DNA of 64,000 bases from Flavobacteriales bacterium (GTDB lineage: Bacteria; Bacteroidota; Bacteroidia; Flavobacteriales_C; GCA-002722245), in contig PBLA01000030.1 of NCBI GenBank assembly GCA_002722245.1, forward strand, positions 1 to 64,000, written 5' to 3'. Each line of letters begins with the position of its first letter. Positions within the stretch are counted from its first letter, which is position 1. Positions 1 to 64,000 of the stretch are shown in pieces. A model generated the notes under the pieces. It saw only the letters and a program-made list of their open reading frames with translations, was not told the DNA's origin and ran no database searches. The translations under genes and the position numbers were made by a program.

Positions 1-3000
1 ATTGTGAGTTTTGATGTTGGTAATTACAATTTAAATGAGGATCTAATTATAGACCCCACTTTGGTGTTTTCAACGTATTCGGGATCTTTGGCAAATAATT
101 TCGGCTTCACGGCTACTTATGATGAACAAGGGAATTTATATTCAGGAGGTTCAGTTTTTAATTGGGGATATCCTACAACAATAGGTGCATATGATCTAAC
201 GTTTAATTCGTCATCTATAACTGGGTCAGACGGATTTGCGGTTTGGGGTATTTCTGATATTGGCATTACAAAGTATAGCGCCGATGGAAGATCACGTTTG
301 TATTCTACCTATTTGGGAGGAAATCGATGTGAGGTTCCACACAGTTTAATTGTAAACAATAGGAATGAATTATTTGTCCTTGGAACTACGAGCTCTGATA
401 ATTATCCTGTTACTTCAAGTGCTTTTGATCCAACTTTTAATGGTGGGGATACGGCCAATTTAGCCAATGGTATTTTTGTTAACTATACTCATGGATCTGA
501 TATAGTAATTTCAAGATTTTCTGCTGACGGTTCAGCTTTACTCGCCTCTACATATGTTGGAGGTTCAAAAAATGACGGGTTAAATTTAAATGATGACTTA
601 GTTGCAAATTATGCTGATCAAATGCGCGGTGAGATTATACTGGACGATTTTCAAAATGTGGTTATAGGCTCTTCGACTGCTTCGCAAGATTTCCCTGTGA
701 CCTCTGGTGCATTACAATTGGCATATGGAGGCGGTGAACAAGATGGAATTGTATTCAAAATGGATGAGAATTTGTCGGGAATGATTTGGTCAAGTTATTT
801 AGGAGGAAATGATGCAGATGGGATATATAGTATTATAAATAGTAATTCTAATGATGTATATGTTGCAGGAGGGACAAAATCACAGAATATGTCTTTTCCT
901 TTAAATGCATACCAAAATGCCTATCAAGGAGGGATTACTGATGGATTTTATGCTAAAATATCAAACTTGGGAGATGCTATTTTGCAGGGAAGTTACTTTG
1001 GTAGTGATCAATATGATCAAATATATTTTGTCCGTGAGGATAATTTAAATCAAATTTATTTTTACGGTCAATCGGATAAGTTTGGTTCTTATTGGATTAA
1101 AAACGCGGTATATAATTCTCCAAATAGTGGACAATTTATTTCAAAGATGGAACTTAGTCAAAATACTATTGAGTGGAGTACAACTTTTGGTTCAGGAGAT
1201 AGTAAAATTAATATTAGTCCTACTGCTTTCATGGTTGATCTATGCAATAAGATTTATCTTTCCGGATGGGGGTCAAGTAGCTCCAGTTTTGATCATATTG
1301 GAGGAAATATAGCTGATGGTACAACAGGTATGGAGGTAACTCCCGATGCATTTAAATCTACTACATTAGGCCATGATTTTTATTTAATGGTATTGGAAGA
1401 CGATGCGTCCAATTTAATTTATGGTTCTTTTTATGGGGGAGATTTTAGTGAAGAACATGTTGATGGGGGGACATCTCGATTTGATGATAAAGGGGTAATG
1501 TATCAGTCTGTGTGTGCTGGTTGCGGAGGAAATAATGATTTTCCGATTGAACCATTTGATGCTGTTAGTTCAACTAATAATAACAACTGTAATAATGGCG
1601 TTTTTAAATTTGATTTTGGTATTCCAAATGTCGTTGCCGATTTTGAAAATCCTCCAATAATATGTTTTCCTGATACAATTTCATTCACAAATAAAAGTAA
1701 AATGTTAAACACGACCTCCTTTTTATGGGATTTTGGAGATGGTACATATAGTTCAGATACCAATCCCTCTCATTTGTATGGATCTCCTGGTCATTATGAT
1801 GTTGTTTTAACAGTAATGGATTCGCTAGCTTGTAATTTTGAGGATAGTATTCATAAAACCATTGTGATTATGGGAAGTGAACTAAAAGAGGAGTTGAATG
1901 AGTTTTCTTGTTCAGGTTTTAATATGCAGATTGGTGTTCCTCCTTATCCTGACAATTCTGTAACATACAAGTGGTTTCCTACTATTGGTTTAAGCGATTC
2001 CTTAATTGCAAATCCCATAGCAAATTTAGATAGTAATCAGCGTTATCAATTAATTGTCTCATCAGGGTTTTGTTCCGATACGATTTATCAAAACGTGTAT
2101 ATTTCCGAAATTGATTTGAAGGCTTTTGGCGATACAACAGTTTGTAATCCTATTACAGGGTTTTCAGCTCTTAATAAAACACAGGTTGGTTTAGTGCATC
2201 ACTGGAGTAGTAACAGACAGTTTAGCGATACTTTATTGTATGGTTTAGATTCTAATAAGATTTACATAGACCCTATGGTTGGCGAAAACTATTTTTATAT
2301 TCAAGTAGAGGATTCTTTAGGCTGTTCGTTAAATGATTCTGTCCTAATTAATGTTGTTGAGTATGATTTAAAATTTGATCCTACTTATGAAACTTGCTTT
2401 GGTAATGACATTATAATTGAGCCAGAGGGGTATCAAGATTTTGATTCTGTTGAATTTGTTTGGGGGCCATCACCTGTTTTAAAATCAGCGGAAAATGATA
2501 CTGTTGGAATTATTTCAGGTTCTCCTGGAAGTTATGTTATTCCAGTGACTTCATCTTCAGAATTCAGCTGCAAAGACACCGATTATGTTAGTGTAGTTAT
2601 TGGTTCGCTTGATACCAGTAATGTGTATTTAGAATCCTCGATAGATACTTTGATCAATAATGAGGTAGCTGTCTTAACTGCTTATCCTGATGGGCAAAAT
2701 TATAATTGGTATCCATCTGAAATTGTAGGTAATGAACAAGGTAATCAAGTTGAGGTATCTCTTATTGAGGATGCACTGATTGTTGTAGATGTATTAGATG
2801 GAGCAGTGGATGCTTGTTTTGCATCTGATTCGATTATGTTATCGCATAGGACATCCGAATGCGAAGATCCCTACATATTTATTCCAAATGCTTTTACTCC
2901 AAACGGAGATGGAGAAAATGATGTGTTGATGGTAAGAGGTATCAATATAACGGACCTATATTTTGCGGTATATGATCGCTGGGGTGAAAAAGTGTTTGAA

Positions 3001-3141
3001 ACAACCAATCAGTTTGTTGGATGGGATGGGACTTTTAACGGGCGAGATTGCGATCCTGCTGTGTATGATTTTTATTTAAAGTATACATGCGAAGGTGAGC
3101 CTGGTTATTTTCAAAAAGGTAACGTTACTATAATCAGGTAA
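1..3141 (+). CDS. T9SS-exported SBBP/PKD protein, type B sorting domain (5' partial)
   Basis: The reading frame is open from base 1, so the N-terminus and signal peptide lie outside the window; the first possible start inside it is GTG at 4. The visible 1,045 residues hold beta-propeller-type SBBP repeats (recurring motifs such as YSADGRSRLYSTYLGG and FSADGSALLASTYVGG) over roughly the first 500 residues. A PKD domain follows at about 540-630, with the hallmark FLWDFGDGTYSS, then two or three more Ig-like repeats. The last 87 residues, from FIPNAFTPNGDGENDV to the end, form a classic gliding-motility-associated (type B) C-terminal signal that directs export by the type IX system and surface anchoring. 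Family knowledge suggests a cell-surface adhesin or structural protein; its ligand cannot be read from the sequence. Confidence 0.9.
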   Translation: MVSFDVGNYNLNEDLIIDPTLVFSTYSGSLANNFGFTATYDEQGNLYSGGSVFNWGYPTTIGAYDLTFNSSSITGSDGFAVWGISDIGITKYSADGRSRLYSTYLGGNRCEVPHSLIVNNRNELFVLGTTSSDNYPVTSSAFDPTFNGGDTANLANGIFVNYTHGSDIVISRFSADGSALLASTYVGGSKNDGLNLNDDLVANYADQMRGEIILDDFQNVVIGSSTASQDFPVTSGALQLAYGGGEQDGIVFKMDENLSGMIWSSYLGGNDADGIYSIINSNSNDVYVAGGTKSQNMSFPLNAYQNAYQGGITDGFYAKISNLGDAILQGSYFGSDQYDQIYFVREDNLNQIYFYGQSDKFGSYWIKNAVYNSPNSGQFISKMELSQNTIEWSTTFGSGDSKINISPTAFMVDLCNKIYLSGWGSSSSSFDHIGGNIADGTTGMEVTPDAFKSTTLGHDFYLMVLEDDASNLIYGSFYGGDFSEEHVDGGTSRFDDKGVMYQSVCAGCGGNNDFPIEPFDAVSSTNNNNCNNGVFKFDFGIPNVVADFENPPIICFPDTISFTNKSKMLNTTSFLWDFGDGTYSSDTNPSHLYGSPGHYDVVLTVMDSLACNFEDSIHKTIVIMGSELKEELNEFSCSGFNMQIGVPPYPDNSVTYKWFPTIGLSDSLIANPIANLDSNQRYQLIVSSGFCSDTIYQNVYISEIDLKAFGDTTVCNPITGFSALNKTQVGLVHHWSSNRQFSDTLLYGLDSNKIYIDPMVGENYFYIQVEDSLGCSLNDSVLINVVEYDLKFDPTYETCFGNDIIIEPEGYQDFDSVEFVWGPSPVLKSAENDTVGIISGSPGSYVIPVTSSSEFSCKDTDYVSVVIGSLDTSNVYLESSIDTLINNEVAVLTAYPDGQNYNWYPSEIVGNEQGNQVEVSLIEDALIVVDVLDGAVDACFASDSIMLSHRTSECEDPYIFIPNAFTPNGDGENDVLMVRGINITDLYFAVYDRWGEKVFETTNQFVGWDGTFNGRDCDPAVYDFYLKYTCEGEPGYFQKGNVTIIR

Positions 3142-3171
3142 ACCTGTATTTTATTTTTGTTAAATACAGGT
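3142..3171. terminator. Hairpin between convergent genes
   Basis: Ten-base arms ACCTGTATTT (3142-3151) and AAATACAGGT (3162-3171) pair perfectly around a 10-base loop, starting directly after the stop codon of the upstream gene and just before the end of the opposing gene. No clear T tract follows on either strand, so it may be a weak bidirectional terminator or an RNA-stabilising 3' structure. Confidence 0.4.
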
Positions 3172-3188
3172 CTGCAATTGCACAGTAT

Positions 3189-3722
3189 TTATTTTGAATT
3201 TAACGAGAAATCAATTGTTGTTCCGATGGATAGATTAGTTATCCACTCCTCTTGCCCAATATTGTATAAACCATAACCTATTTGGGCACATAATTTAAAA
3301 AATTCTCCCTTTCCGTATTCAACAGCGATTCCGCTGGATGCATTGTAATTATTAGACCATGTTTGCTCATTGCCTCCCCAAATACTGTAATTATTATATT
3401 GATGTACATGACTCCCTGCTCCAAATGCATAAAAATCCCAAAATTCTTCATCTCTGAATTTATATTTTAACGAGATCCCTGAATTAATGTACTTAAAGTA
3501 TTTTGATGCTACAGGGAGTGTTACCATTTGAATCATAAAATGATTATTAATGAGCAATTTATAGCTTAAGCCTAATCCTGAAGTTGTACCTGCATGTAAG
3601 CCCAGTTTATGAATATATTTTGGTTGAATGTTGGAAGAACTGTCTAAATCAAAATACGTTGATTGACTATATCCTGATATACATGCTAGGCTGATTGTTA
3701 AAAATAAGATTGCTTTTTTCAT
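3189..3722 (-). CDS. Outer-membrane beta-barrel-like protein
   Basis: A 177-residue protein with a clear signal peptide (MKKAILFLTISLACISGYSQ) that probably ends at the SYSQ site. The mature part has alternating hydrophobic and polar stretches, many Gly/Tyr/Asn residues and phrases such as GLGLSYKLL and SSGIAVEYGKGEF, which resemble small outer-membrane beta-barrels of Bacteroidota. No enzymatic motif is seen. It converges on the large secreted protein before it and is followed on the same strand, farther upstream, by the YqgE gene. A specific role cannot be assigned; the barrel call rests on composition only. Confidence 0.6.
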   Translation of the reverse strand: MKKAILFLTISLACISGYSQSTYFDLDSSSNIQPKYIHKLGLHAGTTSGLGLSYKLLINNHFMIQMVTLPVASKYFKYINSGISLKYKFRDEEFWDFYAFGAGSHVHQYNNYSIWGGNEQTWSNNYNASSGIAVEYGKGEFFKLCAQIGYGLYNIGQEEWITNLSIGTTIDFSLNSK

Positions 3723-3836
3723 GGTTTCAGCGATTTTATATAATTATTTCTTTTTTGAATAGTTTTTCAGATCAAGGACATGTATTTTTCTAAAAAGGTT
3801 GCTTCAAAACTTAATAATACCATTTTTCAGGTATTT

Positions 3837-4397
3837 TCAGTTCATTGATGGGGAATGAGCAAAGTTTCCCATAAAAGAGCTGTCATCACCTGACTGACCA
3901 ATAGTATCATTCCAAAGTGTTTTATTTTGATTTTTAAAAAGATAACTCTGCTTAAAATCACTAATAATCCATGAGTTTTTTTCAAGTTCATCCTCTAATT
4001 GTTCAGCTTCCCATCCTGAATATCCTACAAAAAATTTAATATTACCTGAGTGAAGTTTACCTTGCTTATTTAAGTTAATTAAAGATTCAAATTCGCCACC
4101 CCAGTATAAACCATTACCAATTTGAACACTTTTTGGTAATACATCACCTAGTGAATGAATGTAGAATAAGAGAGATTCGTCTACAGGCCCTCCATAATAC
4201 ATTTTGTGATTACATCCTTCAAGTTCAGGAACCGCTTGCTCAACAATATAACTTGTTGGCTGATTAAGAATAAAGCCCATTGCACCAACGGCAGAATGAT
4301 CGGCTAAAAAGATTACAGATCGTTCAAAGATAGGACCTAAAAGAAAAGGATCCGCAATCAAGATTTTGCCTTTGTGAAAATTGTTTGCTTTATCCAT
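3837..4397 (-). CDS. YqgE/AlgH family protein
   Basis: A 186-residue protein matching the YqgE/AlgH (UPF0301) family over its whole length. Seen motifs are the N-terminal GKILIADPFLLGP..FERSVIFL, GAMGFILNQP, YYGGPVDESLLFYIH and, near the C-terminus, VGYSGWEAEQLEDEL, which are the family hallmarks. The biochemical function is not established for the family; it is cytoplasmic, since there is no signal peptide or membrane segment. The ATG at 4397 is preceded by an exact TAnnTTTG element on the same strand (4407-4414), giving a leader of only a few bases. It is a stand-alone gene, divergent from the HD phosphodiesterase that follows. Confidence 0.92.
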   Translation of the reverse strand: MDKANNFHKGKILIADPFLLGPIFERSVIFLADHSAVGAMGFILNQPTSYIVEQAVPELEGCNHKMYYGGPVDESLLFYIHSLGDVLPKSVQIGNGLYWGGEFESLINLNKQGKLHSGNIKFFVGYSGWEAEQLEDELEKNSWIISDFKQSYLFKNQNKTLWNDTIGQSGDDSSFMGNFAHSPSMN

Positions 4398-4406
4398 AGA
4401 TTAAAA

Positions 4407-4414
4407 CAAAGATA
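4407..4414 (-). promoter_or_regulatory. -7 promoter element for yqgE-like gene
   Basis: On the minus strand this reads TATCTTTG, an exact match to the Bacteroidota -7 consensus TAnnTTTG, ten bases ahead of the ATG at 4397. No good -33 TTTG is seen at the usual distance, so the call rests on the -7 box and its position. Confidence 0.55.
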
Positions 4415-4524
4415 TTGTTTTATAAAACCATTTGAGCATGAACCAGAATGTATTTTCATTCTGTTGTTGATAAACTGATGAAGAGGATGTGCCAATTCAT
4501 ACTCCAAATTCCTTTCTTTGTACT

Positions 4525-6657
4525 ATGGCAAATTTGTTAACGGAGGTTAGAAATCGACATGACTTATTTTATAAAGTCTTTTTGTTTCTTACTTGTATTT
4601 CCTTTATTGTTTATTTATTTCCAAAAGAGGCAACGTTTAAATATGAATTTCAGAAAAATCAACCTTGGAAGTATGAAACCCTAATCGCTCCATATGATAT
4701 TCCAGTGTACAGAACAGATTCTGAAGTTGAAGAAGATAAGAAAGCGATTAGAGAAAATAAAAAAATGTATTTTTCTTATAATTCGCTAACAGTAAAAGAA
4801 AAGCTAGATCTCTTCAATCGGGAATTGGAACGTTCATGGGAAGATTTTCAAAACAACGAAGGAAGAAGTTTTTTTGATAAATTCAGAGGAGCTAAATTAA
4901 GAGCAAAAGTTATCGCAAAACGAAAATCAGAAAATCAACAGTTAGGGAAAAAAATTATCCAATACGTTTACAGTAGAGGGGTGATTGAGTTATCAAGTGA
5001 AGTAAATCAATTAGGTGATTCCATTAAGTTTTATGTTCAAAGAAACAGCTATTATGCGGGTACTTTTTTAACAGACTTGTTTACCCCTAAAGGCGCTTTT
5101 CAATACGCAGAACAAACGATAGATGAGTCAAAGGAATTGAATTCGAGTTATTTAAAAGCCCTGTTGGAACAGGTTTTTAATAAAAACTCCTCGAACATTC
5201 GATTTAATGAAAAAGAAACAATGAGGGTATTAAATCAGGAGCTGGAGAAGGTTTCTTTAATGGAGTCTACGATAAAAAAAGGATATCGAATTATTGAAAA
5301 AGGAGCTCCCATAGACGAGGACAATATGAAGGTGTTAAAGTCCTTTGAAAAAAAATATAAAAGCAAAAAAGTATCAAAATTTAGTAAGTATACCATTGGT
5401 TTTGGACAGAGTATGTTGGTGACGATTTTGATGACTTGTTTGGTGCTTTATTTAAGTTTTTTCAGAAGAAAATTGCTGGAGAATAATAAAAATATTGTAC
5501 TAATGCTATTGGTGATTCTGTCCTTTGTAGTGATTACTACCTTGGGATTGAAATATGAGTTATTCAACGTATACATTGTTCCAATATGCTTGGCACCAAT
5601 TATTATTCGATCTTTTTTTGATACGCGAACCGCTTTTTTTGTCCATTTAGTTATCGTTTTATTGTTAGGATTTATTGTACCTAATGGGTTTCATTTTATT
5701 TTCATCCAGCTTGTTGCAGGAATGATGGGGATATATGGATTTACAAACTTTCGTAATCGATCGCAATTATTTCTTACCACAATGGTTATTGCTTTTTCGT
5801 ATGCTTTGTGCTATATCGCGTTAAATATTATTATTGAGGGTGAGTTTACAGAAATTGACTGGTTGTCAGTAGGTTATTTGGGTATTTCGGCATTGTTAAC
5901 ACTATTGGCTTATCCAATGATTTATCTGTTTGAAAAAGTATTTGGTTTTATTTCGGATGTAACGCTGTTGGAGTTGGCTGATACAAATAATCAATTGTTG
6001 AGGGAATTGGCTCGAAAGGCGCCAGGAACGTTTCAACATAGTTTACAAGTGGCTAATTTAGCTGAAGCAGCTACTAATTTGATTGGTGGAAACTCCTTGC
6101 TTATTAGAACAGCAGCGCTTTACCATGATATAGGCAAAATGGAGGCGCCTATGTATTTTATTGAGAATCAAAGCACAGGATTAAATCCGCATGATGAATT
6201 AAGTTATGAAGAGAGTGCTCAAATTATCATAGGACATGTGTTAAATGGTATTGATCTTGCTAAGAAAAATGGCGTTCCTGATAAAATTATTGATTTCATA
6301 CGAACACATCATGGAACGACTAAAACAGGTTATTTCTTCAAAATGTATATGAATGAAAATCCTGATGAAAATCCCGATGATGTGGCAGAAATGTTTTCTT
6401 ATCCGGGGCCAATTCCTTTCAGTAAGGAAAGTGCAGTTTTAATGATGGCAGATTCAGTTGAAGCCGCATCAAGAAGTTTAAAAGAACCAAATGCTGAAAA
6501 TATTGAGCGTTTAGTGGACGGAATAATTTCCTCACAAACCAACGAAGGACAATTTGAAAATGCGGATATTACACTTAGAGATATTAGATTAATTAAGAAA
6601 ATTTTCAAAAAAATGGTGATGAATATTTACCATGTACGTATTGAATATCCCCATTAA
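4525..6657 (+). CDS. 7TMR-HD family phosphodiesterase, PgpH-like
   Basis: I take ATG 4525 (MANLLTEVRNRHD) rather than the in-frame GTG at 4489, because CTTTCTTTG-TACT sits directly before it as at other genes here. The 710-residue protein has an N-terminal membrane segment, a large extracytoplasmic 7TMR-HDED domain (about 45-270), seven hydrophobic helices (about 290-480) and a C-terminal HD domain. The HD metal ligands are visible: His in TFQHSLQVANLAEAA (about 503), the HD pair in LYHDIGKM (about 533), His in IIGHVLNG (about 571) and THHG (about 594). The architecture equals Listeria PgpH, which hydrolyses cyclic di-AMP; I infer the same substrate. It probably signals turgor or potassium status. 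rlmH follows after 11 bases. Confidence 0.9.
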   Translation: MANLLTEVRNRHDLFYKVFLFLTCISFIVYLFPKEATFKYEFQKNQPWKYETLIAPYDIPVYRTDSEVEEDKKAIRENKKMYFSYNSLTVKEKLDLFNRELERSWEDFQNNEGRSFFDKFRGAKLRAKVIAKRKSENQQLGKKIIQYVYSRGVIELSSEVNQLGDSIKFYVQRNSYYAGTFLTDLFTPKGAFQYAEQTIDESKELNSSYLKALLEQVFNKNSSNIRFNEKETMRVLNQELEKVSLMESTIKKGYRIIEKGAPIDEDNMKVLKSFEKKYKSKKVSKFSKYTIGFGQSMLVTILMTCLVLYLSFFRRKLLENNKNIVLMLLVILSFVVITTLGLKYELFNVYIVPICLAPIIIRSFFDTRTAFFVHLVIVLLLGFIVPNGFHFIFIQLVAGMMGIYGFTNFRNRSQLFLTTMVIAFSYALCYIALNIIIEGEFTEIDWLSVGYLGISALLTLLAYPMIYLFEKVFGFISDVTLLELADTNNQLLRELARKAPGTFQHSLQVANLAEAATNLIGGNSLLIRTAALYHDIGKMEAPMYFIENQSTGLNPHDELSYEESAQIIIGHVLNGIDLAKKNGVPDKIIDFIRTHHGTTKTGYFFKMYMNENPDENPDDVAEMFSYPGPIPFSKESAVLMMADSVEAASRSLKEPNAENIERLVDGIISSQTNEGQFENADITLRDIRLIKKIFKKMVMNIYHVRIEYPH

Positions 6658-6665
6658 TATTTTTG
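6658..6665 (+). promoter_or_regulatory. -7 promoter element for rlmH
   Basis: TATTTTTG matches TAnnTTTG exactly and starts directly after the stop codon of the upstream gene; ATG follows after only three bases. If it is used, the rlmH mRNA would be leaderless. Confidence 0.4.
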
Positions 6666-6668
6666 CAT

Positions 6669-7139
6669 ATGAAGGTCCAATTTTGGGTGATAGGAAAAAC
6701 AACTGATCATTATCTTATTCCTGGTATTGAAGAGTATATAAAGAGATTGAAACGGTATTGCCAGTTCGAATATATTGAACTTCCTGCTGCAAAAATTGGT
6801 AAAAATGCAACTGAACAAGATACGAAAACCAAAGAGGCTATAGTTGTATTGGAAAAAATTCAAAAAAGCGATTTCCTTGCTGTAATGGATGAGGTTGGGA
6901 AAGAATTTACTTCTAGGAAGTTTGCTGATTTTATTGCGAATCATCAAATGAGAGGCACTAAAAGATTAATTTTTTTAATTGGGGGAGCTTATGGTTTTTC
7001 GAATAAAATTTACGAGCGAGCGGATATTAAAATTGCACTATCTCAAATGACTTTTACTCATCAAATGGTGAGGTTGATTTTTACCGAGCAATTGTATCGG
7101 GCTTTTACCATAACGAAAGGCGAGAAGTACCATCATTGA
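6669..7139 (+). CDS. rlmH: 23S rRNA (pseudouridine-1915 N3) methyltransferase RlmH
   Basis: A 156-residue SPOUT-class methyltransferase, the usual RlmH length. It starts MKVQFWVIGKT and carries the typical IEEYIKRLKRY near the N-terminus, the SAM-binding knot region FLIGGAYGFS, and the diagnostic C-terminal EQLYRAFTITKGEKYHH. The enzyme methylates the pseudouridine at 23S rRNA position 1915 in assembled 70S ribosomes. ATG 6669 is preferred over an in-frame TTG at 6663, since family members begin with MK at this point. An exact TATTTTTG box (6658-6665) lies just before it, so it may have its own promoter although only 11 bases follow the previous gene. Confidence 0.95.
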   Translation: MKVQFWVIGKTTDHYLIPGIEEYIKRLKRYCQFEYIELPAAKIGKNATEQDTKTKEAIVVLEKIQKSDFLAVMDEVGKEFTSRKFADFIANHQMRGTKRLIFLIGGAYGFSNKIYERADIKIALSQMTFTHQMVRLIFTEQLYRAFTITKGEKYHH

Positions 7140-7298
7140 TTACAGAAAGAATTTATTTTGCATCATCTAAAATGAATATTGTGTTATAAAAAAATGTTTA
7201 AACCCGTTAATAGGTTAAGTTTGATTTAAGAGGCTTTTCTTGGTTCTCACGTGCTTCATATTAATAAAAAACTATTCATAAATCTTTATCAAAAAAGC

Positions 7299-7306
7299 TA
7301 CTTTTG
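7299..7306 (+). promoter_or_regulatory. -7 promoter element for rdgB
   Basis: TACTTTTG is an exact TAnnTTTG match with four bases (TACC) between it and the ATG at 7311. The box selects this ATG over the GTG 60 bases upstream, and places the transcription start at or within a few bases of the start codon. Confidence 0.55.
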
Positions 7307-7310
7307 TACC

Positions 7311-7886
7311 ATGAAAAAAATAGTATTTGCTACCAATAATTTAAATAAACTAAAGGAAGTGAGAGAGGCACTTCCTAATTTAGATATTGTGAGCTTATCA
7401 CAAATCCAATGTTTTGATGAGTTACCAGAGGAACAGGATAGTCTTCAAGGAAATGCTCAACAAAAGGCTGAGTATGTGTTTAATCGTTTTGGTGTTCCTT
7501 GTTTTGCAGATGATACAGGGTTGTTAATTAATGCCCTAGGAGGTGATCCTGGAGTGTATTCTGCAAGGTATGCCGGGTTGGAGTGTGATTCTGAAAAAAA
7601 TATGGATTTGGTACTGAAAAATATGACGAATCAAGAAGAGCGATCCGCTCTTTTTAAAACAGTTATTTGCTATTTTAATGGAAACGGTCCGAGGTTTTTT
7701 GAAGGAGAAGTTGAAGGAGAGATATTAAAAGAAAGAACTGGAGATGATGGTTTCGGATACGATCCTATTTTTAGACCAATTGGTTATGATTTGTCTTTCG
7801 CTCAAATGAGTATGGAGACAAAGAATGAAATTTCTCATAGAGGAAGAGCAGTAAAAAAATTAGTAGGTTTTTTACAATCAATGTGA
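7311..7886 (+). CDS. rdgB: Non-canonical purine NTP pyrophosphatase RdgB/HAM1
   Basis: A 191-residue HAM1-family enzyme that hydrolyses dITP, ITP and XTP to monophosphates and so cleans the nucleotide pool. The start MKKIVFATNNLNKLKEV contains the family ATxNxxK signature, followed by CFADDTGLLINALGGDPGVYSARYAG with the catalytic/metal Asp pair, and near the end DGFGYDPIF and ISHRGRAV, all diagnostic. ATG 7311 is chosen because the protein family begins here and a TACTTTTG box lies just upstream; the longer frame would add 20 residues with no homology. It converges with dgkA with a single base between the stop codons. Confidence 0.95.
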   Translation: MKKIVFATNNLNKLKEVREALPNLDIVSLSQIQCFDELPEEQDSLQGNAQQKAEYVFNRFGVPCFADDTGLLINALGGDPGVYSARYAGLECDSEKNMDLVLKNMTNQEERSALFKTVICYFNGNGPRFFEGEVEGEILKERTGDDGFGYDPIFRPIGYDLSFAQMSMETKNEISHRGRAVKKLVGFLQSM

Positions 7887-7887
7887 A

Positions 7888-8265
7888 TCAATCTGATATA
7901 ATGTAAGGCATAAAAACGATCAATCCGACTACTATACTTATTGAAGCGCTGATTAAAACAGCGCATGCCGAAACATCTTTTACTTTCTTTATTCGTTCAT
8001 CATTCTCTAAAGTTATTGCATCGCTCAGATATTCAATAGCGGTATTAAGAGCCTCTGCTGAAATAACTAGAGCAAAGGATAAAAGTAAATAGACCCATTC
8101 AAATCGTTGTATTTGGAAGTAACATCCCATGGCTATTATTAAAATAACTGCTAGAAAATGTATTCGGGCGTTATGTTCATAGCGAATAAGTGTTTTCAAG
8201 CCGTTAAAAGCATACCTAAAGCTTTTCAATCGACTTTTAAATGAAAATTTATGAATTTCTTTCAT
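7888..8265 (-). CDS. dgkA: Diacylglycerol/undecaprenol kinase family protein
   Basis: A 125-residue integral membrane protein with three hydrophobic helices, the usual DgkA size. The family signature EALNTAIEYLSD, which holds active-site Glu, Asn and Asp residues, is present, as are the N-terminal SFRYAFNGLK and RYEHNARIH segments. In Gram-negative bacteria the enzyme phosphorylates diacylglycerol; in Gram-positives undecaprenol. Which lipid is used here cannot be told. It stands alone on the minus strand, convergent with rdgB, and divergent from the hybrid kinase. Confidence 0.92.
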   Translation of the reverse strand: MKEIHKFSFKSRLKSFRYAFNGLKTLIRYEHNARIHFLAVILIIAMGCYFQIQRFEWVYLLLSFALVISAEALNTAIEYLSDAITLENDERIKKVKDVSACAVLISASISIVVGLIVFMPYIISD

Positions 8266-8392
8266 TTTGAATTAACGCACTCATCATTTAGTCATTGTAG
8301 TGTGTATGTTAGAAAATGTTAATGGTATAGAAGGAAATTCAAAGCCTTAGAACAAAATCCTATTTATAAGAGTAAAATGATAAAATTATAAG

Positions 8393-10207
8393 TTGGGGAA
8401 TCAGGATGAAATACAAAAAAATCATTTAGATCGTGCATTAGAGAAGATTCGCTTATTAGAGGTGTTAATGCAGTCCAAAGACGATGAAATTATTGCATTG
8501 AAGCATAGACTTAATGAGCAACTCGCAGATAAAGATGTGGTTTCTATCATGCTTTCTACAATTCTTGCTGAAATTGACGTAAAAGAAAATAGCGGAGTTG
8601 AGATAGAAGGAGATTTAAGTAAGATTCAACGATTACAATCCCTTATTTTAAATTTAAAAAGTAAAAAGAATCAGGCAGAGTTTGAAGCTGAAGTAAAGTC
8701 AAATTTTTTGGCAAATATGAGTCATGAGATTCGTACACCAATGAATGGAATAATGGGTTTAACAAAGCTATTATTAAACACAACGTTAGATCAACAGCAG
8801 GAGGAGTATTTAAAATCTATTGAATCGAGTTCAGATACTTTACTTGTTATAATTAACGACATTCTCGATATTTCAAAAATTGAGGCGGGTAAATTGAACT
8901 TAGAACATGAAGATGTTGATTTGATTAATGTGCTTCATTCGGTATTGGGGTTTTTTGAAGGTAAAGCAAGGGAAAAAGGAATAGAGATTATTGCGAATTT
9001 TCATGAAGCAAATCTTCCAGAGATTATTGTGGGAGATGCGGTTAGGTTAAATCAAATTTTATATAATTTGATTGGTAATGCAATAAAATTCACGGATAAG
9101 GGGAGTGTCTCCTTGAGTGTTAAAGCGACTAGTATAAACGAAAATGATGTGAGGCTCCGATTTATGATTTCTGATACGGGAATAGGAATAAGTGAGGAGC
9201 AACAAAAGAAGTTATTTAATGCTTTTAGTCAAGCGAAATCAAGTACGGCGAGGCAATTTGGAGGAACTGGTTTGGGACTTTCAATTGTAAAAAAATTAGT
9301 TGAGGCGCAAGGTGGTATTATTGAAGTGGAAAGTGAACCAGAAAAAGGCGCTTCATTTCAATTTGAATTGAGTTATCCTCACAAGAAACGTGAAGCTTCT
9401 GATGTAACTAAATATCAACAAATAGCGGCTAAGAATTTAGAAGGAGTCACAGTTCTCTTAGTGGAAGATAATATTGTTAATCAGGTCGTTGCTAGGGATT
9501 TATTGGCAGTAATCGGCGTAAAAACAGATGTTGCTAACAATGGTGAAGAGTGTTTAAATGTTATTGACGACGATCGTCATCAAATCATATTAATGGATAT
9601 GCATATGCCTGTCATGAATGGTTACGAAGCTATTATGAGATTGAGAGAAGATAATATAAAACTCCCAATAGTTGCACTAACTGCTCATGTAACAGAACAA
9701 GAGATAGAAGGTTTTATGACGGCTGGAGCTAACGGCTATTTATCCAAGCCGTATACGCCTCAGGATTTATATAGAACAATTGCCGACTTATTGCAACCAT
9801 CAGAGGTCATTAGTAGTCCAAAGACAAGATTTGGGTTGAATGATCAAGGTGGTAAGACCGTATTGAAAATGTGGAATAGAGATCACATGATGAATTATTT
9901 GGGAGGAAATGAAAAGATGTTGGTGAAGGTTTTAAATCAGATGGCTGTTGAGTTTCCTAAAAGCATTAAGGTGTTGAATGACGTTGTAAACGGTGGTCAT
10001 GTAAAAAAAATAAGCGCTGTTTGTCATAAAATTAAACCCAATATCAAAATGTTAGGTAATCAAGCAGTATATAAAGATGTGGTTGAATTAGAGCATGCTC
10101 TGAAAAAAAATAAAGATTCAAATGAGCTTAGAGGGCAGGTGAGTAGATTGATGAAAAACCTTCGAGAGTTGTTGGCGGAAATAAGCCAATGGCTCTCTTT
10201 TGAATAG
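8393..10207 (+). CDS. Soluble hybrid histidine kinase (HisKA-HATPase-REC-HPt)
   Basis: Residues 1-100 are predicted coiled coil with no membrane helix. The H-box [15 protein letters not shown] puts the phospho-His at residue 111. The ATPase N-box ([17 protein letters not shown]), DTGIGI and [10 protein letters not shown] are intact. A receiver domain starts at [10 protein letters not shown] with the acceptor Asp in [12 protein letters not shown] and the conserved Lys in LSKPY. The C-terminal 100 residues form an HPt domain with His in [14 protein letters not shown]. All parts for a His-Asp-His relay are therefore present in one cytosolic protein, without a visible input domain. The frame opens with TTG 8393; the first ATG is 8468, which would trim the coiled coil. 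No response regulator lies nearby, so the output partner is encoded elsewhere. Confidence 0.9.
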
Positions 10208-10282
10208 TTAGAGGATATGTTTTTTGAATATACTTCTTTCTTTTTAAAGTGATTTGAAAGTGGAGCATATCATTTAGTGTGT

Positions 10283-12682
10283 TTAAAACGTTCTATCGTT
10301 TGGTGATACCCTGCGGAATTTCTTCTTCGGATTATAAGTGGTTTGTCCAAAATTATAATTAAATCCTATCCAAAGGAGCTGCGATTCATAACGGTATCGA
10401 ACATCACGTAACCATCCATCTGTATTTACATCTATGGCAAACCATCGTGTTCTGAATAGATCGGTTAGTCTAATTGTAAACACTCCTTTGTTTTTCAAGA
10501 TTTTATATTTTAAAGAGATATCAGAGCCTCCTCTTGGTAATACGATACCCACCACTGCTACTCTTCTTGAATTAAAGTCACCCGTCCATGTAACAGTTGT
10601 TTTTTTGTTTGGGGTATATTGAAGATTAGCTTTAAGGTCGAATCCAAAATAAGAGACTGCATAACCCTCTCGGAAATTTTCGCCATCAACCCAGGTGTGA
10701 TAAAAGGTTGATGAACCACTTGCACTGAATTTTTTATTTAGGGTATACCGATTGAATAATTCTAATCCTAGTGTTTGATGATAATTAAAATTAATCCAAA
10801 GTACTGTTGAAATCCCCGCGGAATCCGTGAAGCTCAATCGCCCTAATCGATCGTCACGAAATTGATAAAAAAGAGTTGAGTTAAATACATTTTTTTCTGT
10901 GATATTGAGGTATGAAATTTCACTCATATGGCTTTTCTCGGGAACAATATCTGCATTTCCAATTTGAAGATTATACGGGTCGGAATAACTTGGAATAGGA
11001 TTTAATTGCTTTCCACGAGGTCGTTTAATTCGCTTACTATAGCTTATGGTTAGCGTTTTTTTGTCAGAGAAATTTCGAACAAAGCTAAAACTTGGAAAGA
11101 AGTTAAAAAATGATTTGTTGTAATTATTACTGTCCGTTTCAGAAACAATATTTGAGTACTCTCCTCTAATCCCTGTAGACAATGCTTTCTTTTTGTTCCC
11201 CCAATTAAATAAACCATATCCGGCGTAAACATCTTCACCATAATTGAGGTTATTGCTAAAATTAGCGTCTTCAATATATTCTACTAGAGATGGGTCAAAT
11301 TCAAAAAATGTAAAATCCTCACGGAATATTCTGTTTGCAGATTTTAATCCTGTTTCAAGTTTGGAAAATCGTCCAAGTAAAGTATCGTTTCTAGCTTCTT
11401 TAATTTTGTATGTGAAATCTAATTGATTGATAAATGCCTGAGCCCCAAACAATTTATTTTCTCTCTGTTGTGTATAGGTTTCTGAAAAATAACCGTATTG
11501 AGGATAGTTTACAGTGTTTAATCGAGAGAGAAGACTAAGCGTTTTTCCTTTTTTAAAGTTTGATACAGCATTCATTTGCAGTCCTTGGCTAAATCGAAAT
11601 CCATTATTGATTGAGTATCGACTGTTTTTTTCTTGGAATTGATTGTTATAGTTCCAAAAGAATTCAGAAGAATCAGACCTCACTTTATTCATATAATTAA
11701 AGGTGGCGTCAAGCAATATTTTTGTTGATTTGTTTGGGGTGTAACTGAATTTCATATTTCCATTATGGCTTGGTTGACGACGAACACCTAATCGCTCATT
11801 GTCAAATACAACAAAACTGTCAGGTAATGAAAAATAGCCATCACTTGTTCGGGTATACCAATATGTTCCATCTACATAACTGTAGGATGTATTTAAACTG
11901 ATTTTTTTTCTGGTTAAACTTAGGCCGAGTCGCGCGTTTATTTTATCGCGATCACTGTATGAGATGTTCACTCCTCCTTTAAATCCTTTTTTCTTTTCTT
12001 TTTTAAGAACAATATTTATTATTCCGCCAATTCCTTCAGGGTCATATTTAGCAGAAGGGACGGTAATTACCTCAATTGTTTCCACTGAGTTTGCAGGAAG
12101 CTGATTGATTACAGTGCTAATGTCACTTTCTGTTAATCCTGCTGGAATACCATCAATGAGGATTCTTATGTTGCTATTTCCTCTTAAACTTATGTTTCCG
12201 TTGTCGTCCACGTCTACTGATGGCAGAGTGTTTAATACATCAACTGCAGTTCCCCCTGCGTCAGCTCCCGTTGCATGTACATCAAAGGTTTTTTTTGCAG
12301 GCTCAATTTTAACTGCAGTTCTTTTTAAAGAGATGGTTACATCCTCTGTTTGAATACTCGTTTGAACAAGTTCTATGTCTTCAAAATGCTGCGTTGGTTT
12401 GTTCGGGGATAATTCAAATTGGTCCGTTTTATAATGCTCGTGCGTCACAGATTGAATCAATAAATAATATTTCCCATATTTTAATTGGTTCAATTGAAAT
12501 TTTCCATCCTCACCAGAGAATGTTCCATTCACAGCAGAATCATTAGCTGTGCTTAAAACTATGTTGCAAAATGAGATGGGTAATTGACTGTTTTTGTCAA
12601 TCAAACGTCCGGTTACTGATCCATATTGGGCAAAACTTGAAAAGAAGGTTAGTGAGATCACTAACACAATAATCAATCGCAT
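10283..12682 (-). CDS. TonB-dependent receptor with carboxypeptidase-like N-domain
   Basis: A 799-residue outer-membrane protein with a signal peptide (MRLIIVLVISLTFFSSFAQ). A carboxypeptidase-D-like regulatory domain covers about 20-105 (GSVTGRLIDKNSQLPISFCNIVL), a plug domain about 130-230 (VLNTLPSVDVDDNGNISLRG, IEVITVPSAKYDPEGIGGIINI), and the rest is beta-barrel of the outer-membrane-beta-barrel type 3 family. The substrate is unknown; there is no SusD partner, which argues against a classical glycan-uptake pair. The start codon overlaps the stop of the upstream barrel gene by one base (TAATG), so the two are translationally coupled and probably cooperate. Confidence 0.9.
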   Translation of the reverse strand: MRLIIVLVISLTFFSSFAQYGSVTGRLIDKNSQLPISFCNIVLSTANDSAVNGTFSGEDGKFQLNQLKYGKYYLLIQSVTHEHYKTDQFELSPNKPTQHFEDIELVQTSIQTEDVTISLKRTAVKIEPAKKTFDVHATGADAGGTAVDVLNTLPSVDVDDNGNISLRGNSNIRILIDGIPAGLTESDISTVINQLPANSVETIEVITVPSAKYDPEGIGGIINIVLKKEKKKGFKGGVNISYSDRDKINARLGLSLTRKKISLNTSYSYVDGTYWYTRTSDGYFSLPDSFVVFDNERLGVRRQPSHNGNMKFSYTPNKSTKILLDATFNYMNKVRSDSSEFFWNYNNQFQEKNSRYSINNGFRFSQGLQMNAVSNFKKGKTLSLLSRLNTVNYPQYGYFSETYTQQRENKLFGAQAFINQLDFTYKIKEARNDTLLGRFSKLETGLKSANRIFREDFTFFEFDPSLVEYIEDANFSNNLNYGEDVYAGYGLFNWGNKKKALSTGIRGEYSNIVSETDSNNYNKSFFNFFPSFSFVRNFSDKKTLTISYSKRIKRPRGKQLNPIPSYSDPYNLQIGNADIVPEKSHMSEISYLNITEKNVFNSTLFYQFRDDRLGRLSFTDSAGISTVLWINFNYHQTLGLELFNRYTLNKKFSASGSSTFYHTWVDGENFREGYAVSYFGFDLKANLQYTPNKKTTVTWTGDFNSRRVAVVGIVLPRGGSDISLKYKILKNKGVFTIRLTDLFRTRWFAIDVNTDGWLRDVRYRYESQLLWIGFNYNFGQTTYNPKKKFRRVSPNDRTF

Positions 12683-13386
12683 TATTTTGATTTTTCGGAA
12701 CGGAGCCTTATACCTATCCGTAAAGAGATCATATAATTTGGATTAACGAGATCCTCTGTTCTAAATGTAATGGAATGTTGGACTGAAGGTTCAAAGTAGA
12801 GTTTATATTGATGTGAAAGCGCAATATCTCCGCCAAGTCCGAGTTCAAGATGCAAATCTTGAAATTTAAAATTAGAAAATTGCGTAATATACTCATCATC
12901 AATTAAAATAAATTCACCCGGAGTCTCATCGGATTCTTTACTGTAAAATTCGGTTCGAATCATTTTTGAAGCAACCGAGAACATAGGAATAAGTTTAACA
13001 ATGTAATACGATTTACTTTCTAGCTTTGAGGCATTGGAATAAAACTCAAGTCCAAGAGGAAAACTAAGATAATTCATTTCTGATTCCACAAAACAGCGTT
13101 GGTTGGGATCATCACAGATGGAGTGCTTTTTTCTGCCATTGTCTAAGTACATACTCAGGTAGTTTACCCCGCCCTTGATGTTAAGCATTTCTGTTAGCGA
13201 AGTACCATAATCTATACCACCAGAAAAATAGGGGCGATTTTGCACATCTTTATATTTGTAATTTGACAATGCAGATACTTGACTATATGCCGAAAGACTG
13301 TAGTATTGAAATCGCTGACCAAAAGAGCCAAAACTGATAAAAAAAGCCAGTATTATTGAGGCTTTGGTTTTTATTGAGACGTTCAT
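12682..13386 (-). CDS. Outer-membrane beta-barrel-like protein coupled to TonB receptor
   Basis: The ATG at 13386 starts a typical signal peptide (MNVSIKTKASIILAFFISFGSFGQ); a further 20 upstream residues in frame contain no signal-like feature and are left out. The 234-residue product is rich in Tyr, Ser and amphipathic strands (IDYGTSLTEMLNIKGGVNYLSMYL; EPSVQHSITFRTE) and ends in SLRIGIRLRSEKSK, as porin-family barrels do. It lies immediately before the TonB-dependent receptor with a one-base overlap. The pair is divergent, over 111 bases, from the pseudokinase-PrsW unit. It may be an accessory barrel for the receptor; the substrate is unknown. Confidence 0.65.
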   Translation of the reverse strand: MNVSIKTKASIILAFFISFGSFGQRFQYYSLSAYSQVSALSNYKYKDVQNRPYFSGGIDYGTSLTEMLNIKGGVNYLSMYLDNGRKKHSICDDPNQRCFVESEMNYLSFPLGLEFYSNASKLESKSYYIVKLIPMFSVASKMIRTEFYSKESDETPGEFILIDDEYITQFSNFKFQDLHLELGLGGDIALSHQYKLYFEPSVQHSITFRTEDLVNPNYMISLRIGIRLRSEKSK

Positions 13387-13497
13387 TCTTGAAAGATAAG
13401 GATAGTTTCTTGAATGGTTAAATAACCAGATTCCAAAAAAATTCAAAAATCACTGTTAATTTCTTCAAAGTTTAGTGTATAACAGCATGAAATATTA

Positions 13498-14493
13498 ATG
13501 CTTTATGACTACTTTAAAGTCATGTTTAAAAACTTTATTTCATATAGAATTCTAGTAATTTTTGGATTAAGTTTTTTTTGTGCTTTTGGGATAAAATGTA
13601 CAGGAGTAATGAGGGATTTTTTTTTCAGTTGGATGTATGGCTTTCTGTATTGCGTTTTATTAATGGAGTTGGGAAGAGTGTTAGTCAATAAAATAGTTTC
13701 AAGAGCTCACGTGTACTTTTCAATTTTCCTTTTTTTATTTACAGTTTTAAGCGGTTTGTTTACGTATTCGATTAGTCAATGGCTAAGAAATCAGATTACT
13801 GATCCTAAACTATTTTGGCTATTTGCGGGAGGAGTAATTTTAATTACTGTTACCGTTAATGGTATTTATTTTTTGGTCAAAATAAATGCCAAAGAACGTC
13901 TGGTTTTAATGGATCAAAAATATGTTTATTTACAACATACCTTCAATGCGCTAAAATCACAAAATGTGATTGAATTCTTGAAGAATTCACTAAATCAAAC
14001 AGAGGAATTAATAAAACAAAAGCCACGATTAGCAGTGCAGCAAATAGAGAAGCTAACTGCTATATTGCGTTATTTGTTGCAGAGTAGAGATGAAAAGTTT
14101 GTGCAATTAGGTGCTGAAATTAGAAATGTAAAAGCTTATTGTGAACTTACTGAAATTCAATTAAATAAGACGGTTTCATTAACTGTTAATATATCTGAGC
14201 AATTCTACACCACTCAAATACCTCCTCTTGTATTTCAAATGGTTTTGGATCAACAATTTAAACTATTTGCGAGAAAAGATCAGTCGGTTTTATCAATTGA
14301 AGTTTATGTTGAAAATGCAAAATTTGTTGTGGTAAAAACCTCTTTGCCTTTGGAAGAGGAGAATCGATTTAAAAATGATCGTTTTATTAATAACCTTAAA
14401 CAGAGATATCAGTTATACAATAAGGCATCAGGAGTTTCAGAGTTAAGTACAACCTCCGAATATTTTGTTAAATTTCCATTAGTAGCAGGGTAG
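13498..14493 (+). CDS. Membrane-bound degenerate LytS-type histidine kinase (pseudokinase)
   Basis: A 331-residue protein with four hydrophobic helices (about 15-32, 41-57, 72-92, 107-127), then a region that follows the His_kinase (LytS/YehU-type) pattern over its length: RLAVQQIEKLTAILRYLLQ, EIRNVKAYCELTEIQLN, QIPPLVFQMVLD. Every catalytic position I can align is lost. The usual NPHFLFNSLN reads VIEFLKNSLN, with Glu 159 in place of the phospho-His. The usual ENAIKH reads DQQFKL, with Gln 252 in place of the Mg-binding Asn, and the GxGL glycine box is absent (FKNDRFINNLKQRYQL). It has no LytTR regulator beside it. One base separates it from the PrsW-like gene, so both are in one operon. I infer a non-enzymatic sensor or scaffold for the protease. 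Confidence 0.75.
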   Translation: MLYDYFKVMFKNFISYRILVIFGLSFFCAFGIKCTGVMRDFFFSWMYGFLYCVLLMELGRVLVNKIVSRAHVYFSIFLFLFTVLSGLFTYSISQWLRNQITDPKLFWLFAGGVILITVTVNGIYFLVKINAKERLVLMDQKYVYLQHTFNALKSQNVIEFLKNSLNQTEELIKQKPRLAVQQIEKLTAILRYLLQSRDEKFVQLGAEIRNVKAYCELTEIQLNKTVSLTVNISEQFYTTQIPPLVFQMVLDQQFKLFARKDQSVLSIEVYVENAKFVVVKTSLPLEEENRFKNDRFINNLKQRYQLYNKASGVSELSTTSEYFVKFPLVAG

Positions 14494-14494
14494 T

Positions 14495-16501
14495 TTGAAA
14501 AAGTTTATAACATATGTTTTTCCCGTTACGGCTGTTTTAGTGGCCGTAGTGAATATTTTCTTTTCAAATCCTCAATATCCCTCTTTGGAGAAAGAATTAG
14601 AGGAATATAAGCTATTAGGTGATATTCAAAAACAAAACATAATTTATTGGAAGTTGATTCATGCCGATAGTTCTCATGTGGCGAATCATTTTAATTTTAT
14701 TTCCACTTATTTTCAGTTACCTATTGCTAATAATGGAATGGGGAGAGGCGAATTTTTAGAATACAATACTGTTGTAGATTACTATCGTCATTTTTTGGGT
14801 AGTTCAAAAAGTGAGGTCTCCGACATTGGAAAGTTTGGCAGAGGAATGTGCTTTTATCACACCGGTTACATTGAGGAGGCGCTTACGAGTTTTGTGAATA
14901 TTTACAACCAAAAGATGCCTTATCTCAATTATATATATGGTCATTATTTTGGCTACAATAATTATGAAAAGTCGGTGGAGTACCTTAAAAAAGAAATTGA
15001 ATCAAATCCGTCAAATGTTTTAGCACGAAAACATCTTGCTTTGAAATATATGAACCACGAAAAACCTGTGGTGTTGAATGAGATGCTTAAAGACTCTTTA
15101 TCTTTTGTTCATGTTTCAAATAAAGTAAAACGATATACTTATTTTGAATTAAGAGACCTTAAAAACTACACAAAAGCAATTTTTGGTCGATTTTTTAGCG
15201 GTGTAAATGCGTTTGGATTTACTGGTGCGCTACTAATTTTAATTATATGGTTTTGTTATTTGCTCTTTATTCATAAATACTTAATTAAACGATGGAGGTT
15301 GGCATTGGTGGTGCTTATTTTAGGAATGTGTTTTGCTTTTGTGACTTCTCTCATTACTGACTTTAATTCGTATGTTTTAGGATTTAAATTGAAGGATAGA
15401 TTTTTTAGTGATTTTGTTTATTGTGTTGTAGGAATAGGGGCTATTGAAGAGCTTGTTAAAATTCTCCCATTACTCTTAGTAATGGTATTCAGCAGGAAAT
15501 TAAAAGAGCCGATTGATTTTGTTGTTTTCGCATCCATATCGGCACTCGGTTTTGCATTTATTGAAAACCTAATATATTTTGACGAAAGCAGTTTAAATAC
15601 TATACAAGGTCGCTCCCTATCTTCAACTGTTACACATATGTTTAACAGTTCTCTTGTCGCATACGGTATAGCCATTGGGAAATTTGCTAAAAAGAAGAAT
15701 TGGGGCTGGTATTTTTTACTTTTTTACGGTCTGTCTGCGATCTGCCATGGCTTTTATGATTTCTGGCTAATAAACAGTATTGCGCGATCTTTTAGTTTTA
15801 TTACGTTTATTTGGCTACTGGCAAGTATGGTGCTTTGGGTGTCAGTATTAAATAATTGTCTCAATAATAGTTACAACAAAAAAATTATTTGGACATATAA
15901 TCCTGATCGGTTAAACAGTTATTTATTGTTTGGACTCTCTGCTATTTTCCTTTTTGAATATTGTTTAATGGGTTGGAGATTTAATGCAGAAGTTGCGAAT
16001 GCAGAACTCCAAAAAGATTTGTCTTCCGGGTTTTTCTTGTTACTGTTTTTAACCACAAAATTGAGTCGGTTTGATGTGATTCCTAATTATTGGGCCCCAC
16101 TTAGGTTGTGGGATTGGAATACATTGTTCAGTGTGCCTCGAGTAGAGGCTCAATCGTTTAATCTTGACCAAATTATTGGTTCAGAGGTGATCATTGAAAA
16201 TTATGGAGAATATGGTGTTTTAGCCAAACATTTACCCATAAAAGGGGAGGTGGTTAAACGAGAATTACTTTCCTGGGAAAAGGATTGGTACTTGATTAAA
16301 TTAAATGAGCCATTAAATATCGCCTGGAAAAAACAATATTTTATTTGGTTAAAAACAAAGGATCCAAATGAAATCTTTTTAAGCAGAGATCAACAGCCTG
16401 TTCAAGTAAGGCTCGTGAATAAAATTGATGATTTGGCGAAGGAAAGAAAACGCAAGCGAGATTTCTTGTTTGTTGATTTAGCCTTGGTTTCTAATCAATA
16501 A
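14495..16501 (+). CDS. TPR-PrsW family intramembrane protease
   Basis: The 668-residue product starts at TTG 14495 (MKKFITYVFPV), one base after the stop of the pseudokinase gene. It has an N-terminal membrane anchor, a TPR-like helical region (about 30-230), a multi-helix membrane core (about 240-520) and a soluble C-terminal tail (about 540-668). The core shows all PrsW/Abi-superfamily motifs: GAIEELVKILP (Glu 318, Glu 319), ALGFAFIENLIYF (Glu 357), THMFNSSLVAYGIAIGK (His 381) and CHGFYDFWL (His 418, Asp 422). PrsW cleaves the anti-sigma factor RsiW in Bacillus; the substrate here is unknown and no anti-sigma gene is visible. The large TPR and tail domains are beyond the usual PrsW length. 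Confidence 0.85.
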   Translation: MKKFITYVFPVTAVLVAVVNIFFSNPQYPSLEKELEEYKLLGDIQKQNIIYWKLIHADSSHVANHFNFISTYFQLPIANNGMGRGEFLEYNTVVDYYRHFLGSSKSEVSDIGKFGRGMCFYHTGYIEEALTSFVNIYNQKMPYLNYIYGHYFGYNNYEKSVEYLKKEIESNPSNVLARKHLALKYMNHEKPVVLNEMLKDSLSFVHVSNKVKRYTYFELRDLKNYTKAIFGRFFSGVNAFGFTGALLILIIWFCYLLFIHKYLIKRWRLALVVLILGMCFAFVTSLITDFNSYVLGFKLKDRFFSDFVYCVVGIGAIEELVKILPLLLVMVFSRKLKEPIDFVVFASISALGFAFIENLIYFDESSLNTIQGRSLSSTVTHMFNSSLVAYGIAIGKFAKKKNWGWYFLLFYGLSAICHGFYDFWLINSIARSFSFITFIWLLASMVLWVSVLNNCLNNSYNKKIIWTYNPDRLNSYLLFGLSAIFLFEYCLMGWRFNAEVANAELQKDLSSGFFLLLFLTTKLSRFDVIPNYWAPLRLWDWNTLFSVPRVEAQSFNLDQIIGSEVIIENYGEYGVLAKHLPIKGEVVKRELLSWEKDWYLIKLNEPLNIAWKKQYFIWLKTKDPNEIFLSRDQQPVQVRLVNKIDDLAKERKRKRDFLFVDLALVSNQ

Positions 16502-16508
16502 TTCACCC

Positions 16509-16544
16509 CTTGTTTGTTTGGTTTTTTTAAAACCACTTGACAAG
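16509..16544 (+). terminator. Candidate terminator after the PrsW gene
   Basis: GGTTTT (16520-16525) pairs with AAAACC (16529-16534) around a three-T loop, and CTTGT (16509-16513) can pair with ACAAG (16540-16544) outside it. A clear T tract does not follow, so the call is weak; its right arm overlaps the -33 box of the next gene. Confidence 0.3.
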
Positions 16545-16567
16545 TTACCCTTTCTCTATTATTTTTG
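16537..16567 (+). promoter_or_regulatory. Promoter of the small orphan gene
   Basis: TTG (16537-16539) and TATTTTTG (16560-16567) are separated by 20 bases, which fits the Bacteroidota -33/-7 architecture well. The start codon at 16584 follows with a leader of about 12 bases. This is one of the best promoters in the window. Confidence 0.6.
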
Positions 16568-16583
16568 GTGAAATTCTTTTTCG

Positions 16584-16793
16584 ATGATTATTTCAAGCAC
16601 TACAGAATATCTCCAAATCCTTGATGAAATAGCTGAATATATAGAAAAAGATGATTTAACTGTTCAAGAGTTACGTGAGCTTAACTTAAAGAAATTAGCG
16701 GTTAAAAAATATGAAATGCAAGAGGTGAGAAAATATCCTGCTACCCTCTCTCTAATTGATGATTTTAGAAAAAATAAATTTTTCTTGAATTAA
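16584..16793 (+). CDS. Small protein resembling the N-terminal part of HigA-type antitoxins
   Basis: A 69-residue product without signal peptide. The pattern EYLQILDEIAEYI, LTVQELRELNLKKLAVKKYE and YPATLSLIDDFRK resembles the N-terminal helical segment seen in HigA-like antitoxins (an EY..L..I start, a stretch of Glu/Leu helix, then YE..YP), but the helix-turn-helix domain that should follow is missing. No toxin gene lies next to it. It has a well-placed promoter (16537-16567), which supports that it is expressed. The resemblance is by eye only; it could equally be an unrelated small helical protein. Confidence 0.55.
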   Translation: MIISSTTEYLQILDEIAEYIEKDDLTVQELRELNLKKLAVKKYEMQEVRKYPATLSLIDDFRKNKFFLN

Positions 16794-16927
16794 GCATTTT
16801 ACGCACATGCTTAAACAAAAGCTCATGTAACCTTTACAAGCTTTCCACATTAAAAGTATAACAACTATTTGTGTTTGTTTTACCGAGCATAGGTACTTTT
16901 CCGTTAATTTGATTAAACTCTAATCAA

Positions 16928-18442
16928 ATGACTGGAACAACAGCTTTAGTGATTATTTTAATCTATTTTTCTGTCCTGATTGGTATATCCTACATGACTT
17001 CTCGTAAAAGCACGAATAAATCATTTTTTACAGGTGATCGGCAATCGCCATGGTTTCTTGTTGCATTTGGAATGATTGGTGCCACATTATCTGGAATTAC
17101 TTTTATTTCAATCCCAGGATCCGTTTTTGGAAAAGGATTGCAATATATGCCTATGGTAATTGGTTTTTTTCTAGGATATTTTATTGTATCATATGTACTT
17201 ATTCCCATTTACTATAAGTATAATTTAACCTCTATTTACACGTATTTAAGGGATAGATTTGGAACAGCTTCATTTAAAACAGGAGCCATTTCATTTTTAA
17301 TTTCAAGAATAATTGGCGCTTCTTTACGACTATATCTAGTGGCAGAGGTATTGGATATTTTTTTATTTGAACCTACAGGCATTCCTTATTCGATTGGTGT
17401 GCTTATGACTATTTTGCTTATTTGGGTTTATACCTTTAAAAGTGGAATCAAAACAATTGTTTGGACAGATACTTTGCAAACCGCAGCAATTTTATTAGCT
17501 GCAGGAGCTACTCTTTTTTATTTGGCAGATGTGAATTCAGGTGGGATCGCTCATTTGTGGGAAATGGCCTCAAATAGTGACTTATATAATTTTAATGGCG
17601 GTAAATTAAAAGAAGGGAATATTTGGCTAGGAATTTTTAATGGAATCATATTTACCGTTGCTATGGCCGGGCTTGATCAGGATATTATGCAAAAAAACCT
17701 TACGTGTAAAAACAAAAAGGAAGCTCAAAAGAATTTAACATGGTTCAGTATCGTTCTAGTGCCAATCAACTTTGTGTTCTTGCTTTTAGGTATACTTTTA
17801 TTTGAAACATATATGGGCACAGGAGATTTAAAAGCCATCGTTATTGAAAGTACAAATGAATTAGGAGATGTTGTAAAGTCTGGTGAGTATAGGATAAATA
17901 TTGATGGAGAAATGACTAAAATAGCTCCTGATCAAATTTACCCTTCTTTGGCCAAGAATGGTTACTTTCCGTTGTGGTTAAGTGGAACTTTTTTAATTGG
18001 ATTAATTGCAGCCGCCTATTCGAGCGCTGATTCCGCTTTAACTTCATTAACAACAAGTGTTTGCATTGATATTGTTGAAAAAGAAGATCGAAGAACGAGA
18101 ACAGTTGTTCATGTTTTAATGAGTGTAATCTTATTCTTTGTAGTTATGCTCTTCAAAGCGATTAATAAGGATAGTATCATTTGGGAATTATTTAAATGGA
18201 CTAGTTTTACCTACGGACCTTTGCTTGGGCTTTTTGGAATTGGTATTCTAAGTAAAATTCAAGTCAAAGATACAGTTGTTCCATTTATAGCAATATTGAG
18301 TGCTGTTTCAAGTTATTTCATGGCTGATTTTTTTGGATTAGGATTTGAAATTTTAGCCATAAACGGGGGAATTACGGCTTTGGGGTTGTTGCTTTTTAAA
18401 AAGAAAAAAACTTGTGAGCATTCAGCCTCTCTCGATGAATAG
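16928..18442 (+). CDS. Sodium:solute symporter (SSS family)
   Basis: A 504-residue integral membrane protein with about 13 hydrophobic segments, as in the SSS/SLC5 family. Recognisable features are the first helix (TTALVIILIYFSVLIGISYMTS), the loop SFFTGDRQSPWFLVAFGMIGA, the Gly-rich ISIPGSVFGKGLQYMP, GLDQDIMQKNLTCKN and the Na-site helix AAAYSSADSALTSLTTS. The family moves sugars, proline, pantothenate, iodide and others with sodium; the substrate here cannot be told, although sugar or sialic-acid-type transport is common for this length. A TACTTTTC element at 16894-16901 may be the -7 box. It is followed by an L,D-transpeptidase gene 33 bases on. Confidence 0.9.
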   Translation: MTGTTALVIILIYFSVLIGISYMTSRKSTNKSFFTGDRQSPWFLVAFGMIGATLSGITFISIPGSVFGKGLQYMPMVIGFFLGYFIVSYVLIPIYYKYNLTSIYTYLRDRFGTASFKTGAISFLISRIIGASLRLYLVAEVLDIFLFEPTGIPYSIGVLMTILLIWVYTFKSGIKTIVWTDTLQTAAILLAAGATLFYLADVNSGGIAHLWEMASNSDLYNFNGGKLKEGNIWLGIFNGIIFTVAMAGLDQDIMQKNLTCKNKKEAQKNLTWFSIVLVPINFVFLLLGILLFETYMGTGDLKAIVIESTNELGDVVKSGEYRINIDGEMTKIAPDQIYPSLAKNGYFPLWLSGTFLIGLIAAAYSSADSALTSLTTSVCIDIVEKEDRRTRTVVHVLMSVILFFVVMLFKAINKDSIIWELFKWTSFTYGPLLGLFGIGILSKIQVKDTVVPFIAILSAVSSYFMADFFGLGFEILAINGGITALGLLLFKKKKTCEHSASLDE

Positions 18443-18475
18443 AAAATAAATTGATTAAAATAGAGTTTAACTGTA

Positions 18476-18973
18476 ATGAAGTTCATTCTATCCAGTCTAG
18501 TTTTATTTTTATCATTCGGTTTTAAGATTTCAGAGCATGATTTTAAATTATTAGTTGATAAAGTTGTTGTAATCAAATCCAAACGTAAACTTTATCTTTT
18601 TTATAAAGGCAAAAAAGTCAAACAATATTCGATTTCTCTTGGGGGCTCACCAAAAGGACCTAAACGATTCGAGGGTGATCAAAAAACACCTGAGGGCACA
18701 TATTTTATTAATGGCAAAAACCCAAATAGTAATTATTACAAGAATCTTGGAATATCTTATCCAAATGAAAAAGATAAAATCTTTGCGCAGAAGTATGGTA
18801 AAAGTCCAGGGGGCGCAATTAAAATTCATGGATTACCCAATAACAAACCATGGTTAGGAATGCTTCACTTATTAAAAGACTGGACATATGGATGCATCGC
18901 TGTAACCAATAAACAGATGGATGAAATATACAGCAGTGTTAAAATAGGAACAAAAATTACTATACTGCCTTGA
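18476..18973 (+). CDS. L,D-transpeptidase (YkuD fold, YafK/DpaA-like)
   Basis: A 165-residue exported protein with an N-terminal hydrophobic signal (MKFILSSLVLFLSFGF). The YkuD catalytic domain covers most of the rest: VVVIKSKRKLYLFYKGKKVKQY, SLGGSPKGPKRFEGDQKTPEG, IKIHG (first His), and the Cys motif DWTYGCIAVTNKQMDEIY. Such enzymes cross-link peptidoglycan or, in the YafK/DpaA branch, cut Braun-lipoprotein or endopeptide links. The residue before the Gly-Cys is Tyr where His, Asp or Asn is usual, so the fine activity may differ. It lies close behind the SSS symporter but has no obvious functional tie to it, and converges with kdsA over seven bases. Confidence 0.85.
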   Translation: MKFILSSLVLFLSFGFKISEHDFKLLVDKVVVIKSKRKLYLFYKGKKVKQYSISLGGSPKGPKRFEGDQKTPEGTYFINGKNPNSNYYKNLGISYPNEKDKIFAQKYGKSPGGAIKIHGLPNNKPWLGMLHLLKDWTYGCIAVTNKQMDEIYSSVKIGTKITILP

Positions 18974-18980
18974 GGTGTTT

Positions 18981-19790
18981 TTAAATCACCGCTTTACGAA
19001 CCCTTAAAAGCTTTTCTAGCAAACTTTTCAGTTCATCTAAAGGAAGCATATTGGCTCCGTCTGACTTAGCTTCTGATGGATTAGGATGCGTTTCAATAAA
19101 TAATCCATCGGAACCAGTGGCAATGGCTGCCTTTGCAATGGTTGAAATTAACTCGGGTTTTCCTCCTGTTACTCCGCTGGTTTGGTTGGGTTGTTGGAGT
19201 GAATGAGTAATGTCCATTACAACAGGCGCGTAGTTTTTCATTACAGGAATGCTTCTGAAATCAACGACCAGATCCTGGTAACCAAATGTGGTTCCTCGTT
19301 CTGTAATCCAGACGTTATTGTTACCGGAGTCCTTTACCTTATCTACGGCAAAGCGCATGGCTTCTGGTCCGGCAAATTGTCCTTTTTTAATGCTTACTAC
19401 TTTTCCGGTATTCGCTGCCGCAACTAATAAATCCGTTTGTCGGAACAAAAAAGCTGGAATTTGAAGCACATCCACATATTTGGCCGCTAAAGCTGCATCT
19501 TCAGGAATATGGATATCGGTAATTGTTGGGATGGTATACGTTTCGCCAACTTTCTTTAAAATTTCCAATGCTTTTTCATTACCAATGCCTGTAAAAGAAT
19601 CCAGTCTTGAGCGATTGGCTTTTTTGAAGGAGCCTTTAAAAATATATGGGATTTCCAATTCGTTTGTGATTTCAACGATTTTCCCGGCAATATCCATTGC
19701 CATTTGTTCTCCCTCAATAGCGCATGGTCCTGCGATTAAGAAAAAGTTTTTTGAATCTTTAAAATTGATAGTAGGAAGTGCGTTGAACAT
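18981..19790 (-). CDS. kdsA: 3-deoxy-8-phosphooctulonate synthase
   Basis: A 269-residue KdsA, the enzyme that condenses phosphoenolpyruvate with arabinose 5-phosphate to give KDO 8-phosphate for lipopolysaccharide. The motifs GPCAIEG, FKGSFKKANRSR, LQIPAFLFRQTDLL, ITERGTTFGYQ, VMDITHSLQQPN and THPNPSEAKSDGANML are all present and typical. It is the second gene of a minus-strand pair, 26 bases after rlmI. The other KDO genes are not in this window. Confidence 0.96.
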   Translation of the reverse strand: MFNALPTINFKDSKNFFLIAGPCAIEGEQMAMDIAGKIVEITNELEIPYIFKGSFKKANRSRLDSFTGIGNEKALEILKKVGETYTIPTITDIHIPEDAALAAKYVDVLQIPAFLFRQTDLLVAAANTGKVVSIKKGQFAGPEAMRFAVDKVKDSGNNNVWITERGTTFGYQDLVVDFRSIPVMKNYAPVVMDITHSLQQPNQTSGVTGGKPELISTIAKAAIATGSDGLFIETHPNPSEAKSDGANMLPLDELKSLLEKLLRVRKAVI

Positions 19791-19816
19791 AATTGGTTTA
19801 AATTATTAGTAAGCAA

Positions 19817-21016
19817 TTAAATGACCTGTAAAACAAGTCCTTTTAAATAGTGGCTTTCTGCGTGGTAAATATTAATTGGGTGATCTGCCGGTTGGGTTAC
19901 CTGGTGCAATACTCGTACTTTTCTGCCGGTTTGAATTGCAGCAGCCATAATGGTGTTGTAAAATAATTTAGAGTCTACAACCTGTGAGCAAGAGAAGGTA
20001 AACAATAGGGCACCTGGCTTCATTACCTGAAGCGCTGTGGCGTTTAATCTTTTGTATCCTTTTACCGCGTTGTGTTTTACATTTTGGTGTTTTGCGAAGG
20101 CAGGGGGGTCCAAAACAACGATATCGTATTTGGAGGCGTCATTTTGTTCAAAAAATTTAAAAGTATCTATCGCAAAAGAGCCGTGCTTATCCGTAAATCC
20201 ATTTAGGGCAACGTTCTCATCGGTTAAATCAATTGCTCTGGCAGAGGCGTCCACTGAATCAACGTGAGTTGCCCCGGCGTTTAATGCTGCTAATGAAAAC
20301 CCTCCGGTGTAGCAAAATGTATTCAATACTTTTTTGTCTTTGGAATAAGATCCTAACAGGGCTCTGTTTTCTCTTTGATCGATAAAAAATCCAGTTTTTT
20401 GTCCTTGTTCCCAGTCGATTTTAAACTGGCATCCATGTTCTAGTCCAATTGATGAATATCCTTCTGATTCATAGATGTAGTGGTCTTCAATTTGAACGGG
20501 TCCATTTTTTGGAAGCGTATCAGCGCTTTTATCAAAAATAGCCTTTAATGATTCTCCATATACGTTTTTAAGCGCTGTTACAATATTTTCTTTTGCGTAA
20601 TGCATGCCAATGGAGTGCGATTGAATTACTGCTGTCCCTGCGTAATAATCAATAATTAATCCAGGTAATCCATCGCCTTCGGCATGAATTAGTCGGTAAA
20701 TATTGGTTTGCTCATTATCTGTTAAGTTCAATTGAGCTCTTAAATCATAAGCTTCCTGGATTCTTCCAGTCCAAAACGATTCATTGATTTCTTCTTCCTT
20801 AAAGGTTAGGATACGAACCATGATTGAACCGTTTTGGTAATGCCCTGCACCCAGGTAATTTCCTTTGTTATCGGTTACTTTTACTAGTGAACCTTCTTGA
20901 GGATCAGATTCCCTTCCGTCCTCATTTTTGATTTTTTTAATGGCTCCTGAAAAAACCCATGGGTGAAACCTTTTTACAGAGGCGTCTTTCCCCGATTTAA
21001 GAATTACTTGAAACAT
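19817..21016 (-). CDS. rlmI: 23S rRNA m5C methyltransferase RlmI-like (PUA + Rossmann)
   Basis: A 399-residue class I rRNA methyltransferase. The N-terminal PUA domain (about 1-80; WVFSGAIKKI, GNYLGAGHYQNGSIMVRIL) binds RNA, a linker subdomain follows (LIHAEGDGLPGLIIDYY), and the Rossmann part has VLNTFCYTGGFSLAALNAGA, DIVVLDPPAFAKH and FSCSQVVD with the catalytic Cys. E. coli RlmI methylates C1962 of 23S rRNA; this close family match suggests the same target. A TAATTTTA box at 21021-21028 (minus strand) ends four bases before the ATG. kdsA follows 26 bases downstream. Confidence 0.92.
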   Translation of the reverse strand: MFQVILKSGKDASVKRFHPWVFSGAIKKIKNEDGRESDPQEGSLVKVTDNKGNYLGAGHYQNGSIMVRILTFKEEEINESFWTGRIQEAYDLRAQLNLTDNEQTNIYRLIHAEGDGLPGLIIDYYAGTAVIQSHSIGMHYAKENIVTALKNVYGESLKAIFDKSADTLPKNGPVQIEDHYIYESEGYSSIGLEHGCQFKIDWEQGQKTGFFIDQRENRALLGSYSKDKKVLNTFCYTGGFSLAALNAGATHVDSVDASARAIDLTDENVALNGFTDKHGSFAIDTFKFFEQNDASKYDIVVLDPPAFAKHQNVKHNAVKGYKRLNATALQVMKPGALLFTFSCSQVVDSKLFYNTIMAAAIQTGRKVRVLHQVTQPADHPINIYHAESHYLKGLVLQVI

Positions 21017-21121
21017 AGGGTAAAATTAATGATTCCGTTTGTGAATACTTTTTTTCTAAGATTTTTTTTGTTCTAATAAACTGAGTGTGGAATTCTAAAC
21101 AACTAATACTATATTTATAGT

Positions 21122-21625
21122 ATGGTGAAAAAATCAATTGGAATAGGTCTTTTAGTTTGTGTGGTTTTTTTTGCTTCTTTGATTTTAATTCCTGTAAGTG
21201 TTTCTCCTAGTGTTTCTTTAGAAATTGAAAAAAGTCCGTTTTCTGTTCAGCAAACGCTTAGTGATATAAAGCGTTTTAGAGAATGGGATCCAAGTGTGAT
21301 TTCAGACACTACAGTTTCTTATGAAGCTGTGGTAATTGATGGGAAGGAGGGGTTGAATGTGCTTGATAGTATGAATAATATTATTGCTAAGTATAGTGTT
21401 CTATCTTCTTCTATTGAGGAGGTTGATATTGCTGTAGAGCTCAAAAATGTGGATTCTTTTTTGTACCAGTTTAAACTCAAGCCCACCGATTCAGGTACGA
21501 TGTTAACGTGGGATTTATCCCTGGAAGTTAATCTTATGATGTTTCTTTTCAGTGCAGAGGATAGATTGGAGGAGATTTTTTTAAAAGGATTAAAATCGTT
21601 TAAGGATCTCGTTACAAAAACATAG
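21122..21625 (+). CDS. SRPBCC-like protein with N-terminal membrane anchor
   Basis: The 167-residue product has one N-terminal hydrophobic segment (IGIGLLVCVVFFASLILIPV) and then a soluble domain whose pattern (SPFSVQQTLSDIKRFREWDP near the start, MLTWDLSLEVN in the middle, a C-terminal amphipathic helix LEEIFLKGLKSFKDLV) resembles SRPBCC/polyketide-cyclase-like proteins that bind hydrophobic ligands. No catalytic residue can be named. ATG 21122 is preceded by TATATTTA (21110-21117) and four bases, the recurrent arrangement in this window. It stands between rlmI (divergent) and an amidase (same strand, about 65 bases away), which gives no functional clue. Confidence 0.6.
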   Translation: MVKKSIGIGLLVCVVFFASLILIPVSVSPSVSLEIEKSPFSVQQTLSDIKRFREWDPSVISDTTVSYEAVVIDGKEGLNVLDSMNNIIAKYSVLSSSIEEVDIAVELKNVDSFLYQFKLKPTDSGTMLTWDLSLEVNLMMFLFSAEDRLEEIFLKGLKSFKDLVTKT

Positions 21626-21692
21626 CGAAAATTCTGTTTGTGAGATTCCTGTTTTGATAAGAACTTGAGTAGTGAAAAGTAAATCTATGTAT

Positions 21693-22859
21693 ATGAAAAC
21701 GGTAGTGCTGTATATTTTACTAGCACAGTTCTCGTTTGCTCAAAATTGGTTGCAAATAAAAGCAAAGTCTGGAGATACTCGAATTGTTTTACTGAAAAAA
21801 TATCAATTAACAGATCAATGCAGTAAAGACCAGTTTTTAGCATTGAATAAAATGAAATCTAATGACTTTTTAATTAAAGGAAAGTCCTATAAAATGCCAG
21901 TTAAGGTATATTCCTACAACGGAAAAAGTATTCGAACAACTATTGGTATTTCCAACTATGACCAAGCAAAAGCTATTCAAAATTGGAATGAATCTGTTGT
22001 GTCTGGAGGGATAAAGTTGAAAGGGTATTTGAAAGGAGGTGACCTTTGGGCGCCTTATTATTTGGTGAAATGTTATGAAAAGTACGCTAATTTAAGTAAT
22101 AAGTCCGCCCATAGGTCTAATGTTGGTTTAACCGTCCAACATAAAATACTAGGAGTAAACCATCAAGATGTTAAAATAGCTTCTCATAAGCTAAAAGGTA
22201 GAGTATATTATTTGGTTAGTGGGCATGGAGGTCCGGATCCCGGAGCCGTAGGGAAATGTCAAAATAAATCTATATGTGAGGATGAGTATGCGTATGATGT
22301 TGTGTTAAGACTGGGTAAAACATTGATTGAGCAAGGGGCAACAGTTTACTACATAGTAAAAGATCCTAATGATGGTATTCGTGATGTGTCTTTACTAAAA
22401 TGTGATAAGGATGAGGTCACCTACCCGAATAAAAAAATACCTGTTAATCAAGTGAAACGATTAAATCAGCGGGTTGAATCCATTAATGCGCTCTATAAAA
22501 AACATAAAAAAAACGGCGTAACATATCAACGAATGATTGTCATCCATATTGATTCAAGAAGTGAGGGCAGTCGAATTGACATGTTTTTCTATCATTACGG
22601 AAAAAGTAATACAGGAAAAAAAATGGCAAATACACTTTACTCAACCGTAAAATCGAAATATGATTTATATCAAAAAGGCAGAGGATATAAAGGAACTGTA
22701 AAAGCAAGAAATCTTCATATGTTAAGGAAATCGATTCCTTCAGGTGTTTACATTGAGTTGGGAAATATTCAAAATCCAAATGATCAAAAGCGATTTACCG
22801 TGGTAGACAACAGAAAAGCAATGGCGAAATGGTTTGCAGAGGCGTTAATGAAGCTTTGA
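21693..22859 (+). CDS. N-acetylmuramoyl-L-alanine amidase (Amidase_3)
   Basis: The exported protein begins with signal peptide MKTVVLYILLAQFSFAQ; ATG 21693 is chosen for it, but ATG 21687 or GTG 21672 in the same frame are also possible. The region to about residue 130 holds a LysM-like stretch (WLQIKAKSGDTRIVLLKKYQL). The catalytic domain follows: VSGHGGPDPGAVG (first zinc His), CEDEYAYDVVLRL (zinc Glu), IVIHIDSRSEG (second zinc His) and VYIELGNIQNPND (general base Glu). All metal ligands of the Amidase_3 family are therefore visible. It would cut the amide between MurNAc and the stem peptide, for cell separation or turnover. Confidence 0.88.
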   Translation: MKTVVLYILLAQFSFAQNWLQIKAKSGDTRIVLLKKYQLTDQCSKDQFLALNKMKSNDFLIKGKSYKMPVKVYSYNGKSIRTTIGISNYDQAKAIQNWNESVVSGGIKLKGYLKGGDLWAPYYLVKCYEKYANLSNKSAHRSNVGLTVQHKILGVNHQDVKIASHKLKGRVYYLVSGHGGPDPGAVGKCQNKSICEDEYAYDVVLRLGKTLIEQGATVYYIVKDPNDGIRDVSLLKCDKDEVTYPNKKIPVNQVKRLNQRVESINALYKKHKKNGVTYQRMIVIHIDSRSEGSRIDMFFYHYGKSNTGKKMANTLYSTVKSKYDLYQKGRGYKGTVKARNLHMLRKSIPSGVYIELGNIQNPNDQKRFTVVDNRKAMAKWFAEALMKL

Positions 22860-22942
22860 TTTTATTCGTAACTAATTGATAATTATTTCGTTAGTAATAC
22901 TGTGTTGTGTTCTCTCGGAGGTGATTAGTTAAATATTTTTTT

Positions 22943-23350
22943 ATGAACAACTTAAACTACAATCAAAAGTTGAGTTTGCTACATAACTTATTAACCTTAG
23001 CAAGGGCTGATCGTATTGAATCAGAGAGTGAAGTAGACTTTATTTATCACATAGGCGCTAAATTAAATATTTTAAAGGCGGACATAGATGGTTTAATGTC
23101 TAAAAAAATAGCATTTCACCCCCCAAAGGAAGAACATCAGCGTATTGTTCTTTTTTACACATTCCTTTTAGTCATGAGAATAGACGATCATTTGTCTAAA
23201 GAGGAAATTAGCGTTTGCAAAGAAATTGGTTTTAGACTCGGTTTGAATCCATTTGCTGTGCAAAATCTTTTGGAGCAAATATTGGATAATCCTAAAAAGA
23301 AGATTCCTTCAATCGATGTAGTAAGTTTTTTCAAGCTTTATCATAATTAA
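22943..23350 (+). CDS. TerB-like small helical protein
   Basis: A 135-residue cytosolic protein made of helices. It looks like the TerB (tellurite-resistance B) fold: LSLLHNLLTLARADRIESESEVDFIYHIGAKL is a TerB-type first repeat (D..I...E..FI..I...L), and RIDDHLSKEEISVCKEIGFRLGL is the second (acidic loop D..L..EE). Such proteins bind metal ions or act as small adaptors, but the function is unclear. It stands alone, about 80 bases after the amidase gene and 55 before yidD. The fold call rests on the repeat pattern only. Confidence 0.65.
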   Translation: MNNLNYNQKLSLLHNLLTLARADRIESESEVDFIYHIGAKLNILKADIDGLMSKKIAFHPPKEEHQRIVLFYTFLLVMRIDDHLSKEEISVCKEIGFRLGLNPFAVQNLLEQILDNPKKKIPSIDVVSFFKLYHN

Positions 23351-23393
23351 CAAGTAATATCCGAAAATTGTTCTGTGAACTAAGACACATTGT

Positions 23394-23401
23394 TAACTTT
23401 G
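23394..23401 (+). promoter_or_regulatory. -7 promoter element for yidD
   Basis: TAACTTTG matches TAnnTTTG exactly and is followed by four bases (TAGC) and the ATG at 23406. A TTG at 23378 lies closer than the usual -33 distance, so only the -7 box is supported. Confidence 0.5.
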
Positions 23402-23405
23402 TAGC

Positions 23406-23642
23406 ATGGGGTTGGTTTCAAAATTCTTCATTTTATGTATTCGTTTTTATCAAGGCTTAATTAGTCCTTGGTTTCCGTCCTCCTGTAGGCATGAGCCAAC
23501 ATGTTCGTGTTACACCGTTGAGGCGATTAACACCTGGGGGCCTTTAAAGGGCATATGGCTGGGGGTAAAACGTTTGTCTAAGTGTCATCCATGGGGAACT
23601 AAAGGATATGATCCTGTTCCGAAAAGGAATAAAACGAAGTGA
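23406..23642 (+). CDS. yidD: Membrane protein insertion efficiency factor YidD
   Basis: A 78-residue YidD protein. The signature runs [20 protein letters not shown], then [20 protein letters not shown] and a C-terminal [13 protein letters not shown]; the conserved Cys and Pro residues are all in place. YidD sits at the inner face of the cytoplasmic membrane and helps YidC insert proteins. In E. coli it lies between rnpA and yidC, but here it stands alone, which is common in this phylum. Five bases separate its -7 box from the ATG. Confidence 0.95.
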
Positions 23643-23851
23643 AAACTATTTCTATACTTCTGCATAAATCGTCTTGCTAATTGATTAGCGCGCCTTTCAA
23701 ACCCAAATTCAAATTTGAATAAATGGTGATTAAATGTTAAATTAGAAAGGCAGTTCATGGGTAGCCTAAAATTCAATACCTATGCTGTTGCCTAAACCCT
23801 TTTACTAACTTTTGAAACTAACCTAACTGGTTTCAACCCAAAATCTTAATA
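23643..23851 (+). promoter_or_regulatory. Leader region of the chitinase gene with inverted repeats
   Basis: This 209-base gap holds no gene. It contains GCTAAT-TG-ATTAGC (23676-23689), a perfect 14-base palindrome ATTCAAATTTGAAT (23707-23720), and a hairpin with arms TTGAAAC (23812-23818) and GTTTCAA (23830-23836) that ends 15 bases before the chitinase ATG. AACTTTTG at 23806-23813 is one base off the -7 consensus. The first repeat may act as a terminator for yidD; the last could regulate chitinase translation. Confidence 0.4.
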
Positions 23852-26254
23852 ATGAAAAACTTTAAAAATGTTTTATTTCTCTTCTTATTACTAACCTCAA
23901 TATTTTTTGTCAAAGGACAGAAAGTAGTAGGATATATGGATGTTAATTTATCGGAAGCTGAAGCGCGAGCTGATTTAATGAACTGGTCCCATATGTCTGA
24001 TTTTATTTATGGATTTATTACGCCGGACAATAATGGAAATCTTCCTGACCCCACTGGGTTAAAATTGTTTAATGACATCAAACAAAAATGTTTAGATAAT
24101 GGAGTTGATCTACATTTCTCTTCAGGGGGAGCATCAAATTCTGGGATGTTTCACACAATAGGACAAAATTCAACAGCAACAGCCAATTTTGCGAAAGAAA
24201 TTGCAGATGTTATGGAAACTCATGGAATGGTAGGTTGGGATTTAGATTGGGAGTTCCCTAGAACCGCTGCTGAACAAATATCTCAGGTGAATATTTTAAA
24301 AGCTGTTCACGATGAATTTACAGCACGCGGTAAAAGAGAAGAATGGCACATTGCTATTGCGGTAGGGGGAGAGACACCAAGCGTTGGGCCTCAAGGGGTT
24401 TATCATACGGATTATTGTTCTGCCGATGCATTTCAATACATTGATTATTTAAATATGATGTCTTATGATATTGGTCGAAATATTTCGGGTGATGACAACC
24501 ACTCTTCTTATGAGGATGCTGTAAACAACGTGATAGATTGGAATAACAAAGGGTGTCCTATTTCTAAAATGGTTCTAGGAGTTCCTTTTTATGCTCGGCA
24601 CAAAACAACGAGAGGATTGCCCCCTGGTAGTTTTTATGATATTACTTACGGTAATATGTCCAATGACGATCCTGCAACGTATTTTAACCAAGATTTTAAA
24701 GGAGATTATTACTACAATGGTGCTCCAACCTTAAAGCAGAAAGTAGATTATATTATGCAACAGGGGGGGGTAGGAGTCATGATTTGGGAGGTGACTTATG
24801 ATCGGTTTGATGAATATTCCCTTTTAAAAGCATTACATGATGAGATGGATAAATATAGATGTGATGCACCTGAACCAGACCTTGGAGATGATATTAGTTT
24901 ATGTGGCTCCAGTTTTATTAGTTTAGACGGAGGAGTGAGTCCTTTAGGAGGTTTGACCTTTACATGGAAAGATGAAAACGGAACATTAGTAAATCAGTCC
25001 CCGTCTGCAAGCACTTTTAATGTTGAAAATTCTGGTTTATATACTTTAGAGGTATGGAAAGATGGTTGTAATCGATCCGACGATGTGAATGTAACAGCAA
25101 CGATCAATACGCCTGATCTTGGAGGACCTTATGAATTATGTGATCCTGTTTCTGTTGTTTTAGACGCAGGAGCTATTCCTTCTGGTCACAATTATCAATG
25201 GCAAATCGATGATCAAGATATATCAGGTGCCATAAATCAGTCTTTTGAAGTAAAAAAAGCAGGTACGTATAAAATTGTGATTTCAGCAGAAGGATGTTCG
25301 TCAGTTCACGCTACTGCATCAGTAACTTCTGAGGTTCCTTATGCGGAATCAGATACAATTTGTAATGCCGGTGATGAGGGGGTATTGGAAGCCAATGAAG
25401 ATGTTAATTGGTACGAATTAGAGAATTCAGAGTCAGTATTATTTACAGGCTCATTATTTTCAACTATTGCGAACGAAAACGCAACATTTTGGATGGCAGG
25501 TACAGGGTCATCATTAACAGAATACACAACGCTCAAATCCACTTTTGGTAGTGGTTGGAGCGCTTCGGTAAACAATTATGGAACCAAAATTACTGTTTTA
25601 TCGGAAATGTCAATAGTAGGATTAGCTGTTAAGCCATCTGCTTCAGGAACGCTAAAGTTGAATCTTAAGGAAAGTGATGGCACCACTGTACTTCAAACAA
25701 CCTCTTTTACTGTGAGTGCTGGAGAACAAGATGTAGTGTTGGATTGGACAGGCATAGCGCCTGGTACATATTTTATTGATGCTGAAGGATCCTCTATGAG
25801 TTTAATTATAGACGGAACAGGTGCTGATAATGACTTTGAAATCCCAGGTGTTTTAACTTCTGAAAAAACGTGCTATGAACGATGGGGTGCTGCCTATTCT
25901 CCTAGTGTGAATTATGGGTTTTTTAATCGATTAAAACTTATGGCTGGTAAGGAATGTAAGCGTGTTCCTGTTCAAATAATAATTGATGCAGAGGCTCAGG
26001 AATGTTTAACTGTTTCTTCGTCATATTTGAAGGATTTGGAAACAAAGATTTTCCCCAACCCAAGCAACACCTTCTTTACTTTGACAAAATTTTCTGGTGA
26101 TGTTTATATGATTGATTCAAAGGGAGCTTTGGTGAAATCCTATCAAAATGTTCAGAATAATTTCACTTTTGGAGATAATCTAGAGAATGGTGTATACTTT
26201 GTTCACATGAAAAATGAAAATGGTATCAGTGTTCAAAAAGTAGTAAAGAAATAA
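23852..26254 (+). CDS. Secreted GH18 chitinase with Ig-like modules and T9SS type A domain
   Basis: An 800-residue exported enzyme with signal peptide (up to VKGQ, residue 23). The GH18 barrel covers about 24-345: FSSGGASNSG, the active-site strand GWDLDWEFPR with Asp 130, Asp 132 and the acid Glu 134, LNMMSYD and GVMIWEVTYD. The first Asp of the DxxDxDxE pattern is Val 127. Two Ig-like repeats follow (about 350-500; DLGDDISLCG, DLGGPYELCD), then a further beta-rich domain. From about residue 732 a type A sorting domain (KIFPNPSNTFFTL, NGVYFVHMKNE) leads to export by the type IX system. Together these suggest a cell-surface or secreted chitin- or peptidoglycan-cutting enzyme. A run of eight G (24763-24770) lies inside the barrel. 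Confidence 0.92.
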   Translation: MKNFKNVLFLFLLLTSIFFVKGQKVVGYMDVNLSEAEARADLMNWSHMSDFIYGFITPDNNGNLPDPTGLKLFNDIKQKCLDNGVDLHFSSGGASNSGMFHTIGQNSTATANFAKEIADVMETHGMVGWDLDWEFPRTAAEQISQVNILKAVHDEFTARGKREEWHIAIAVGGETPSVGPQGVYHTDYCSADAFQYIDYLNMMSYDIGRNISGDDNHSSYEDAVNNVIDWNNKGCPISKMVLGVPFYARHKTTRGLPPGSFYDITYGNMSNDDPATYFNQDFKGDYYYNGAPTLKQKVDYIMQQGGVGVMIWEVTYDRFDEYSLLKALHDEMDKYRCDAPEPDLGDDISLCGSSFISLDGGVSPLGGLTFTWKDENGTLVNQSPSASTFNVENSGLYTLEVWKDGCNRSDDVNVTATINTPDLGGPYELCDPVSVVLDAGAIPSGHNYQWQIDDQDISGAINQSFEVKKAGTYKIVISAEGCSSVHATASVTSEVPYAESDTICNAGDEGVLEANEDVNWYELENSESVLFTGSLFSTIANENATFWMAGTGSSLTEYTTLKSTFGSGWSASVNNYGTKITVLSEMSIVGLAVKPSASGTLKLNLKESDGTTVLQTTSFTVSAGEQDVVLDWTGIAPGTYFIDAEGSSMSLIIDGTGADNDFEIPGVLTSEKTCYERWGAAYSPSVNYGFFNRLKLMAGKECKRVPVQIIIDAEAQECLTVSSSYLKDLETKIFPNPSNTFFTLTKFSGDVYMIDSKGALVKSYQNVQNNFTFGDNLENGVYFVHMKNENGISVQKVVKK

Positions 26255-26358
26255 AGGATGAGGGGAATCCAATCTTTGTCAATTTTTTAGCTTTTCATTG
26301 TTAAGAAAAAAAGTCTTTTAGCTATTTACATTAAACGATATGCGTTTAATTTTACAGC

Positions 26359-27204
26359 ATGAAAGGTATGTTTCTAGTTTCCCTTTTATTAGTTTGTAAC
26401 ATTGTTTTTTCATTTAGCCCTGACTCCGCAATTGTTTCGGTTGAGAAAATCGAACCAAAACCAGCTATGGTTGTTTGGGATATAAACGATAGTTTGTATC
26501 ATATTCCTTCTTTTGATTTGTATTGCGGATTTGATCAAACGAAGATATGGGGGATGAAAGTTGATCAAACTAAGAAAAAAGATACAACCACAATTAAGTT
26601 GTTACATGATTCTTGTGATTTTCATAGTCCATGGATTGGTAGGTTGACTTCTGAATACGGTTGGCGTAATAATCGACCCCATTATGGTATTGACCTTAAA
26701 CTCAGTACAGGAGATAGCGTGCAGTCTGTTTTTGACGGGATGATACGAATTTCACGATACAGCGCATCCTATGGTCATGTTGTTGTAATTCGGCATTTAA
26801 ATGGTTTGGAGACTCTTTATGCTCATTTGAGTAAAAGATTAGTCAAAGAAGGAGATGAAATTCATACGGGTGAAGTTTTAGGGCTAGGAGGAAATACAGG
26901 GAGGAGTTTTGGAAGTCACTTGCATTTTGAGACGCGCTATTTAGGAGAACCGATAAATCCGAGGTCAATTTTTGAAATCAATGACTCTTCTTTTACGATA
27001 AAAGAGGAATTGTTGATGCTTAATGCTTCACATTTCACCTTTTTAAAAGAGGTTAGACGTATAAAATATCATCGAGTAAGAAGTGGTGATAGTTTGTGGA
27101 GGATATCAAAAAAATATGGGGTTTCGATAAGTAAACTTTGCCGTTTAAATGGAATCAGTAGAAAAAAAACGCTCCGTATTGGTGAACGTCTTCGTTATAA
27201 TTAA
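26359..27204 (+). CDS. M23 (LytM) peptidase with C-terminal LysM
   Basis: A 281-residue exported protein with signal peptide (MKGMFLVSLLLVCNIVFSFS). The M23 catalytic domain spans about 95-210: GWRNNRPHYGIDLKL gives the zinc His and Asp of HxxxD, YAHLSKRLV the third region and GSHLHFETRY the HxH motif, so a working zinc site is likely. A LysM domain (about 232-281; YHRVRSGDSLWRISKKYGVS) binds peptidoglycan. It would cut peptide cross-links. TAATTTTA (26347-26354) lies four bases before the ATG. It follows the chitinase by about 100 bases, and both act on polymeric wall material, but a shared operon is not evident. Confidence 0.93.
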   Translation: MKGMFLVSLLLVCNIVFSFSPDSAIVSVEKIEPKPAMVVWDINDSLYHIPSFDLYCGFDQTKIWGMKVDQTKKKDTTTIKLLHDSCDFHSPWIGRLTSEYGWRNNRPHYGIDLKLSTGDSVQSVFDGMIRISRYSASYGHVVVIRHLNGLETLYAHLSKRLVKEGDEIHTGEVLGLGGNTGRSFGSHLHFETRYLGEPINPRSIFEINDSSFTIKEELLMLNASHFTFLKEVRRIKYHRVRSGDSLWRISKKYGVSISKLCRLNGISRKKTLRIGERLRYN

Positions 27205-27216
27205 CTGAATAATACG

Positions 27217-27774
27217 TTAGAGTGTTTTTTTAATGCATTCATATAGGTTTTTAGTGTATCTGTTTTTATCTCCCCAAAATTGTAATGCACGATATCCTAT
27301 ATTATCAGTATTGGATTCTTCTTTGATATCCATTGATACTAATTGGTTTGTTTTTTGGAGCTGAATACTCCAGCTTCCTGTAATTCCAAGATTACTTTTT
27401 TTAATGGTGTATTTAATTTTATTCTGTTTAAAGTCTCTCATAATCAAAACAAAATATTCAGATTCTCCTTCGTTTAACCAAGCACCTTCAGTAGTTAATT
27501 TTACGCGCTCTGCAAACTCGCCTGAAATGGTAGGTGGGTTTTGAGTGAATTTGATAATCAGCTCACGAACTGAGAGGTTAGACTGGAATTCATAATGCGT
27601 GGTTGAAGTTTGTTTTTTATCTACTAAAAGTCCGCTTAGAGTCATTAATATTAGGCAGAAAATGACGATAAAACTAGAAAGTACAATTCTTCGTTTTATA
27701 GTATTTATTTTTCTTCGTTTGTTTTCGTTTTCCTTTGCTTTTGCTTTAAATTTGGATAGCTTTTTTTTATCCAT
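27217..27774 (-). CDS. Single-pass membrane protein, unknown
   Basis: I take ATG 27774 as the start (MDKKKLSKFKAKAKENENKR), which gives 185 residues; the longer in-frame form would run into the divergent TPR gene's promoter. A very basic N-terminus is followed by one hydrophobic helix (about 29-50, RIVLSSFIVIFCLILMTLSGLLV), then a soluble region outside the cytoplasm with many charged and aromatic residues (GEFAERVKLTTEGAWLNEGE, KSNLGITGSWSIQLQ). I do not recognise the family. It converges with the M23 peptidase over 12 bases and is divergent from the TPR pair. Confidence 0.6.
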   Translation of the reverse strand: MDKKKLSKFKAKAKENENKRRKINTIKRRIVLSSFIVIFCLILMTLSGLLVDKKQTSTTHYEFQSNLSVRELIIKFTQNPPTISGEFAERVKLTTEGAWLNEGESEYFVLIMRDFKQNKIKYTIKKSNLGITGSWSIQLQKTNQLVSMDIKEESNTDNIGYRALQFWGDKNRYTKNLYECIKKTL

Positions 27775-27876
27775 AGTATAAGAGGTTTTGACCTGTTTTG
27801 GAAAAGATACTAACAAAATCAGTTTTTCCAAATTTGAAAAACAAAAGATAGATGGATTTAATTTTAAATTAGACGT

Positions 27877-28476
27877 ATGTTTTTGAAACAAAATAAAAAG
27901 ATTGGCGTTAGAAGACAGGTGAAAAAGACCTTATTGATTACTCTGCTTACTTTTTATGGGCTGTTTGTGTCTGCTCAAAAAGTTTATGTCCCTGATCTAC
28001 CCCCTAATAACACGAAAGCTAAAGGTGTAGATATAGATTCCACTAAATCAGGTGAGAAGCAAAAATTAAATACTTCCACTGATTATGATGTTTCGGATCT
28101 TTTTAACTTGGATTTATCCGAAGCTGAAAGAGCTCAAGCGAAAGCAATTATTGAAGTTTTTACGGAGCAAATACAGGAAGATACTAATGATATCAGCGCC
28201 TACATAAATAGGGGGTCTTATTGGGCTACCTTGGGTCTTCATGTCCAAGCGATTAAAGATTATGACCGTGCATTGGCTATTGATGATCAACAGCCAATTA
28301 TTTATTACAATAGAGCCCTAAGTAAAGCGCGATTTTTTTACACCTATGATGCTTGTTTGGATTTAAAAAAATCACGAGATTTAGGCTTGATGCAAGCCAA
28401 TAGGTTGATGATGCAACAGTGTACACGATATCTTTCTAAATTAAATAGTGCTTCTGCTTCAACAGTATCAAAATAG
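27877..28476 (+). CDS. Exported TPR protein (first of a tandem pair)
   Basis: A 199-residue protein with a basic N-region and a hydrophobic signal ending in VSAQ (residue 34). A Ser/Thr/Lys-rich linker follows, then TPR-like repeats: ISAYINRGSYWATLGLHVQA, IKDYDRALAIDDQQPIIYYN and a final DACLDLKKSRDLGLMQA. The second half, from FNLDLSEAERAQAKAII onward, aligns closely with the next gene. It probably works in the periplasm as a protein-protein adaptor; no partner can be named. It is divergent from the unknown membrane protein over about 100 bases. Confidence 0.75.
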   Translation: MFLKQNKKIGVRRQVKKTLLITLLTFYGLFVSAQKVYVPDLPPNNTKAKGVDIDSTKSGEKQKLNTSTDYDVSDLFNLDLSEAERAQAKAIIEVFTEQIQEDTNDISAYINRGSYWATLGLHVQAIKDYDRALAIDDQQPIIYYNRALSKARFFYTYDACLDLKKSRDLGLMQANRLMMQQCTRYLSKLNSASASTVSK

Positions 28477-28541
28477 TTAAGTTAATCGGTTGATTGAATA
28501 GTTTCTAGTTCCAGTTGTAAATTTTTTAAGTACTCAACCTT

Positions 28542-29006
28542 ATGAAGCTAACTGTATTTTTATTCCTTTTTTGTATTGCCGGATTTGTCAAAAGTCAAGA
28601 TACAGTTATTGACTCAGCAGAAGCTAAAATAGAAAAGTACTATAATATTGATTTGCCTGATTCGGTTAGAAGTCATTTGAAAAGTCAAATCGACCATATG
28701 AATAAATATATTGCGCAAGACAGTTTGAATCCTAAGGCTTTTTTGCAGAGAGGGATATACTATGGTCAGCTTGGTGCTCAAGTGAAGGCAATAGAAAATT
28801 ATGATAAAACAATTCAGTTAGATTCCTTGGAATCTGTTGCCTATTTTAATCGAGGTCTTGCAAAAGGGCGTTTTCGATATACATTAGATGCTTGCCTTGA
28901 TCTAAAAAAAGCGTTTAAGCTTGGGATTCAACAAGCTGGAGAAATTTATGAGTCTTACTGTCGAATCTATCATTCTACAATTGAAAAAGCAGTAGTGTCT
29001 AAATAA
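28542..29006 (+). CDS. Exported TPR protein (second of a tandem pair)
   Basis: A 154-residue paralogue of the preceding gene, 65 bases downstream, with its own signal peptide (MKLTVFLFLFCIAGFVKSQ). It shares order and spacing of the TPR segment: YNIDLPDSVRSHLKSQID, AFLQRGIYYGQLGAQVKAIE, NYDKTIQLDSLESVAYFN and TLDACLDLKKAFKLGIQQA. The long Ser/Thr linker of the first copy is missing. The pair looks like a local gene duplication followed by divergence. Function is unknown beyond TPR adaptor activity in the periplasm. Confidence 0.75.
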   Translation: MKLTVFLFLFCIAGFVKSQDTVIDSAEAKIEKYYNIDLPDSVRSHLKSQIDHMNKYIAQDSLNPKAFLQRGIYYGQLGAQVKAIENYDKTIQLDSLESVAYFNRGLAKGRFRYTLDACLDLKKAFKLGIQQAGEIYESYCRIYHSTIEKAVVSK

Positions 29007-29154
29007 TACAGGTATTCAATTCTAAAAATTGAAAAAACATCCTTAATAATAGGCGTTTTTATGGTGTTCTCAATTTAAAAAATAAATTCTTTGTACTGAA
29101 ACCCTATTAGAATTTTATAGGTTAATGTGATATGAATATTCTATCAAATAAGCT

Positions 29155-30051
29155 ATGGAAGGATTAGATTTAATTCTATACGGTTTAATGAAGCAATACA
29201 AGGAGCGTGTCCCTGATGTGGCCAAAGTTACCAATGCTATGGTGGATCAAAAGGTAATTTCCTCTTCAGACGAAATAAGTAATGATCATATTGCTTTTAG
29301 AACGATGGGCGTCCCTCATTTAGGTATTCACTCTTTATCCAAAGTGTTTTTGAAGTATGGGTATGAAAAAAAAGATCATTTCTTTTTTGAAGGCAAACGA
29401 CTCGATGCTTTTTGGTACGCTCCTCCTGACCCTAGGTACCCTAGGATTTTCATAAGTGAATTAAGGGTGCAGGATTTACCTAAGTCAACACAGGATATAA
29501 TATTTTCTTATACCCAAGAAGTGAGTTCAGATCCTGTGGATGAACTGGATTTGAATGATGGTAACGAAGTTAGTCGTTTTTTACATCAACCTTTATGGAG
29601 GTTACCTAGTTGGGACGATTACCAAGCCCTTCAAAAAGTAAGTGAATATGCTGCATGGGTAATTTATAATCGGTATTACTTGAATCATTATACAATTTCT
29701 GTTCATGATTTAAGAAAAGGCTACAGTACAATTAATGAATTTAATTGTTTTCTAGAGTCTATTGGTATCGTTTTGAATGATTCAGGAGGTAAAATTAAAA
29801 TCAGTAAAGATGGGTTGTTACAACAAAGCTCCACTGTCTCTCAATTGGTAGAGGCTAAATTTAAGGGAGGAGTAAAAAAAATGATTCCGGGTTCGTATGT
29901 AGAGTTTTGTGAGCGAAAAGTATTGCCTGAATTTAAACATTTGTCGCCTGATCAAATTAAGCGAAAGCATCGCAGAGATGGATTTGAAACGGGTAATGCA
30001 GACAAAATTTTTGAAAGTACCTATTTAAATCAAACAAAAAAAAGAGATTGA
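29155..30051 (+). CDS. DUF1338 family, 2-oxoadipate dioxygenase/decarboxylase-like (HglS)
   Basis: A 298-residue member of the DUF1338/YdcJ family, shown in Pseudomonas putida (HglS) to convert 2-oxoadipate to D-2-hydroxyglutarate with Fe(II) in lysine degradation. Seen here are SNDHIAFRTMG with the first metal His (45), LNHYTISVHDLRKG with the second, and GSYVEFCERKVLPEF with the Glu ligand, in a vicinal-oxygen-chelate-like fold. It is followed one base later by a saccharopine dehydrogenase and then an antiquitin-type aldehyde dehydrogenase, which strongly supports a lysine-catabolic role. A weak ATTCTTTG promoter box lies at 29086-29093. Confidence 0.85.
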   Translation: MEGLDLILYGLMKQYKERVPDVAKVTNAMVDQKVISSSDEISNDHIAFRTMGVPHLGIHSLSKVFLKYGYEKKDHFFFEGKRLDAFWYAPPDPRYPRIFISELRVQDLPKSTQDIIFSYTQEVSSDPVDELDLNDGNEVSRFLHQPLWRLPSWDDYQALQKVSEYAAWVIYNRYYLNHYTISVHDLRKGYSTINEFNCFLESIGIVLNDSGGKIKISKDGLLQQSSTVSQLVEAKFKGGVKKMIPGSYVEFCERKVLPEFKHLSPDQIKRKHRRDGFETGNADKIFESTYLNQTKKRD

Positions 30052-30052
30052 T

Positions 30053-31123
30053 ATGAAAAACATTGTTGCATTGGGTTTAGGAAAGGTGGGTACATTAGTT
30101 GGTGTAATGCTCAGTGATAAGTTTACTGTTGTTGGAGTTGATAAAAAGTCTCCACATTACGAATTTGACTTGCCGTTTGAAGTTGTTGAGGGGGATGTCA
30201 CCGATGAATTATTTGTTCGGAAAATATTATTGGGAAAAGATGCTGTGGTTTCCTCTTTACCTTATTTTTTAAATAAAGGAATTGCTAAGATTGCCCATGA
30301 GCTAGGGATGCATTATTTTGATTTAACGGAGGATGTAGAAACGACTAATTATATCCGCAGTTTAAGCGAAACTTCCAAGGGTGTTATGGCTCCTCAATGT
30401 GGTTTAGCCCCTGGCTTTATAGGTATTATTGGAGCTCACTTAACACAAGATTTCACAAAGCTTAGAGATATTGAATTGCGCGTTGGCGCATTGCCTCGCT
30501 ATCCAAATGGACAGATGGCTTATTCTTTTACATGGTCTCCAGCAGGAGTAATTAATGAGTACATTAATGATGCAGAGGCGATTCATAATGGGGAACGAAA
30601 AATGGTAACCTCACTGGATGGGTTTGAATACATAAACATTGGGGGTAGAGAATTTGAGGCTTTTACTACTTCAGGTGGTTTAGGCACTATGTGCGAAACG
30701 TTTGAAGGGAAGGTTGATACATTAAATTACAAGTCGATTCGATATCCAGGGCATGGTAATCTTATGAAATTTTTAATTAATGAGTTAATTCTCAAAGAGG
30801 ATAAAGAGTCTTTAACACGAATTCTTGAAAATGCGAAACCTCCTGTGAAAGAGGATGTTGTTTATATATATGCTGTTGTTGAAGGATGGCAGGGTGAAAA
30901 GCTTTTTAGGAATGAATACTATAAGGCGTTCTATCCTCAAATGATTCAGGGTAATGAATGGCGAGCAATTTCCTGGACGACTGCAGCTTCAGTGGCTGGA
31001 GTAATAGAGCTTGTTGCTTCTGGTGATTTGCCTTCGAAGGGGTTTATCAAACAAGAGGAAATTCCATTTGAGAAGTTAATCCAAACAAACAATGGAAGGT
31101 ATTACACCATAGAAGATCAATAA
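30053..31123 (+). CDS. Saccharopine dehydrogenase family protein
   Basis: A 356-residue NAD(P)-dependent saccharopine dehydrogenase. The Rossmann start IVALGLGKVGTLVGVML carries the GxGxxG-type loop, followed by VEGDVTDELFVRKIL, PQCGLAPGFIGIIG and C-terminal segments (FTWSPAGVINEYI, SIRYPGHGNLMKFL, ISWTTAASVAGVIELV) diagnostic of the family. It would split saccharopine into glutamate and 2-aminoadipate 6-semialdehyde, feeding the aldehyde dehydrogenase 97 bases downstream. The lysine-ketoglutarate reductase that makes saccharopine is not in this gene nor elsewhere in the window. It starts one base after the DUF1338 gene, so the two share an mRNA. Confidence 0.9.
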   Translation: MKNIVALGLGKVGTLVGVMLSDKFTVVGVDKKSPHYEFDLPFEVVEGDVTDELFVRKILLGKDAVVSSLPYFLNKGIAKIAHELGMHYFDLTEDVETTNYIRSLSETSKGVMAPQCGLAPGFIGIIGAHLTQDFTKLRDIELRVGALPRYPNGQMAYSFTWSPAGVINEYINDAEAIHNGERKMVTSLDGFEYINIGGREFEAFTTSGGLGTMCETFEGKVDTLNYKSIRYPGHGNLMKFLINELILKEDKESLTRILENAKPPVKEDVVYIYAVVEGWQGEKLFRNEYYKAFYPQMIQGNEWRAISWTTAASVAGVIELVASGDLPSKGFIKQEEIPFEKLIQTNNGRYYTIEDQ

Positions 31124-31219
31124 ATTTATAGGATTGAATTGGTGATTTGTTAACGGTTAAGTAGTCTTAATACTAATAATGAGCTCGATTTATTTAAATA
31201 ATCAGAACACTAAGAGGAA

Positions 31220-32746
31220 ATGAAGGATATTTTAAGTAGTAATAAATTAACACCTCCCTTTTTAGGTGTAAGTACAGGAATTGAATCTTGGGAAGGTCAA
31301 GGGACATTATATCGCATTCAATCTCCAGTTGATGGATTGGAAATTGGATCAGTAAAAGGTGGTGATAAAGGAGATTTTGAGCGAGTTATAGTGCAGTCTG
31401 AAAAGGCATTTAGGAAGTGGAGACTTATTCCTGCACCACAACGAGGAGAAATTGTAAGGCAATTTGGAGATGAACTCAGAAAACAAAAAGATAAGTTAGG
31501 TGCTCTTGTTTCATATGAAATGGGAAAGAGTTTACAAGAAGGGTTGGGTGAGGTTCAGGAAATGATTGATATCTGCGACTTCGCTGTAGGGATGTCACGT
31601 CAACTTTATGGGTTGCAAATGCATTCCGAACGACCAGAGCATAGGATGTTAGAGCAATGGCATCCGTTGGGTATCGTAGGAATAATTTCTGCATTTAATT
31701 TTCCGGTGGCCGTTTGGGCATGGAATACTGCTTTGGCCTGGATATGTGGAAATGTATGTGTATGGAAACCATCAGAAAAAACACCGTTTACAGCGCTTGC
31801 CTGTCAGCGAATTATGACCGAAGTGATAAAAAGAAATCATTTACCTGAAGGGATTTGTTCTTTAATAATAGGAGGTAAAGATATAGGGGAGCAAATGGCT
31901 GCTCATTCAAAAGTGGCTTTGGTGTCCGCCACCGGATCAACGAAAATGGGAAAAAGTGTAGCTCAAGTAGTTGCGGCAAGGTTGGGGAAGTCTATTTTGG
32001 AGTTAGGAGGAAACAACGCTATAATTATTTCAGACAATGCTGATTTATCGCATGCTATTCCAGCTGTAGTTTTTGGTGCTGTTGGTACATGTGGACAGCG
32101 GTGTACCTCTACTCGAAGATTAATTGTACATGCTTCCAAATATGATGAATTGGTTAATCAACTTATTAAGGCGTATGATCAAATAAAAATTGGTAATCCA
32201 TTGGATGAAAAGAATCATGTAGGACCTTTAATAGATAAGCAGGCAGTTGAAAATTATGTAAAAACCATTGAAACGGCAATTGAGCAAGGTGGTAAAGTTC
32301 TTACAGGAAATCATGTTCTTGATTCACAAGAATTTTTATCAGGTTGTTATGTTAAACCAACTGTTATAGAAGCCAAATCTTCAATGGAAATTGTTCAAAA
32401 TGAGACATTCGCGCCGATTCTCTACGTGATGAAATATTCAACACTAGAAGACGCTATTGATATTCAAAATGCCGTTCCTCAAGGGTTATCCTCAAGTATT
32501 TTCACATTAAATATTCGAGAAAGTGAGCAATTTCTTTCTGTTGCAGGATCTGATTGTGGTATTGCTAATGTAAATATTGGTACATCTGGTGCAGAAATAG
32601 GGGGTGCCTTTGGTGGAGAAAAGGAAACAGGAGGCGGAAGAGAATCGGGTTCAGATGCTTGGAAATCCTATATGCGGAGGCAAACATGTACCATTAATTA
32701 TGGAGATAAACTTCCTCTTGCTCAAGGGATTAAATTTGAATTATAA
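31220..32746 (+). CDS. Antiquitin-type aldehyde dehydrogenase (aminoadipate semialdehyde dehydrogenase)
   Basis: A 508-residue ALDH of the ALDH7/antiquitin branch. The nucleotide site reads SATGSTKMGKSVAQVVAARL; the activating Glu lies in ILELGGNNAI (about 260) and the catalytic Cys in GTCGQRCTSTRR (about 294), the pattern that marks antiquitin. The C-terminus holds VNIGTSGAEIGGAFGGEKETGGGRESGSD, also ALDH7-like. It oxidises 2-aminoadipate 6-semialdehyde to 2-aminoadipate in lysine breakdown. It follows saccharopine dehydrogenase and DUF1338. The intervening step, an aminotransferase giving 2-oxoadipate, is missing here. Confidence 0.92.
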   Translation: MKDILSSNKLTPPFLGVSTGIESWEGQGTLYRIQSPVDGLEIGSVKGGDKGDFERVIVQSEKAFRKWRLIPAPQRGEIVRQFGDELRKQKDKLGALVSYEMGKSLQEGLGEVQEMIDICDFAVGMSRQLYGLQMHSERPEHRMLEQWHPLGIVGIISAFNFPVAVWAWNTALAWICGNVCVWKPSEKTPFTALACQRIMTEVIKRNHLPEGICSLIIGGKDIGEQMAAHSKVALVSATGSTKMGKSVAQVVAARLGKSILELGGNNAIIISDNADLSHAIPAVVFGAVGTCGQRCTSTRRLIVHASKYDELVNQLIKAYDQIKIGNPLDEKNHVGPLIDKQAVENYVKTIETAIEQGGKVLTGNHVLDSQEFLSGCYVKPTVIEAKSSMEIVQNETFAPILYVMKYSTLEDAIDIQNAVPQGLSSSIFTLNIRESEQFLSVAGSDCGIANVNIGTSGAEIGGAFGGEKETGGGRESGSDAWKSYMRRQTCTINYGDKLPLAQGIKFEL

Positions 32747-32757
32747 AAAGACTTGTA

Positions 32758-32789
32758 TTCGTTGATACTGAATTTTCAGTACCAACGAA
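32758..32789. terminator. Bidirectional terminator hairpin between ALDH and dapD
   Basis: Arms 32758-32771 and 32776-32789 pair over 13 base pairs with one A/C mismatch and a four-base loop. The hairpin lies in the 58-base gap between convergent genes, and a T-rich stretch follows it on the minus strand. It probably stops transcription from both sides. Confidence 0.55.
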
Positions 32790-32804
32790 ATAGACTGCCA
32801 ACAA

Positions 32805-33968
32805 TTAATCATTGGTATGAAGGGCAGTGTTTAATTCAATAGTTTTAGGATTTGGCTTACATACAAGTTTACCAGATTGAGAATCTTGAATGAATAATAA
32901 TTTATCTCGACCATTAAGTTCCATACCTTTTACAATGTTTTCTCCTTCCGAAACAACTTTGTTTTGAAGATTGACGGGTTGATTTTCTTCATTGTAAAGG
33001 GATATTTTGCTTCCAGCAGTGACATATACACCAGCCGCAATTGTACATCCAAAGCCTAATGAAATTCCTGTACCAGCATTCGCACCCAATAAACATTCTT
33101 CTCCAATGGAAATTACATTTTTATTCCCTCCAGAAAGTGTTCCCATAATTGAGGCTCCACCACCAATATCTGAATTTTTATCCACTACTACTCCTCCTGA
33201 AATTCTCCCTTCCACCATTGCATTGCCTTTGGTTCCTGCATTAAAGTTTACATATCCTGCAGGCATAACAGTTGTGCCTTCTCCCAGATATGCTCCTAAT
33301 CTTACTTGGGATCCTGATACTATTCGAGTTCCAGATGGTGCATGATAATTAACGAGGTAAGGGAATTTATCGATATGAGAAACCTGAATAGGGTCTGTAA
33401 AAATATACTTTGCAATTTCAGTGGATAAGTCCTCTGGTAAAATAGGTCCTTTGTTTGTCCATGCTACGTTGGTTAATTTTCCAAATGCGCCGTTTAAGTT
33501 TAATCCATGTGGCTCAACGCATCTTTGGGATAATGCTTGGAGTTTAAAATAAGCCTCTGTAGCCGAAGCTACATCTTTGTTTTTATCAAATAAGAAATAA
33601 ACAACTACTTCTGAAGTATAGTATGGGTGATTATTAGAATAGTTGTCTAAAAGGTTTTTGATGGCAACGATGTTTCCATGTCCTGAGATATCTCCATGAA
33701 AGGCATTGAATTTATTGAATGCATCATTAAGTTGTTCAATATTTAATGTGTATTCTGAATTATTACCAAATTTAATTCCTGCAATATCTGCAAATACAGC
33801 AGCTGTTCCAAAAGAATTATCCCAATTAATTAAAGGGAAGAACACATCTAATGTTTTGTCCCCTTTACTTCTTTTAACACCTAAAGCGAAAGCCAAAGGC
33901 TTTTTGTATCCTTTTTTAGACTCTACTGAAGCGACATAGCTCTTGAATTCTTCTACTGTACTCATCAT
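32805..33968 (-). CDS. dapD: Tetrahydrodipicolinate N-succinyltransferase
   Basis: A 387-residue DapD of the longer class, with an alpha/beta N-terminal domain and a left-handed beta-helix of hexapeptide repeats. The diagnostic segment is MVEGRISGGVVV, SDIGGGASIMGTLSGG, ISIGEECLLGANAGTGISLG. The enzyme makes N-succinyl-2-amino-6-oxopimelate in the succinylase branch of diaminopimelate and lysine synthesis. It faces the lysine-degradation operon. Two start codons (33968, 33965) are adjacent; the choice changes one residue. It has its own promoter (33994-34001). Confidence 0.94.
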   Translation of the reverse strand: MMSTVEEFKSYVASVESKKGYKKPLAFALGVKRSKGDKTLDVFFPLINWDNSFGTAAVFADIAGIKFGNNSEYTLNIEQLNDAFNKFNAFHGDISGHGNIVAIKNLLDNYSNNHPYYTSEVVVYFLFDKNKDVASATEAYFKLQALSQRCVEPHGLNLNGAFGKLTNVAWTNKGPILPEDLSTEIAKYIFTDPIQVSHIDKFPYLVNYHAPSGTRIVSGSQVRLGAYLGEGTTVMPAGYVNFNAGTKGNAMVEGRISGGVVVDKNSDIGGGASIMGTLSGGNKNVISIGEECLLGANAGTGISLGFGCTIAAGVYVTAGSKISLYNEENQPVNLQNKVVSEGENIVKGMELNGRDKLLFIQDSQSGKLVCKPNPKTIELNTALHTND

Positions 33969-33993
33969 TTTTGATATTTCTTCTATTGTTAAA

Positions 33994-34001
33994 CAAAATT
34001 A
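33994..34001 (-). promoter_or_regulatory. -7 promoter element for dapD
   Basis: The minus strand reads TAATTTTG, an exact TAnnTTTG match, 25 bases before the dapD start. It overlaps the last codons of the upstream thioredoxin gene, which means dapD can be transcribed on its own. Confidence 0.55.
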
Positions 34002-35432
34002 GTGCTTTTTGTTCTTTAACCAATCACTATAGTTGGCTTTTAAGTAGCCTTCATCTATAAAATAATCCAAAACAGGATTGATTTCTGTTTTTCCAAAATA
34101 CTGTGGGACTTTCATGATTAATTTTCCATTTTGATCTAAAAAAGCAAATTGAGGGAAAACCAATTGATTTTGAGATAATACATAAATCAAGTCATGAATA
34201 CCATTTTCATTTTTATATTCTTTATCGAAATAGTTAATGATTTCATTACTATTAACGGCTAATTTTACAGCATGCATGTTTTGATTTATTTTACTGGCGG
34301 TTAATGGATCTCTGAAACTTTCTTTATCCATTAAGTTTGAAGCTATACTTGATGGATGGATTATATGAATCATTATTTTTTTACCATCTTTTTTCGCGGC
34401 CTCTATTGCTTGTTCAAAACCTTTCCATTGAACGATGTCTTTAGGTGCTTCATAGCCAGGCGTATAAACCTCCTTAAACGTATTGACGAACGAGGCTACA
34501 TCTCTAGTAGTATTAAATATTCCTTCTGAAACGAACGCGAGATAACCAAATAGATCAGGTACTTTTTGAAACCCTTTTAATGGCATATTACCTCTTAGGC
34601 TGTCTCCAAATAATAGATTGAAGGTTGGATATGACAATTGACCACGACATAAATATATAGCCACATCATGTGTTGTTTTTCTAGCTCTGCGTTTAAAGCT
34701 TGAGAGTTGAGCTCTTTTCCCATTTACGTTGCATGTATTCTTTTCGATCTTGGTCTCTCTTTTTACGTTTTCGATGGAGGTGGATAAGAAACTGTTTTGA
34801 TTTTCGAGTTCAGATTTAAATTTTTCAAGTCCTAATTTGGAGGATTTTTTAAATCGTTTAACCTTTTGAGCCGATGCTTGATCATCTAAACTTTCCTTTT
34901 TAAACGATGCTGCAAGAAAAGCTTTATAAGCTTTTGATCCCTCAATTTGACAGGCTGAGTCTATTGCTGAAATGAATTGATTATTTATTTCTATTTCTTG
35001 TGTTTGAGAGGTTACTTGGATGTAAAGTAAGGAATCTAGGGATTTTACTTTCCGATCAGCTTGATCCAAATCAGTTGATAAACTGTCAATCATTCTAGCA
35101 ACCTTTTCTTTTTGGGAATTATAATAAATTTTTCCCTGGAAACGAATAGGCTCATTAGTTTCTGCATTTAATTTGACAGGGTAAAAGTTGGTATTAAGAT
35201 AATTAGCAATGCTTTTATCTTGGAACGTTGTGGCATCCATTCTTTTACACCATCCACACCAATCAGTGTATACGTCAATAAAAAGTGGCTTTGGATTAGT
35301 TTGGTACAAGGAATCAGCTTCTTGTAATGTTAACCAATGAATTGGACCACTGTGTTTTTGAGCAAGCCCAATGGATGAACTTACAATTAAAAAAAGAAGA
35401 AGAATTGAAATACTCCGCATATTATATGACAT
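33999..35432 (-). CDS. Periplasmic double thioredoxin-like protein with large insertion
   Basis: A 477-residue exported protein; signal peptide ends at GLAQ (residue 25), and Met 5 is an alternative start. Thioredoxin domain one has the active site DWCGWCKRM (Cys 59, Cys 62) and the cis-Pro loop GQLSYPTF at Pro 269. Between FQGKIYY (about 103) and KTTHDVAIYL (about 252), where this family normally runs on directly, there is an insertion of about 145 Lys/Ser/Glu-rich residues with coiled-coil character and Cys 161 and Cys 234. Domain two (about 330-470) keeps the fold (VFPQFAFLDQNGKLI) but reads HPSS where CxxC should be. One domain is thus redox active, the other not. Its promoter box lies at 35456-35463. 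Confidence 0.8.
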   Translation of the reverse strand: MSYNMRSISILLLFLIVSSSIGLAQKHSGPIHWLTLQEADSLYQTNPKPLFIDVYTDWCGWCKRMDATTFQDKSIANYLNTNFYPVKLNAETNEPIRFQGKIYYNSQKEKVARMIDSLSTDLDQADRKVKSLDSLLYIQVTSQTQEIEINNQFISAIDSACQIEGSKAYKAFLAASFKKESLDDQASAQKVKRFKKSSKLGLEKFKSELENQNSFLSTSIENVKRETKIEKNTCNVNGKRAQLSSFKRRARKTTHDVAIYLCRGQLSYPTFNLLFGDSLRGNMPLKGFQKVPDLFGYLAFVSEGIFNTTRDVASFVNTFKEVYTPGYEAPKDIVQWKGFEQAIEAAKKDGKKIMIHIIHPSSIASNLMDKESFRDPLTASKINQNMHAVKLAVNSNEIINYFDKEYKNENGIHDLIYVLSQNQLVFPQFAFLDQNGKLIMKVPQYFGKTEINPVLDYFIDEGYLKANYSDWLKNKKH

Positions 35433-35455
35433 TTTTAGGATTGTGAAGATACCTA

Positions 35456-35463
35456 CAAAATTA
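35456..35463 (-). promoter_or_regulatory. -7 promoter element for the double thioredoxin gene
   Basis: TAATTTTG on the minus strand matches TAnnTTTG exactly, with a leader of about 20 bases to the ATG at 35432. It lies in the short divergent region to the next plus-strand gene. Confidence 0.5.
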
Positions 35464-35490
35464 TAAATCCTTAGTTTTACAACTTACCTA

Positions 35491-35518
35491 TTGGCATTTT
35501 ATATGCCAAATTTTTTTT
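35491..35518 (+). promoter_or_regulatory. Hairpin plus T tract abutting a start codon (attenuator or operator)
   Basis: TTGGCAT (35491-35497) and ATGCCAA (35503-35509) form a perfect seven-base stem with five-base loop. Eight T (35511-35518) follow, then the ATG at 35520. On the plus strand this looks like an intrinsic terminator, yet no plus-strand gene lies upstream within 2.7 kb, so it would act in the leader of the downstream gene. It could also be an operator for a dimeric regulator. Confidence 0.5.
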
Positions 35519-35519
35519 A

Positions 35520-36572
35520 ATGAAAAAAATTGCTCTAGTTGAACTTGGTGGATCTCATGATGAATGCTTGTACAGCCAACTTCTCTTTTTAAAATCGAAG
35601 GAGGGTATTAATGTTGATTTGTTTGTTAATGAAAAATTAAAAAACAATGTTCAGGATTTTACGCTTTCAGATGCTATTCATTTCGTAAAAACTGAAGGTA
35701 TACTAGATCTATGGCGAGTAAAAAAATGTTGGAGTAAGGAAAAGTATGATCTAGTTATATTCAATACAGCGCAAGGGTCCTTACTTAAAAAGTTATTTTT
35801 AATTCCTTTTTTTAATCATCCTAAATTTTATGGCACGTTACATAATGTAGCCAAACTAAAGAGTAGTAAAGGTCAACAATTGATCTCAAAATATGTGAAT
35901 GGATATTTTGTTTTAAATGATCAGTTAAAATTGAAAGCCAAAGGATTTAGTTCAAAATCATTTACAACATTTTATCCTATTTTTTTCCCATCTTATGATC
36001 GATTAAATAAAAAGCCCGATCATGAAACATGGATTTTAGTACCTGGTCAAGTAGAGAAAAAAAGAAGAGATTACTCTGCCTTGTTTCAATCCATAAGTAT
36101 TCATGGGATAGACTCAAGTATTAAGTTTGTTTTTCTGGGGAAAAGTAAACACAAGTATGGAGATGGGGATTGGGTGGATCAAAAAATTTCAGAATTAAAA
36201 TGTGGCGATTCGTTTATAACTTGGGATAATTTTATTGCTGTGAACGATTATCACAGCTGGATTCAAGAATGTGATTATATTTTACCCCTCATTCATAACG
36301 AACATCAGTCGGGAAAACTCTATACTCATCAAACTTCAGGAAGTTATAACCTTGGACATGCTTATCAATTGCCATTTTTGTTGCCTTCTTCTTTCAAAGG
36401 TCAAGAGGATTGGGTAGGGAATAGTCTTTTTTACGATTCTATTGATAATATCATGGTATTAATTAACCGGTTAAGTTCATCTGATAAGGGTCAGTTTTCA
36501 TCACCTAAAAAGTTTAGTTTTGACTATCAGAGGCAAAATTATTTAAGTGCATTAGGATTGGATTTGATGTAA
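35520..36572 (+). CDS. Glycosyltransferase-like protein (GT-B-type fold suspected)
   Basis: A 350-residue cytosolic protein I do not recognise with certainty. It has a Rossmann-like start (KKIALVELGGSHDECLYSQL), a linker with YGTLHNVAKL and YVNGYFVLNDQLK, and a second half with WILVPGQVEKKRRDYSALFQ, IKFVFLGKSK and CDYILPLIHNEHQSGKLY, which resembles the nucleotide-sugar half of GT-B glycosyltransferases (PG....K..Y..L, then an acidic D/E near the end). No family signature is complete. It begins right after a hairpin and T8 tract. The next gene, serB, lies about 90 bases on and is unrelated. Confidence 0.5.
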   Translation: MKKIALVELGGSHDECLYSQLLFLKSKEGINVDLFVNEKLKNNVQDFTLSDAIHFVKTEGILDLWRVKKCWSKEKYDLVIFNTAQGSLLKKLFLIPFFNHPKFYGTLHNVAKLKSSKGQQLISKYVNGYFVLNDQLKLKAKGFSSKSFTTFYPIFFPSYDRLNKKPDHETWILVPGQVEKKRRDYSALFQSISIHGIDSSIKFVFLGKSKHKYGDGDWVDQKISELKCGDSFITWDNFIAVNDYHSWIQECDYILPLIHNEHQSGKLYTHQTSGSYNLGHAYQLPFLLPSSFKGQEDWVGNSLFYDSIDNIMVLINRLSSSDKGQFSSPKKFSFDYQRQNYLSALGLDLM

Positions 36573-36629
36573 AAGAGTTGATTAGGTAATTTGAGACCTT
36601 ATCCATTGTGTAGTTTGGCTTTAAATGAG

Positions 36630-36637
36630 TATTTTTG
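36630..36637 (+). promoter_or_regulatory. -7 promoter element for serB-serA
   Basis: TATTTTTG matches TAnnTTTG exactly; TTG at 36605-36607 is 22 bases upstream and may serve as -33. The ATG at 36665 follows after about 27 bases, which rules out the earlier TTG codon at 36635 as start. Confidence 0.55.
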
Positions 36638-36664
36638 CCCTTTAATTTCTACTCGTTTAGCATT

Positions 36665-37330
36665 ATGCCAACAAGAAAGTTTGTTTTTGATTTTGACAGC
36701 ACTCTAACTTCGGTTGAAGGATTAGATTTGCTTGCTGAGATTTCTTTGAAAGACAATCCTGATAAAGATGAGGTGGTAAAGCAAATTCAGGAGATTACTG
36801 ATTTAGGAATTGATGGTGATATTTCTTTTACTGATTCATTAAGTAGGCGAATCAAACTTTTAAAAGCTAACAAGGCCCAATTATCAGAGTTAATTGCAAT
36901 TTTAAAAACAAAACTTTCTGCATCTGTTGAGGCCAATAAAGCTTTTTTTAATTCACATCAGGATAAAATTTATGTTATTTCTTGTGGATTTAAAGAGTTT
37001 ATTGATCCTGTAGTAGCGGATTTAGGAATTTCTGCTGATCGAGTTTTTGCGAACACCTTTAAATTTGATTCTGAAGGAACGATTGTTGGATTTGATGAGT
37101 CTAATCCTCTCTCTCAACATAACGGAAAGGTACGCTGCTTAAAAGAGTCAGGTATTGAGGGTGAAATTCAAATTATTGGTGATGGATATTCTGATTTTGT
37201 TATGCGTAAAGAAGGGGTTGCTCAAACTTTTTTCGCATACACCGAGAATGTTTCCAGAAAAAAAGCTACAGATAATGCAGATTATGTAGTAGCAAGTATA
37301 GATGAGTTTTTGACGATTAATGAATTATAA
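36665..37330 (+). CDS. serB: Phosphoserine phosphatase (HAD-IB)
   Basis: The 221-residue product starts MPTRKFVFDFDSTLTSVEG, whose DFDST motif gives the nucleophile and acid/base Asp of HAD phosphatases. Motif II Ser lies in VISCGFKEF, Lys in HNGKVRCL and motif III in IIGDGYSDFVMR. This is the SerB-type arrangement. It hydrolyses phosphoserine in the last step of serine synthesis. ATG 36665 is chosen because -7 box TATTTTTG (36630-36637) lies between it and any earlier codon. serA follows after five bases; the operon makes serine but serC is not nearby. Confidence 0.9.
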   Translation: MPTRKFVFDFDSTLTSVEGLDLLAEISLKDNPDKDEVVKQIQEITDLGIDGDISFTDSLSRRIKLLKANKAQLSELIAILKTKLSASVEANKAFFNSHQDKIYVISCGFKEFIDPVVADLGISADRVFANTFKFDSEGTIVGFDESNPLSQHNGKVRCLKESGIEGEIQIIGDGYSDFVMRKEGVAQTFFAYTENVSRKKATDNADYVVASIDEFLTINEL

Positions 37331-37335
37331 TCTAC

Positions 37336-38559
37336 ATGACAGTTTCGTTTCCAAAAAATAAAATTAATGTACTTCTTTTGGAGGGGGTGCATAATGATGC
37401 CGTTCAAGCGTTCAAAAAAGAGGGATACAATGTGCATTATTCTCCTGATAGTTTAACAGAGGACGAATTGATTGAAAAAGTAAAGGGTATCCATGTTTTA
37501 GGTATCCGATCCAAAACGAAAATAACCCAACGAGTTGTAGATGCTGCGGATAAGTTACTAGCTGTTGGTGCCTTTTGCATTGGAACAAAACAGATTGATT
37601 TAGATGCATGTAAATTAAAAGGAATTGCTGTCTTTAACGCCCCTTATTCCAATACGCGTTCTGTGGTTGAATTAGCAATTGGTGAAATTATTATGTTAAT
37701 GCGTTCAACTTTTGTTCGAAGTGCTGAATTACACCAAAGCATTTGGAAAAAGACTGCAGCAGGAGCTCGAGAAGTAAGAGGAAAGGTTCTAGGTATTGTT
37801 GGATATGGTAATATAGGAAAACAATTATCTGTATTGGCTGAAGCCATGGGGATGAAGGTTATATTTTTTGATCAGTTAGAAAAACTTGCCCTTGGAAATG
37901 CGGAGAAAAGAGATTCTATGGATGAAGTCCTCGCTGAGGCAGATGTGATTTCTCTTCATGTAGATGATAGTCCTGAAAATCAAAACCTTATTGGGCGAAA
38001 CGAGTTTGCAAAGATGAAAGATGGTGTGATTTTCATCAATCTTGCGCGAGGTTTTGTGGTAGACATTCCTGCTTTAGTAGAAGCTCAAAATTCAGGTAAA
38101 GTGGCTGGTGCAGCGGTTGATGTATACCCTGTTGAACCGAAATCAAACGATGAGCCTTTTGAATCCGAATTATCTGGTCAGCCAAATACGATATTAACTC
38201 CTCACATTGGAGGGAGTACTATGGAGGCGCAAAAGCACATTGGAAATTTTGTCCCGGCCAATATTATTACTTATATCAATACAGGGTCTTGTTTTGATGC
38301 GGTTAACTTGCCAAAGGTAAAAGTTGCCCCTCAAAAAGATGCCCACAGATTCCTTTTAATACATGAAAATGTAAGTGGAGTGATGGCTGAGGTAAACAAT
38401 ATACTTGCCAAATATGACATGAATATTACCGGTCAGTCACTTAAAACAGACGAGCATGTAGGGTATTTAATCACTGATGTAAATAGGAGTTATAATGAAC
38501 AGATATTACATGAGTTACGAGGAATAAATGCAAAGATCAAGTTTAGGCTATTATTCTAA
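37336..38559 (+). CDS. serA: D-3-phosphoglycerate dehydrogenase with ACT domain
   Basis: A 407-residue SerA. The catalytic part has LLEGVHNDAVQAFKKEGY, the NAD-binding GIVGYGNIGKQLSVLAEA, NLARGFVVD, the Arg-Glu-His set (HVDDSPENQNLIG; LTPHIGGSTMEAQ). From about 335 an ACT domain (RFLLIHENVSGVMAEVNNIL) follows, which in E. coli binds serine for feedback inhibition. It oxidises 3-phosphoglycerate as the first step of serine synthesis. It starts five bases after serB, so both genes share the promoter at 36630. Confidence 0.95.
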   Translation: MTVSFPKNKINVLLLEGVHNDAVQAFKKEGYNVHYSPDSLTEDELIEKVKGIHVLGIRSKTKITQRVVDAADKLLAVGAFCIGTKQIDLDACKLKGIAVFNAPYSNTRSVVELAIGEIIMLMRSTFVRSAELHQSIWKKTAAGAREVRGKVLGIVGYGNIGKQLSVLAEAMGMKVIFFDQLEKLALGNAEKRDSMDEVLAEADVISLHVDDSPENQNLIGRNEFAKMKDGVIFINLARGFVVDIPALVEAQNSGKVAGAAVDVYPVEPKSNDEPFESELSGQPNTILTPHIGGSTMEAQKHIGNFVPANIITYINTGSCFDAVNLPKVKVAPQKDAHRFLLIHENVSGVMAEVNNILAKYDMNITGQSLKTDEHVGYLITDVNRSYNEQILHELRGINAKIKFRLLF

Positions 38560-38587
38560 TCGATAAAAAAACGTATTTTTGATTACT

Positions 38588-38595
38588 TATTTTTG
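38588..38595 (+). promoter_or_regulatory. -7 promoter element for TPR gene
   Basis: TATTTTTG matches TAnnTTTG exactly; four bases (AATT) lead to the ATG at 38600. The transcript would have almost no leader. Confidence 0.45.
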
Positions 38596-38599
38596 AATT

Positions 38600-39292
38600 A
38601 TGGCAAAAGAAGAACAAGATATAAATCAGGAAACGCCGGAGTTATTAGAAGATTCTCTCAGTAAAACGGAGGTTTTACTTGATGAAAACAAAGATTTAAT
38701 TTCGAAAGTTGTAATTGCTGTAGCAATTATTATTGGAGGATATTTCTTTTATAATAATTGGATCGTTGAACCTGCTGAGCAAGCTGCTTTTGAAGAAATT
38801 TGGCCAGCTCAAAAGTTGTTTGAACAAGATTCAGTTCAAAAAGCAATTAGTGAGTTTGAGTATTTAGTTCAAGAACATGACGGAACTCAAGCTGGAAACC
38901 TTTCTAATTTATATCTTGGTCTTTCATTATTGCGAGATGGCAAATATGAAGAAGCTTTAGAGGCTATTGAGGCATTTGAGCCTGCAGGTAAATTAACACC
39001 TGGATTAAAAGTTGGTTTAATCGGTGACTGCCATAGTGAATTGAATAATATTGATGAGGCTGTTGCTAACTACAAAAAAGCAGCGTCTTTATTAGATTCT
39101 AAGTCTGTGTCGCCTTACTTTTTGAAAAAAGCTGGACTGTTACTGGAACAAAATGACGATATATCCGGAGCTGTTGAGGTATATGAACTAGCTATGGATT
39201 TGTATTTGAAAGATTCAGGGCCACTAACTCAATCTGTGAAAAATGAACTACAGGTTTTGCTCACAAGAGCTCAAACAGTTTTGAATAAATAG
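38600..39292 (+). CDS. Membrane-anchored TPR protein (YfgM/ancillary translocon-like)
   Basis: A 230-residue protein with an acidic N-terminus, one hydrophobic helix (about 34-52, LISKVVIAVAIIIGGYFFY) and periplasmic TPR repeats (YLGLSLLRDGKYEEALEAIE, GDCHSELNNIDEAVANYKKA, GAVEVYELAMDLYLKDSG). The layout equals YfgM-type SecYEG-associated chaperones. In this phylum such a gene often sits next to ribH and recF, as here. A strong terminator follows its stop codon. The chaperone role is by family resemblance only. Confidence 0.75.
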   Translation: MAKEEQDINQETPELLEDSLSKTEVLLDENKDLISKVVIAVAIIIGGYFFYNNWIVEPAEQAAFEEIWPAQKLFEQDSVQKAISEFEYLVQEHDGTQAGNLSNLYLGLSLLRDGKYEEALEAIEAFEPAGKLTPGLKVGLIGDCHSELNNIDEAVANYKKAASLLDSKSVSPYFLKKAGLLLEQNDDISGAVEVYELAMDLYLKDSGPLTQSVKNELQVLLTRAQTVLNK

Positions 39293-39318
39293 CGAGATAT
39301 CAATAAAATCTTATTTTT

Positions 39319-39346
39319 AAAAGTGCAACCTAAGGTTGCACTTTTT
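39319..39346 (+). terminator. Intrinsic terminator after the TPR gene
   Basis: AAAAGTGCAACC (39319-39330) pairs with GGTTGCACTTTT (39334-39345) over 12 base pairs with a TAA loop, followed by T bases. This is the strongest terminator in the window. It separates the TPR gene from ribH, whose start codon lies 12 bases beyond. Confidence 0.9.
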
Positions 39347-39357
39347 ATTTTTACAGT

Positions 39358-39849
39358 ATGGCAACACAAAACAAAAACTTATCCGCCTTTGACGTTAATC
39401 AGATTCCGTCAGGAAAAGGGAAAAAAATTGGTATTGTAGTAAGTGAGTGGAACGAAGAAATTACAGAAGGATTAAAAAAAGGAGCAATAGAAGCCCTAAT
39501 ACAATGCGGTACATTGGAGGACGATATTATAGTGGAGTATGTTCCTGGAACCTTTGAATTACCGTTAGGAGCTCAAATCTTATTGCAATCCAAAGAATTA
39601 GATGCTGTGGTAGCAATTGGTTGTGTTGTGAGGGGAGAAACAGCTCATTTTGATTATGTTTGCCAAGGTGTCACGCAAGGGATTCAATCTGTGAATTTGC
39701 ACTTTAACAAACCCGTTATGTTTTGCGTGTTGACAGATGATACCCTTGAACAGAGTAGAGCAAGAAGTGGTGGTGATTTAGGGAATAAAGGTGTTGAAGC
39801 TGCAGTTGGTGCTTTGAAAATGTTAGGCTTAAGTGATCGACTTATATAG
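39358..39849 (+). CDS. ribH: 6,7-dimethyl-8-ribityllumazine synthase
   Basis: A 163-residue RibH, last but one step of riboflavin synthesis. Motifs are IVVSEWNEEITEGLKKGA, VEYVPGTFELPLGAQ, IGCVVRGETAHFDYVCQG with the catalytic His, and VLTDDTLEQSRARSG with GNKGVEAA. Members form capsids or pentamers. The ATG at 39358 follows the terminator by 12 bases; TATTTTTA at 39346-39353 overlaps the T tract and could be its -7 box. No FMN riboswitch is visible in this short leader. recF follows 48 bases later. Confidence 0.96.
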   Translation: MATQNKNLSAFDVNQIPSGKGKKIGIVVSEWNEEITEGLKKGAIEALIQCGTLEDDIIVEYVPGTFELPLGAQILLQSKELDAVVAIGCVVRGETAHFDYVCQGVTQGIQSVNLHFNKPVMFCVLTDDTLEQSRARSGGDLGNKGVEAAVGALKMLGLSDRLI

Positions 39850-39897
39850 ATATTGTCAAAGCATTGAACGTTTTTTATAATTTGATTATCATCTAGA

Positions 39898-41004
39898 GTG
39901 AGACTTAAAAAAATAGCTGTTGTTAATTTTAAAAATTTTAAAGGAGTAGAGCTAACTCTTAACTCAAAAATAAATTGTTTTGTTGGAAATAATGGTGAAG
40001 GAAAAACAACCCTTCTGGATGCCATTTATTACTTGTCATTTTGTAAATCATTTCTTAACCCAATTGATTCTCAAAATATAAATCGAGAAGAGAATTTTTT
40101 TATTCTTCAAGGGGAATATGAGCGGAAAGAGAAAATAGAAAAGATCCATTGTGGTATCAAGAAAGGGCAAAAGAAATCCTTCAAACGAAATAAAAAGGAA
40201 TACAATAAACTTTCCGACCATATTGGTCTTTTTCCACTTGTAATTATATCACCCTCGGATTCCGATTTAATCTCCTTAGGTAGTGATTTAAGAAGGAAGT
40301 TTTTAGATGGCATTATTTCTCAATTTGATCATGCCTATTTAGAAACATTGTTGGTGTATAATAAAGCTGTTATGCAGCGCAATGCGTTATTAAAGTATTT
40401 TCAAAAAAACAGAACATTTAACCAGGATCAACTGGATGTTTGGGATGCTCAATTGGTAAAGCATGGTGAAATACTTCATGAAAAACGTAAAAACTTAGTG
40501 GCTCAATTAACACCTGTATTTCAACATTACTATCGTAAAATTTCAGGAGGAAAAGAAGAGGTGGAATTGGTGTATGAGTCACAATTAGCCCACGGTGAAT
40601 TTTTAAATTTATTAAGAAATGCACTACCTGACGATTCTCGAAAACTATTTTCAACCGTTGGTGTTCACAAAGATGATTTATTGTTTCAGATTTCAGGAAG
40701 TCCGATTAAGAAGTTTGGATCTCAAGGGCAGCAAAAATCGTTTTTAATCGCTTTGAAATTAGCGCAATTGGAATTTTTGAAAAATACTGTTGGGATTAAT
40801 CCTATACTCTTATTGGATGATGTGTTTGATAAGCTTGATGAGGAGCGAGTGGCTCATATTTTGGAAATGGTGAATAGCAATCAGTTTGGTCAAATATTTT
40901 TGTCGGATACTCACCCAAAAAGAATTGAAAACATACTTTCACGATTACAGCTTGAAAGTTCCGTTTTTGAAGTATCCAATAAGGAAATTCATCATCGAGT
41001 ATAA
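39898..41004 (+). CDS. recF: DNA replication and repair protein RecF
   Basis: A 368-residue SMC-like ATPase that helps load RecA at gaps. Walker A is FVGNNGEGKTTLLDAI, then the RecF-specific IISPSDSDLISLGSDLRRKFLDG, the signature FGSQGQQKSFLIALKLAQ and Walker B LLLDDVFDKLDEERV. The start is GTG 39898 (RLKKIAVVNFKNFKG), which lies at the expected family start; no nearby ATG fits. It follows ribH by 48 bases on the same strand, the ribH-recF pairing common in this phylum, and converges with murQ. Confidence 0.95.
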   Translation: MRLKKIAVVNFKNFKGVELTLNSKINCFVGNNGEGKTTLLDAIYYLSFCKSFLNPIDSQNINREENFFILQGEYERKEKIEKIHCGIKKGQKKSFKRNKKEYNKLSDHIGLFPLVIISPSDSDLISLGSDLRRKFLDGIISQFDHAYLETLLVYNKAVMQRNALLKYFQKNRTFNQDQLDVWDAQLVKHGEILHEKRKNLVAQLTPVFQHYYRKISGGKEEVELVYESQLAHGEFLNLLRNALPDDSRKLFSTVGVHKDDLLFQISGSPIKKFGSQGQQKSFLIALKLAQLEFLKNTVGINPILLLDDVFDKLDEERVAHILEMVNSNQFGQIFLSDTHPKRIENILSRLQLESSVFEVSNKEIHHRV

Positions 41005-41043
41005 TTTATACTTTATTGTTGATTCTCTAGCGAAATTCTTGTT

Positions 41044-41847
41044 TTATTTGAGCGATTCAATTGCTTTTCGAACACTTCCGTATTTTAGAAGTAACTTTTG
41101 AGCTGTTTTATAGTCCATGTCTGTAGCCTCAATAATCATTTTAGTTCCGCGATCAACAAGCTTATCATTACTCAGTTGCATATCAACCATTTTATTACCT
41201 TGTACATGACCTAATTTGATCATTGCAGATGTTGAAATCATATTGAGAATCAATTTTTGTGCAGTACCTGCTTTCATTCTAGTACTCCCAGTAACGAATT
41301 CTGGACCTACAATTGCCGCGATTGGGAATTTTGATAAACGAACTAAAGGACTATTTTCATTACAAGTTATACAGCCGGTTGTAATGCCTTCCAAATTACA
41401 TTTTTCTATTGTGGATACAACGTATGGTGTAGTTCCGCTAGCCGCAATTCCTATAACTACATCTTTGGTATTTACGTGATGTGTTTTTAAATCCTTCCAT
41501 CCTTGAGTTGTGCTGTCCTCTGCATTTTCAACGGCTTTTCTTATTGCTTGATCGCCTCCGGCAATTATTCCAATAACTTTTTCATTACTCACACCAAAGG
41601 TAGGAGGGCACTCACTAGCGTCAAGAATTCCTAGTCTGCCACTTGTCCCAGCACCGATGTAAAATAATCGTCCGCCCTTTTCCAACTGTTTAACAACTTC
41701 ATGAATTAAGCGTTCAATAGCTGGTAGTATTGTTTTAATAACAGTGGATACTGTTTGATCCTCTTTGTTTATGTTTTGGATCAGTTCCAATATACTCATG
41801 TCTTGGAGGTTCGTGTATTTAGAATTTTCTTCAGTAGACTTTTTCAT
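41044..41847 (-). CDS. murQ: N-acetylmuramic acid 6-phosphate etherase
   Basis: A 267-residue MurQ, which cleaves the lactyl ether of MurNAc 6-phosphate to GlcNAc 6-phosphate in peptidoglycan recycling. The SIS-type core has GGRLFYIGAGTSGRLGILDASECPPTFG with the catalytic Glu, GIIAGGDQAIRKAVENAEDS and STRMKAGTAQKLILNMIST. The ATG at 41847 is used; a TTG six bases before it is less likely. It is a little shorter at the C-terminus than the 298-residue E. coli enzyme, since the C-terminal helical part ends at VRKAIESLK. No recycling partner (kinase, transporter) is adjacent. Confidence 0.94.
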   Translation of the reverse strand: MKKSTEENSKYTNLQDMSILELIQNINKEDQTVSTVIKTILPAIERLIHEVVKQLEKGGRLFYIGAGTSGRLGILDASECPPTFGVSNEKVIGIIAGGDQAIRKAVENAEDSTTQGWKDLKTHHVNTKDVVIGIAASGTTPYVVSTIEKCNLEGITTGCITCNENSPLVRLSKFPIAAIVGPEFVTGSTRMKAGTAQKLILNMISTSAMIKLGHVQGNKMVDMQLSNDKLVDRGTKMIIEATDMDYKTAQKLLLKYGSVRKAIESLK

Positions 41848-41927
41848 CCTCAAATTAACTTATTAGGTGATTCAAAAATACAATTAAGTACTTGTAATGC
41901 TCATTGAATATTTCGTTATTTTTAAAT

Positions 41928-42497
41928 ATGCATGATATAGAGCCCTATTACAGTTGGCGACATATTTATACCGCAGAAGGGGATTCTGCATCACCCTTTT
42001 ATGGAAGAGAATATAGTGAGTTTACGTTCTCAGAGCGCGTATATGATCATTTTATACATCCCCAATGGGATAATATTGGTTCTCCAACTCTTTTTTTAAA
42101 GCTTTTGTATTGTAATTATGATGAACAATTCGCTGTGTTAGAATTTATGGGTGAATGGAATGACTGTTTGTATAATGATGTAATGACGCTCAAAAGGGAG
42201 GTTATTGACTTACTGCTCGCTGAAGGGATTCAAAAATTTTTACTTGTTGGTGAAAATGTAATGAATTTTCACTACTCCGATGATTGCTATTATGAAGAAT
42301 GGGCAGACGAAACTATTGATGGATGGATTGCAGGAGTCAATTTTCAAGAGCATGTTAAACGCGAAATGGCTAGTATTGGTATTGACCAGTATATTTTTTG
42401 GGGAGGAGATTTAGATGAGTTGCCTTGGCGTACATTTAAACCCCAAGATTTGATGTTGAAGATTGAAACAATTTTTAATAGACGATTAAAATTTTAG
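41928..42497 (+). CDS. Conserved Bacteroidota protein of unknown function
   Basis: A 189-residue cytosolic, acidic and aromatic-rich protein starting at ATG 41928 (MHDIEPYYSWRHIY). It has long conserved-looking phrases (SPFYGREYSEFTFSERVY, IHPQWDNIGSPTLFLKLLY, AVLEFMGEWNDCLYND, FLLVGENVMNFHYSDDCYYEEW, FWGGDLDELPWRTFKPQDL). I recognise these as typical of an uncharacterised family seen across Bacteroidota, but know no function. Many Asp, Glu and Trp suggest a binding protein rather than an enzyme. TATTTTTA (41917-41924) lies three bases before the ATG. Confidence 0.7.
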   Translation: MHDIEPYYSWRHIYTAEGDSASPFYGREYSEFTFSERVYDHFIHPQWDNIGSPTLFLKLLYCNYDEQFAVLEFMGEWNDCLYNDVMTLKREVIDLLLAEGIQKFLLVGENVMNFHYSDDCYYEEWADETIDGWIAGVNFQEHVKREMASIGIDQYIFWGGDLDELPWRTFKPQDLMLKIETIFNRRLKF

Positions 42498-42593
42498 AAA
42501 TTAATGGGTATCGATATTGAAATTCATTGATAATTATTCTGCTAAGATTGCTCCTGAAAATCAGTATAAATCGCCAATATCCTTTATTTTTCA

Positions 42594-42601
42594 TACTTTT
42601 G
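42594..42601 (+). promoter_or_regulatory. -7 promoter element for the IF2N-like gene
   Basis: TACTTTTG matches TAnnTTTG exactly, giving a leader of about 20 bases before the ATG at 42627. No clear -33 TTG is seen at the usual distance. Confidence 0.5.
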
Positions 42602-42626
42602 CACTGCTTTAAAATTGCATTTTACT

Positions 42627-43613
42627 ATGAGGCTTAATCAGTTAGCAAAAAAAGTAGGAAAACCTTATACAAGAGTTGAAAAATATATCCGAAAAGATTT
42701 AAAAATAGAAGGTGTGGAAGGACCAAATACTCGAGTGGATGACGATATTGTTCAAAAAGTTATTTCAAAGTTTGGCTTAGCAGTAGAAACTGTAAATAAA
42801 CAACAGCGAGTAAAGATGGAAACAATTGAAGCAAAACCTGCTGAGATTGCTCCTGATGAGCGAGGTCTCGAAGATATTAAATTGGATTTTGCAACTCCTG
42901 CTGAAGCGGTTATTCCTAATCTTGAAGGTTTGGGAGAAGTAAAAGAGGATTTTGAATCCACTGAAGATAAGTTGCATAAAACAGATATTTCATTAGAGGA
43001 ACAAAATGTTTCAGTTGATGTGGTAGAGGATTTAAAGGCGCATTCTGATTTACCAAAGTCAAATGAAAAAGTAATTGCTGAAACTGTTGAAACGGAAGAA
43101 ACAGTCCTGCATTTGGATGAAGAGGGGACAATTGTAGCTCCAAAAGTTGAGCTTGAGGGAATTACTGTTAAAGGAAAAATTGATATTCCAGGGGTAACGG
43201 ACCAACCTGAAAAATTAGAAGAGGAAGTGTTATTAACTCCAGAGCAAGAAGCTGAAAATAAAGAAATCAAAGAGAAAAGATTGGAGGAGGAAGCTAGGAA
43301 AGAAGAGGCTAGGAGAAAGAAAATTGATGAGGATGCGGCAAGAGCAGCTGCATATAAGGCCAAAAAAGAAAACGAAGCTAAAGAAGCACTCAAAGCAAAA
43401 ATAGCCGAAGAGAAAAAGAAGAAAAGAGAGGAAGGAAGGGAGTACTATTTAAATAGTGTCAAACAGGTTTCACCGGGCCAAAAAAACAAAAAGAAGAAAA
43501 CGAAGGCAAGTCTTAAAGCAGAGGATAATAAAGCATTTGAATCAAATGAGAAGTATGCTAAGACAGAGGATATGACCACCTGGCAAAAGATTGTTCGATG
43601 GTTTAATACATAA
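42627..43613 (+). CDS. Free-standing IF2N-like domain on a charged, disordered tail
   Basis: A 328-residue protein starting at ATG 42627 (an in-frame TTG at 42615 is less likely). Residues 1-50 (MRLNQLAKKVGKPYTRVEKY, then GPNTRVDDDIVQKVISKFG) resemble the N-terminal domain of bacterial initiation factor IF-2 (IF2N), a small helical module. The rest is low-complexity: an acidic region rich in Glu, Asp, Val and Thr (about 60-200), then a long Lys/Glu/Ala helix (about 205-275, EEEARKEEARRKKIDEDAAR) and a Lys-rich stretch, with a C-terminal WQKIVRWFNT. There is no GTPase or other IF-2 domain. It may bind ribosomes or nucleic acid; this is inferred only from composition. Confidence 0.65.
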   Translation: MRLNQLAKKVGKPYTRVEKYIRKDLKIEGVEGPNTRVDDDIVQKVISKFGLAVETVNKQQRVKMETIEAKPAEIAPDERGLEDIKLDFATPAEAVIPNLEGLGEVKEDFESTEDKLHKTDISLEEQNVSVDVVEDLKAHSDLPKSNEKVIAETVETEETVLHLDEEGTIVAPKVELEGITVKGKIDIPGVTDQPEKLEEEVLLTPEQEAENKEIKEKRLEEEARKEEARRKKIDEDAARAAAYKAKKENEAKEALKAKIAEEKKKKREEGREYYLNSVKQVSPGQKNKKKKTKASLKAEDNKAFESNEKYAKTEDMTTWQKIVRWFNT

Positions 43614-43630
43614 CATTTTATGTTTTTTTT
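43612..43630 (+). terminator. Candidate terminator after the IF2N-like gene
   Basis: AACAT (43612-43616) pairs with ATGTT (43620-43624) over a three-T loop, followed by six T. The stem is short and overlaps the stop codon, so the call is tentative. Confidence 0.4.
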
Positions 43631-43774
43631 CGTCTTTATAGGGTACCCTTAGAAAGATGAAAATACGTTATTTAAGAGAGTTAATCTCTTTCTTACTAAA
43701 CTTATCTTAAGTGAAATAAAACCTTTAAATGGTTTAAATAAAGGGTAAATGGGTTAATGTGATAAGATATAACC

Positions 43775-45184
43775 ATGATTAAAGCCTTTATTATCCCGTT
43801 ACTTTTTAGTCAATTATGCTTGGCTCAAGAATTCACGATTAAACTCAATCGAAAGGAATATAAAATCCATGAAATTCTTAGTCAGTATATTCAAATAGAA
43901 TCTATTTCAGGGAATGAGAAAAATGCAGGGGAGTGGATAAAGGAGCTCTGCTTGCAAAATGGTTTACATGTTACCCAGATGGGGAGTGAAAATGGGAATT
44001 TCAATTTAGCGGCCTCTATACGGCCTCTAGACTCGGGATTACCGAATATCATTTTTCTCAATCATATTGATGTTGTTCCTGTTGGTGATTCGGTACAATG
44101 GCAATATAAGCCATTTTCTGGTAGGATTGAGGCTGGGGAAGTTTGGGGTAGAGGTGCATTTGATAATAAAGGGGCTGCAATTGTTCAATTAGCATCTGTG
44201 ATTCAAGCGGGAAAAACATTTAAAAAGAGTGAAAATCTTCCTTATAATATAACGTTTCTTGCTGTTTCATGCGAGGAAACACAGTGTTCTGGAGGAGCAA
44301 AATACGTTGCTGACTATTATCTAAAACAACTCAATCCAGCTGTTGTAATAGGAGAAGGACCTCCAGGCTTAAAAGGGATTGTTGATACAGATACAAGTTT
44401 ATCATTATTTGGTATTTCAATTGCGCATAAAAGAGCATTTTGGTTAAAACTTGAATTAGAGGTTCCAACAGCGGGACATGGCTCAACAACTCCACTTTCC
44501 TATTCAAATAGAGATATGGTTATTGCATTAAACAATGTGGTTTCCCATGAACAACCTGTTGAATTTACGCCAATTAATACGCATTTATTAAAGGATTTAG
44601 GTAAACTAGAAAAAGGCATTAAAGCAATGGCCTTAAAGCACCCCCATGCTTATCAGGGAGCATTGGTGCCAAAATTACGGGAACACCCTGAAGTGTTTTC
44701 ACTTCTTTCCAATACAATAACGTTAACCAGTATACATAGTGAAACAGATATAATCAACCTTATACCCGGGAAAACAACCGCATTATTGGACTGTAGATTA
44801 TTACCTAATACTAATCGAGAAGACTTTTTAGCGTATTTTAAAAAACAATTAAATAATGATTCAATTCACGTTTCTGTACTGTATGAAATGCCCCCAATGC
44901 ATCCCTCTAGTGATACTACAAAGTTTTATAAGGCAATGAGGGATGCAATTCAATATGTTTATCCGGAAGCAGCTATCATACCTATAATTATGCCAAATTT
45001 TAATGATGTAGGAGTTTTTAGATCAAAAGGAATAGATTGTTATTCTTCATTCCCGATTCAACTCGATTTGGAGCACATGAAGCATATTCACAATTACAAT
45101 GAATCATTACCTATCGCTCCATTAATGAATGGAAAATTAACCTATGATAAATTTATCGGATCATTAATGCTTTACAAGGAATGA
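43775..45184 (+). CDS. Exported M20 family metallopeptidase (PM20D1/carboxypeptidase S-like)
   Basis: A 469-residue exported protein with signal peptide (MIKAFIIPLLFSQLCLAQ). The M20 metal site reads LNHIDVVPVG (His), GRGAFDNKG (Asp), VSCEETQCSGG (two Glu), IGEGPPG and LEHMKHIHNYNE near the end (His). The order and spacing, with the dimerisation lid between, fit the PM20D1/carboxypeptidase S branch. It would cut dipeptides or N-acyl amino acids in the periplasm; the substrate is unknown. It converges with folC over 12 bases. Confidence 0.9.
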   Translation: MIKAFIIPLLFSQLCLAQEFTIKLNRKEYKIHEILSQYIQIESISGNEKNAGEWIKELCLQNGLHVTQMGSENGNFNLAASIRPLDSGLPNIIFLNHIDVVPVGDSVQWQYKPFSGRIEAGEVWGRGAFDNKGAAIVQLASVIQAGKTFKKSENLPYNITFLAVSCEETQCSGGAKYVADYYLKQLNPAVVIGEGPPGLKGIVDTDTSLSLFGISIAHKRAFWLKLELEVPTAGHGSTTPLSYSNRDMVIALNNVVSHEQPVEFTPINTHLLKDLGKLEKGIKAMALKHPHAYQGALVPKLREHPEVFSLLSNTITLTSIHSETDIINLIPGKTTALLDCRLLPNTNREDFLAYFKKQLNNDSIHVSVLYEMPPMHPSSDTTKFYKAMRDAIQYVYPEAAIIPIIMPNFNDVGVFRSKGIDCYSSFPIQLDLEHMKHIHNYNESLPIAPLMNGKLTYDKFIGSLMLYKE

Positions 45185-45196
45185 CATGACGTTTTT

Positions 45197-46444
45197 TTAT
45201 TGGCTAACCGCGGTTAGATTCATAAAATAGGGAATAGCCTCAGCCACTACAAAAGTACTACCGCCTATGAAAACGAGATCATCACTTTTTGCATATTTTA
45301 AAGCCGCTTCTACCGCCCTTTGAACAGAAGAATAAGCTTTTCCCATGCATTCATTTTCAGCACCAACCTCCAACAAAGTTTGAACATCTATTGACCGCTC
45401 TGATTTTGCGGCACACCAATAAAAGAAACCAATTTTTGGAAGGAGATTTAATAATGTGCTTACATCCTTATCATTAGCCATTCCCCAAACAATATGAAGT
45501 TTTTGAAAGGATTGACGATGAAGTTGTTTAACAATAGCTTTAATTCCATCTGAATTGTGTCCTGTGTCACAGATTACTTTTGGTGATTCATTAAGAGTTT
45601 GCCAGCGGCCCTTAAAACAAGTATTCCTTACGGTGTTACTAAATCCGTTTTTAATATTTTGTTCGCTTATTTTCCATCCCAGTTCTTGTAGTTCCTTAAT
45701 TGTTGCAAGAACGGTTTGGGCATTTTCTTTTTGATAATCACCTTTAAGGTCTAATTCGAATGGGCAATTACAGTTTTCGGCCCAAATTAACTTTGAGTGG
45801 AGTTGTTGGCTGATTTTTTTAAAGAGCTTTGTAGTATCCTCTTGTTTTCTGCCAATTACTGTTGTTGTTTTTGGTTTTATAATACCCGCTTTTTCCAATG
45901 CAATTTCTGGAATGGTATCTCCTAGAAATTGTTGATGATCTAATCCTATGTTGGTTATGACACTTATTTCTGGTTTTATGATATTAGAACAATCCAGTCT
46001 TCCACCAAGTCCTGTTTCAATTATTGCAATATCCACGTTTTCTTCCGCAAAAAATTGAAAGGCCATAATGGTGGTGTATTCAAAAAAAGAGGGGTTTATG
46101 ACTTCTGCTTTAGTTTTGAATTTTTTTACAAAATCAACTACTTTTTGTTGTGGTATTTCAATTCCATTAATTTTTATTCGTTCTCGAAAGTCAACTAAAT
46201 GCGGTGAAGTGAACAGGCCAACCTTAAAACCAGCTTCTTGTAATATAGATGCTAACATATGCGAGCAGGACCCTTTTCCATTTGTTCCAGCTAAATGTAT
46301 GGATTTAAACGCATTATGAGGATTACCTGCTATTTTACTCAATTTTAATATCCTTTCTAATCCAGGTTTATATGCACTTGTTCCATTTAATTGATAAGCA
46401 GGGAATTGCGTAAAAAGAAAATCAATAGTTTGTTGGTAGTTCAT
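45197..46444 (-). CDS. folC: Bifunctional folylpolyglutamate/dihydrofolate synthase
   Basis: A 415-residue Mur-ligase-like enzyme. The ATP loop is GTNGKGSCSHMLASILQEAG, followed by GLFTSPHLVDFRERIKING, the IIETGLGGRLDCSNI and VITNIGLDHQQFLGD segments that bind magnesium, and ICDTGHNSDGIK in the C-terminal domain. It adds glutamate to dihydropteroate and folates. It stands as a single gene on the minus strand; the alpha/beta hydrolase gene lies 62 bases upstream in the same direction. Confidence 0.95.
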   Translation of the reverse strand: MNYQQTIDFLFTQFPAYQLNGTSAYKPGLERILKLSKIAGNPHNAFKSIHLAGTNGKGSCSHMLASILQEAGFKVGLFTSPHLVDFRERIKINGIEIPQQKVVDFVKKFKTKAEVINPSFFEYTTIMAFQFFAEENVDIAIIETGLGGRLDCSNIIKPEISVITNIGLDHQQFLGDTIPEIALEKAGIIKPKTTTVIGRKQEDTTKLFKKISQQLHSKLIWAENCNCPFELDLKGDYQKENAQTVLATIKELQELGWKISEQNIKNGFSNTVRNTCFKGRWQTLNESPKVICDTGHNSDGIKAIVKQLHRQSFQKLHIVWGMANDKDVSTLLNLLPKIGFFYWCAAKSERSIDVQTLLEVGAENECMGKAYSSVQRAVEAALKYAKSDDLVFIGGSTFVVAEAIPYFMNLTAVSQ

Positions 46445-46506
46445 AAAAGATTACTTAAGCTTAATTATTGTTCAGATTGGATGAATAAAAATCATTTTAA
46501 ATGGAA

Positions 46507-47316
46507 TCAAAATACATTTTTTTTCAAGTAATCAAGAACGTGCGGCCGAAATAAATCGTGTCCAGCTCTTATGGAGTGCAGGGTGACTTCTGAACCAATA
46601 TACTCTGCAAAATCTTTTACCATTTTTGGAGGTACAACAGGGTCTTTGTGTCCAATGACTAAATCAATCGATAGTCTATTTTTTTTAATTATTCTTTTTA
46701 AATCAGATTGTTTAAATGTAATGAATCGATAAAGTTGCCAAACTCTGTAAACCCGCAAGCGCATACCTTTTGTTTTAAAGTTTATGTCCAAAAATTTGTT
46801 CATTGAGGAAGGTAATAAATTGAGTTTTTGACCTGTGCTATTAATTCCATAAACAATTCCTGGATTTGAAATTGTTAATCCATATATTCCTTTACCTGCT
46901 TTGGTTGAGGTCACTAACCAGTTCCAGAAATTGATTTTTAATCCATCCGGAGCAAGTAAATACACATGATTGATTCGGTTTGCAAATTGCTCCATGGTAA
47001 ACAAAGCAACTCTTCCTCCCATTGAATAACCAATCAATTCAAATACATTTGCATGTATATGCTCCAAAAATCCTTCGAGAATTTCTCTCAATTGACCTTT
47101 AGAAAAACTCTTCCAAAGCTTACTGTTAAAAGTTGTTTTACCATGATAAAATAAATCGATGGCGTAAATGGTATATTTCTCCTTGCAAAAATCTTCAAAT
47201 AAAAGGTAATCTTCAGAACTTCTAGTAAAGCCATGATAGGCAATTACTTTGGTTTTACCGGTTCCTATCTTCCTGTAAAACAGTTGAATATCTTTATGTT
47301 GATAAAATGCTTCCAA
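46507..47316 (-). CDS. Alpha/beta hydrolase
   Basis: A 269-residue alpha/beta-hydrolase. Seen are the oxyanion-hole AYHGFTRSSEDY, the nucleophile elbow ELIGYSMGGRVAL with Ser, an Asp in LVIGHKDPVVPP and the C-terminal His in GHDLFRP. The Ser-Asp-His triad is thus complete. The substrate is unknown. The frame starts with TTG 47316 (MEAFYQHKDIQL); no ATG lies between it and the catalytic core, and the homologous region begins at once, so the unusual start is likely. It is divergent from carB, and folC follows it after 62 bases. Confidence 0.88.
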   Translation of the reverse strand: MEAFYQHKDIQLFYRKIGTGKTKVIAYHGFTRSSEDYLLFEDFCKEKYTIYAIDLFYHGKTTFNSKLWKSFSKGQLREILEGFLEHIHANVFELIGYSMGGRVALFTMEQFANRINHVYLLAPDGLKINFWNWLVTSTKAGKGIYGLTISNPGIVYGINSTGQKLNLLPSSMNKFLDINFKTKGMRLRVYRVWQLYRFITFKQSDLKRIIKKNRLSIDLVIGHKDPVVPPKMVKDFAEYIGSEVTLHSIRAGHDLFRPHVLDYLKKNVF

Positions 47317-47330
47317 TTGTTAACTTCTTA

Positions 47331-47364
47331 TTTGTCAAATTTCGGTCTTTTTGTCTTAATTTTG
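47331..47364 (+). promoter_or_regulatory. carB promoter (-33/-7)
   Basis: TTTG (47331-47334) and TAATTTTG (47357-47364) are 22 bases apart, which fits the phylum's promoter. The transcription start would lie near 47368, leaving about 44 bases of leader before the carB ATG. Confidence 0.6.
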
Positions 47365-47411
47365 CGCCTAATTTGACCATTGGTTTTTAAAACCTTTTTA
47401 AAAAATAAAAA

Positions 47412-50231
47412 ATGCCAAAAGACACTTCCATTAAATCGGTACTTATTTTAGGTTCAGGTCCAATAGTAATTGGGCAAGCATGTGAATTTGATTATTCTGG
47501 TTCTCAATCTGCTCGCTCACTAAGGGACGAGGGAATTGAAGTAACATTGATAAATTCAAACCCTGCAACAATTATGACAGATCCAGTTGTTGCAGATAAC
47601 GTTTATTTAAAACCTCTAACGGCGGAATCTGTTAGAGAAATTTTAGAAGAAAATCCACAAATTGATTGTGTTTTACCTACTATGGGAGGGCAAACTGCTT
47701 TGAACCTTTGTATAGAATGTGAAAAAGATGGTTTGTGGGATGAATTTAATATCCGCACAATAGGTGTTGATTTGGAAGCGGTTGAAATTACTGAAAACCG
47801 TGACCGATTCCGAGAGTTAATGGATCAAATTGGAATTGGACAAGCTCCGTCAAGAAATGTGAAGTCTTATTTAGAAGGAAAAGAGTTTGCTCAGGAAATT
47901 GGGTTTCCTCTAGTTATTCGTCCTTCTTATACGCTAGGGGGTACAGGAGCCTCTTTTGTTCATCATAAAGAAGATTTTGATAAACTTCTTAAAAGAGGAT
48001 TACACGCATCTCCTATTCATGAGGTGTTAATTGATAAAGCTGTTTTAGGTTGGAAAGAATATGAGCTTGAACTTCTTCGAGATAAGAATGATAATGTAGC
48101 TATTATTTGTTCTATTGAAAATATGGATCCTATGGGAATTCATACTGGGGATTCGATCACTGTTGCTCCAGCAATGACATTATCTGATTCTACCTACCAA
48201 AGAATGCGTGATCAGGCTATTCACATGATGCGTTCTATTGGTAATTTTGCAGGAGGATGTAATGTGCAGTTTGCGGTTTCTAATGATGAAAGAGAAGAGA
48301 TTATTGCTATTGAAATTAATCCTCGAGTTTCTCGTTCATCGGCTCTGGCGTCAAAGGCTACGGGATATCCTATTGCCAAAATTGCTACTAAATTAGCTAT
48401 TGGGTATACATTAGATGAATTATTTAATCAAATAACTCAGTCAACTTCAGCGTATTTTGAGCCTTCTCTTGATTATGTTATTGTTAAAATACCTCGTTGG
48501 AACTTTAATAAATTCAAAGGAGCAGATGTTTCTTTAGGTTTGCAAATGAAGTCGGTAGGTGAGGTAATGGGAATTGGAAGAACATTTCAAGAGGCCTTAC
48601 AGAAAGCATGTCAATCACTCGAAATTGGAAGGAATGGTTTGGGTGCAGATGGAAGAGAGTTAAGAGATCAGGATGCGATCTTAAATAGTTTAAGAAATCC
48701 ATCATGGGATCGTTTATTCCATATTTATGATGGTATTAAGCTTGGATTGCCATTGAGTAAGGTATATGATGCTACCAAAGTAGATATGTGGTTCTTGAAA
48801 CAAATAGAGGAACTCATTGCGCTTGAAAGAGAGATGGCTAAGTATCAAATTCAAAATCTCCCAAAGGATTTATTATTAGAGGCGAAACAAAAGGGGTATG
48901 GTGATCGTCAAATTGCTCATATTGTTGGATGTTGGGAAAGCCAAGTTCATGAGGCTAGGAAAGAAAATAATATTAATAGAGTATACAAATTAGTTGATAC
49001 TTGTGCTGCTGAGTTTGAGGCAGCAACTCCTTATTACTATTCTACTTTCGAAGAAGAAAATGAAAGTGTTCGATCCGATAAAAAGAAAATTATTGTTTTA
49101 GGTGCCGGGCCTAATAGAATTGGTCAAGGAATTGAGTTTGATTATTCTTGTGTCCATGGTGTTTTAGCTGGAAAAGAGTGTGGGTATGAAACAATTATGA
49201 TCAACTGTAATCCTGAAACTGTTTCAACTGATTTTGATACTGCTGATAAATTATATTTTGAACCTGTTTTTTGGGAGCATATTTACGATATTATTCAGCA
49301 TGAACAACCTGAAGGTGTAATTGTTCAACTTGGTGGTCAAACAGCGCTTAAATTAGCTGAAAAGCTAGATAAATATGGTATTCCAATCATGGGAACTTCA
49401 TATAAAGCACTTGATTTAGCAGAAGATAGAGGAAGTTTTTCAACTTTATTGAAAGAAAATGATGTTTTATATCCTGAGTTTGGAGTTGTTGAAACGGCTG
49501 ATGAAGCTTTAGCATTGGCTAAAGAATTGACGTTCCCACTTTTAGTAAGACCTTCATATGTTTTAGGAGGTCAGGGAATGAAAATTGTAATTAATGAGGA
49601 AGAATTGGAACACCATGTGGTTGAACTTCTTAAAGACATTCCAGGGAATAAAATCCTCCTGGATCATTATTTGGATGGAGCATTAGAAGCTGAAGCTGAT
49701 GCAATATGCGATGGTGAGGATGTGCATATTATTGGGATAATGCAGCATATTGAGCCAGCAGGTATTCATTCTGGTGATTCGTATGCAGTGTTACCTCCAT
49801 ATAATTTGGGTGATATGATTATCGCTCAAATTGAGGAAATAACAAAAAAGATTGCTGTTGCTCTGGAAACAAAAGGGTTAATAAATATTCAATTCGCTAT
49901 CAAAGATGATAAGGTGTACGTTATTGAGGCCAACCCAAGAGCTTCTAGAACAGTTCCTTTTATTGCAAAAGCTTACCAGGAACCTTATGTGAATTATGCG
50001 GCTAAAGTAATGCTTGGCGCTAAAAAAGTGAAAGACTTTAATTTCAACCCTGTTCGAAAGGGCTACGCCATCAAAGAACCTGTTTTTTCTTTCTCTAAGT
50101 TTCCTAATGTGAATAAAGAATTAGGTCCTGAAATGAAATCAACTGGAGAAGCAATCTACTTTATTGATAGTTTAAAAGATCCATATTTCAAGAAAGTTTA
50201 CTCAGAGAGAAATCTTTATTTAAGTAGATAA
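47412..50231 (+). CDS. carB: Carbamoyl-phosphate synthase large subunit, no MGS domain
   Basis: A 939-residue CarB with two ATP-grasp halves. The first starts VLILGSGPIVIGQACEFDYSG and has RPSYTLGGTGAS and IAIEINPRVSRSSALASKATG; the second starts IIVLGAGPNRIGQGIEFDYS and has RPSYVLGGQGM and VIEANPRASRTVPFIAKA. The E. coli protein has 1,073 residues; here the chain stops shortly after GPEMKSTGEAI (at VYSERNLYLSR), so the C-terminal allosteric MGS-like domain of about 130 residues that binds UMP and ornithine is absent. This seems to be a general trait in Flavobacteria rather than a damaged copy. It feeds arginine and pyrimidine synthesis. carA is not adjacent. A strong terminator follows. Confidence 0.95.
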   Translation: MPKDTSIKSVLILGSGPIVIGQACEFDYSGSQSARSLRDEGIEVTLINSNPATIMTDPVVADNVYLKPLTAESVREILEENPQIDCVLPTMGGQTALNLCIECEKDGLWDEFNIRTIGVDLEAVEITENRDRFRELMDQIGIGQAPSRNVKSYLEGKEFAQEIGFPLVIRPSYTLGGTGASFVHHKEDFDKLLKRGLHASPIHEVLIDKAVLGWKEYELELLRDKNDNVAIICSIENMDPMGIHTGDSITVAPAMTLSDSTYQRMRDQAIHMMRSIGNFAGGCNVQFAVSNDEREEIIAIEINPRVSRSSALASKATGYPIAKIATKLAIGYTLDELFNQITQSTSAYFEPSLDYVIVKIPRWNFNKFKGADVSLGLQMKSVGEVMGIGRTFQEALQKACQSLEIGRNGLGADGRELRDQDAILNSLRNPSWDRLFHIYDGIKLGLPLSKVYDATKVDMWFLKQIEELIALEREMAKYQIQNLPKDLLLEAKQKGYGDRQIAHIVGCWESQVHEARKENNINRVYKLVDTCAAEFEAATPYYYSTFEEENESVRSDKKKIIVLGAGPNRIGQGIEFDYSCVHGVLAGKECGYETIMINCNPETVSTDFDTADKLYFEPVFWEHIYDIIQHEQPEGVIVQLGGQTALKLAEKLDKYGIPIMGTSYKALDLAEDRGSFSTLLKENDVLYPEFGVVETADEALALAKELTFPLLVRPSYVLGGQGMKIVINEEELEHHVVELLKDIPGNKILLDHYLDGALEAEADAICDGEDVHIIGIMQHIEPAGIHSGDSYAVLPPYNLGDMIIAQIEEITKKIAVALETKGLINIQFAIKDDKVYVIEANPRASRTVPFIAKAYQEPYVNYAAKVMLGAKKVKDFNFNPVRKGYAIKEPVFSFSKFPNVNKELGPEMKSTGEAIYFIDSLKDPYFKKVYSERNLYLSR

Positions 50232-50238
50232 TATTATA

Positions 50239-50266
50239 GGCCATGTGTAAGCATGGCCTTTTTTTT
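50239..50266 (+). terminator. Intrinsic terminator after carB
   Basis: GGCCATG (50239-50245) pairs perfectly with CATGGCC (50252-50258) around a six-base loop, followed by eight T (50259-50266). It separates carB from the DUF4834 gene, whose ATG starts five bases later. Confidence 0.9.
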
Positions 50267-50270
50267 AAAA

Positions 50271-50537
50271 ATGAATATAGTACTCTTTTTAGGCCCGGGT
50301 TTACTTAGAACAATTCTTGTAATTGTACTCATATATTATGGAAGCAAGTTTCTTTTTAAATGGTGGTTGAAACGAAAAATGGATGCTGCCAGAAGAGAAG
50401 AACGTAGAACAATGTCGGAAGATGAAGCTAACTTCAGGCGAAATGAAAAGGGAAAGGTTCATATTAAACAAAATAAAAGTTCATCATCAACAGGGTCCTC
50501 CGGAGGTGAATACATAGATTATGAGGAGGTAGACTGA
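50271..50537 (+). CDS. DUF4834 family small membrane protein
   Basis: An 88-residue protein starting at ATG 50271; an earlier ATG at 50253 lies inside the terminator hairpin and is rejected. One hydrophobic helix (LLRTILVIVLIYYGSKFLF) is followed by a basic, then a Ser/Gly-rich and acidic tail ending IDYEEVD. The pattern fits the DUF4834 family of Bacteroidota, whose function is unknown. Coming just after the carB terminator it needs its own promoter, which I cannot pin down. Confidence 0.8.
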   Translation: MNIVLFLGPGLLRTILVIVLIYYGSKFLFKWWLKRKMDAARREERRTMSEDEANFRRNEKGKVHIKQNKSSSSTGSSGGEYIDYEEVD

Positions 50538-50634
50538 AAAAATGAATATAATTGGTCAGTTTTTGTAGATCATTTTTGTTATCATATGCTAAAAAGTAGA
50601 GGCTCCAAAATCAAATGGTTATCTTAGTTTTTCG

Positions 50635-52149
50635 ATGGGGATAATCATTAAACAAAGCTTTATTTCATCTATTGTTTCCTATATTGGAGTTGCATTAGGG
50701 GCCCTTAATAGCTTATACCTATTTCCTAAACTCATTGGACCAGAGGGAATAGGTCTAATTAATGTAATATCAGCATCTGCAACACTTTTTCTACCGTTAT
50801 TGCAGCTAGGTTTTACTACTTCGTTGGTTAAATTCTTTCCTCATTTTAGGAAAAAGTCTTATTTCACAACTTTCGTGGCTTATGGTTTTTTAGCTCCTCT
50901 TATTGCTTTGATCGTTTTTGCTTTACTTTGGCCATTTACCCGAGGAATTTTCTCATTTTTTTTTGAAGAAAAGGCTGAAATTATATTTGATAATATATCA
51001 TATGTGGTTCCTTTATCCGGTATTCTAGTTTTCTTCGGATTGTTTGAATCTTATGCAAGGGCAAATTACAAAACCATTGTTCCTGCTGTAGTTCGTAATT
51101 TAATTTGGAGACTATCAATGACTCTAGGGGTTATAGTTGTTACTAGCGACTATTTTGGGCATGCGAATTTGGCCTTAGTGTTAGTTTGGTCATGGTTATT
51201 GTGTTTAATAATTATTGGAGTTTATGTGTATGTTGGTACAGATTTAAAATTGGGTTGGAAGAAAGACTTTTTTTCTTCAGATAAATTCATGTCTTTTAAT
51301 TCTTTTTCTGGATACGTTATTTTAGTTGCTTTGGGTGTTCGATTAGTTCAAGTTATTGATCAATTAATGGTTGCTTCATTAATTGATACTAAAGCAGCAG
51401 GAGTATTTACAACAGCGATGTATTTCGCTACTTTGATAGAAATTCCTAAAAGAACGGTGATGAACATTGTTCAGCCTGTTTTGGTTGATGCATTCAAAGA
51501 AAATGATATGCAAAAAGTGAATGAGATTTATAAAAAATCATCTTTGAATCTTTTGCTTATTGGAGGAACGATATTTGTTTTGATATGGGTGAATGTTTTT
51601 GACATATTCGAAATTATTCCAAGAAAAGATGAATTTCAAACAGGAATTTATGTTGTATTTTTTTACGGTTTGGCAAGAGTTATTGATTTAGGAATGGGAT
51701 GCAATCATGAGATAATAGTTTTTTCAAAATATTACAAAGTCAATTTACCCTTACAGTTTTTACTTGTTGGTGTGGTGATGGGGACAAATACATTGTTGAT
51801 TCCTGAATTTAAAATTACTGGAGCTGCGTTGGCTACTTGTATATCCGTAATTATATATAATCTTCTTAGATACTGGTATTTAAAATGGAAATTAAGCATT
51901 CAACCATTTTCAAAGCAGACGATTATGGTATTGTTAATATTAGTAGTTTATCTTTTAATTGGAACTTATTTACCTGTTGATTTTAAATTGATTAATAATC
52001 CTATTATTAGATCTTTAGTTAACATTTTTGTAAGAACTATAATTGTAGGAGTGCCAATATTAATTACAGCCTATTTTTTGAAATTATCTGACGTGATTAA
52101 TAGGGTGATTAATGAAATTTTAGGTAAGATAAAGAGTAATAAACAGTAA
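50635..52149 (+). CDS. Polysaccharide flippase (Wzx/MATE-like)
   Basis: A 504-residue integral membrane protein with about 12-14 hydrophobic helices, typical of the Wzx/MOP superfamily. The N-terminus SFISSIVSYIGVALGALNSL and LIGPEGIGLINVISA, and the central VIDQLMVASLIDTKAAGVFT, are characteristic of oligosaccharide flippases. It would carry undecaprenyl-linked sugar units across the cytoplasmic membrane. It is followed by a YfhO-like gene and GT4 genes, which support a surface-polysaccharide role. Confidence 0.85.
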   Translation: MGIIIKQSFISSIVSYIGVALGALNSLYLFPKLIGPEGIGLINVISASATLFLPLLQLGFTTSLVKFFPHFRKKSYFTTFVAYGFLAPLIALIVFALLWPFTRGIFSFFFEEKAEIIFDNISYVVPLSGILVFFGLFESYARANYKTIVPAVVRNLIWRLSMTLGVIVVTSDYFGHANLALVLVWSWLLCLIIIGVYVYVGTDLKLGWKKDFFSSDKFMSFNSFSGYVILVALGVRLVQVIDQLMVASLIDTKAAGVFTTAMYFATLIEIPKRTVMNIVQPVLVDAFKENDMQKVNEIYKKSSLNLLLIGGTIFVLIWVNVFDIFEIIPRKDEFQTGIYVVFFYGLARVIDLGMGCNHEIIVFSKYYKVNLPLQFLLVGVVMGTNTLLIPEFKITGAALATCISVIIYNLLRYWYLKWKLSIQPFSKQTIMVLLILVVYLLIGTYLPVDFKLINNPIIRSLVNIFVRTIIVGVPILITAYFLKLSDVINRVINEILGKIKSNKQ

Positions 52150-52182
52150 TCATAGTTGTACTCGTAATTTGGACATAAAGTT

Positions 52183-52190
52183 TATTTTTG
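52183..52190 (+). promoter_or_regulatory. -7 promoter element for the YfhO-like gene
   Basis: TATTTTTG matches TAnnTTTG exactly, with a leader of about 20 bases to ATG 52214; TTG at 52156-52158 lies 24 bases upstream as a possible -33 box. Confidence 0.45.
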
Positions 52191-52213
52191 ATAAAATTTG
52201 AATGTTATAAATC

Positions 52214-54826
52214 ATGGATGATTCTCTAAATAATATTTCAGGAAAAAGACCTGAAGGAATTAAAAAGTTGACTAAACATTTAATTGCTATTGGAGCTTTT
52301 ATTTTGATTGCCGCTGTTTATTGCTCTCCAGTTTTTGATGGTAAAAAGATTAATGCGCATGATACCAATCAGCATAAAGGTATGTCTAAAGAGATTTTCG
52401 ATCATCGTGAAGAGTTTGACGAAGAACCTTTATGGACGAACTCTATGTTTGGAGGAATGCCTACTTTTCAAATTTCAATATTATATCCAAAAAATTTAAT
52501 TAAGAAAATAGATCTTGCCTTAAACCTTGGGCTGCCTCAACCTATTGGAGTTATTTTTAAATATATGCTTGGTTTCTATATTTTGTTACTAGCATTAAAA
52601 GTCCCTTGGAAGTACGCAATCGCAGGGTCAATCGCTTTTGCATTCTCTTCATATTTTATGATAATACTCGAGGCTGGCCATAACACAAAAGCAAAAGCTG
52701 TATCATATATGGCGCCGATGATAGCAGGAATTATACTCAGTTATCGAGGTAAGTATTTAATTGGTGCGGCAGTTACCGCTTTATTCCTATCTCTAAACAT
52801 AGTGTCCAATCATGTTCAGGTTACCTATTATGCTGGTCTATCTGTTTTAGTACTAGGGGCTTTTGAACTATGGAAAGGATTAAAAAATAGGAATATGAAG
52901 TCTTTTGCAATTGGAACTGGAGTTTCAGTTGTGGCACTAATTTTAGCCTTATTGGTTAATAATACCAACTTAAGACTTACAAGTGATTACGTAAAAGATA
53001 CTCAAAGAGGAACATCGAGATTAGAAATTAAAGCGAGAAAAGCCAAAGAGAAAGAAGATGCTTTACAAATGCAACTAGAAGCATCTAAAGGCGACGTTGG
53101 AGTAAAACCGATGTCCGCTAAAAAAGCGTATGCTACTAGATGGAGTTATGGTATTCAAGAATCATTTACTTTGTTAATTCCTGATTTTAAAGGAGGAGGA
53201 TCTTCGGATGCTCATAGAGATACAGAGACATACAAAACAATAAAGAAATACCTTAAGCGTCAAAATCCAAGAATTTCAAAAAAAGAACTTTCTAAACAAG
53301 CTGGTAAACAGACTGGGAGTATCCTTTATTGGGGAGATCAGCCAGGTGTAAATGGACCAGTTTATATAGGTGCTGGGATAGTATTATTGTTTATTCTTGG
53401 CTTAATTTTAGTTAAATCAGAACATAAATGGTGGTTACTAATTACAGCTTTACTTGGGTTGTTTATTTCCTATGGAAAAAATAGTTTAGGTTTCTTCCAT
53501 TTTATGTTTGACTATTTTCCTTTATACGATAAGTTTAGGGCTGTAACTATTGGTATGGTTATTACTGAGTTAGCATTCCCATTATTGGGCTTCTTGTTTT
53601 TAAAGGAATTATTATTGGGGGAGCTTGATAAGGAAAGAGTTTACAAAGTTTGCTTGTATGGAACCGGTGCGCTGGCTGGAGTATTAGTGCTTTTCTATTT
53701 TGGTAGTGCTAATTTATTTGCTTTTTCAAAAGCAAGCGACGTCCAAATGGGAGAAGATTTTGCAAGGATTATAAAGAAAGACAGAATTGAAATTTTCAAA
53801 TCAGATGTTGGTCGTTCATTACTCATAGTACTGCTTACTGGTGGGGTGGTTCTTGCAATATGTAAGCAATGGTTCAAGCATAATGTGATAGCAATCGGTT
53901 TAGCTCTGATTTGTTTGGGAGATCTTTACGCAGTTAGTTCTAGATATTTAAATGAATCAGTTTATAAAAAAGAAGCTAAAGTTAGTAAACCGTTTAAAGA
54001 AAAAAAGGCGAATACAGAGATATTAAAAGACAAATCTAATTTCAGAGTGTTTAACGTATCAGCAGGAGTAGGAGGAGCCATTAATGATGCTTCGACATCT
54101 TATTTTCACCATACAATTGGAGGTTATAGTTCTGTCAAATTAATGAATTATCAAGATTTATTGGATTATTCATTGGGAGCTGATATGCAAAAGATTGCTT
54201 CTGGACTTGGTCGAATCCAAGAAGAATTTGGAGGGTTGCCCTTACATGAGTTTAATAAGTTGTGTTCTAGCACTAATTTGCTAAACATGATGAACACTAA
54301 GTATATAATTATTCACAAGGATTATCCTCCGTTAGTAAATAGTAATGCGTTTGGAAATGCCTGGTTAGTAAAAGGAATTCAATCCTATGATTCTCCTGAT
54401 AGTGTTATGTTTAATTTACCTAATAGGGATTTAAAGCAGTTTGCTTTGGCTGAAAAAGTAGATGTATCAGGATTAGAGGGTAGATCTTACTCTACAGAAG
54501 GTAATGTTGTACTGGCAAATTATAAAGCAAATCATTTAACGTATGATTTCAAAGCGAAAGGTGATTCATATGTAGTTTTTTCTGAAGTGTATTATAAAGG
54601 CTGGAATGCTTATATAGACGGAGAATTGGTTCTGCATAATAAAGTGAATTATGTTTTAAGAGGGTTAGAGGTCCCAAAAGGTAATCATATAATTGAATTT
54701 AAATTTGAGCCAACGATATACGCTCAAGGTGAAAACATTTCTTTGATAGGTTCCTTGATTGTGATTGGACTTCTCGTATTAGCTGCTTTTAAAGGATATA
54801 AAACACTTGAGTCCGTTTCTGAATAG
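52214..54826 (+). CDS. YfhO-like membrane protein (GT-C-type)
   Basis: An 870-residue protein with about 12 hydrophobic helices spread over the first two thirds, a loop with MFGGMPTFQIS, HNTKAKAVSYMAPMIAG and SYGKNSLGFFHFMFDY, and a C-terminal soluble domain holding SEVYYKGWNAYIDGE and KGNHIIEFKFEP. These are YfhO family hallmarks. In Bacillus, YfhO is needed for glycosylation of lipoteichoic acid; in Bacteroidota its substrate is unknown. It lies in one operon with the GT4 gene that starts two bases after its stop. Confidence 0.85.
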   Translation: MDDSLNNISGKRPEGIKKLTKHLIAIGAFILIAAVYCSPVFDGKKINAHDTNQHKGMSKEIFDHREEFDEEPLWTNSMFGGMPTFQISILYPKNLIKKIDLALNLGLPQPIGVIFKYMLGFYILLLALKVPWKYAIAGSIAFAFSSYFMIILEAGHNTKAKAVSYMAPMIAGIILSYRGKYLIGAAVTALFLSLNIVSNHVQVTYYAGLSVLVLGAFELWKGLKNRNMKSFAIGTGVSVVALILALLVNNTNLRLTSDYVKDTQRGTSRLEIKARKAKEKEDALQMQLEASKGDVGVKPMSAKKAYATRWSYGIQESFTLLIPDFKGGGSSDAHRDTETYKTIKKYLKRQNPRISKKELSKQAGKQTGSILYWGDQPGVNGPVYIGAGIVLLFILGLILVKSEHKWWLLITALLGLFISYGKNSLGFFHFMFDYFPLYDKFRAVTIGMVITELAFPLLGFLFLKELLLGELDKERVYKVCLYGTGALAGVLVLFYFGSANLFAFSKASDVQMGEDFARIIKKDRIEIFKSDVGRSLLIVLLTGGVVLAICKQWFKHNVIAIGLALICLGDLYAVSSRYLNESVYKKEAKVSKPFKEKKANTEILKDKSNFRVFNVSAGVGGAINDASTSYFHHTIGGYSSVKLMNYQDLLDYSLGADMQKIASGLGRIQEEFGGLPLHEFNKLCSSTNLLNMMNTKYIIIHKDYPPLVNSNAFGNAWLVKGIQSYDSPDSVMFNLPNRDLKQFALAEKVDVSGLEGRSYSTEGNVVLANYKANHLTYDFKAKGDSYVVFSEVYYKGWNAYIDGELVLHNKVNYVLRGLEVPKGNHIIEFKFEPTIYAQGENISLIGSLIVIGLLVLAAFKGYKTLESVSE

Positions 54827-54828
54827 AG

Positions 54829-56109
54829 ATGAAAAAGGTTTTAATTATAACTTATTATTGGCCTCCTAGCGGTGGAGCAGGGGTTCAACGGTGGTTGAAG
54901 TTTGTTAAGTATTTACCGTCGGAGGGTATTGAACCAATTGTATTAACTGTAGATCCTCACTTTGCGGCTTATCCAGTTATAGATAAATCTTTTGGAAAAG
55001 ATATACAATCAGAATTAAAGGTTTATAGAACTCAGGCGACGGATTATTACAAATTTTATTCTATTTTTCAAAAGGGTAAAAAAGCTCCACAGGGTGGTAT
55101 ACCATCAGTTCAGAAAAGTTTTAAATCAAAATTATCTTTAGCTTTAAGAAATCATTTGTTTGTTCCGGATCCTCGAATAGGGTGGAATAAATATGCATTT
55201 AAAAAAGCTGAGGATATTATAAGAGTAGAAGGTGTTGAGATTGTTATAACAACTAGCCCTCCTCATTCCACTCAACTAATAGGGGTTGCTTTGAAGAAGA
55301 AGTATCCTAATTTAAAATGGATTGCCGACTTAAGAGATCCTTGGACTGATATATATTATTATAAGGATTTAAATCATTCAATTTGGTCCGATAAACAGAA
55401 TAGGAAAAAGGAAAAGCTTGTATTGCAAACTGCCGATGAAATAGTTGTTGTAAGTAAAGGATTAAAAGAATTATTTAGGAATAAAGGTGTAGAAATTCAA
55501 CCTGAAAAAATTCATGTAGTTTCAAATGGATATGATCATGATGATTTTGCATTGTTGAGTAAAGCTACTTTGAAGAAGTCTACTATTAGTTACGTTGGTA
55601 CAATAAATGATAGTTATGATATTTCAGGATTTTTGAAAGGTTTAAGAAAGCTTTCATTTGAAAATAAAGGGCAAATAAGTTTTCAATTTGTTGGACAGTT
55701 ATCAGCTGATGTAGAATTTGAAATAAAGAATTCAGGGCTAAATAGTATATTACAGAACAAAGGGTATGTAGAGCATGCAAAGGCAGTAGAGTTTATTTTT
55801 TCAAGCGATGTTTTGCTTTTAGTAATCCCTAAGGTTGAGGGAAACAAAGGCATTTTGACTGGAAAGTTATTTGAATATATTGCAACAGGAAACCCTATAC
55901 TATGTATTGGTCCAAAAGATGGAGATGCTTCTAAAGTTATTTCAGAGGGTGGCTTTGGAGAGTGTTTTGACTATTCTGATTCTGAAGGTATATACTTGTA
56001 TTTACGTCGAGCATTAATTGAAAAATCAATTGAGTCAAGTCCAATAGAACAAAGAGAAAAGTACACAAGAGAAAATTTAACGAAAGAGCTAGCAAAATTG
56101 ATAAAGTAG
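54829..56109 (+). CDS. Glycosyltransferase family 4
   Basis: A 426-residue GT-B fold enzyme. The start MKKVLIITYYWPPSGGAGVQ and FVKYLPSEGIEPIVLT mark a GT4 with N-terminal acceptor domain; the donor half has PEKIHVVSNGYDHDDF, SYVGTINDSYDISGFLKGL, and GKLFEYIATGNPILCIGP (Glu in the GT4 motif). It starts two bases after the YfhO-like gene and is translationally coupled. It presumably adds a sugar to a surface glycan; donor and acceptor are unknown. Confidence 0.9.
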   Translation: MKKVLIITYYWPPSGGAGVQRWLKFVKYLPSEGIEPIVLTVDPHFAAYPVIDKSFGKDIQSELKVYRTQATDYYKFYSIFQKGKKAPQGGIPSVQKSFKSKLSLALRNHLFVPDPRIGWNKYAFKKAEDIIRVEGVEIVITTSPPHSTQLIGVALKKKYPNLKWIADLRDPWTDIYYYKDLNHSIWSDKQNRKKEKLVLQTADEIVVVSKGLKELFRNKGVEIQPEKIHVVSNGYDHDDFALLSKATLKKSTISYVGTINDSYDISGFLKGLRKLSFENKGQISFQFVGQLSADVEFEIKNSGLNSILQNKGYVEHAKAVEFIFSSDVLLLVIPKVEGNKGILTGKLFEYIATGNPILCIGPKDGDASKVISEGGFGECFDYSDSEGIYLYLRRALIEKSIESSPIEQREKYTRENLTKELAKLIK

Positions 56110-56170
56110 AATTATTATATCAATAATTTTTAATTGTTTTGGTGGCTATATTTTTCTCTTTTAACATTAT

Positions 56171-56188
56171 TAAAAATGATCATTTTTA
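56171..56188. repeat. Perfect 18-base palindrome between convergent glycosyltransferase genes
   Basis: TAAAAATGATCATTTTTA is its own reverse complement over all 18 bases and lies in the 122-base gap between the two convergent genes. With no loop it could fold into a hairpin with a tight turn and T-rich ends on both strands, so it may be a bidirectional terminator. Confidence 0.45.
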
Positions 56189-56231
56189 GGTTAATTTGTC
56201 AACCTTAATTTTCATTTTGAAAACATATGTC

Positions 56232-57413
56232 TTAAAGTTCTTTATATAAGTTAATTAACTTATTTTCATAGGACTTACTATCAAAGTGTTTATACAGATT
56301 ATTAAAACCGTTTTCACCAAGTTCAGCGCGTAATTCAATATTTTGGGAAAGCGTAATTATAGCAGAAACAAATTCTTCTTGTGTTGAATAAGAAATTCCA
56401 CAATTAAACGATTCAATTAAATCTTTTTGGGGTTTGCAATCTGATACAATGATTGGTTTTGCGCCAAACATGTATTGATAGATTTTGTTTGCTACTCCAG
56501 ATTCATGTTGCTCATTTTTATGTAGCGGAGAAATGAAAACATCACTAATTTTCATATAAGTAACAAGTTCTGAAAGGTCAATCCATGGAATATGACGAAT
56601 ATTTTTATTCTTTTTAGTTCTTATTAAGAATCGCTCCTTATCAGCCTTATCAATTGGTCCGATTACAAGAAGATTAAGATTAATATTTTTATCGATACAT
56701 GTGTTCAAGGCATCAATAGTTTCAAAAATCCCTCTTCTTTCAGCTACTGCTCCAAAATATGTTAAGGTTACACCGTTCGATTTAGATATTTTAGGATTAA
56801 TTTTAAATTTTTCAAATTGTCTTAGATCAATAACATTTGAAAAGGAAATTATATCTTTTTCTTTGATAAAATTAAATTTTTCAATTAAGTCTGTTTTATA
56901 TTTTTCGGAAAGCACAATTAATTTTGAAGCATATTTGAGATATTCAGCTTCTTTTTTTATCCAATGTTTTGGCTTAGAAAGTAAATTCCTTAAAAAACCT
57001 TTTGTCCAATTGTATGATTGTATTGCATGAGGGAAATTCTCATGAAGATCTAGTATTATGGGAACTTTTTTACCTGTGTTTTTTATTGCATCTGAAACAG
57101 ATTTTGACATATATAGGTCATGGACGTGCAATACTTCAATAGAATTATTCTTAACGAATTTTTTTACTTGTTTTCGCCATAAATTTTCATAAAGAGGAAG
57201 CAAATTAAAGAAGAAGAACAATGTATCTTTTGTTCTTTTCTTCATTCTAATTCGAGAAATATTAATTCCCGGAATGTTCTCATATTCTTTATTGTCGAAT
57301 CCAAAGCAAAGAACGTAAATATGGTATCCATTTTTTTTTAGGATATCAACTTCCTTTCTTACCCGAGTATCAGCATTAAAATCATTGTCTACAATTACTC
57401 CTATATTTTTCAT
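56232..57413 (-). CDS. Glycosyltransferase family 4
   Basis: A 393-residue GT4-type enzyme, convergent with the previous GT4 and only remotely similar. N-terminal VIVDNDFNADTRVRKEVDIL; donor half with LTYFGAVAERRGIFETIDAL, LLVIGPIDKADKERFL and GVANKIYQYMFGAKPIIVSD with the conserved Glu/Lys region. It probably acts on a surface polysaccharide. Codon use and composition seem a little more AT-rich than the surrounding genes, as is usual for glycan loci. Confidence 0.88.
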   Translation of the reverse strand: MKNIGVIVDNDFNADTRVRKEVDILKKNGYHIYVLCFGFDNKEYENIPGINISRIRMKKRTKDTLFFFFNLLPLYENLWRKQVKKFVKNNSIEVLHVHDLYMSKSVSDAIKNTGKKVPIILDLHENFPHAIQSYNWTKGFLRNLLSKPKHWIKKEAEYLKYASKLIVLSEKYKTDLIEKFNFIKEKDIISFSNVIDLRQFEKFKINPKISKSNGVTLTYFGAVAERRGIFETIDALNTCIDKNINLNLLVIGPIDKADKERFLIRTKKNKNIRHIPWIDLSELVTYMKISDVFISPLHKNEQHESGVANKIYQYMFGAKPIIVSDCKPQKDLIESFNCGISYSTQEEFVSAIITLSQNIELRAELGENGFNNLYKHFDSKSYENKLINLYKEL

Positions 57414-57560
57414 TGTTTCCAGTTTAATTAAATCAACTGATTATATTAAATCTTGCCTGAAGATAGTTATTTAGCCTTTAATTATACATATTTAAAGTGC
57501 TATTAAACATTAAATTCTGATATCAGATAAAGTAATTCTAGGTATTGCTGAAATAAAAAG

Positions 57561-57905
57561 TTAATCCAATGTGTCAATTGCTTTTTTGCTTTCTTCGAAT
57601 TCAAAAATAAGCTTGATGATTTTAAAATTTTCAGGATCAGAAACTATTTTAATTGCTTTTTTAGCCAGTGCTAGTTTATCTTCTTCAAAGCTTAATTCTT
57701 GAAGAAGACCTTTAATTTGATTTGAAGTAAGGCATTTTTTAAAAAGCGATTCAATGGCTGTTTTTTTTGCTTCATCAAAAGTGAACGATTTTATTTTTGT
57801 GAGTTCGTTTTGGAATTCAGCTTCTGATAGTGGTGATTCACATCCCGCATTTAGGGTAATAACAATTCCAAAAATAAAAAAGAAAGAAAGAAAAAAATAT
57901 TTCAT
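57561..57905 (-). CDS. DUF4476 exported protein
   Basis: A 114-residue protein with signal peptide (MKYFFLSFFFIFGIVITLNAG). The rest fits the DUF4476 pattern: FTFDEAKKTAIESLFKKC, LTSNQIKGLLQELSFEEDKL, ALAKKAIKIVSDPENFKIIK. The Cys after the signal could in principle make it a lipoprotein, but the lipobox is poor. Function unknown. It lies 25 bases after the next upstream gene on the same strand and is likely in an operon with it and the NUDIX gene. Confidence 0.75.
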   Translation of the reverse strand: MKYFFLSFFFIFGIVITLNAGCESPLSEAEFQNELTKIKSFTFDEAKKTAIESLFKKCLTSNQIKGLLQELSFEEDKLALAKKAIKIVSDPENFKIIKLIFEFEESKKAIDTLD

Positions 57906-57930
57906 AACCGGTAATTTAAATAAGGTTCGT

Positions 57931-58317
57931 TTATTTTGGCCACTTTTTCTTGAATACTAATGGACCTTTATTTCCTGTATTGTCACTGTAAGTTCCACGA
58001 AGTGTTTTCCCATCAGAATCTAATGATAAAATATGTTGACCTTCAGTTGTTGTCCAGCCAGGAATTTGTAAGGTTACTTTTACAGTATACTTCAACTTTC
58101 CATCTGTTATTAATCCTTTGCCATGTTCTACAAAAGGTTGGCCATTAAATTCAACATAATGCGTCATAAAAACCGAGTCCTTTTTTACGGCAAAAACAGC
58201 ATAACAGTTTTGAAATGACTTACTACTCGAATCTGCCCACACACCATTTAAAGATTCATTTTGAGATTTTAAATAACTTGTTGAAAACAAAAGCGTTAAG
58301 GCTATCAATAATTTCAT
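57931..58317 (-). CDS. Small exported beta-rich protein, unknown
   Basis: A 128-residue protein with signal peptide (MKLLIALTLLFSTSYLKSQ). The mature part looks like a small beta-barrel: LNGVWADSSSKSFQNCYAVF, FMTHYVEFNGQPFVEHGKGL, ILSLDSDGKTLRGTYSDN. It resembles lipocalin-like or DUF2147-like folds in strand pattern, but I cannot assign a family. It starts four bases after the NUDIX gene, so both are in one operon, though their link is unclear. Confidence 0.6.
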   Translation of the reverse strand: MKLLIALTLLFSTSYLKSQNESLNGVWADSSSKSFQNCYAVFAVKKDSVFMTHYVEFNGQPFVEHGKGLITDGKLKYTVKVTLQIPGWTTTEGQHILSLDSDGKTLRGTYSDNTGNKGPLVFKKKWPK

Positions 58318-58321
58318 AGAA

Positions 58322-58882
58322 TTAAATTTGATTATTGTCCAATAAAAGTTTCACTTTCAATATTCCCATAACACTCATGCTGTCTGTTATTTCACCATTA
58401 ATAACCATATCATAGGCTTCATGAAAAGATAGTTTTTTAACGATCAACTCTTCCTCTGGATCAGGGTGGTTCTTAAATTCTTTCAGGTCTTGGGCAATAT
58501 ATAATTCTCCATATTCATCAGATACTGAATTAGAGAGGTAAAACTTTTGAATAAATGTCCATTTATTTGCTTCCAAACCTACCTCCTCAGAGAGTTCTCT
58601 TTTGGCAGTGTCTAATGCTCGCTCCCCTAGAGGTCCGCCCCCTTCAGGAATTTCCCAGCTAAATTGTTTTAACGGATACCTGTATTGTCCAACAAGCCAG
58701 GTGTTTAGGTTTTCATCTAATGGAATCATACCTATTGCCCAGTTTTTATAATGAACAGTGCCATAAATACCTCTTTCATTACCCGGAGTTATGACGTTAT
58801 TATGGGTGACTTTTATCCAATTATTTTCATACTTAACCTTACTATCTATGGTTTTCCATGGATTTTTCTCATAATCGATCAT
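58322..58882 (-). CDS. NUDIX hydrolase (ADP-ribose pyrophosphatase-like)
   Basis: A 186-residue NUDIX enzyme. The NUDIX box reads GGPLGERALDTAKRELSEEVGL with the full GX5EX7REUXEEXGU pattern. N-terminal WIKVTHNNVITPGNERGIYG and VGQYRYPLKQFSWEIPEGGG are typical of ADP-ribose pyrophosphatase-like members, which remove nucleoside diphosphate sugars. It is the first gene of a three-gene minus-strand operon with two small exported proteins. Confidence 0.93.
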   Translation of the reverse strand: MIDYEKNPWKTIDSKVKYENNWIKVTHNNVITPGNERGIYGTVHYKNWAIGMIPLDENLNTWLVGQYRYPLKQFSWEIPEGGGPLGERALDTAKRELSEEVGLEANKWTFIQKFYLSNSVSDEYGELYIAQDLKEFKNHPDPEEELIVKKLSFHEAYDMVINGEITDSMSVMGILKVKLLLDNNQI

Positions 58883-58968
58883 AGCATGTTTTTAAAACAG
58901 TAAAATTAAACTAATTCCACCATTTGAAAGGGAATTATAGTAAATACTAAGTTTTAAAGTCTTAAAAA

Positions 58969-59055
58969 ATGAAATACAAGCAATCTCCTTTTGTAAACTT
59001 GAATAATAATACTACTTTGAAGATGTGTTTAGACAGTGAAACCAATCTAAAATAA
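58969..59055 (+). CDS. Possible 28-codon leader ORF
   Basis: An ATG-initiated frame of 28 codons (MKYKQSPFVNLNNNTTLKMC, then LDSETNLK) ends two bases before the ATG of the Smr-domain gene at 59058. It could be a translationally coupled leader peptide; alternatively it is a chance frame in an AT-rich gap. No promoter box is clear. Confidence 0.25.
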   Translation: MKYKQSPFVNLNNNTTLKMCLDSETNLK

Positions 59056-59057
59056 AA

Positions 59058-60077
59058 ATGGATTTTAAAATTGGGGATAAAGTAAGTTTTTTAAATGAGG
59101 CCCTTGATGGTGTGGTTACTCGGATCATTGATAATGATTCTTTAGAAGTGACGACGAGTGATGGGTTTGGAATACCTGTCTTAAAAGAGGAATTAGTTAA
59201 GTCAGGTGATGCCTCTTTTTCAAATAATCAATTAAAAGGTCATAATCAAGAAACAATTAAATCCGCAGCAAACGTTCCATTTTCAAAGAAGTATTCTATT
59301 GAAAGAAAGCCTTATTTATGTTTCTCCAATAAAGACTCAAAAGCAAAAGAGGTATTTCTTTTAAATAATACTCATTACACCCAATTTTATGCCATCAGAG
59401 TGCAAAGGAAAGGAGAGTATGTTTTGCTTTACTCTGGAAAGGTAAATAAACAAAGTTATACGTTTATTGGAGCTTTTGAGGGATCTGAATTAGAGGTGTT
59501 TAATAAACTGTTTGTAGATTCATTAAGTCTTGAATTTAGTGAAAAAGAAAGGATGCTACCAAAGTCCATAGAATTGAAAATTAAGCCTCAAAAATTATTT
59601 AAAGACTCTTCCTACAAGGAAATTCCAATACTGAATAAAGAATGTATCGCTGTAGATGTATCAGGCGAATTTGTTCAGAAGATTGAGGCTGACAAAGAAC
59701 CAGTAGCGTTAACGCCAAAAAAGGAATTCACTTATTTACAAAAAGGTCCCAAGATTATTGGGAAAATTGAATTGAAGCCCAAAAAAAGAGGACGAAGTAG
59801 AGAAGAGCTTGATTTACATATTGAAAAACTAGGTGTGAAGTATAAGGGAAAAACAAACGCTCAAATTGTGCAAATTCAACTTGGAGCAGCAAAGTCCTTT
59901 ATTGATCAATCTATTCTAGCAGGAAAAAGAGAAATTGTTTTGATTCATGGCGTTGGCAATGGTCGACTAAAGGATGAGGTTCATAAATTATTAAAAAGTT
60001 ACTACGGAATTAGATTTGAATCGGCAGATATTCGCCTTTTTGGAGAAGGGGCAACTCTTGTTCATTTAAAAGGATAA
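59058..60077 (+). CDS. Smr-domain protein with DUF2027
   Basis: A 339-residue protein. The N-terminal DUF2027 part has MDFKIGDKVSFLNEALDGVV and KKYSIERKPYLCFSNKDSK. The last 95 residues are a Smr domain: LDLHIEKLGVKYKGKTNAQIV, then EIVLIHGVGNGRLKDEVHKLL, the His-Gly nuclease-like motif, and IRLFGEGATLVHLKG. Smr domains nick branched DNA or act on RNA and stalled ribosomes, as in MutS2. This arrangement is common in Bacteroidota and its role is not settled. It is followed by mltG after 23 bases, perhaps in an operon. Confidence 0.88.
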   Translation: MDFKIGDKVSFLNEALDGVVTRIIDNDSLEVTTSDGFGIPVLKEELVKSGDASFSNNQLKGHNQETIKSAANVPFSKKYSIERKPYLCFSNKDSKAKEVFLLNNTHYTQFYAIRVQRKGEYVLLYSGKVNKQSYTFIGAFEGSELEVFNKLFVDSLSLEFSEKERMLPKSIELKIKPQKLFKDSSYKEIPILNKECIAVDVSGEFVQKIEADKEPVALTPKKEFTYLQKGPKIIGKIELKPKKRGRSREELDLHIEKLGVKYKGKTNAQIVQIQLGAAKSFIDQSILAGKREIVLIHGVGNGRLKDEVHKLLKSYYGIRFESADIRLFGEGATLVHLKG

Positions 60078-60100
60078 ATTAATCGTTATTCATTTTCTTT

Positions 60101-61120
60101 ATGAGAAAGTTGGTTGTTTTTTTAGGAGGTGTGTGTTTGGTAGGTGTTGTTATCGTAAGTTATATCTATTGGGGCATTTTCCAAAAGAAAATTAATATTG
60201 GAGAAAAAGAGTCCGTCTTTTTCTACATAAAGACATCTGATAGGTTTCAAGATGTTATTCATAATTTAAATGAACAAGGAATTGTTTCATCTGGTCCATT
60301 CTCATGGCTTGCGGACTTAAGGTCGTTTGGAGGGAAAAATATATATCCAGGTAGGTATACTTTTACACACGAAATGACATATTCAGATTTAGTTGTTTTC
60401 CTTCGGTCTGGTCAAATTGATGAAATAACCATCACATTTAATAATGTGCGCACCCTTGAACAGCTGGCAAAAAAAGTAGGTGGTCAAATTGAAGCTACAG
60501 AACGTGAAATCAGGGATGAGCTAAATAATTCAAGTAAATATGGGTATGATAAAGAAACTTTCCTCTCTTTATTTATCCCAAACACGTATAAAATGTTTTG
60601 GAATACAACAGGAGAGGGTTTTGTTAAACGGATGGTGAAAGAACACAAAAAATTTTGGAATAAAGATCGAATGAAAAAAGCGGGGAAGATGAATTTAACA
60701 CCAGTAGAAGTCAGCACGCTGGCTTCAATCGTTCAGAGTGAGCAAAACAAGTATTCGGAGGAATGGCCTGTTATTGCAGGATTGTATTTAAACAGACTTA
60801 AGAAAGGGATTAAACTTCAATCGGATCCAACTGTAGTCTATGCTTGGGGAGATTTTACGATGAAAAGAGTTTATTTTAAGCATTTGAAAATCAATTCTAA
60901 ATACAATACATATATGTATAATGGTCTTCCGCCTGGCCCAATTCGTGTTCCAGAATCCCGTGTTATAGATGCAGTGTTAAATTATAAGAAGCATAGTTAT
61001 CTTTTTATGTGCGCAAAACCTGAATTTGGAGGTAAACATGCTTTTGCTTCTACTAATGCCGAACATGAAAAAAATGCGCGTAAATATCAAGCATGGTTAA
61101 ATAAAAAGAACATTAATTAA
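60101..61120 (+). CDS. mltG: Endolytic transglycosylase MltG
   Basis: A 339-residue YceG/MltG protein, the usual length. It has one N-terminal helix (LVVFLGGVCLVGVVIVSYIYW), a LysM-like part (about 40-120), and the catalytic region LASIVQSEQNKYSEEWPVIA, LYLNRLKKGIKLQSDPTVVY, GLPPGPIRVPESRVIDAVL and HAFASTNAEHEKNARKYQAW. The residue pattern IVQSEQ replaces the E. coli IVEKET, keeping the second Glu, which I take as catalytic; the change is common in this phylum. It cuts nascent peptidoglycan strands at the inner membrane and limits glycan length. Confidence 0.93.
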   Translation: MRKLVVFLGGVCLVGVVIVSYIYWGIFQKKINIGEKESVFFYIKTSDRFQDVIHNLNEQGIVSSGPFSWLADLRSFGGKNIYPGRYTFTHEMTYSDLVVFLRSGQIDEITITFNNVRTLEQLAKKVGGQIEATEREIRDELNNSSKYGYDKETFLSLFIPNTYKMFWNTTGEGFVKRMVKEHKKFWNKDRMKKAGKMNLTPVEVSTLASIVQSEQNKYSEEWPVIAGLYLNRLKKGIKLQSDPTVVYAWGDFTMKRVYFKHLKINSKYNTYMYNGLPPGPIRVPESRVIDAVLNYKKHSYLFMCAKPEFGGKHAFASTNAEHEKNARKYQAWLNKKNIN

Positions 61121-61215
61121 TACCCAATAGATGAAACATCTTATGCAAATGTTTTGCATGAACAATTTTTTCACAAATAGAGAGTTCTTAGTCGATAATT
61201 AGTATCTTTCACGTT

Positions 61216-62310
61216 ATGCGATTTTCGGCTTTTTTAATCGGTATTTTGCTTAGTTTTTCTGGAATTGCTCAAATAGGAGGGAAGTCAACCTATCAATTTT
61301 TAAATAGCATTACCTCTGCTAAAGTGGCTTCATTAGGCGGGTATGCGATTGCCGTTCCATTAGCAGATCATGAAATGGCTTATTTTAATCCTGCGTTAAT
61401 TGATTCCACGCTGGATGAAGAACTTAACTTAAATTACGTAAACTATTTTGCAGATATCAATTTTGGATTTGTAGGGTACGGACGGACAATAAAAAACTAT
61501 GGTACTTTTGTCACTTCAGTAAAATATATCGACTACGGTAATTTTTTATTGACGGATGAAACCAGCGCAATTAACGGAGAGTTTAGACCTGGAGAAACTG
61601 CGTTAACACTTGGTTGGGCAAACAGCTTTAAAACGAATTTTCGATATGGTATAAATGTTAAGTTAGTGATGTCTAATTTTTATACATACAATTCTTTTGG
61701 AGCGCTTTTAGATTTTGGAGGTACATATTCAAAGCCTGATAAAGGATTTATGGCTGCAGTAGTAATTAAAAATATTGGTAGTCAAATAATTACTTACACC
61801 CCTGGGAATTATGAGCCAATGCCTTTTGAAATTCAATTGGGCGCATCACAGAAATTAAAGCATGCCCCATTTAGATTCAGTGCGAATTTTCACAATTTGG
61901 AAGTGCTTAACTATTACTATGTGAGTCCAAATGAATTAGAGACCTCGAGTCTTTTTGGAGCAGATATTGGAGAAGAGAAGCAAATAAATATTGCCGAAGC
62001 TGTTTTCAGGCATTTTACTGTTGGTGCCGAGGTTCTTTTATCGGAAAATTTAAATGTGCGAATTGGATATAATCACCAAAGAAGGAGTGAGTTAAAGTTA
62101 AGGACTGGTTCCAAGTATGGAGCGGTTGGATTTAATTTTGGTTGCGCAGTTAAGGTGAGGAAATTCAAAATTCATTATGGTAGAAGTATATATTCTTTAG
62201 CGGGTACAACGAATCATTTATCGATTTCTACCAATTTTTCAGAGTATATTTCGAAAAAGAAAAAGGAAGAACAAAAAAGAAGGGAAGAGAACACAGAGAT
62301 TAATAATTGA
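61216..62310 (+). CDS. porQ: Type IX secretion system protein PorQ
   Basis: A 364-residue outer-membrane protein with signal peptide (MRFSAFLIGILLSFSGIAQ). PorQ hallmarks are GGKSTYQFLNSITSAKVASLGGYAIAVPLADH, YFNPALIDSTLDEELNLNYVNY and the barrel-like strands to the end. PorQ is a beta-barrel-like surface component of the attachment complex for type IX cargo (with PorU, PorV, PorZ). It belongs with the cargo seen elsewhere in this window. Its stop overlaps the cmk start by one base (TGATG), and the porQ-cmk pair is a known Bacteroidota arrangement. TATCTTTC (61203-61210) is a near -7 box. Confidence 0.93.
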   Translation: MRFSAFLIGILLSFSGIAQIGGKSTYQFLNSITSAKVASLGGYAIAVPLADHEMAYFNPALIDSTLDEELNLNYVNYFADINFGFVGYGRTIKNYGTFVTSVKYIDYGNFLLTDETSAINGEFRPGETALTLGWANSFKTNFRYGINVKLVMSNFYTYNSFGALLDFGGTYSKPDKGFMAAVVIKNIGSQIITYTPGNYEPMPFEIQLGASQKLKHAPFRFSANFHNLEVLNYYYVSPNELETSSLFGADIGEEKQINIAEAVFRHFTVGAEVLLSENLNVRIGYNHQRRSELKLRTGSKYGAVGFNFGCAVKVRKFKIHYGRSIYSLAGTTNHLSISTNFSEYISKKKKEEQKRREENTEINN

Positions 62311-63008
62311 TGAATAGAATTACGATTGCGATAGATGGTTTTTCATCGTGTGGAAAAAGTACACTCGCGAAAGAATTGGCCAAACAACTTTCATACTCCT
62401 ATGTAGATACAGGAGCTATGTTTCGTGCAATTGCACTTTATTGCTTAAGGAACGGATTAATTCAGGAAGACGGAACAGAGATTTATAAAATAAAAGAATT
62501 TTTAGATGATATCACTGTTGGTTTTGAATTTAATGAAGAAAAAGGGCATGGGGAAGTTACCTTAAATGGTGAGAATGTTGAACAGGAAATACGAAATTTA
62601 ACGATTAGTAGAATTGTTACTAAAATATCTGGGATTAAGGAAGTAAGAGAAAAACTATTAATTATACAGAAAGCTTTAGGGGCAGAAAAAGGCGTTGTTT
62701 TAGATGGTAGAGATATCGGTACAGTTGTTTTTCCAAATGCTGAACTAAAAGTTTTTATGACCGCAGCAACCAAAACTCGTGCTACTCGTAGATTAAATGA
62801 GCTTAAGGGAAAAGGACATAAAGTTTCATTGCAAGAAGTTGAAGAAAATTTAAGAATGAGGGATCATAATGATACCACACGAGAAGAAAGTCCATTGATT
62901 CAAGCGGAGGACGCTGTTGTTATTGACAACACCAACTTAACCAAAAGAGATCAATTGTATATGATTCTGGCGTTAGCTGAGCAACGTATTAATCAAGAAA
63001 ATGTTTAA
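62310..63008 (+). CDS. cmk: Cytidylate kinase
   Basis: A 232-residue (d)CMP kinase. The P-loop is IDGFSSCGKSTLAKELAK; YVDTGAMFRAIALYCL binds substrate; GVVLDGRDIGTVVFPNAELK and LRMRDHNDTTREESPL are diagnostic. It converts CMP and dCMP to diphosphates. ATG 62310 overlaps the porQ stop by one base; a TTG at 62307 in frame is an alternative start. It overlaps the next gene by eight bases if that starts at 63001, so the three genes are one coupled unit. Confidence 0.95.
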   Translation: MNRITIAIDGFSSCGKSTLAKELAKQLSYSYVDTGAMFRAIALYCLRNGLIQEDGTEIYKIKEFLDDITVGFEFNEEKGHGEVTLNGENVEQEIRNLTISRIVTKISGIKEVREKLLIIQKALGAEKGVVLDGRDIGTVVFPNAELKVFMTAATKTRATRRLNELKGKGHKVSLQEVEENLRMRDHNDTTREESPLIQAEDAVVIDNTNLTKRDQLYMILALAEQRINQENV

Positions 63009-63354
63009 AGGAATGATAAATAGGACTCAATTTACATTTTTGATTTTTATAAGTACATTTTTTTTGTTTAGTTGTACACGTGATGAGATAAGAGAAAATG
63101 TTCTTGAGTGCTCTTCTTCCTATACCTATGATGTTGATATTAAGCCGATTATTACTGGTAATTGTGTTGGCTGTCATAGTCCTAATGGCCGTGATTGGCC
63201 ATATTTAACAAGTTATGCCGAGATTTCAAATCATATTGATGCGATTGAAAGAGAAGTTGTTATTGAGAAAGAGATGCCTAAAAATGGTAGCCTTTCAGAT
63301 GGGGAGATTCAAAAAATTAAATGCTGGATTGATGAGGGATTCCCTGAGAAATAA
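63001..63354 (+). CDS. Monohaem cytochrome c-type lipoprotein
   Basis: A 117-residue exported lipoprotein. The signal sequence FTFLIFISTFFLFSC ends in a lipobox Cys (position 25 from ATG 63001; ATG 63013 gives a shorter n-region and is a good alternative). The single haem site is CVGCHS, within SYTYDVDIKPIITGN, and the C-terminus KIKCWIDEGFPEK is common to small cytochromes of this type. The distal ligand is probably a Met (EKEMPKNG). It sits directly behind cmk, overlapping or abutting its stop; I see no metabolic link to CMP kinase and regard it as polycistronic linkage only. Confidence 0.8.
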   Translation: MFKGMINRTQFTFLIFISTFFLFSCTRDEIRENVLECSSSYTYDVDIKPIITGNCVGCHSPNGRDWPYLTSYAEISNHIDAIEREVVIEKEMPKNGSLSDGEIQKIKCWIDEGFPEK

Positions 63355-63453
63355 TCAAAAGTTTATATCTTCATTGTTTGGATTAACTTCTAAAAGTCCT
63401 TTTTAAAATTTTATTGGTAACGGATTAACAAAAGAGTTGTATACTTTTACAAC

Positions 63454-64000
63454 GTGTTAGAATTACAAGAAATAGTACTTTGTATCATTGCAGGGTTATT
63501 GGCCGGAATCATAAATACACTAGCCGGTAGTGGAAGTATAATAACCCTTTCGCTTCTTACATTTTTAGGATTGCCTACTAACATTGCCAATGGCACGAAT
63601 AGAATTGGTTTATTTTTTCAAAGTGCTGGAAGTACATTTAAATTTTATCAACAACGAGAATTGATTTTATCGCATCGTTTGGGATTATTAACCCTTTCTG
63701 TAAGTGGTGCTATTTTTGGAGTGATGGTAGCGAGTAGACTCCCTGAAGATCACTTTCAGAGTATCTTAGGGGGGGTGTTTTGTGTGCTGTTTTTAATTGT
63801 TCTTTTTGAACCTCATAAACATCTTAAGCATATTGAGAAGTTTTCAAAACTTATGCCTTTGATTATGGCGGGGATTGGCTTTTATGCGGGATTTATTCAA
63901 GTAGGAGCAGGAGTATTTATGTTAGCAGTTATGCATGTTGTGTGGGGGAAGTCCTATACATCCTTGAACCCTCTTAAGGTCTTTATTATTTTACTGATTA
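63454..64000 (+). CDS. TauE/SafE family transporter (3' partial)
   Basis: The frame runs from GTG 63454 through the end of the window; 182 residues are visible. It begins LELQEIVLCIIAGLLAGIIN and TLAGSGSIITLSLLTFLGLP, the signature first repeat of the TauE/SafE (DUF81) family, followed by ANGTNRIGLFFQSAGSTFKF, further hydrophobic helices, and GFYAGFIQVGAGVFMLAVM, the start of the second repeat. It would export sulfite, sulfoacetate or other organic anions; the substrate is unknown. TACTTTTA (63442-63449) lies four bases before the GTG, matching the local start arrangement. A run of seven G lies at 63769-63775. Confidence 0.88.
   Translation, partial: MLELQEIVLCIIAGLLAGIINTLAGSGSIITLSLLTFLGLPTNIANGTNRIGLFFQSAGSTFKFYQQRELILSHRLGLLTLSVSGAIFGVMVASRLPEDHFQSILGGVFCVLFLIVLFEPHKHLKHIEKFSKLMPLIMAGIGFYAGFIQVGAGVFMLAVMHVVWGKSYTSLNPLKVFIILLI

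Follow-up and report, generated by a model that had tools for sequence, protein, structure and literature searches.

The window analysed here, a 64,000-nucleotide stretch of DNA from the 3.0-Mb, 34-contig genome of a Flavobacteriales bacterium, contains a gene for a degenerate LytS-type histidine kinase followed immediately by one for a PrsW-family intramembrane protease (Table 1). The genus that carries the degenerate kinase is probably marine, judging from the isolate names of the nearest named records ('Flavobacteriales bacterium' MAGs). Both open reading frames lie where an earlier note on this DNA had placed them (13498-14493, + strand, 331 aa; 14495-16501, + strand, 668 aa), with the small correction that the first probably starts at a Met at 13522, since its orthologues have no counterpart of the first eight residues. 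The first protein scores above the cut-off of the Pfam His_kinase family (PF06580; 46.3 bits against 25.2), and two of its orthologues reach 32-34 bits with the same profile. Its AlphaFold2 model (mean pLDDT 84) comprises four membrane helices, a long DHp hairpin and an ATPase-like domain; the predicted fold is LytS-like, and among solved structures the GanS kinase domain matches it best (E 7e-9). Another fold match of this model is 3gif, a DesK structure that carries an engineered His-to-Glu change.

Table 1. Features of the pseudokinase and protease genes, with positions in the window
Feature	Position	Strand	Details
LytS-type pseudokinase	13522..14493	+	323 aa from conserved Met; longest ORF from 13498; model pLDDT 84
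Pseudokinase, four transmembrane helices	13522..13881	+	~residues 1-120 of the 323-aa form; 28-34% identity between species
Pseudokinase, degenerate DHp/H-box	13948..14085	+	residues ~151-196 of the 331-aa form; KSQNVIEFLKNSLN replaces KxQxNPHFLFNSLN
Pseudokinase, Glu159 codon (GAA), phospho-His position	13972..13974	+	from alignment
Pseudokinase, degenerate N-box	14218..14268	+	IPPLVFQMVLDQQFKLF; three orthologues have Asn
Pseudokinase, degenerate G1/G2 boxes	14326..14409	+	VVVKTSLP...RFINNLKQRY
TPR-PrsW intramembrane protease	14495..16501	+	668 aa; TTG start one base past the pseudokinase stop (TAG)
TPR-like helical repeats between TM1 and TM2	14585..15196	+	residues 31-234; predicted periplasmic
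PrsW core	15290..15820	+	EExxK residues 318-322, E357, H381, HGFYD 418-422
C-terminal beta-rich domain	16160..16498	+	~residues 556-668; predicted cytosolic; no known family matched

The catalytic positions of the kinase-like protein were compared in an alignment of about 30 intact LytS kinases with the four orthologues, all of one genus. As the earlier note had held, Glu159 aligns to the His of NPHFLFNSLN, the register being fixed by the surrounding LKxQ....FL..SLN, and the phospho-His position is occupied by Glu in all four orthologues. The G1 Asn/Asp that contacts the adenine is likewise replaced in each of them, by Thr. The GxGL box is gone: RFINNL takes its place in the window protein, and both G2 positions lack Gly in all four. 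The N-box is less uniform: Gln252 aligns to the Asn of ENAIKH in the window protein, but the other three orthologues keep the Asn (LDNQFKN), so that in this alignment its loss is species-specific rather than general. Thus, the proposal that every catalytic mark is absent holds across the genus for the phospho-His, the G1 Asn/Asp and the GxGL box, and in the window species alone for the N-box Asn. A different alignment register that would restore the His, Asn and Gly was considered and rejected, because the flanking residues fix the register. From the missing residues we infer that the protein does not autophosphorylate; it should not pass on phosphate and hence would have to act through protein contact.

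The gene is under constraint throughout the genus. Its dN/dS values are 0.16-0.33 between pairs of orthologues, rough figures given that most pairs approach saturation at synonymous sites, and this purifying selection excludes a chance origin of the gene. The frame is open in four species, and the alignment contains long invariant blocks of residues. Identity between species is 28-34% in the transmembrane part and 65-70% in the cytosolic part; for the active LytS kinase on contig 7 and its orthologues in the genus, which served as a control, the corresponding values are 31-33% and 60-68%. Because its evolution resembles that of an active LytS kinase encoded in the same genomes, the gene is, on these sequence comparisons, maintained under the constraint of a working kinase rather than left as debris. 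With the fold retained, the catalytic residues lost and the gene selected, the protein is, from its sequence and predicted model, a true pseudokinase. The same control bears on the earlier suggestion that it senses a membrane signal, which gains no special support: conservation is lowest in the transmembrane part of both the pseudokinase and its active sister. The notion of a membrane part specially conserved as a sensor is likewise rejected, since it diverges as fast as that of the active kinase.

In a tree of LytS kinases, the four pseudokinases form one branch (support 100/100) on a long stem of 2.83 changes per site, nested among the short four-TM LytS kinases of Bacteroidia. A LytTR-type regulator gene adjoins all nine of the near kinase relatives whose neighbours were read, with a motif scan used for most others. 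No LytTR regulator or active LytS gene lies near the pseudokinase within the ~16 kb common to the four genomes. The genome encodes five LytS kinases and nine LytTR proteins, only four of the latter adjoining a LytS kinase. The five that do not, on contigs C5, C9, C26, C30 and C34 of the window genome (G000; L163, L164, L166-L168), are candidate partners of the pseudokinase.

The second gene encodes a protein with a match to the PrsW-protease family (PF13367; 98.8 bits against a cut-off of 23.5) and a subthreshold one to the equivalog model NF033739 (45.5 bits against 225). Because it falls below the equivalog cut-off, it is by sequence a PrsW-family protease but not established as an RsiW protease. 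The complete catalytic core described in the earlier note was borne out: E318, E319, K322, E357, H381 and H418 are invariant in the 16 rows compared, and D422 is nearly so. The additional domains were recovered as well, with residues 31-234 matching a TPR protein at the profile level (E 5e-12) and appearing TPR-like in the structural model, and a predicted beta-rich domain closing the C-terminus. A dN/dS of 0.08-0.16 indicates that the protease is constrained. The C-terminal domain has a conserved RELxSWEKDWYLV motif across the long PrsW family; searches for its identity brought up no match in Pfam or among PDB sequences, and no clear one to a known fold. The Lys+Arg counts of the short loops (16 in 64 residues versus 5 in 47) lead us to predict that the N-terminus and the C-terminal beta domain are cytosolic and the TPR domain periplasmic. 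The cytosolic core of the pseudokinase could therefore not dock on the TPR domain directly; in the predicted topology, it could meet the C-terminal domain and loops of the protease. The TTG start was also considered as a sign of translational coupling but dismissed as evidence for it: the PrsW genes of the sister genus use GTG, TTG and ATG starts with no upstream pseudokinase.

Both genes are present in four of the five genomes of the genus that were examined, and in all four they are co-directional and separated by 1-10 bases. The fifth genome (G003), 77% complete, lacks the pair together with both flanking genes, and its lack of the pair is therefore uninformative. The earlier note had proposed to look for conserved pairing across Bacteroidota genomes, and we see such pairing within the genus, in every genome that holds the region, but not beyond it. 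All five genomes of the sister genus carry PrsW, at different sites and without a LytS gene next to it. Elsewhere in the class, PrsW occurs apart from a pseudokinase at some 20 additional loci, and no LytS neighbour was present at the other long PrsW loci read in the class. Moreover, the genus shares its gene order over the region from ~7.3 to 23.3 kb of the window (~16 kb), apart from a few genes gained or lost, and because this whole neighbourhood is collinear, the conserved adjacency argues only weakly for a link between the two genes. As far as sequence can tell, the pairing is genus-specific, with conservation that goes little beyond local synteny. Functional coupling of the pseudokinase and PrsW is plausible; as asserted in the earlier note, it went further than the genus-wide collinearity and the occurrence of PrsW apart from a pseudokinase elsewhere would bear out.

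Other genes of the neighbourhood were also inspected. A sodium:solute symporter gene (16928-18442) follows PrsW in the genus, and such a gene also stands divergently beside PrsW in a distant family (G010; L129, L048). A conserved partnership of the protease and the symporter is not supported, the sister genus having the symporter on other contigs. A cytosolic hybrid histidine kinase with HisKA, HATPase and receiver domains (8393-10207) stands beside the region in three of the four genomes and has no match at the corresponding place in the fourth (L068). A search for membership of the locus in a defence system gave no PADLOC match.

A second family of LytS pseudokinases, with degraded N and G boxes, is present in seven genomes spanning five families of the class. 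The residue at its His position is, across the seven genomes, Y, D, D, D, Q, E and D. In each case its gene follows that of an intact LytS kinase, and in six of the seven a LytTR-type regulator comes next, the seventh cassette ending at a contig edge. These cassettes are found at L171-L177 (e.g., L172:294-3326 and L174:733-3542), and also at L099:234-2389 and L112:1270-3523. In a quick tree with long branches, the second-family proteins form a single clade apart from that of the window pseudokinase, which, as a separate clade with no such neighbours, falls outside this type of cassette. By this tree, LytS pseudokinases had at least two origins, mostly with acidic replacements of the phospho-His, and such convergence suggests a frozen mimic of the phosphorylated His. 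We know of no previous description of a cassette that joins a LytS kinase, a LytS pseudokinase lacking the His and a LytTR regulator.

Taken together, we favour, at a probability of roughly 0.4, the reading that the window pseudokinase is made together with PrsW and serves as a non-catalytic membrane adaptor that governs the activity of the protease or its access to substrates. The shared catalytic losses, the dN/dS values, the tempo matching that of an active kinase and the LytS-like predicted fold argue for it, as do the gaps of 1-10 bases, the lack of a LytTR or active LytS gene beside the pair, and a protease that is both complete and constrained. Against it stand the collinearity of the ~16 kb across the genus, the PrsW loci elsewhere with no LytS neighbour, and the placement of the separate LytS pseudokinase family in two-component operons. 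In mechanistic terms, a four-TM LytS-type sensor kinase has, by its sequence and predicted model, lost autophosphorylation while keeping its dimerisation and ATPase-like fold. Its membrane helices and cytosolic core may then meet the cytosolic loops and C-terminal beta domain of PrsW or, alternatively, the cytosolic part of a PrsW substrate. By analogy with the engineered DesK H188E, Glu159 might hold the helical bundle fixed in a phosphorylated-like state. The pseudokinase would have been recruited in one genus only, to a protease that is older and functions elsewhere apart from it. A more specific version, in which a sensor kinase was rewired from the phosphorylation of LytTR regulators to the contact-dependent gating of an intramembrane protease, with Glu159 as a phospho-His mimic fixing the output domain, we consider unlikely.

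An alternative is that the pseudokinase modulates a two-component system, as a non-phosphorylating, phospho-His-mimicking partner of an active LytS kinase or a LytTR regulator, and that its adjacency to PrsW is incidental. The second pseudokinase clade, whose members in seven genomes from five families adjoin an intact LytS kinase on one side and, in six of them, a LytTR regulator on the other, makes such a role a serious rival, and the surplus of LytTR proteins not beside a LytS kinase would offer possible partners. Further, the well-conserved stretches of the window pseudokinase include the H-box/DHp region, where ordinary kinases meet their regulators. A comparable case has been described in Caulobacter, where the pseudokinase DivL reads a response regulator (PMC4211667). 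However, no LytS or LytTR gene lies near the pseudokinase in any of the four genomes, and the tree keeps the two pseudokinase clades apart, so that we hold this role to be a distinct possibility but would not bet on it. It is rather improbable that the pseudokinase acts by itself on a target elsewhere, such as by sensing or scaffolding at the membrane, sharing a transcript with PrsW but no functional link: this would sit well with the collinearity of the whole region and with the independence of the sister-genus PrsW from any pseudokinase, but not with gaps of just 1-10 bases in all four genomes. That the gene is decaying and being lost, as several lost catalytic residues and the stem of 2.83 changes per site might suggest, is very improbable and was rejected in view of the dN/dS well below 1, the rate shared with the active-kinase control, the frame open in four species and the invariant blocks. 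Least credible of all is residual kinase activity through an unusual chemistry in which other residues substitute, to which the N-box Asn of three orthologues and the intact predicted fold might lend themselves; all four proteins, however, lack the phospho-acceptor, the adenine contact and the two G2 glycines.

The components of the adaptor reading have counterparts in known systems. Histidine pseudokinases (PMC4211667) and PrsW proteases fused to signalling domains (PMC3482391) have been described before. The LytS/YehU (BtsS)-type histidine kinases (PF06580) work with LytTR regulators (PMC5552118, PMC10653868). Like them, the window pseudokinase combines membrane helices with a DHp region and an ATPase-like fold, and it nests among their short four-TM Bacteroidia members; unlike them, it has no phospho-His, GxGL, G1 Asn/Asp or LytTR neighbour, and a PrsW gene stands in the place of the regulator. 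DivL, a PAS-bearing pseudo-histidine kinase with Tyr at the His position, otherwise keeps its H, N, G1, F and G2 boxes (PMC4211667). The two proteins are alike in being selected histidine-kinase folds that lack the phospho-His and are expected to act by binding, whereas the window protein is LytS-type, has Glu at that position and has also lost G1 and G2, and a response-regulator partner is known for DivL only. As mentioned in PMC7005713, DesK H188E is an engineered mutant (PDB 3gif), in which, as in the window protein, Glu replaces the phospho-His; DesK is of the HisKA_3 type and its change is man-made, whereas the Glu of the pseudokinase is natural and fixed in the genus.

On the protease side, the window protein shares the EExxK, Glu, His and HxxxD elements of a multi-TM core with Bacillus PrsW (NF033739, PF13367), but is distant at the equivalog level and adds the TPR-like and C-terminal beta domains. 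PrsW proteins are also found fused to PilZ, cyclic-nucleotide-binding and FHA domains, for which signal-dependent cleavage was proposed (PMC3482391). The locus described here similarly links PrsW to a signalling module, although that module is a separate degenerate kinase gene and not a fused ligand-binding domain. Full-text literature searches of partial coverage turned up neither a LytS-type pseudokinase nor a PrsW-kinase pair. To our knowledge, no LytS-type pseudokinase has been described.

The recurrence of mostly acidic phospho-His replacements in two separate lineages makes natural phospho-His mimicry a testable idea. Phosphotransfer and intramembrane proteolysis are usually separate modes of signalling, and if the genus-specific pseudokinase does control PrsW, it would join the two. 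Should the more specific rewiring reading hold, it would represent a switch from phosphotransfer to proteolysis inside one bacterial genus.

Follow-up and report, generated by a model that had tools for sequence, protein, structure and literature searches.

What would a bacterium use the first domain of translation initiation factor 2 (IF-2) for, if this domain is encoded apart from the GTPase? The question is raised by an open reading frame at 42627..43613 on the forward strand of the window, the whole stretch of 64,000 nucleotides of Flavobacteriales DNA that was analysed. It begins with an ATG at 42627, ends with a stop codon at 43611-43613 and encodes 328 amino acids; translation, orthologues and profile searches identify it as a stand-alone gene similar to Domain I of IF-2.

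Architecture and conservation of the protein

The original prediction described an IF2N-like module in the first 50 residues, followed by an acidic region, a long KEA helix and a Lys-rich end that resemble the linker of IF-2, with no G domain behind them. All of these parts are present in the translation and in the AlphaFold model, and the frame ends at residue 328 with neither a G domain nor the C-terminal tRNA-binding domains. The resemblance to the IF-2 linker goes even further, to a specific motif in common; this motif (residues 171-188) and a conserved Trp-containing C-terminus had been overlooked.

The N1-like domain (residues 1-51, 42627..42779, + strand), supported by Pfam, profiles, AlphaFold and fold comparison, contains predicted helices at residues 3-10, 14-24 and 39-49. 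An acidic linker follows (52-150, 42780..43076, +), predicted from composition and AlphaFold to be mostly disordered, and then a conserved block (151-192, 43077..43202, +), delimited by alignment and motif searches, which holds the IF-2-linker motif with GKIDIP at residues 183-188 (43173-43190, +). AlphaFold predicts a single long charged helix (205-280, 43239..43466, +), and translation and model both give a Lys-rich stretch (283-314, 43473..43568, +). The C-terminal amphipathic tail (43569..43610, +) ends in TTWQKIVRWFNT and is placed by alignment and AlphaFold, with a helix at residues 318-327.

The full-length model was built with 60 alignment rows and reached a pTM of 0.29, so that no overall arrangement of the parts can be read from it. 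Its N-domain (about residues 1-50) has a pLDDT of about 97, compared to 86 for the isolated domain. Residues ~50 to ~200 are mostly disordered, with somewhat higher values of 55-65 in the motif block, and the long helix exceeds 90 from about residue 211. For the tail the hydrophobic moment is 0.70 (p 0.015 by shuffling) and the net charge +2, and to our eye the tail resembles the membrane helix of FtsA; the FtsA of the same genome ends in a sequence unlike it. Within the family just 41 of 68 proteins show amphipathicity of the C-tail at p<=0.1. A function of the C-terminal helix as membrane anchor is a possibility, and in our judgement a rather unlikely one.

Three of the four other genomes of the genus (G002, G003, G004) have an orthologue with the same gene order and the same start, while none was found in the remaining one, G001, an assembly that is 74% complete. 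Between orthologues 42-45 of 51 residues are identical in the N-domain, 28-36 of 42 in the motif block and 12-13 of the last 14, with low identity in the acidic and helical parts. Substitutions in the N-domain fall mostly on the third codon position (5/1/26, 4/1/25 and 11/4/24), those in the motif block likewise, and those in the C-tail too, on few changes. This pattern indicates that the N-domain and the motif block are probably under purifying selection. Directly upstream lies a gene for a 189-aa protein (41928-42497, +), a neighbour conserved in the four genus genomes examined, for which no Pfam family was found at E<=0.01.

Homology to IF-2 and spread of the family

Taken by themselves, residues 1-50 of the window protein match Pfam IF2_N (PF04760) with an E-value of 0.0032; the predicted similarity to the IF2N profile is therefore visible, but the 17.6 bits stay under the gathering cut-off of 25.3 bits. 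The whole protein matched neither IF2_N nor any other Pfam family, and the trimmed domain of another member (L018) came to 24.7 bits, also below the cut-off. A TolA match of the window protein (11.8 bits) was taken as a low-complexity match. It is the family as a whole that bears out the IF2N-like module, with IF2_N matches at E<=0.01 in 31 of 53 stand-alone N-domains (best 4.4e-8) and with a family profile that finds the IF-2 of the same genome.

The family came into view only through profiles. A search with the single sequence (P0001) found the own genus only, bar weak matches taken as chance; ten such matches outside the genus, from the whole-protein search of 100 relatives, were judged in this way, and a scan of named genomes with the single window sequence gave no match. 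With a profile of the four genus members (A1) a further member came up in G127, which belongs to another family. Its addition gave A2, then A3 (13 rows) and A6 (60 stand-alones), which opened up the rest. In the own genome the window protein was the sole match of A3, which missed IF-2 at E<=10. A6 finds this IF-2 at an E-value of 2.2e-13, and the best IF-2 N-termini among the genomes of the class at 7e-23. Its matches to IF-2 span model positions 1 to ~170, corresponding to the N-domain and the linker motif.

The widest profile search covered 395 genomes, all of the same class. Full-length matches to A6 were obtained in 15 of them (frames of 236-347 aa, E<=1.2e-34), which fall in five families (f1, f5, f14, f19, f33); the remaining matches down to E 1e-15 are in frames as long as IF-2 (at least 883 aa, E>=7e-23). 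A 222-aa match in G005 is the start of infB, located after nusA and cut by the contig end, and genus g2 is therefore counted as lacking the stand-alone gene. Frames of 381-415 aa that A3 matched at the motif alone (six were read) carry a chance GKVKLP-like string; they are presumably tRNA-thiolation enzymes of the MnmA type. Three other frames we take to be isoleucyl-tRNA-synthetase-like (L021), dehydrogenase-like (L022) and phosphoglycerate-dehydrogenase-like (L023).

Among the named genomes, the best 80 of 94 confirmed matches correspond to 78 loci, of which 67 are uncut stand-alones, five are cut by a contig end and six are infB; one of the five cut loci, L254, is also infB. The named stand-alones come from Cyclobacteriaceae, Roseivirgaceae, Fulvivirgaceae, Flammeovirgaceae, Crocinitomicaceae, Vicingaceae and unplaced Flavobacteriales, among others. 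The members have the order of their parts in common: an N1-like three-helix domain, an acidic linker, the GKI(D/E)L motif, a long charged helix, a Lys-rich stretch and a Trp-containing C-terminus. GKI(D/E)(L/I) occurs in 65 of the 67 uncut stand-alones listed (exceptions L192 and L201), a count biased upward because retrieval of the named loci was seeded with the N-terminal and motif patterns MRL(G/A)QL(A/S)R(Q/K) or K(I/V)(I/L/V)GKI(D/E/N)LP. A Trp lies within the last 14 residues in 65 of the 67 listed as well, and the usual C-terminus is missing from L192 and from L218 (196 aa). For 13 members tested no NCBIfam model matched at E<=0.01, and the literature searched, which covered few subscription papers, yielded no description of a stand-alone IF2_N family. 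The window protein thus belongs to a conserved uncharacterised family, being neither a fragment nor a one-off, and this family occurs, to judge by the named loci, across several groups of Bacteroidota.

Which part of IF-2 is related to these proteins can be narrowed down. The profile of the stand-alone N-domains recognises the first IF-2 N-domain, at about residues 8-65, with E-values of 7e-14 to 1e-6 in many IF-2s, and reaches no better than 0.16 for the canonical second IF2_N domain. The genome's own infB retains both, which answers the question whether the domain had been lost there: N1 at about residues 7-58 (L131, E 1.7e-6) and IF2_N/N2 at 317-365 (53.6 bits). Columns conserved in stand-alones and IF-2 alike include R2, L3, A7, N34, K36, F49 and the motif. 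On these comparisons of sequence we regard homology of the family to the IF-2 N-terminus as nearly certain.

In a tree built jointly from N-domain and motif (78 columns, 131 rows), 78 of the 79 rows labelled as stand-alone fall on one side of a branch with an SH-aLRT of 97, and the lone exception, L254, is the infB cut by a contig end. Constraining all 79 together gave a tree better than the free one, and a single clade was not rejected (p-AU 0.76). The stand-alones probably share one origin, which a tree of 78 columns supports and does not prove. The IF-2 rows nearest to their clade are L250, L097 and L269.

The N-domain is predicted to adopt the compact three-helix fold of the IF2 N-domain. 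Foldseek gave no match to the model at E<=1e-3, in a list mixing IF2 and helix-turn-helix domains, and sequence and profile searches of solved structures found no relative. With VIA-align six of the seven best entries are IF2 chains, at Z 5.2-6.6, values which below 8 are not decisive: 4b44 reached 6.6, the integrative model 9a4o 6.0 (rmsd 1.8 over 49 residues) and 7uiu, with N2 on the 30S subunit, 5.2. Plasmid pSK1 Par scored 5.9, RacA 4.8-4.9 and MerR-type domains lower. The fold alone cannot separate IF-2 from the RacA, MerR and Par kinds, whereas sequence does; for these DNA-binding domains, similar and small as their fold is, no sequence link was found.

Compared to Domain I of IF-2, the stand-alone proteins have a homologous N-domain, the same linker motif as the IF-2s of these bacteria and a fold predicted to be the same. 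IF-2 continues with N2, the G domain and the tRNA-binding domain. The stand-alones lack all three; a long helix, a Lys-rich part and a C-terminus with Trp, all peculiar to them, follow instead, and their gene is a separate one preceded by a promoter-like box of its own.

The linker motif and the genomic neighbourhood

Outside the family the motif is found mainly in IF-2. Of 66 distinct IF-2 frames, 62 carry it by a loose pattern, 35 of them in two copies, and 55 by a strict one; many of the 66 were fetched by profiles that include the motif. As the closest relative is N1 and 62 of these 66 related IF-2s also have the motif in their linkers, N1 and motif seem to derive jointly from infB. The strict pattern is rare in other frames, with ten matches in 355,582 aa, some of which are IF-2s with a low-scoring N1. 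A motif profile run on 20 genomes gave 34 hits at E<1e-3, namely ten stand-alones, 23 frames of IF-2 size (754-1027 aa, assigned by size rather than one by one) and one cut infB; since this profile was built from stand-alones and IF-2, its message is that no third kind of carrier turned up. We know of no function assigned to GKI(D/E)LP as a linear motif in the IF-2s of these bacteria.

A looser pattern finds just two ORFs within the window, the stand-alone gene and a DUF2027-Smr protein (59058..60077, +; Smr 41.2 bits, DUF2027 32.1 bits). This second carrier has GPKIIGKIEL in the linker between both domains (profile match 59742-59774) and is otherwise unrelated to the stand-alone protein. This linker carries the motif in all five genomes of the genus, as GQIEL in G003; the 15 DUF2027-Smr linkers that were read in other families all lack it (21 DUF2027 loci, 20 printed). 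By profile it is weak, with E-values of 0.038 in the window and 0.002 in G004.

The stand-alone gene has its own candidate promoter element. TACTTTTG at 42594..42601 (+), 25 nt before the ATG, matches TAnnTTTG, given as the flavobacterial sigma-A -7 box consensus in PMC9723704. The same box lies upstream of 56 of the 66 listed members having 80 nt of upstream sequence, compared to 2.8 expected from shuffles.

No gene constantly adjoins the stand-alone between families. In Cytophagales and kin an ArfB-type gene precedes the stand-alone in the same orientation at 18 of the 67 listed loci (15 at <=320 nt, one overlapping, two at ~2 kb); L243, missed by a single-string count, raises these to 19. 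In G162 (L113) the order is reversed compared to the other loci, the stand-alone (7989-8684) overlapping the following arfB (8672-9100). All eight genes tested, seven upstream cases and that of G162, pass the NCBI cut-off for ArfB. Cytophagales account for sixteen of the 19 loci; one of the others carries the name Chitinophaga, and the remaining two are unranked. On the stand-alone tree the pairing needs eight changes, being clustered without forming a single clean block, and the promoter-like box precedes the stand-alone in 17 of the 19 ArfB loci and in 39 of 47 others.

Other neighbourhoods are local. In Crocinitomix-like loci (L235, L246, L248, L257 and L114, the last in G194 at 9060-10184) the next same-strand gene starts with MKLRHIII; it presumably encodes a membrane-fusion or efflux-like protein, and in G194 the ORF after it is large and looks to us like an efflux pump. 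Vicingaceae-like loci (L180-L183 and L111, the last in G378 at 6905-7672) share one gene directly upstream on the same strand, which we assume to encode a cyclophilin-like lipoprotein.

A putative free Domain I and its possible partner

Pull-down and in-cell photo-crosslinks in E. coli show that Domain I of IF2 is a NusA-binding module (PMC12297416). This binding of N1 was shown only recently (2025), and an AlphaFold model in the same source places N1 (residues 1-50) and a two-strand segment (57-90) on KH2/AR1 of NusA. The stand-alone N1 and motif match this NusA-binding part in their layout. In the genome studied here a gene that we take to be rimP, nusA and infB follow each other in this order, and the own NusA has a C-terminal tail of ~65 residues past its KH domains, presumably AR-like.

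By analogy, the stand-alone protein would be a free Domain I, a paralogue of that of the phylum's own IF-2 in which N1 and GKI(D/E)LP stand before a helix, a basic stretch and a Trp tail, and which docks on a partner of IF-2, most likely NusA, without delivering the GTPase. This combined reading has, in our estimate, a little less than an even chance. For its first part, that N1 and the linker motif dock on the partner used by IF-2 Domain I, we consider the chances balanced. By E. coli homology this partner would be the C-terminal part of NusA (KH2/AR1) on elongating or paused RNA polymerase, a choice that we make tentatively and below even odds. As the protein lacks both the GTPase and a tRNA-binding domain, its docking would either keep IF-2 off NusA or link NusA and RNA polymerase to the target of the C-terminal helix, which may be a membrane surface or another protein. 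Partner, competition or bridging, and C-terminal anchor are what we infer. Several observations count against the NusA reading: the published interaction is from E. coli, the 13-row profile A3 missed the own IF-2, the window protein stays under the IF2_N cut-off, the neighbouring ArfB genes in Cytophagales suggest ribosome rescue and not transcription, and the predicted fold of the N-domain also resembles that of MerR, RacA and Par DNA-binding domains. Since the gene is absent from most of the genomes sampled (found in 15 of 395), its role is not essential in the class.

Competition with IF-2 at the ribosome, as originally proposed, is possible, and it would take the form of a 30S-binding protein whose N-domain contacts 16S helix 16 as N2 does, with effects on IF-2 recruitment, subunit joining or hibernation. 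N1 and N2 share their fold and 7uiu is among the VIA-align matches. N2 binds helix 16 (PMC9192638), and N1 is reported in a preprint to help bring IF-2 to the 30S complex (PMC13345285). However, the sequence homology is to N1 and not to N2, and the segment past the domain is acidic, whereas the tail of N2 wraps an RNA groove (PMC9192638). We consider this explanation unlikely.

Quite unlikely, in turn, is an auxiliary role in rescuing ribosomes or dealing with their collisions, alongside ArfB and, within the genus studied here, also the Smr protein. The upstream ArfB-type genes in 19 listed loci and the reversed pair in G162 speak for it, as does the motif in the genus's DUF2027-Smr protein (5/5 genomes, 0/15 linkers of other families). 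Yet the pairing may be inherited synteny, because it is nearly confined to Cytophagales (16/19); 17 of the 19 paired stand-alones keep their own promoter-like box, and neither the window nor the other three genus stretches examined (L117-L119) contain a GPGGQ-bearing frame.

Binding to nucleoid DNA, the other function first suggested, may be considered in view of the predicted fold, which resembles that of MerR/RacA-type helix-turn-helix domains and is its sole pointer. It would correspond to a RacA-like tether, with the N-domain on DNA, the long helix as spacer and the C-terminal helix on the membrane. RacA (Z 4.9) and pSK1 Par (Z 5.9) are among the highest-scoring fold matches, the tail in the window is amphipathic with its net charge of +2, and RacA presumably has a comparable layout of an N-domain and a long coil. 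Against this, the sequence relatives are IF-2s, which use the domain in contacts with NusA and the ribosome, and the shared IF-2 linker motif is left unexplained; we find a tether very doubtful. A functionless, decaying fragment of infB would account for the homologous N-terminal part, but the single clade, the conserved parts, the own C-terminus, the several families, the third-position substitutions in N-domain and motif block and the promoter-like box in 56 of 66 listed members make its probability negligible.

Bacteroidota start translation without Shine-Dalgarno pairing, and the small protein may tune how protein synthesis starts. In its most far-reaching form, to which we give a low probability, the reading of a free Domain I on NusA describes a dedicated IF-2-derived factor that would fill the NusA docking site and, through its helix and amphipathic C-terminus, hold the transcription complex elsewhere, at the membrane or the rescue machinery. 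As such it would regulate transcription-translation coupling in trans in these bacteria, and the motif would mark a docking site shared by IF-2, the stand-alone protein and the Smr protein of one genus. A gene that keeps N1 and the linker motif and has dropped the GTPase would also provide a natural test of what the docking of N1 on NusA is for, and it draws attention to GKI(D/E)LP as a linear motif of IF-2 in these bacteria.
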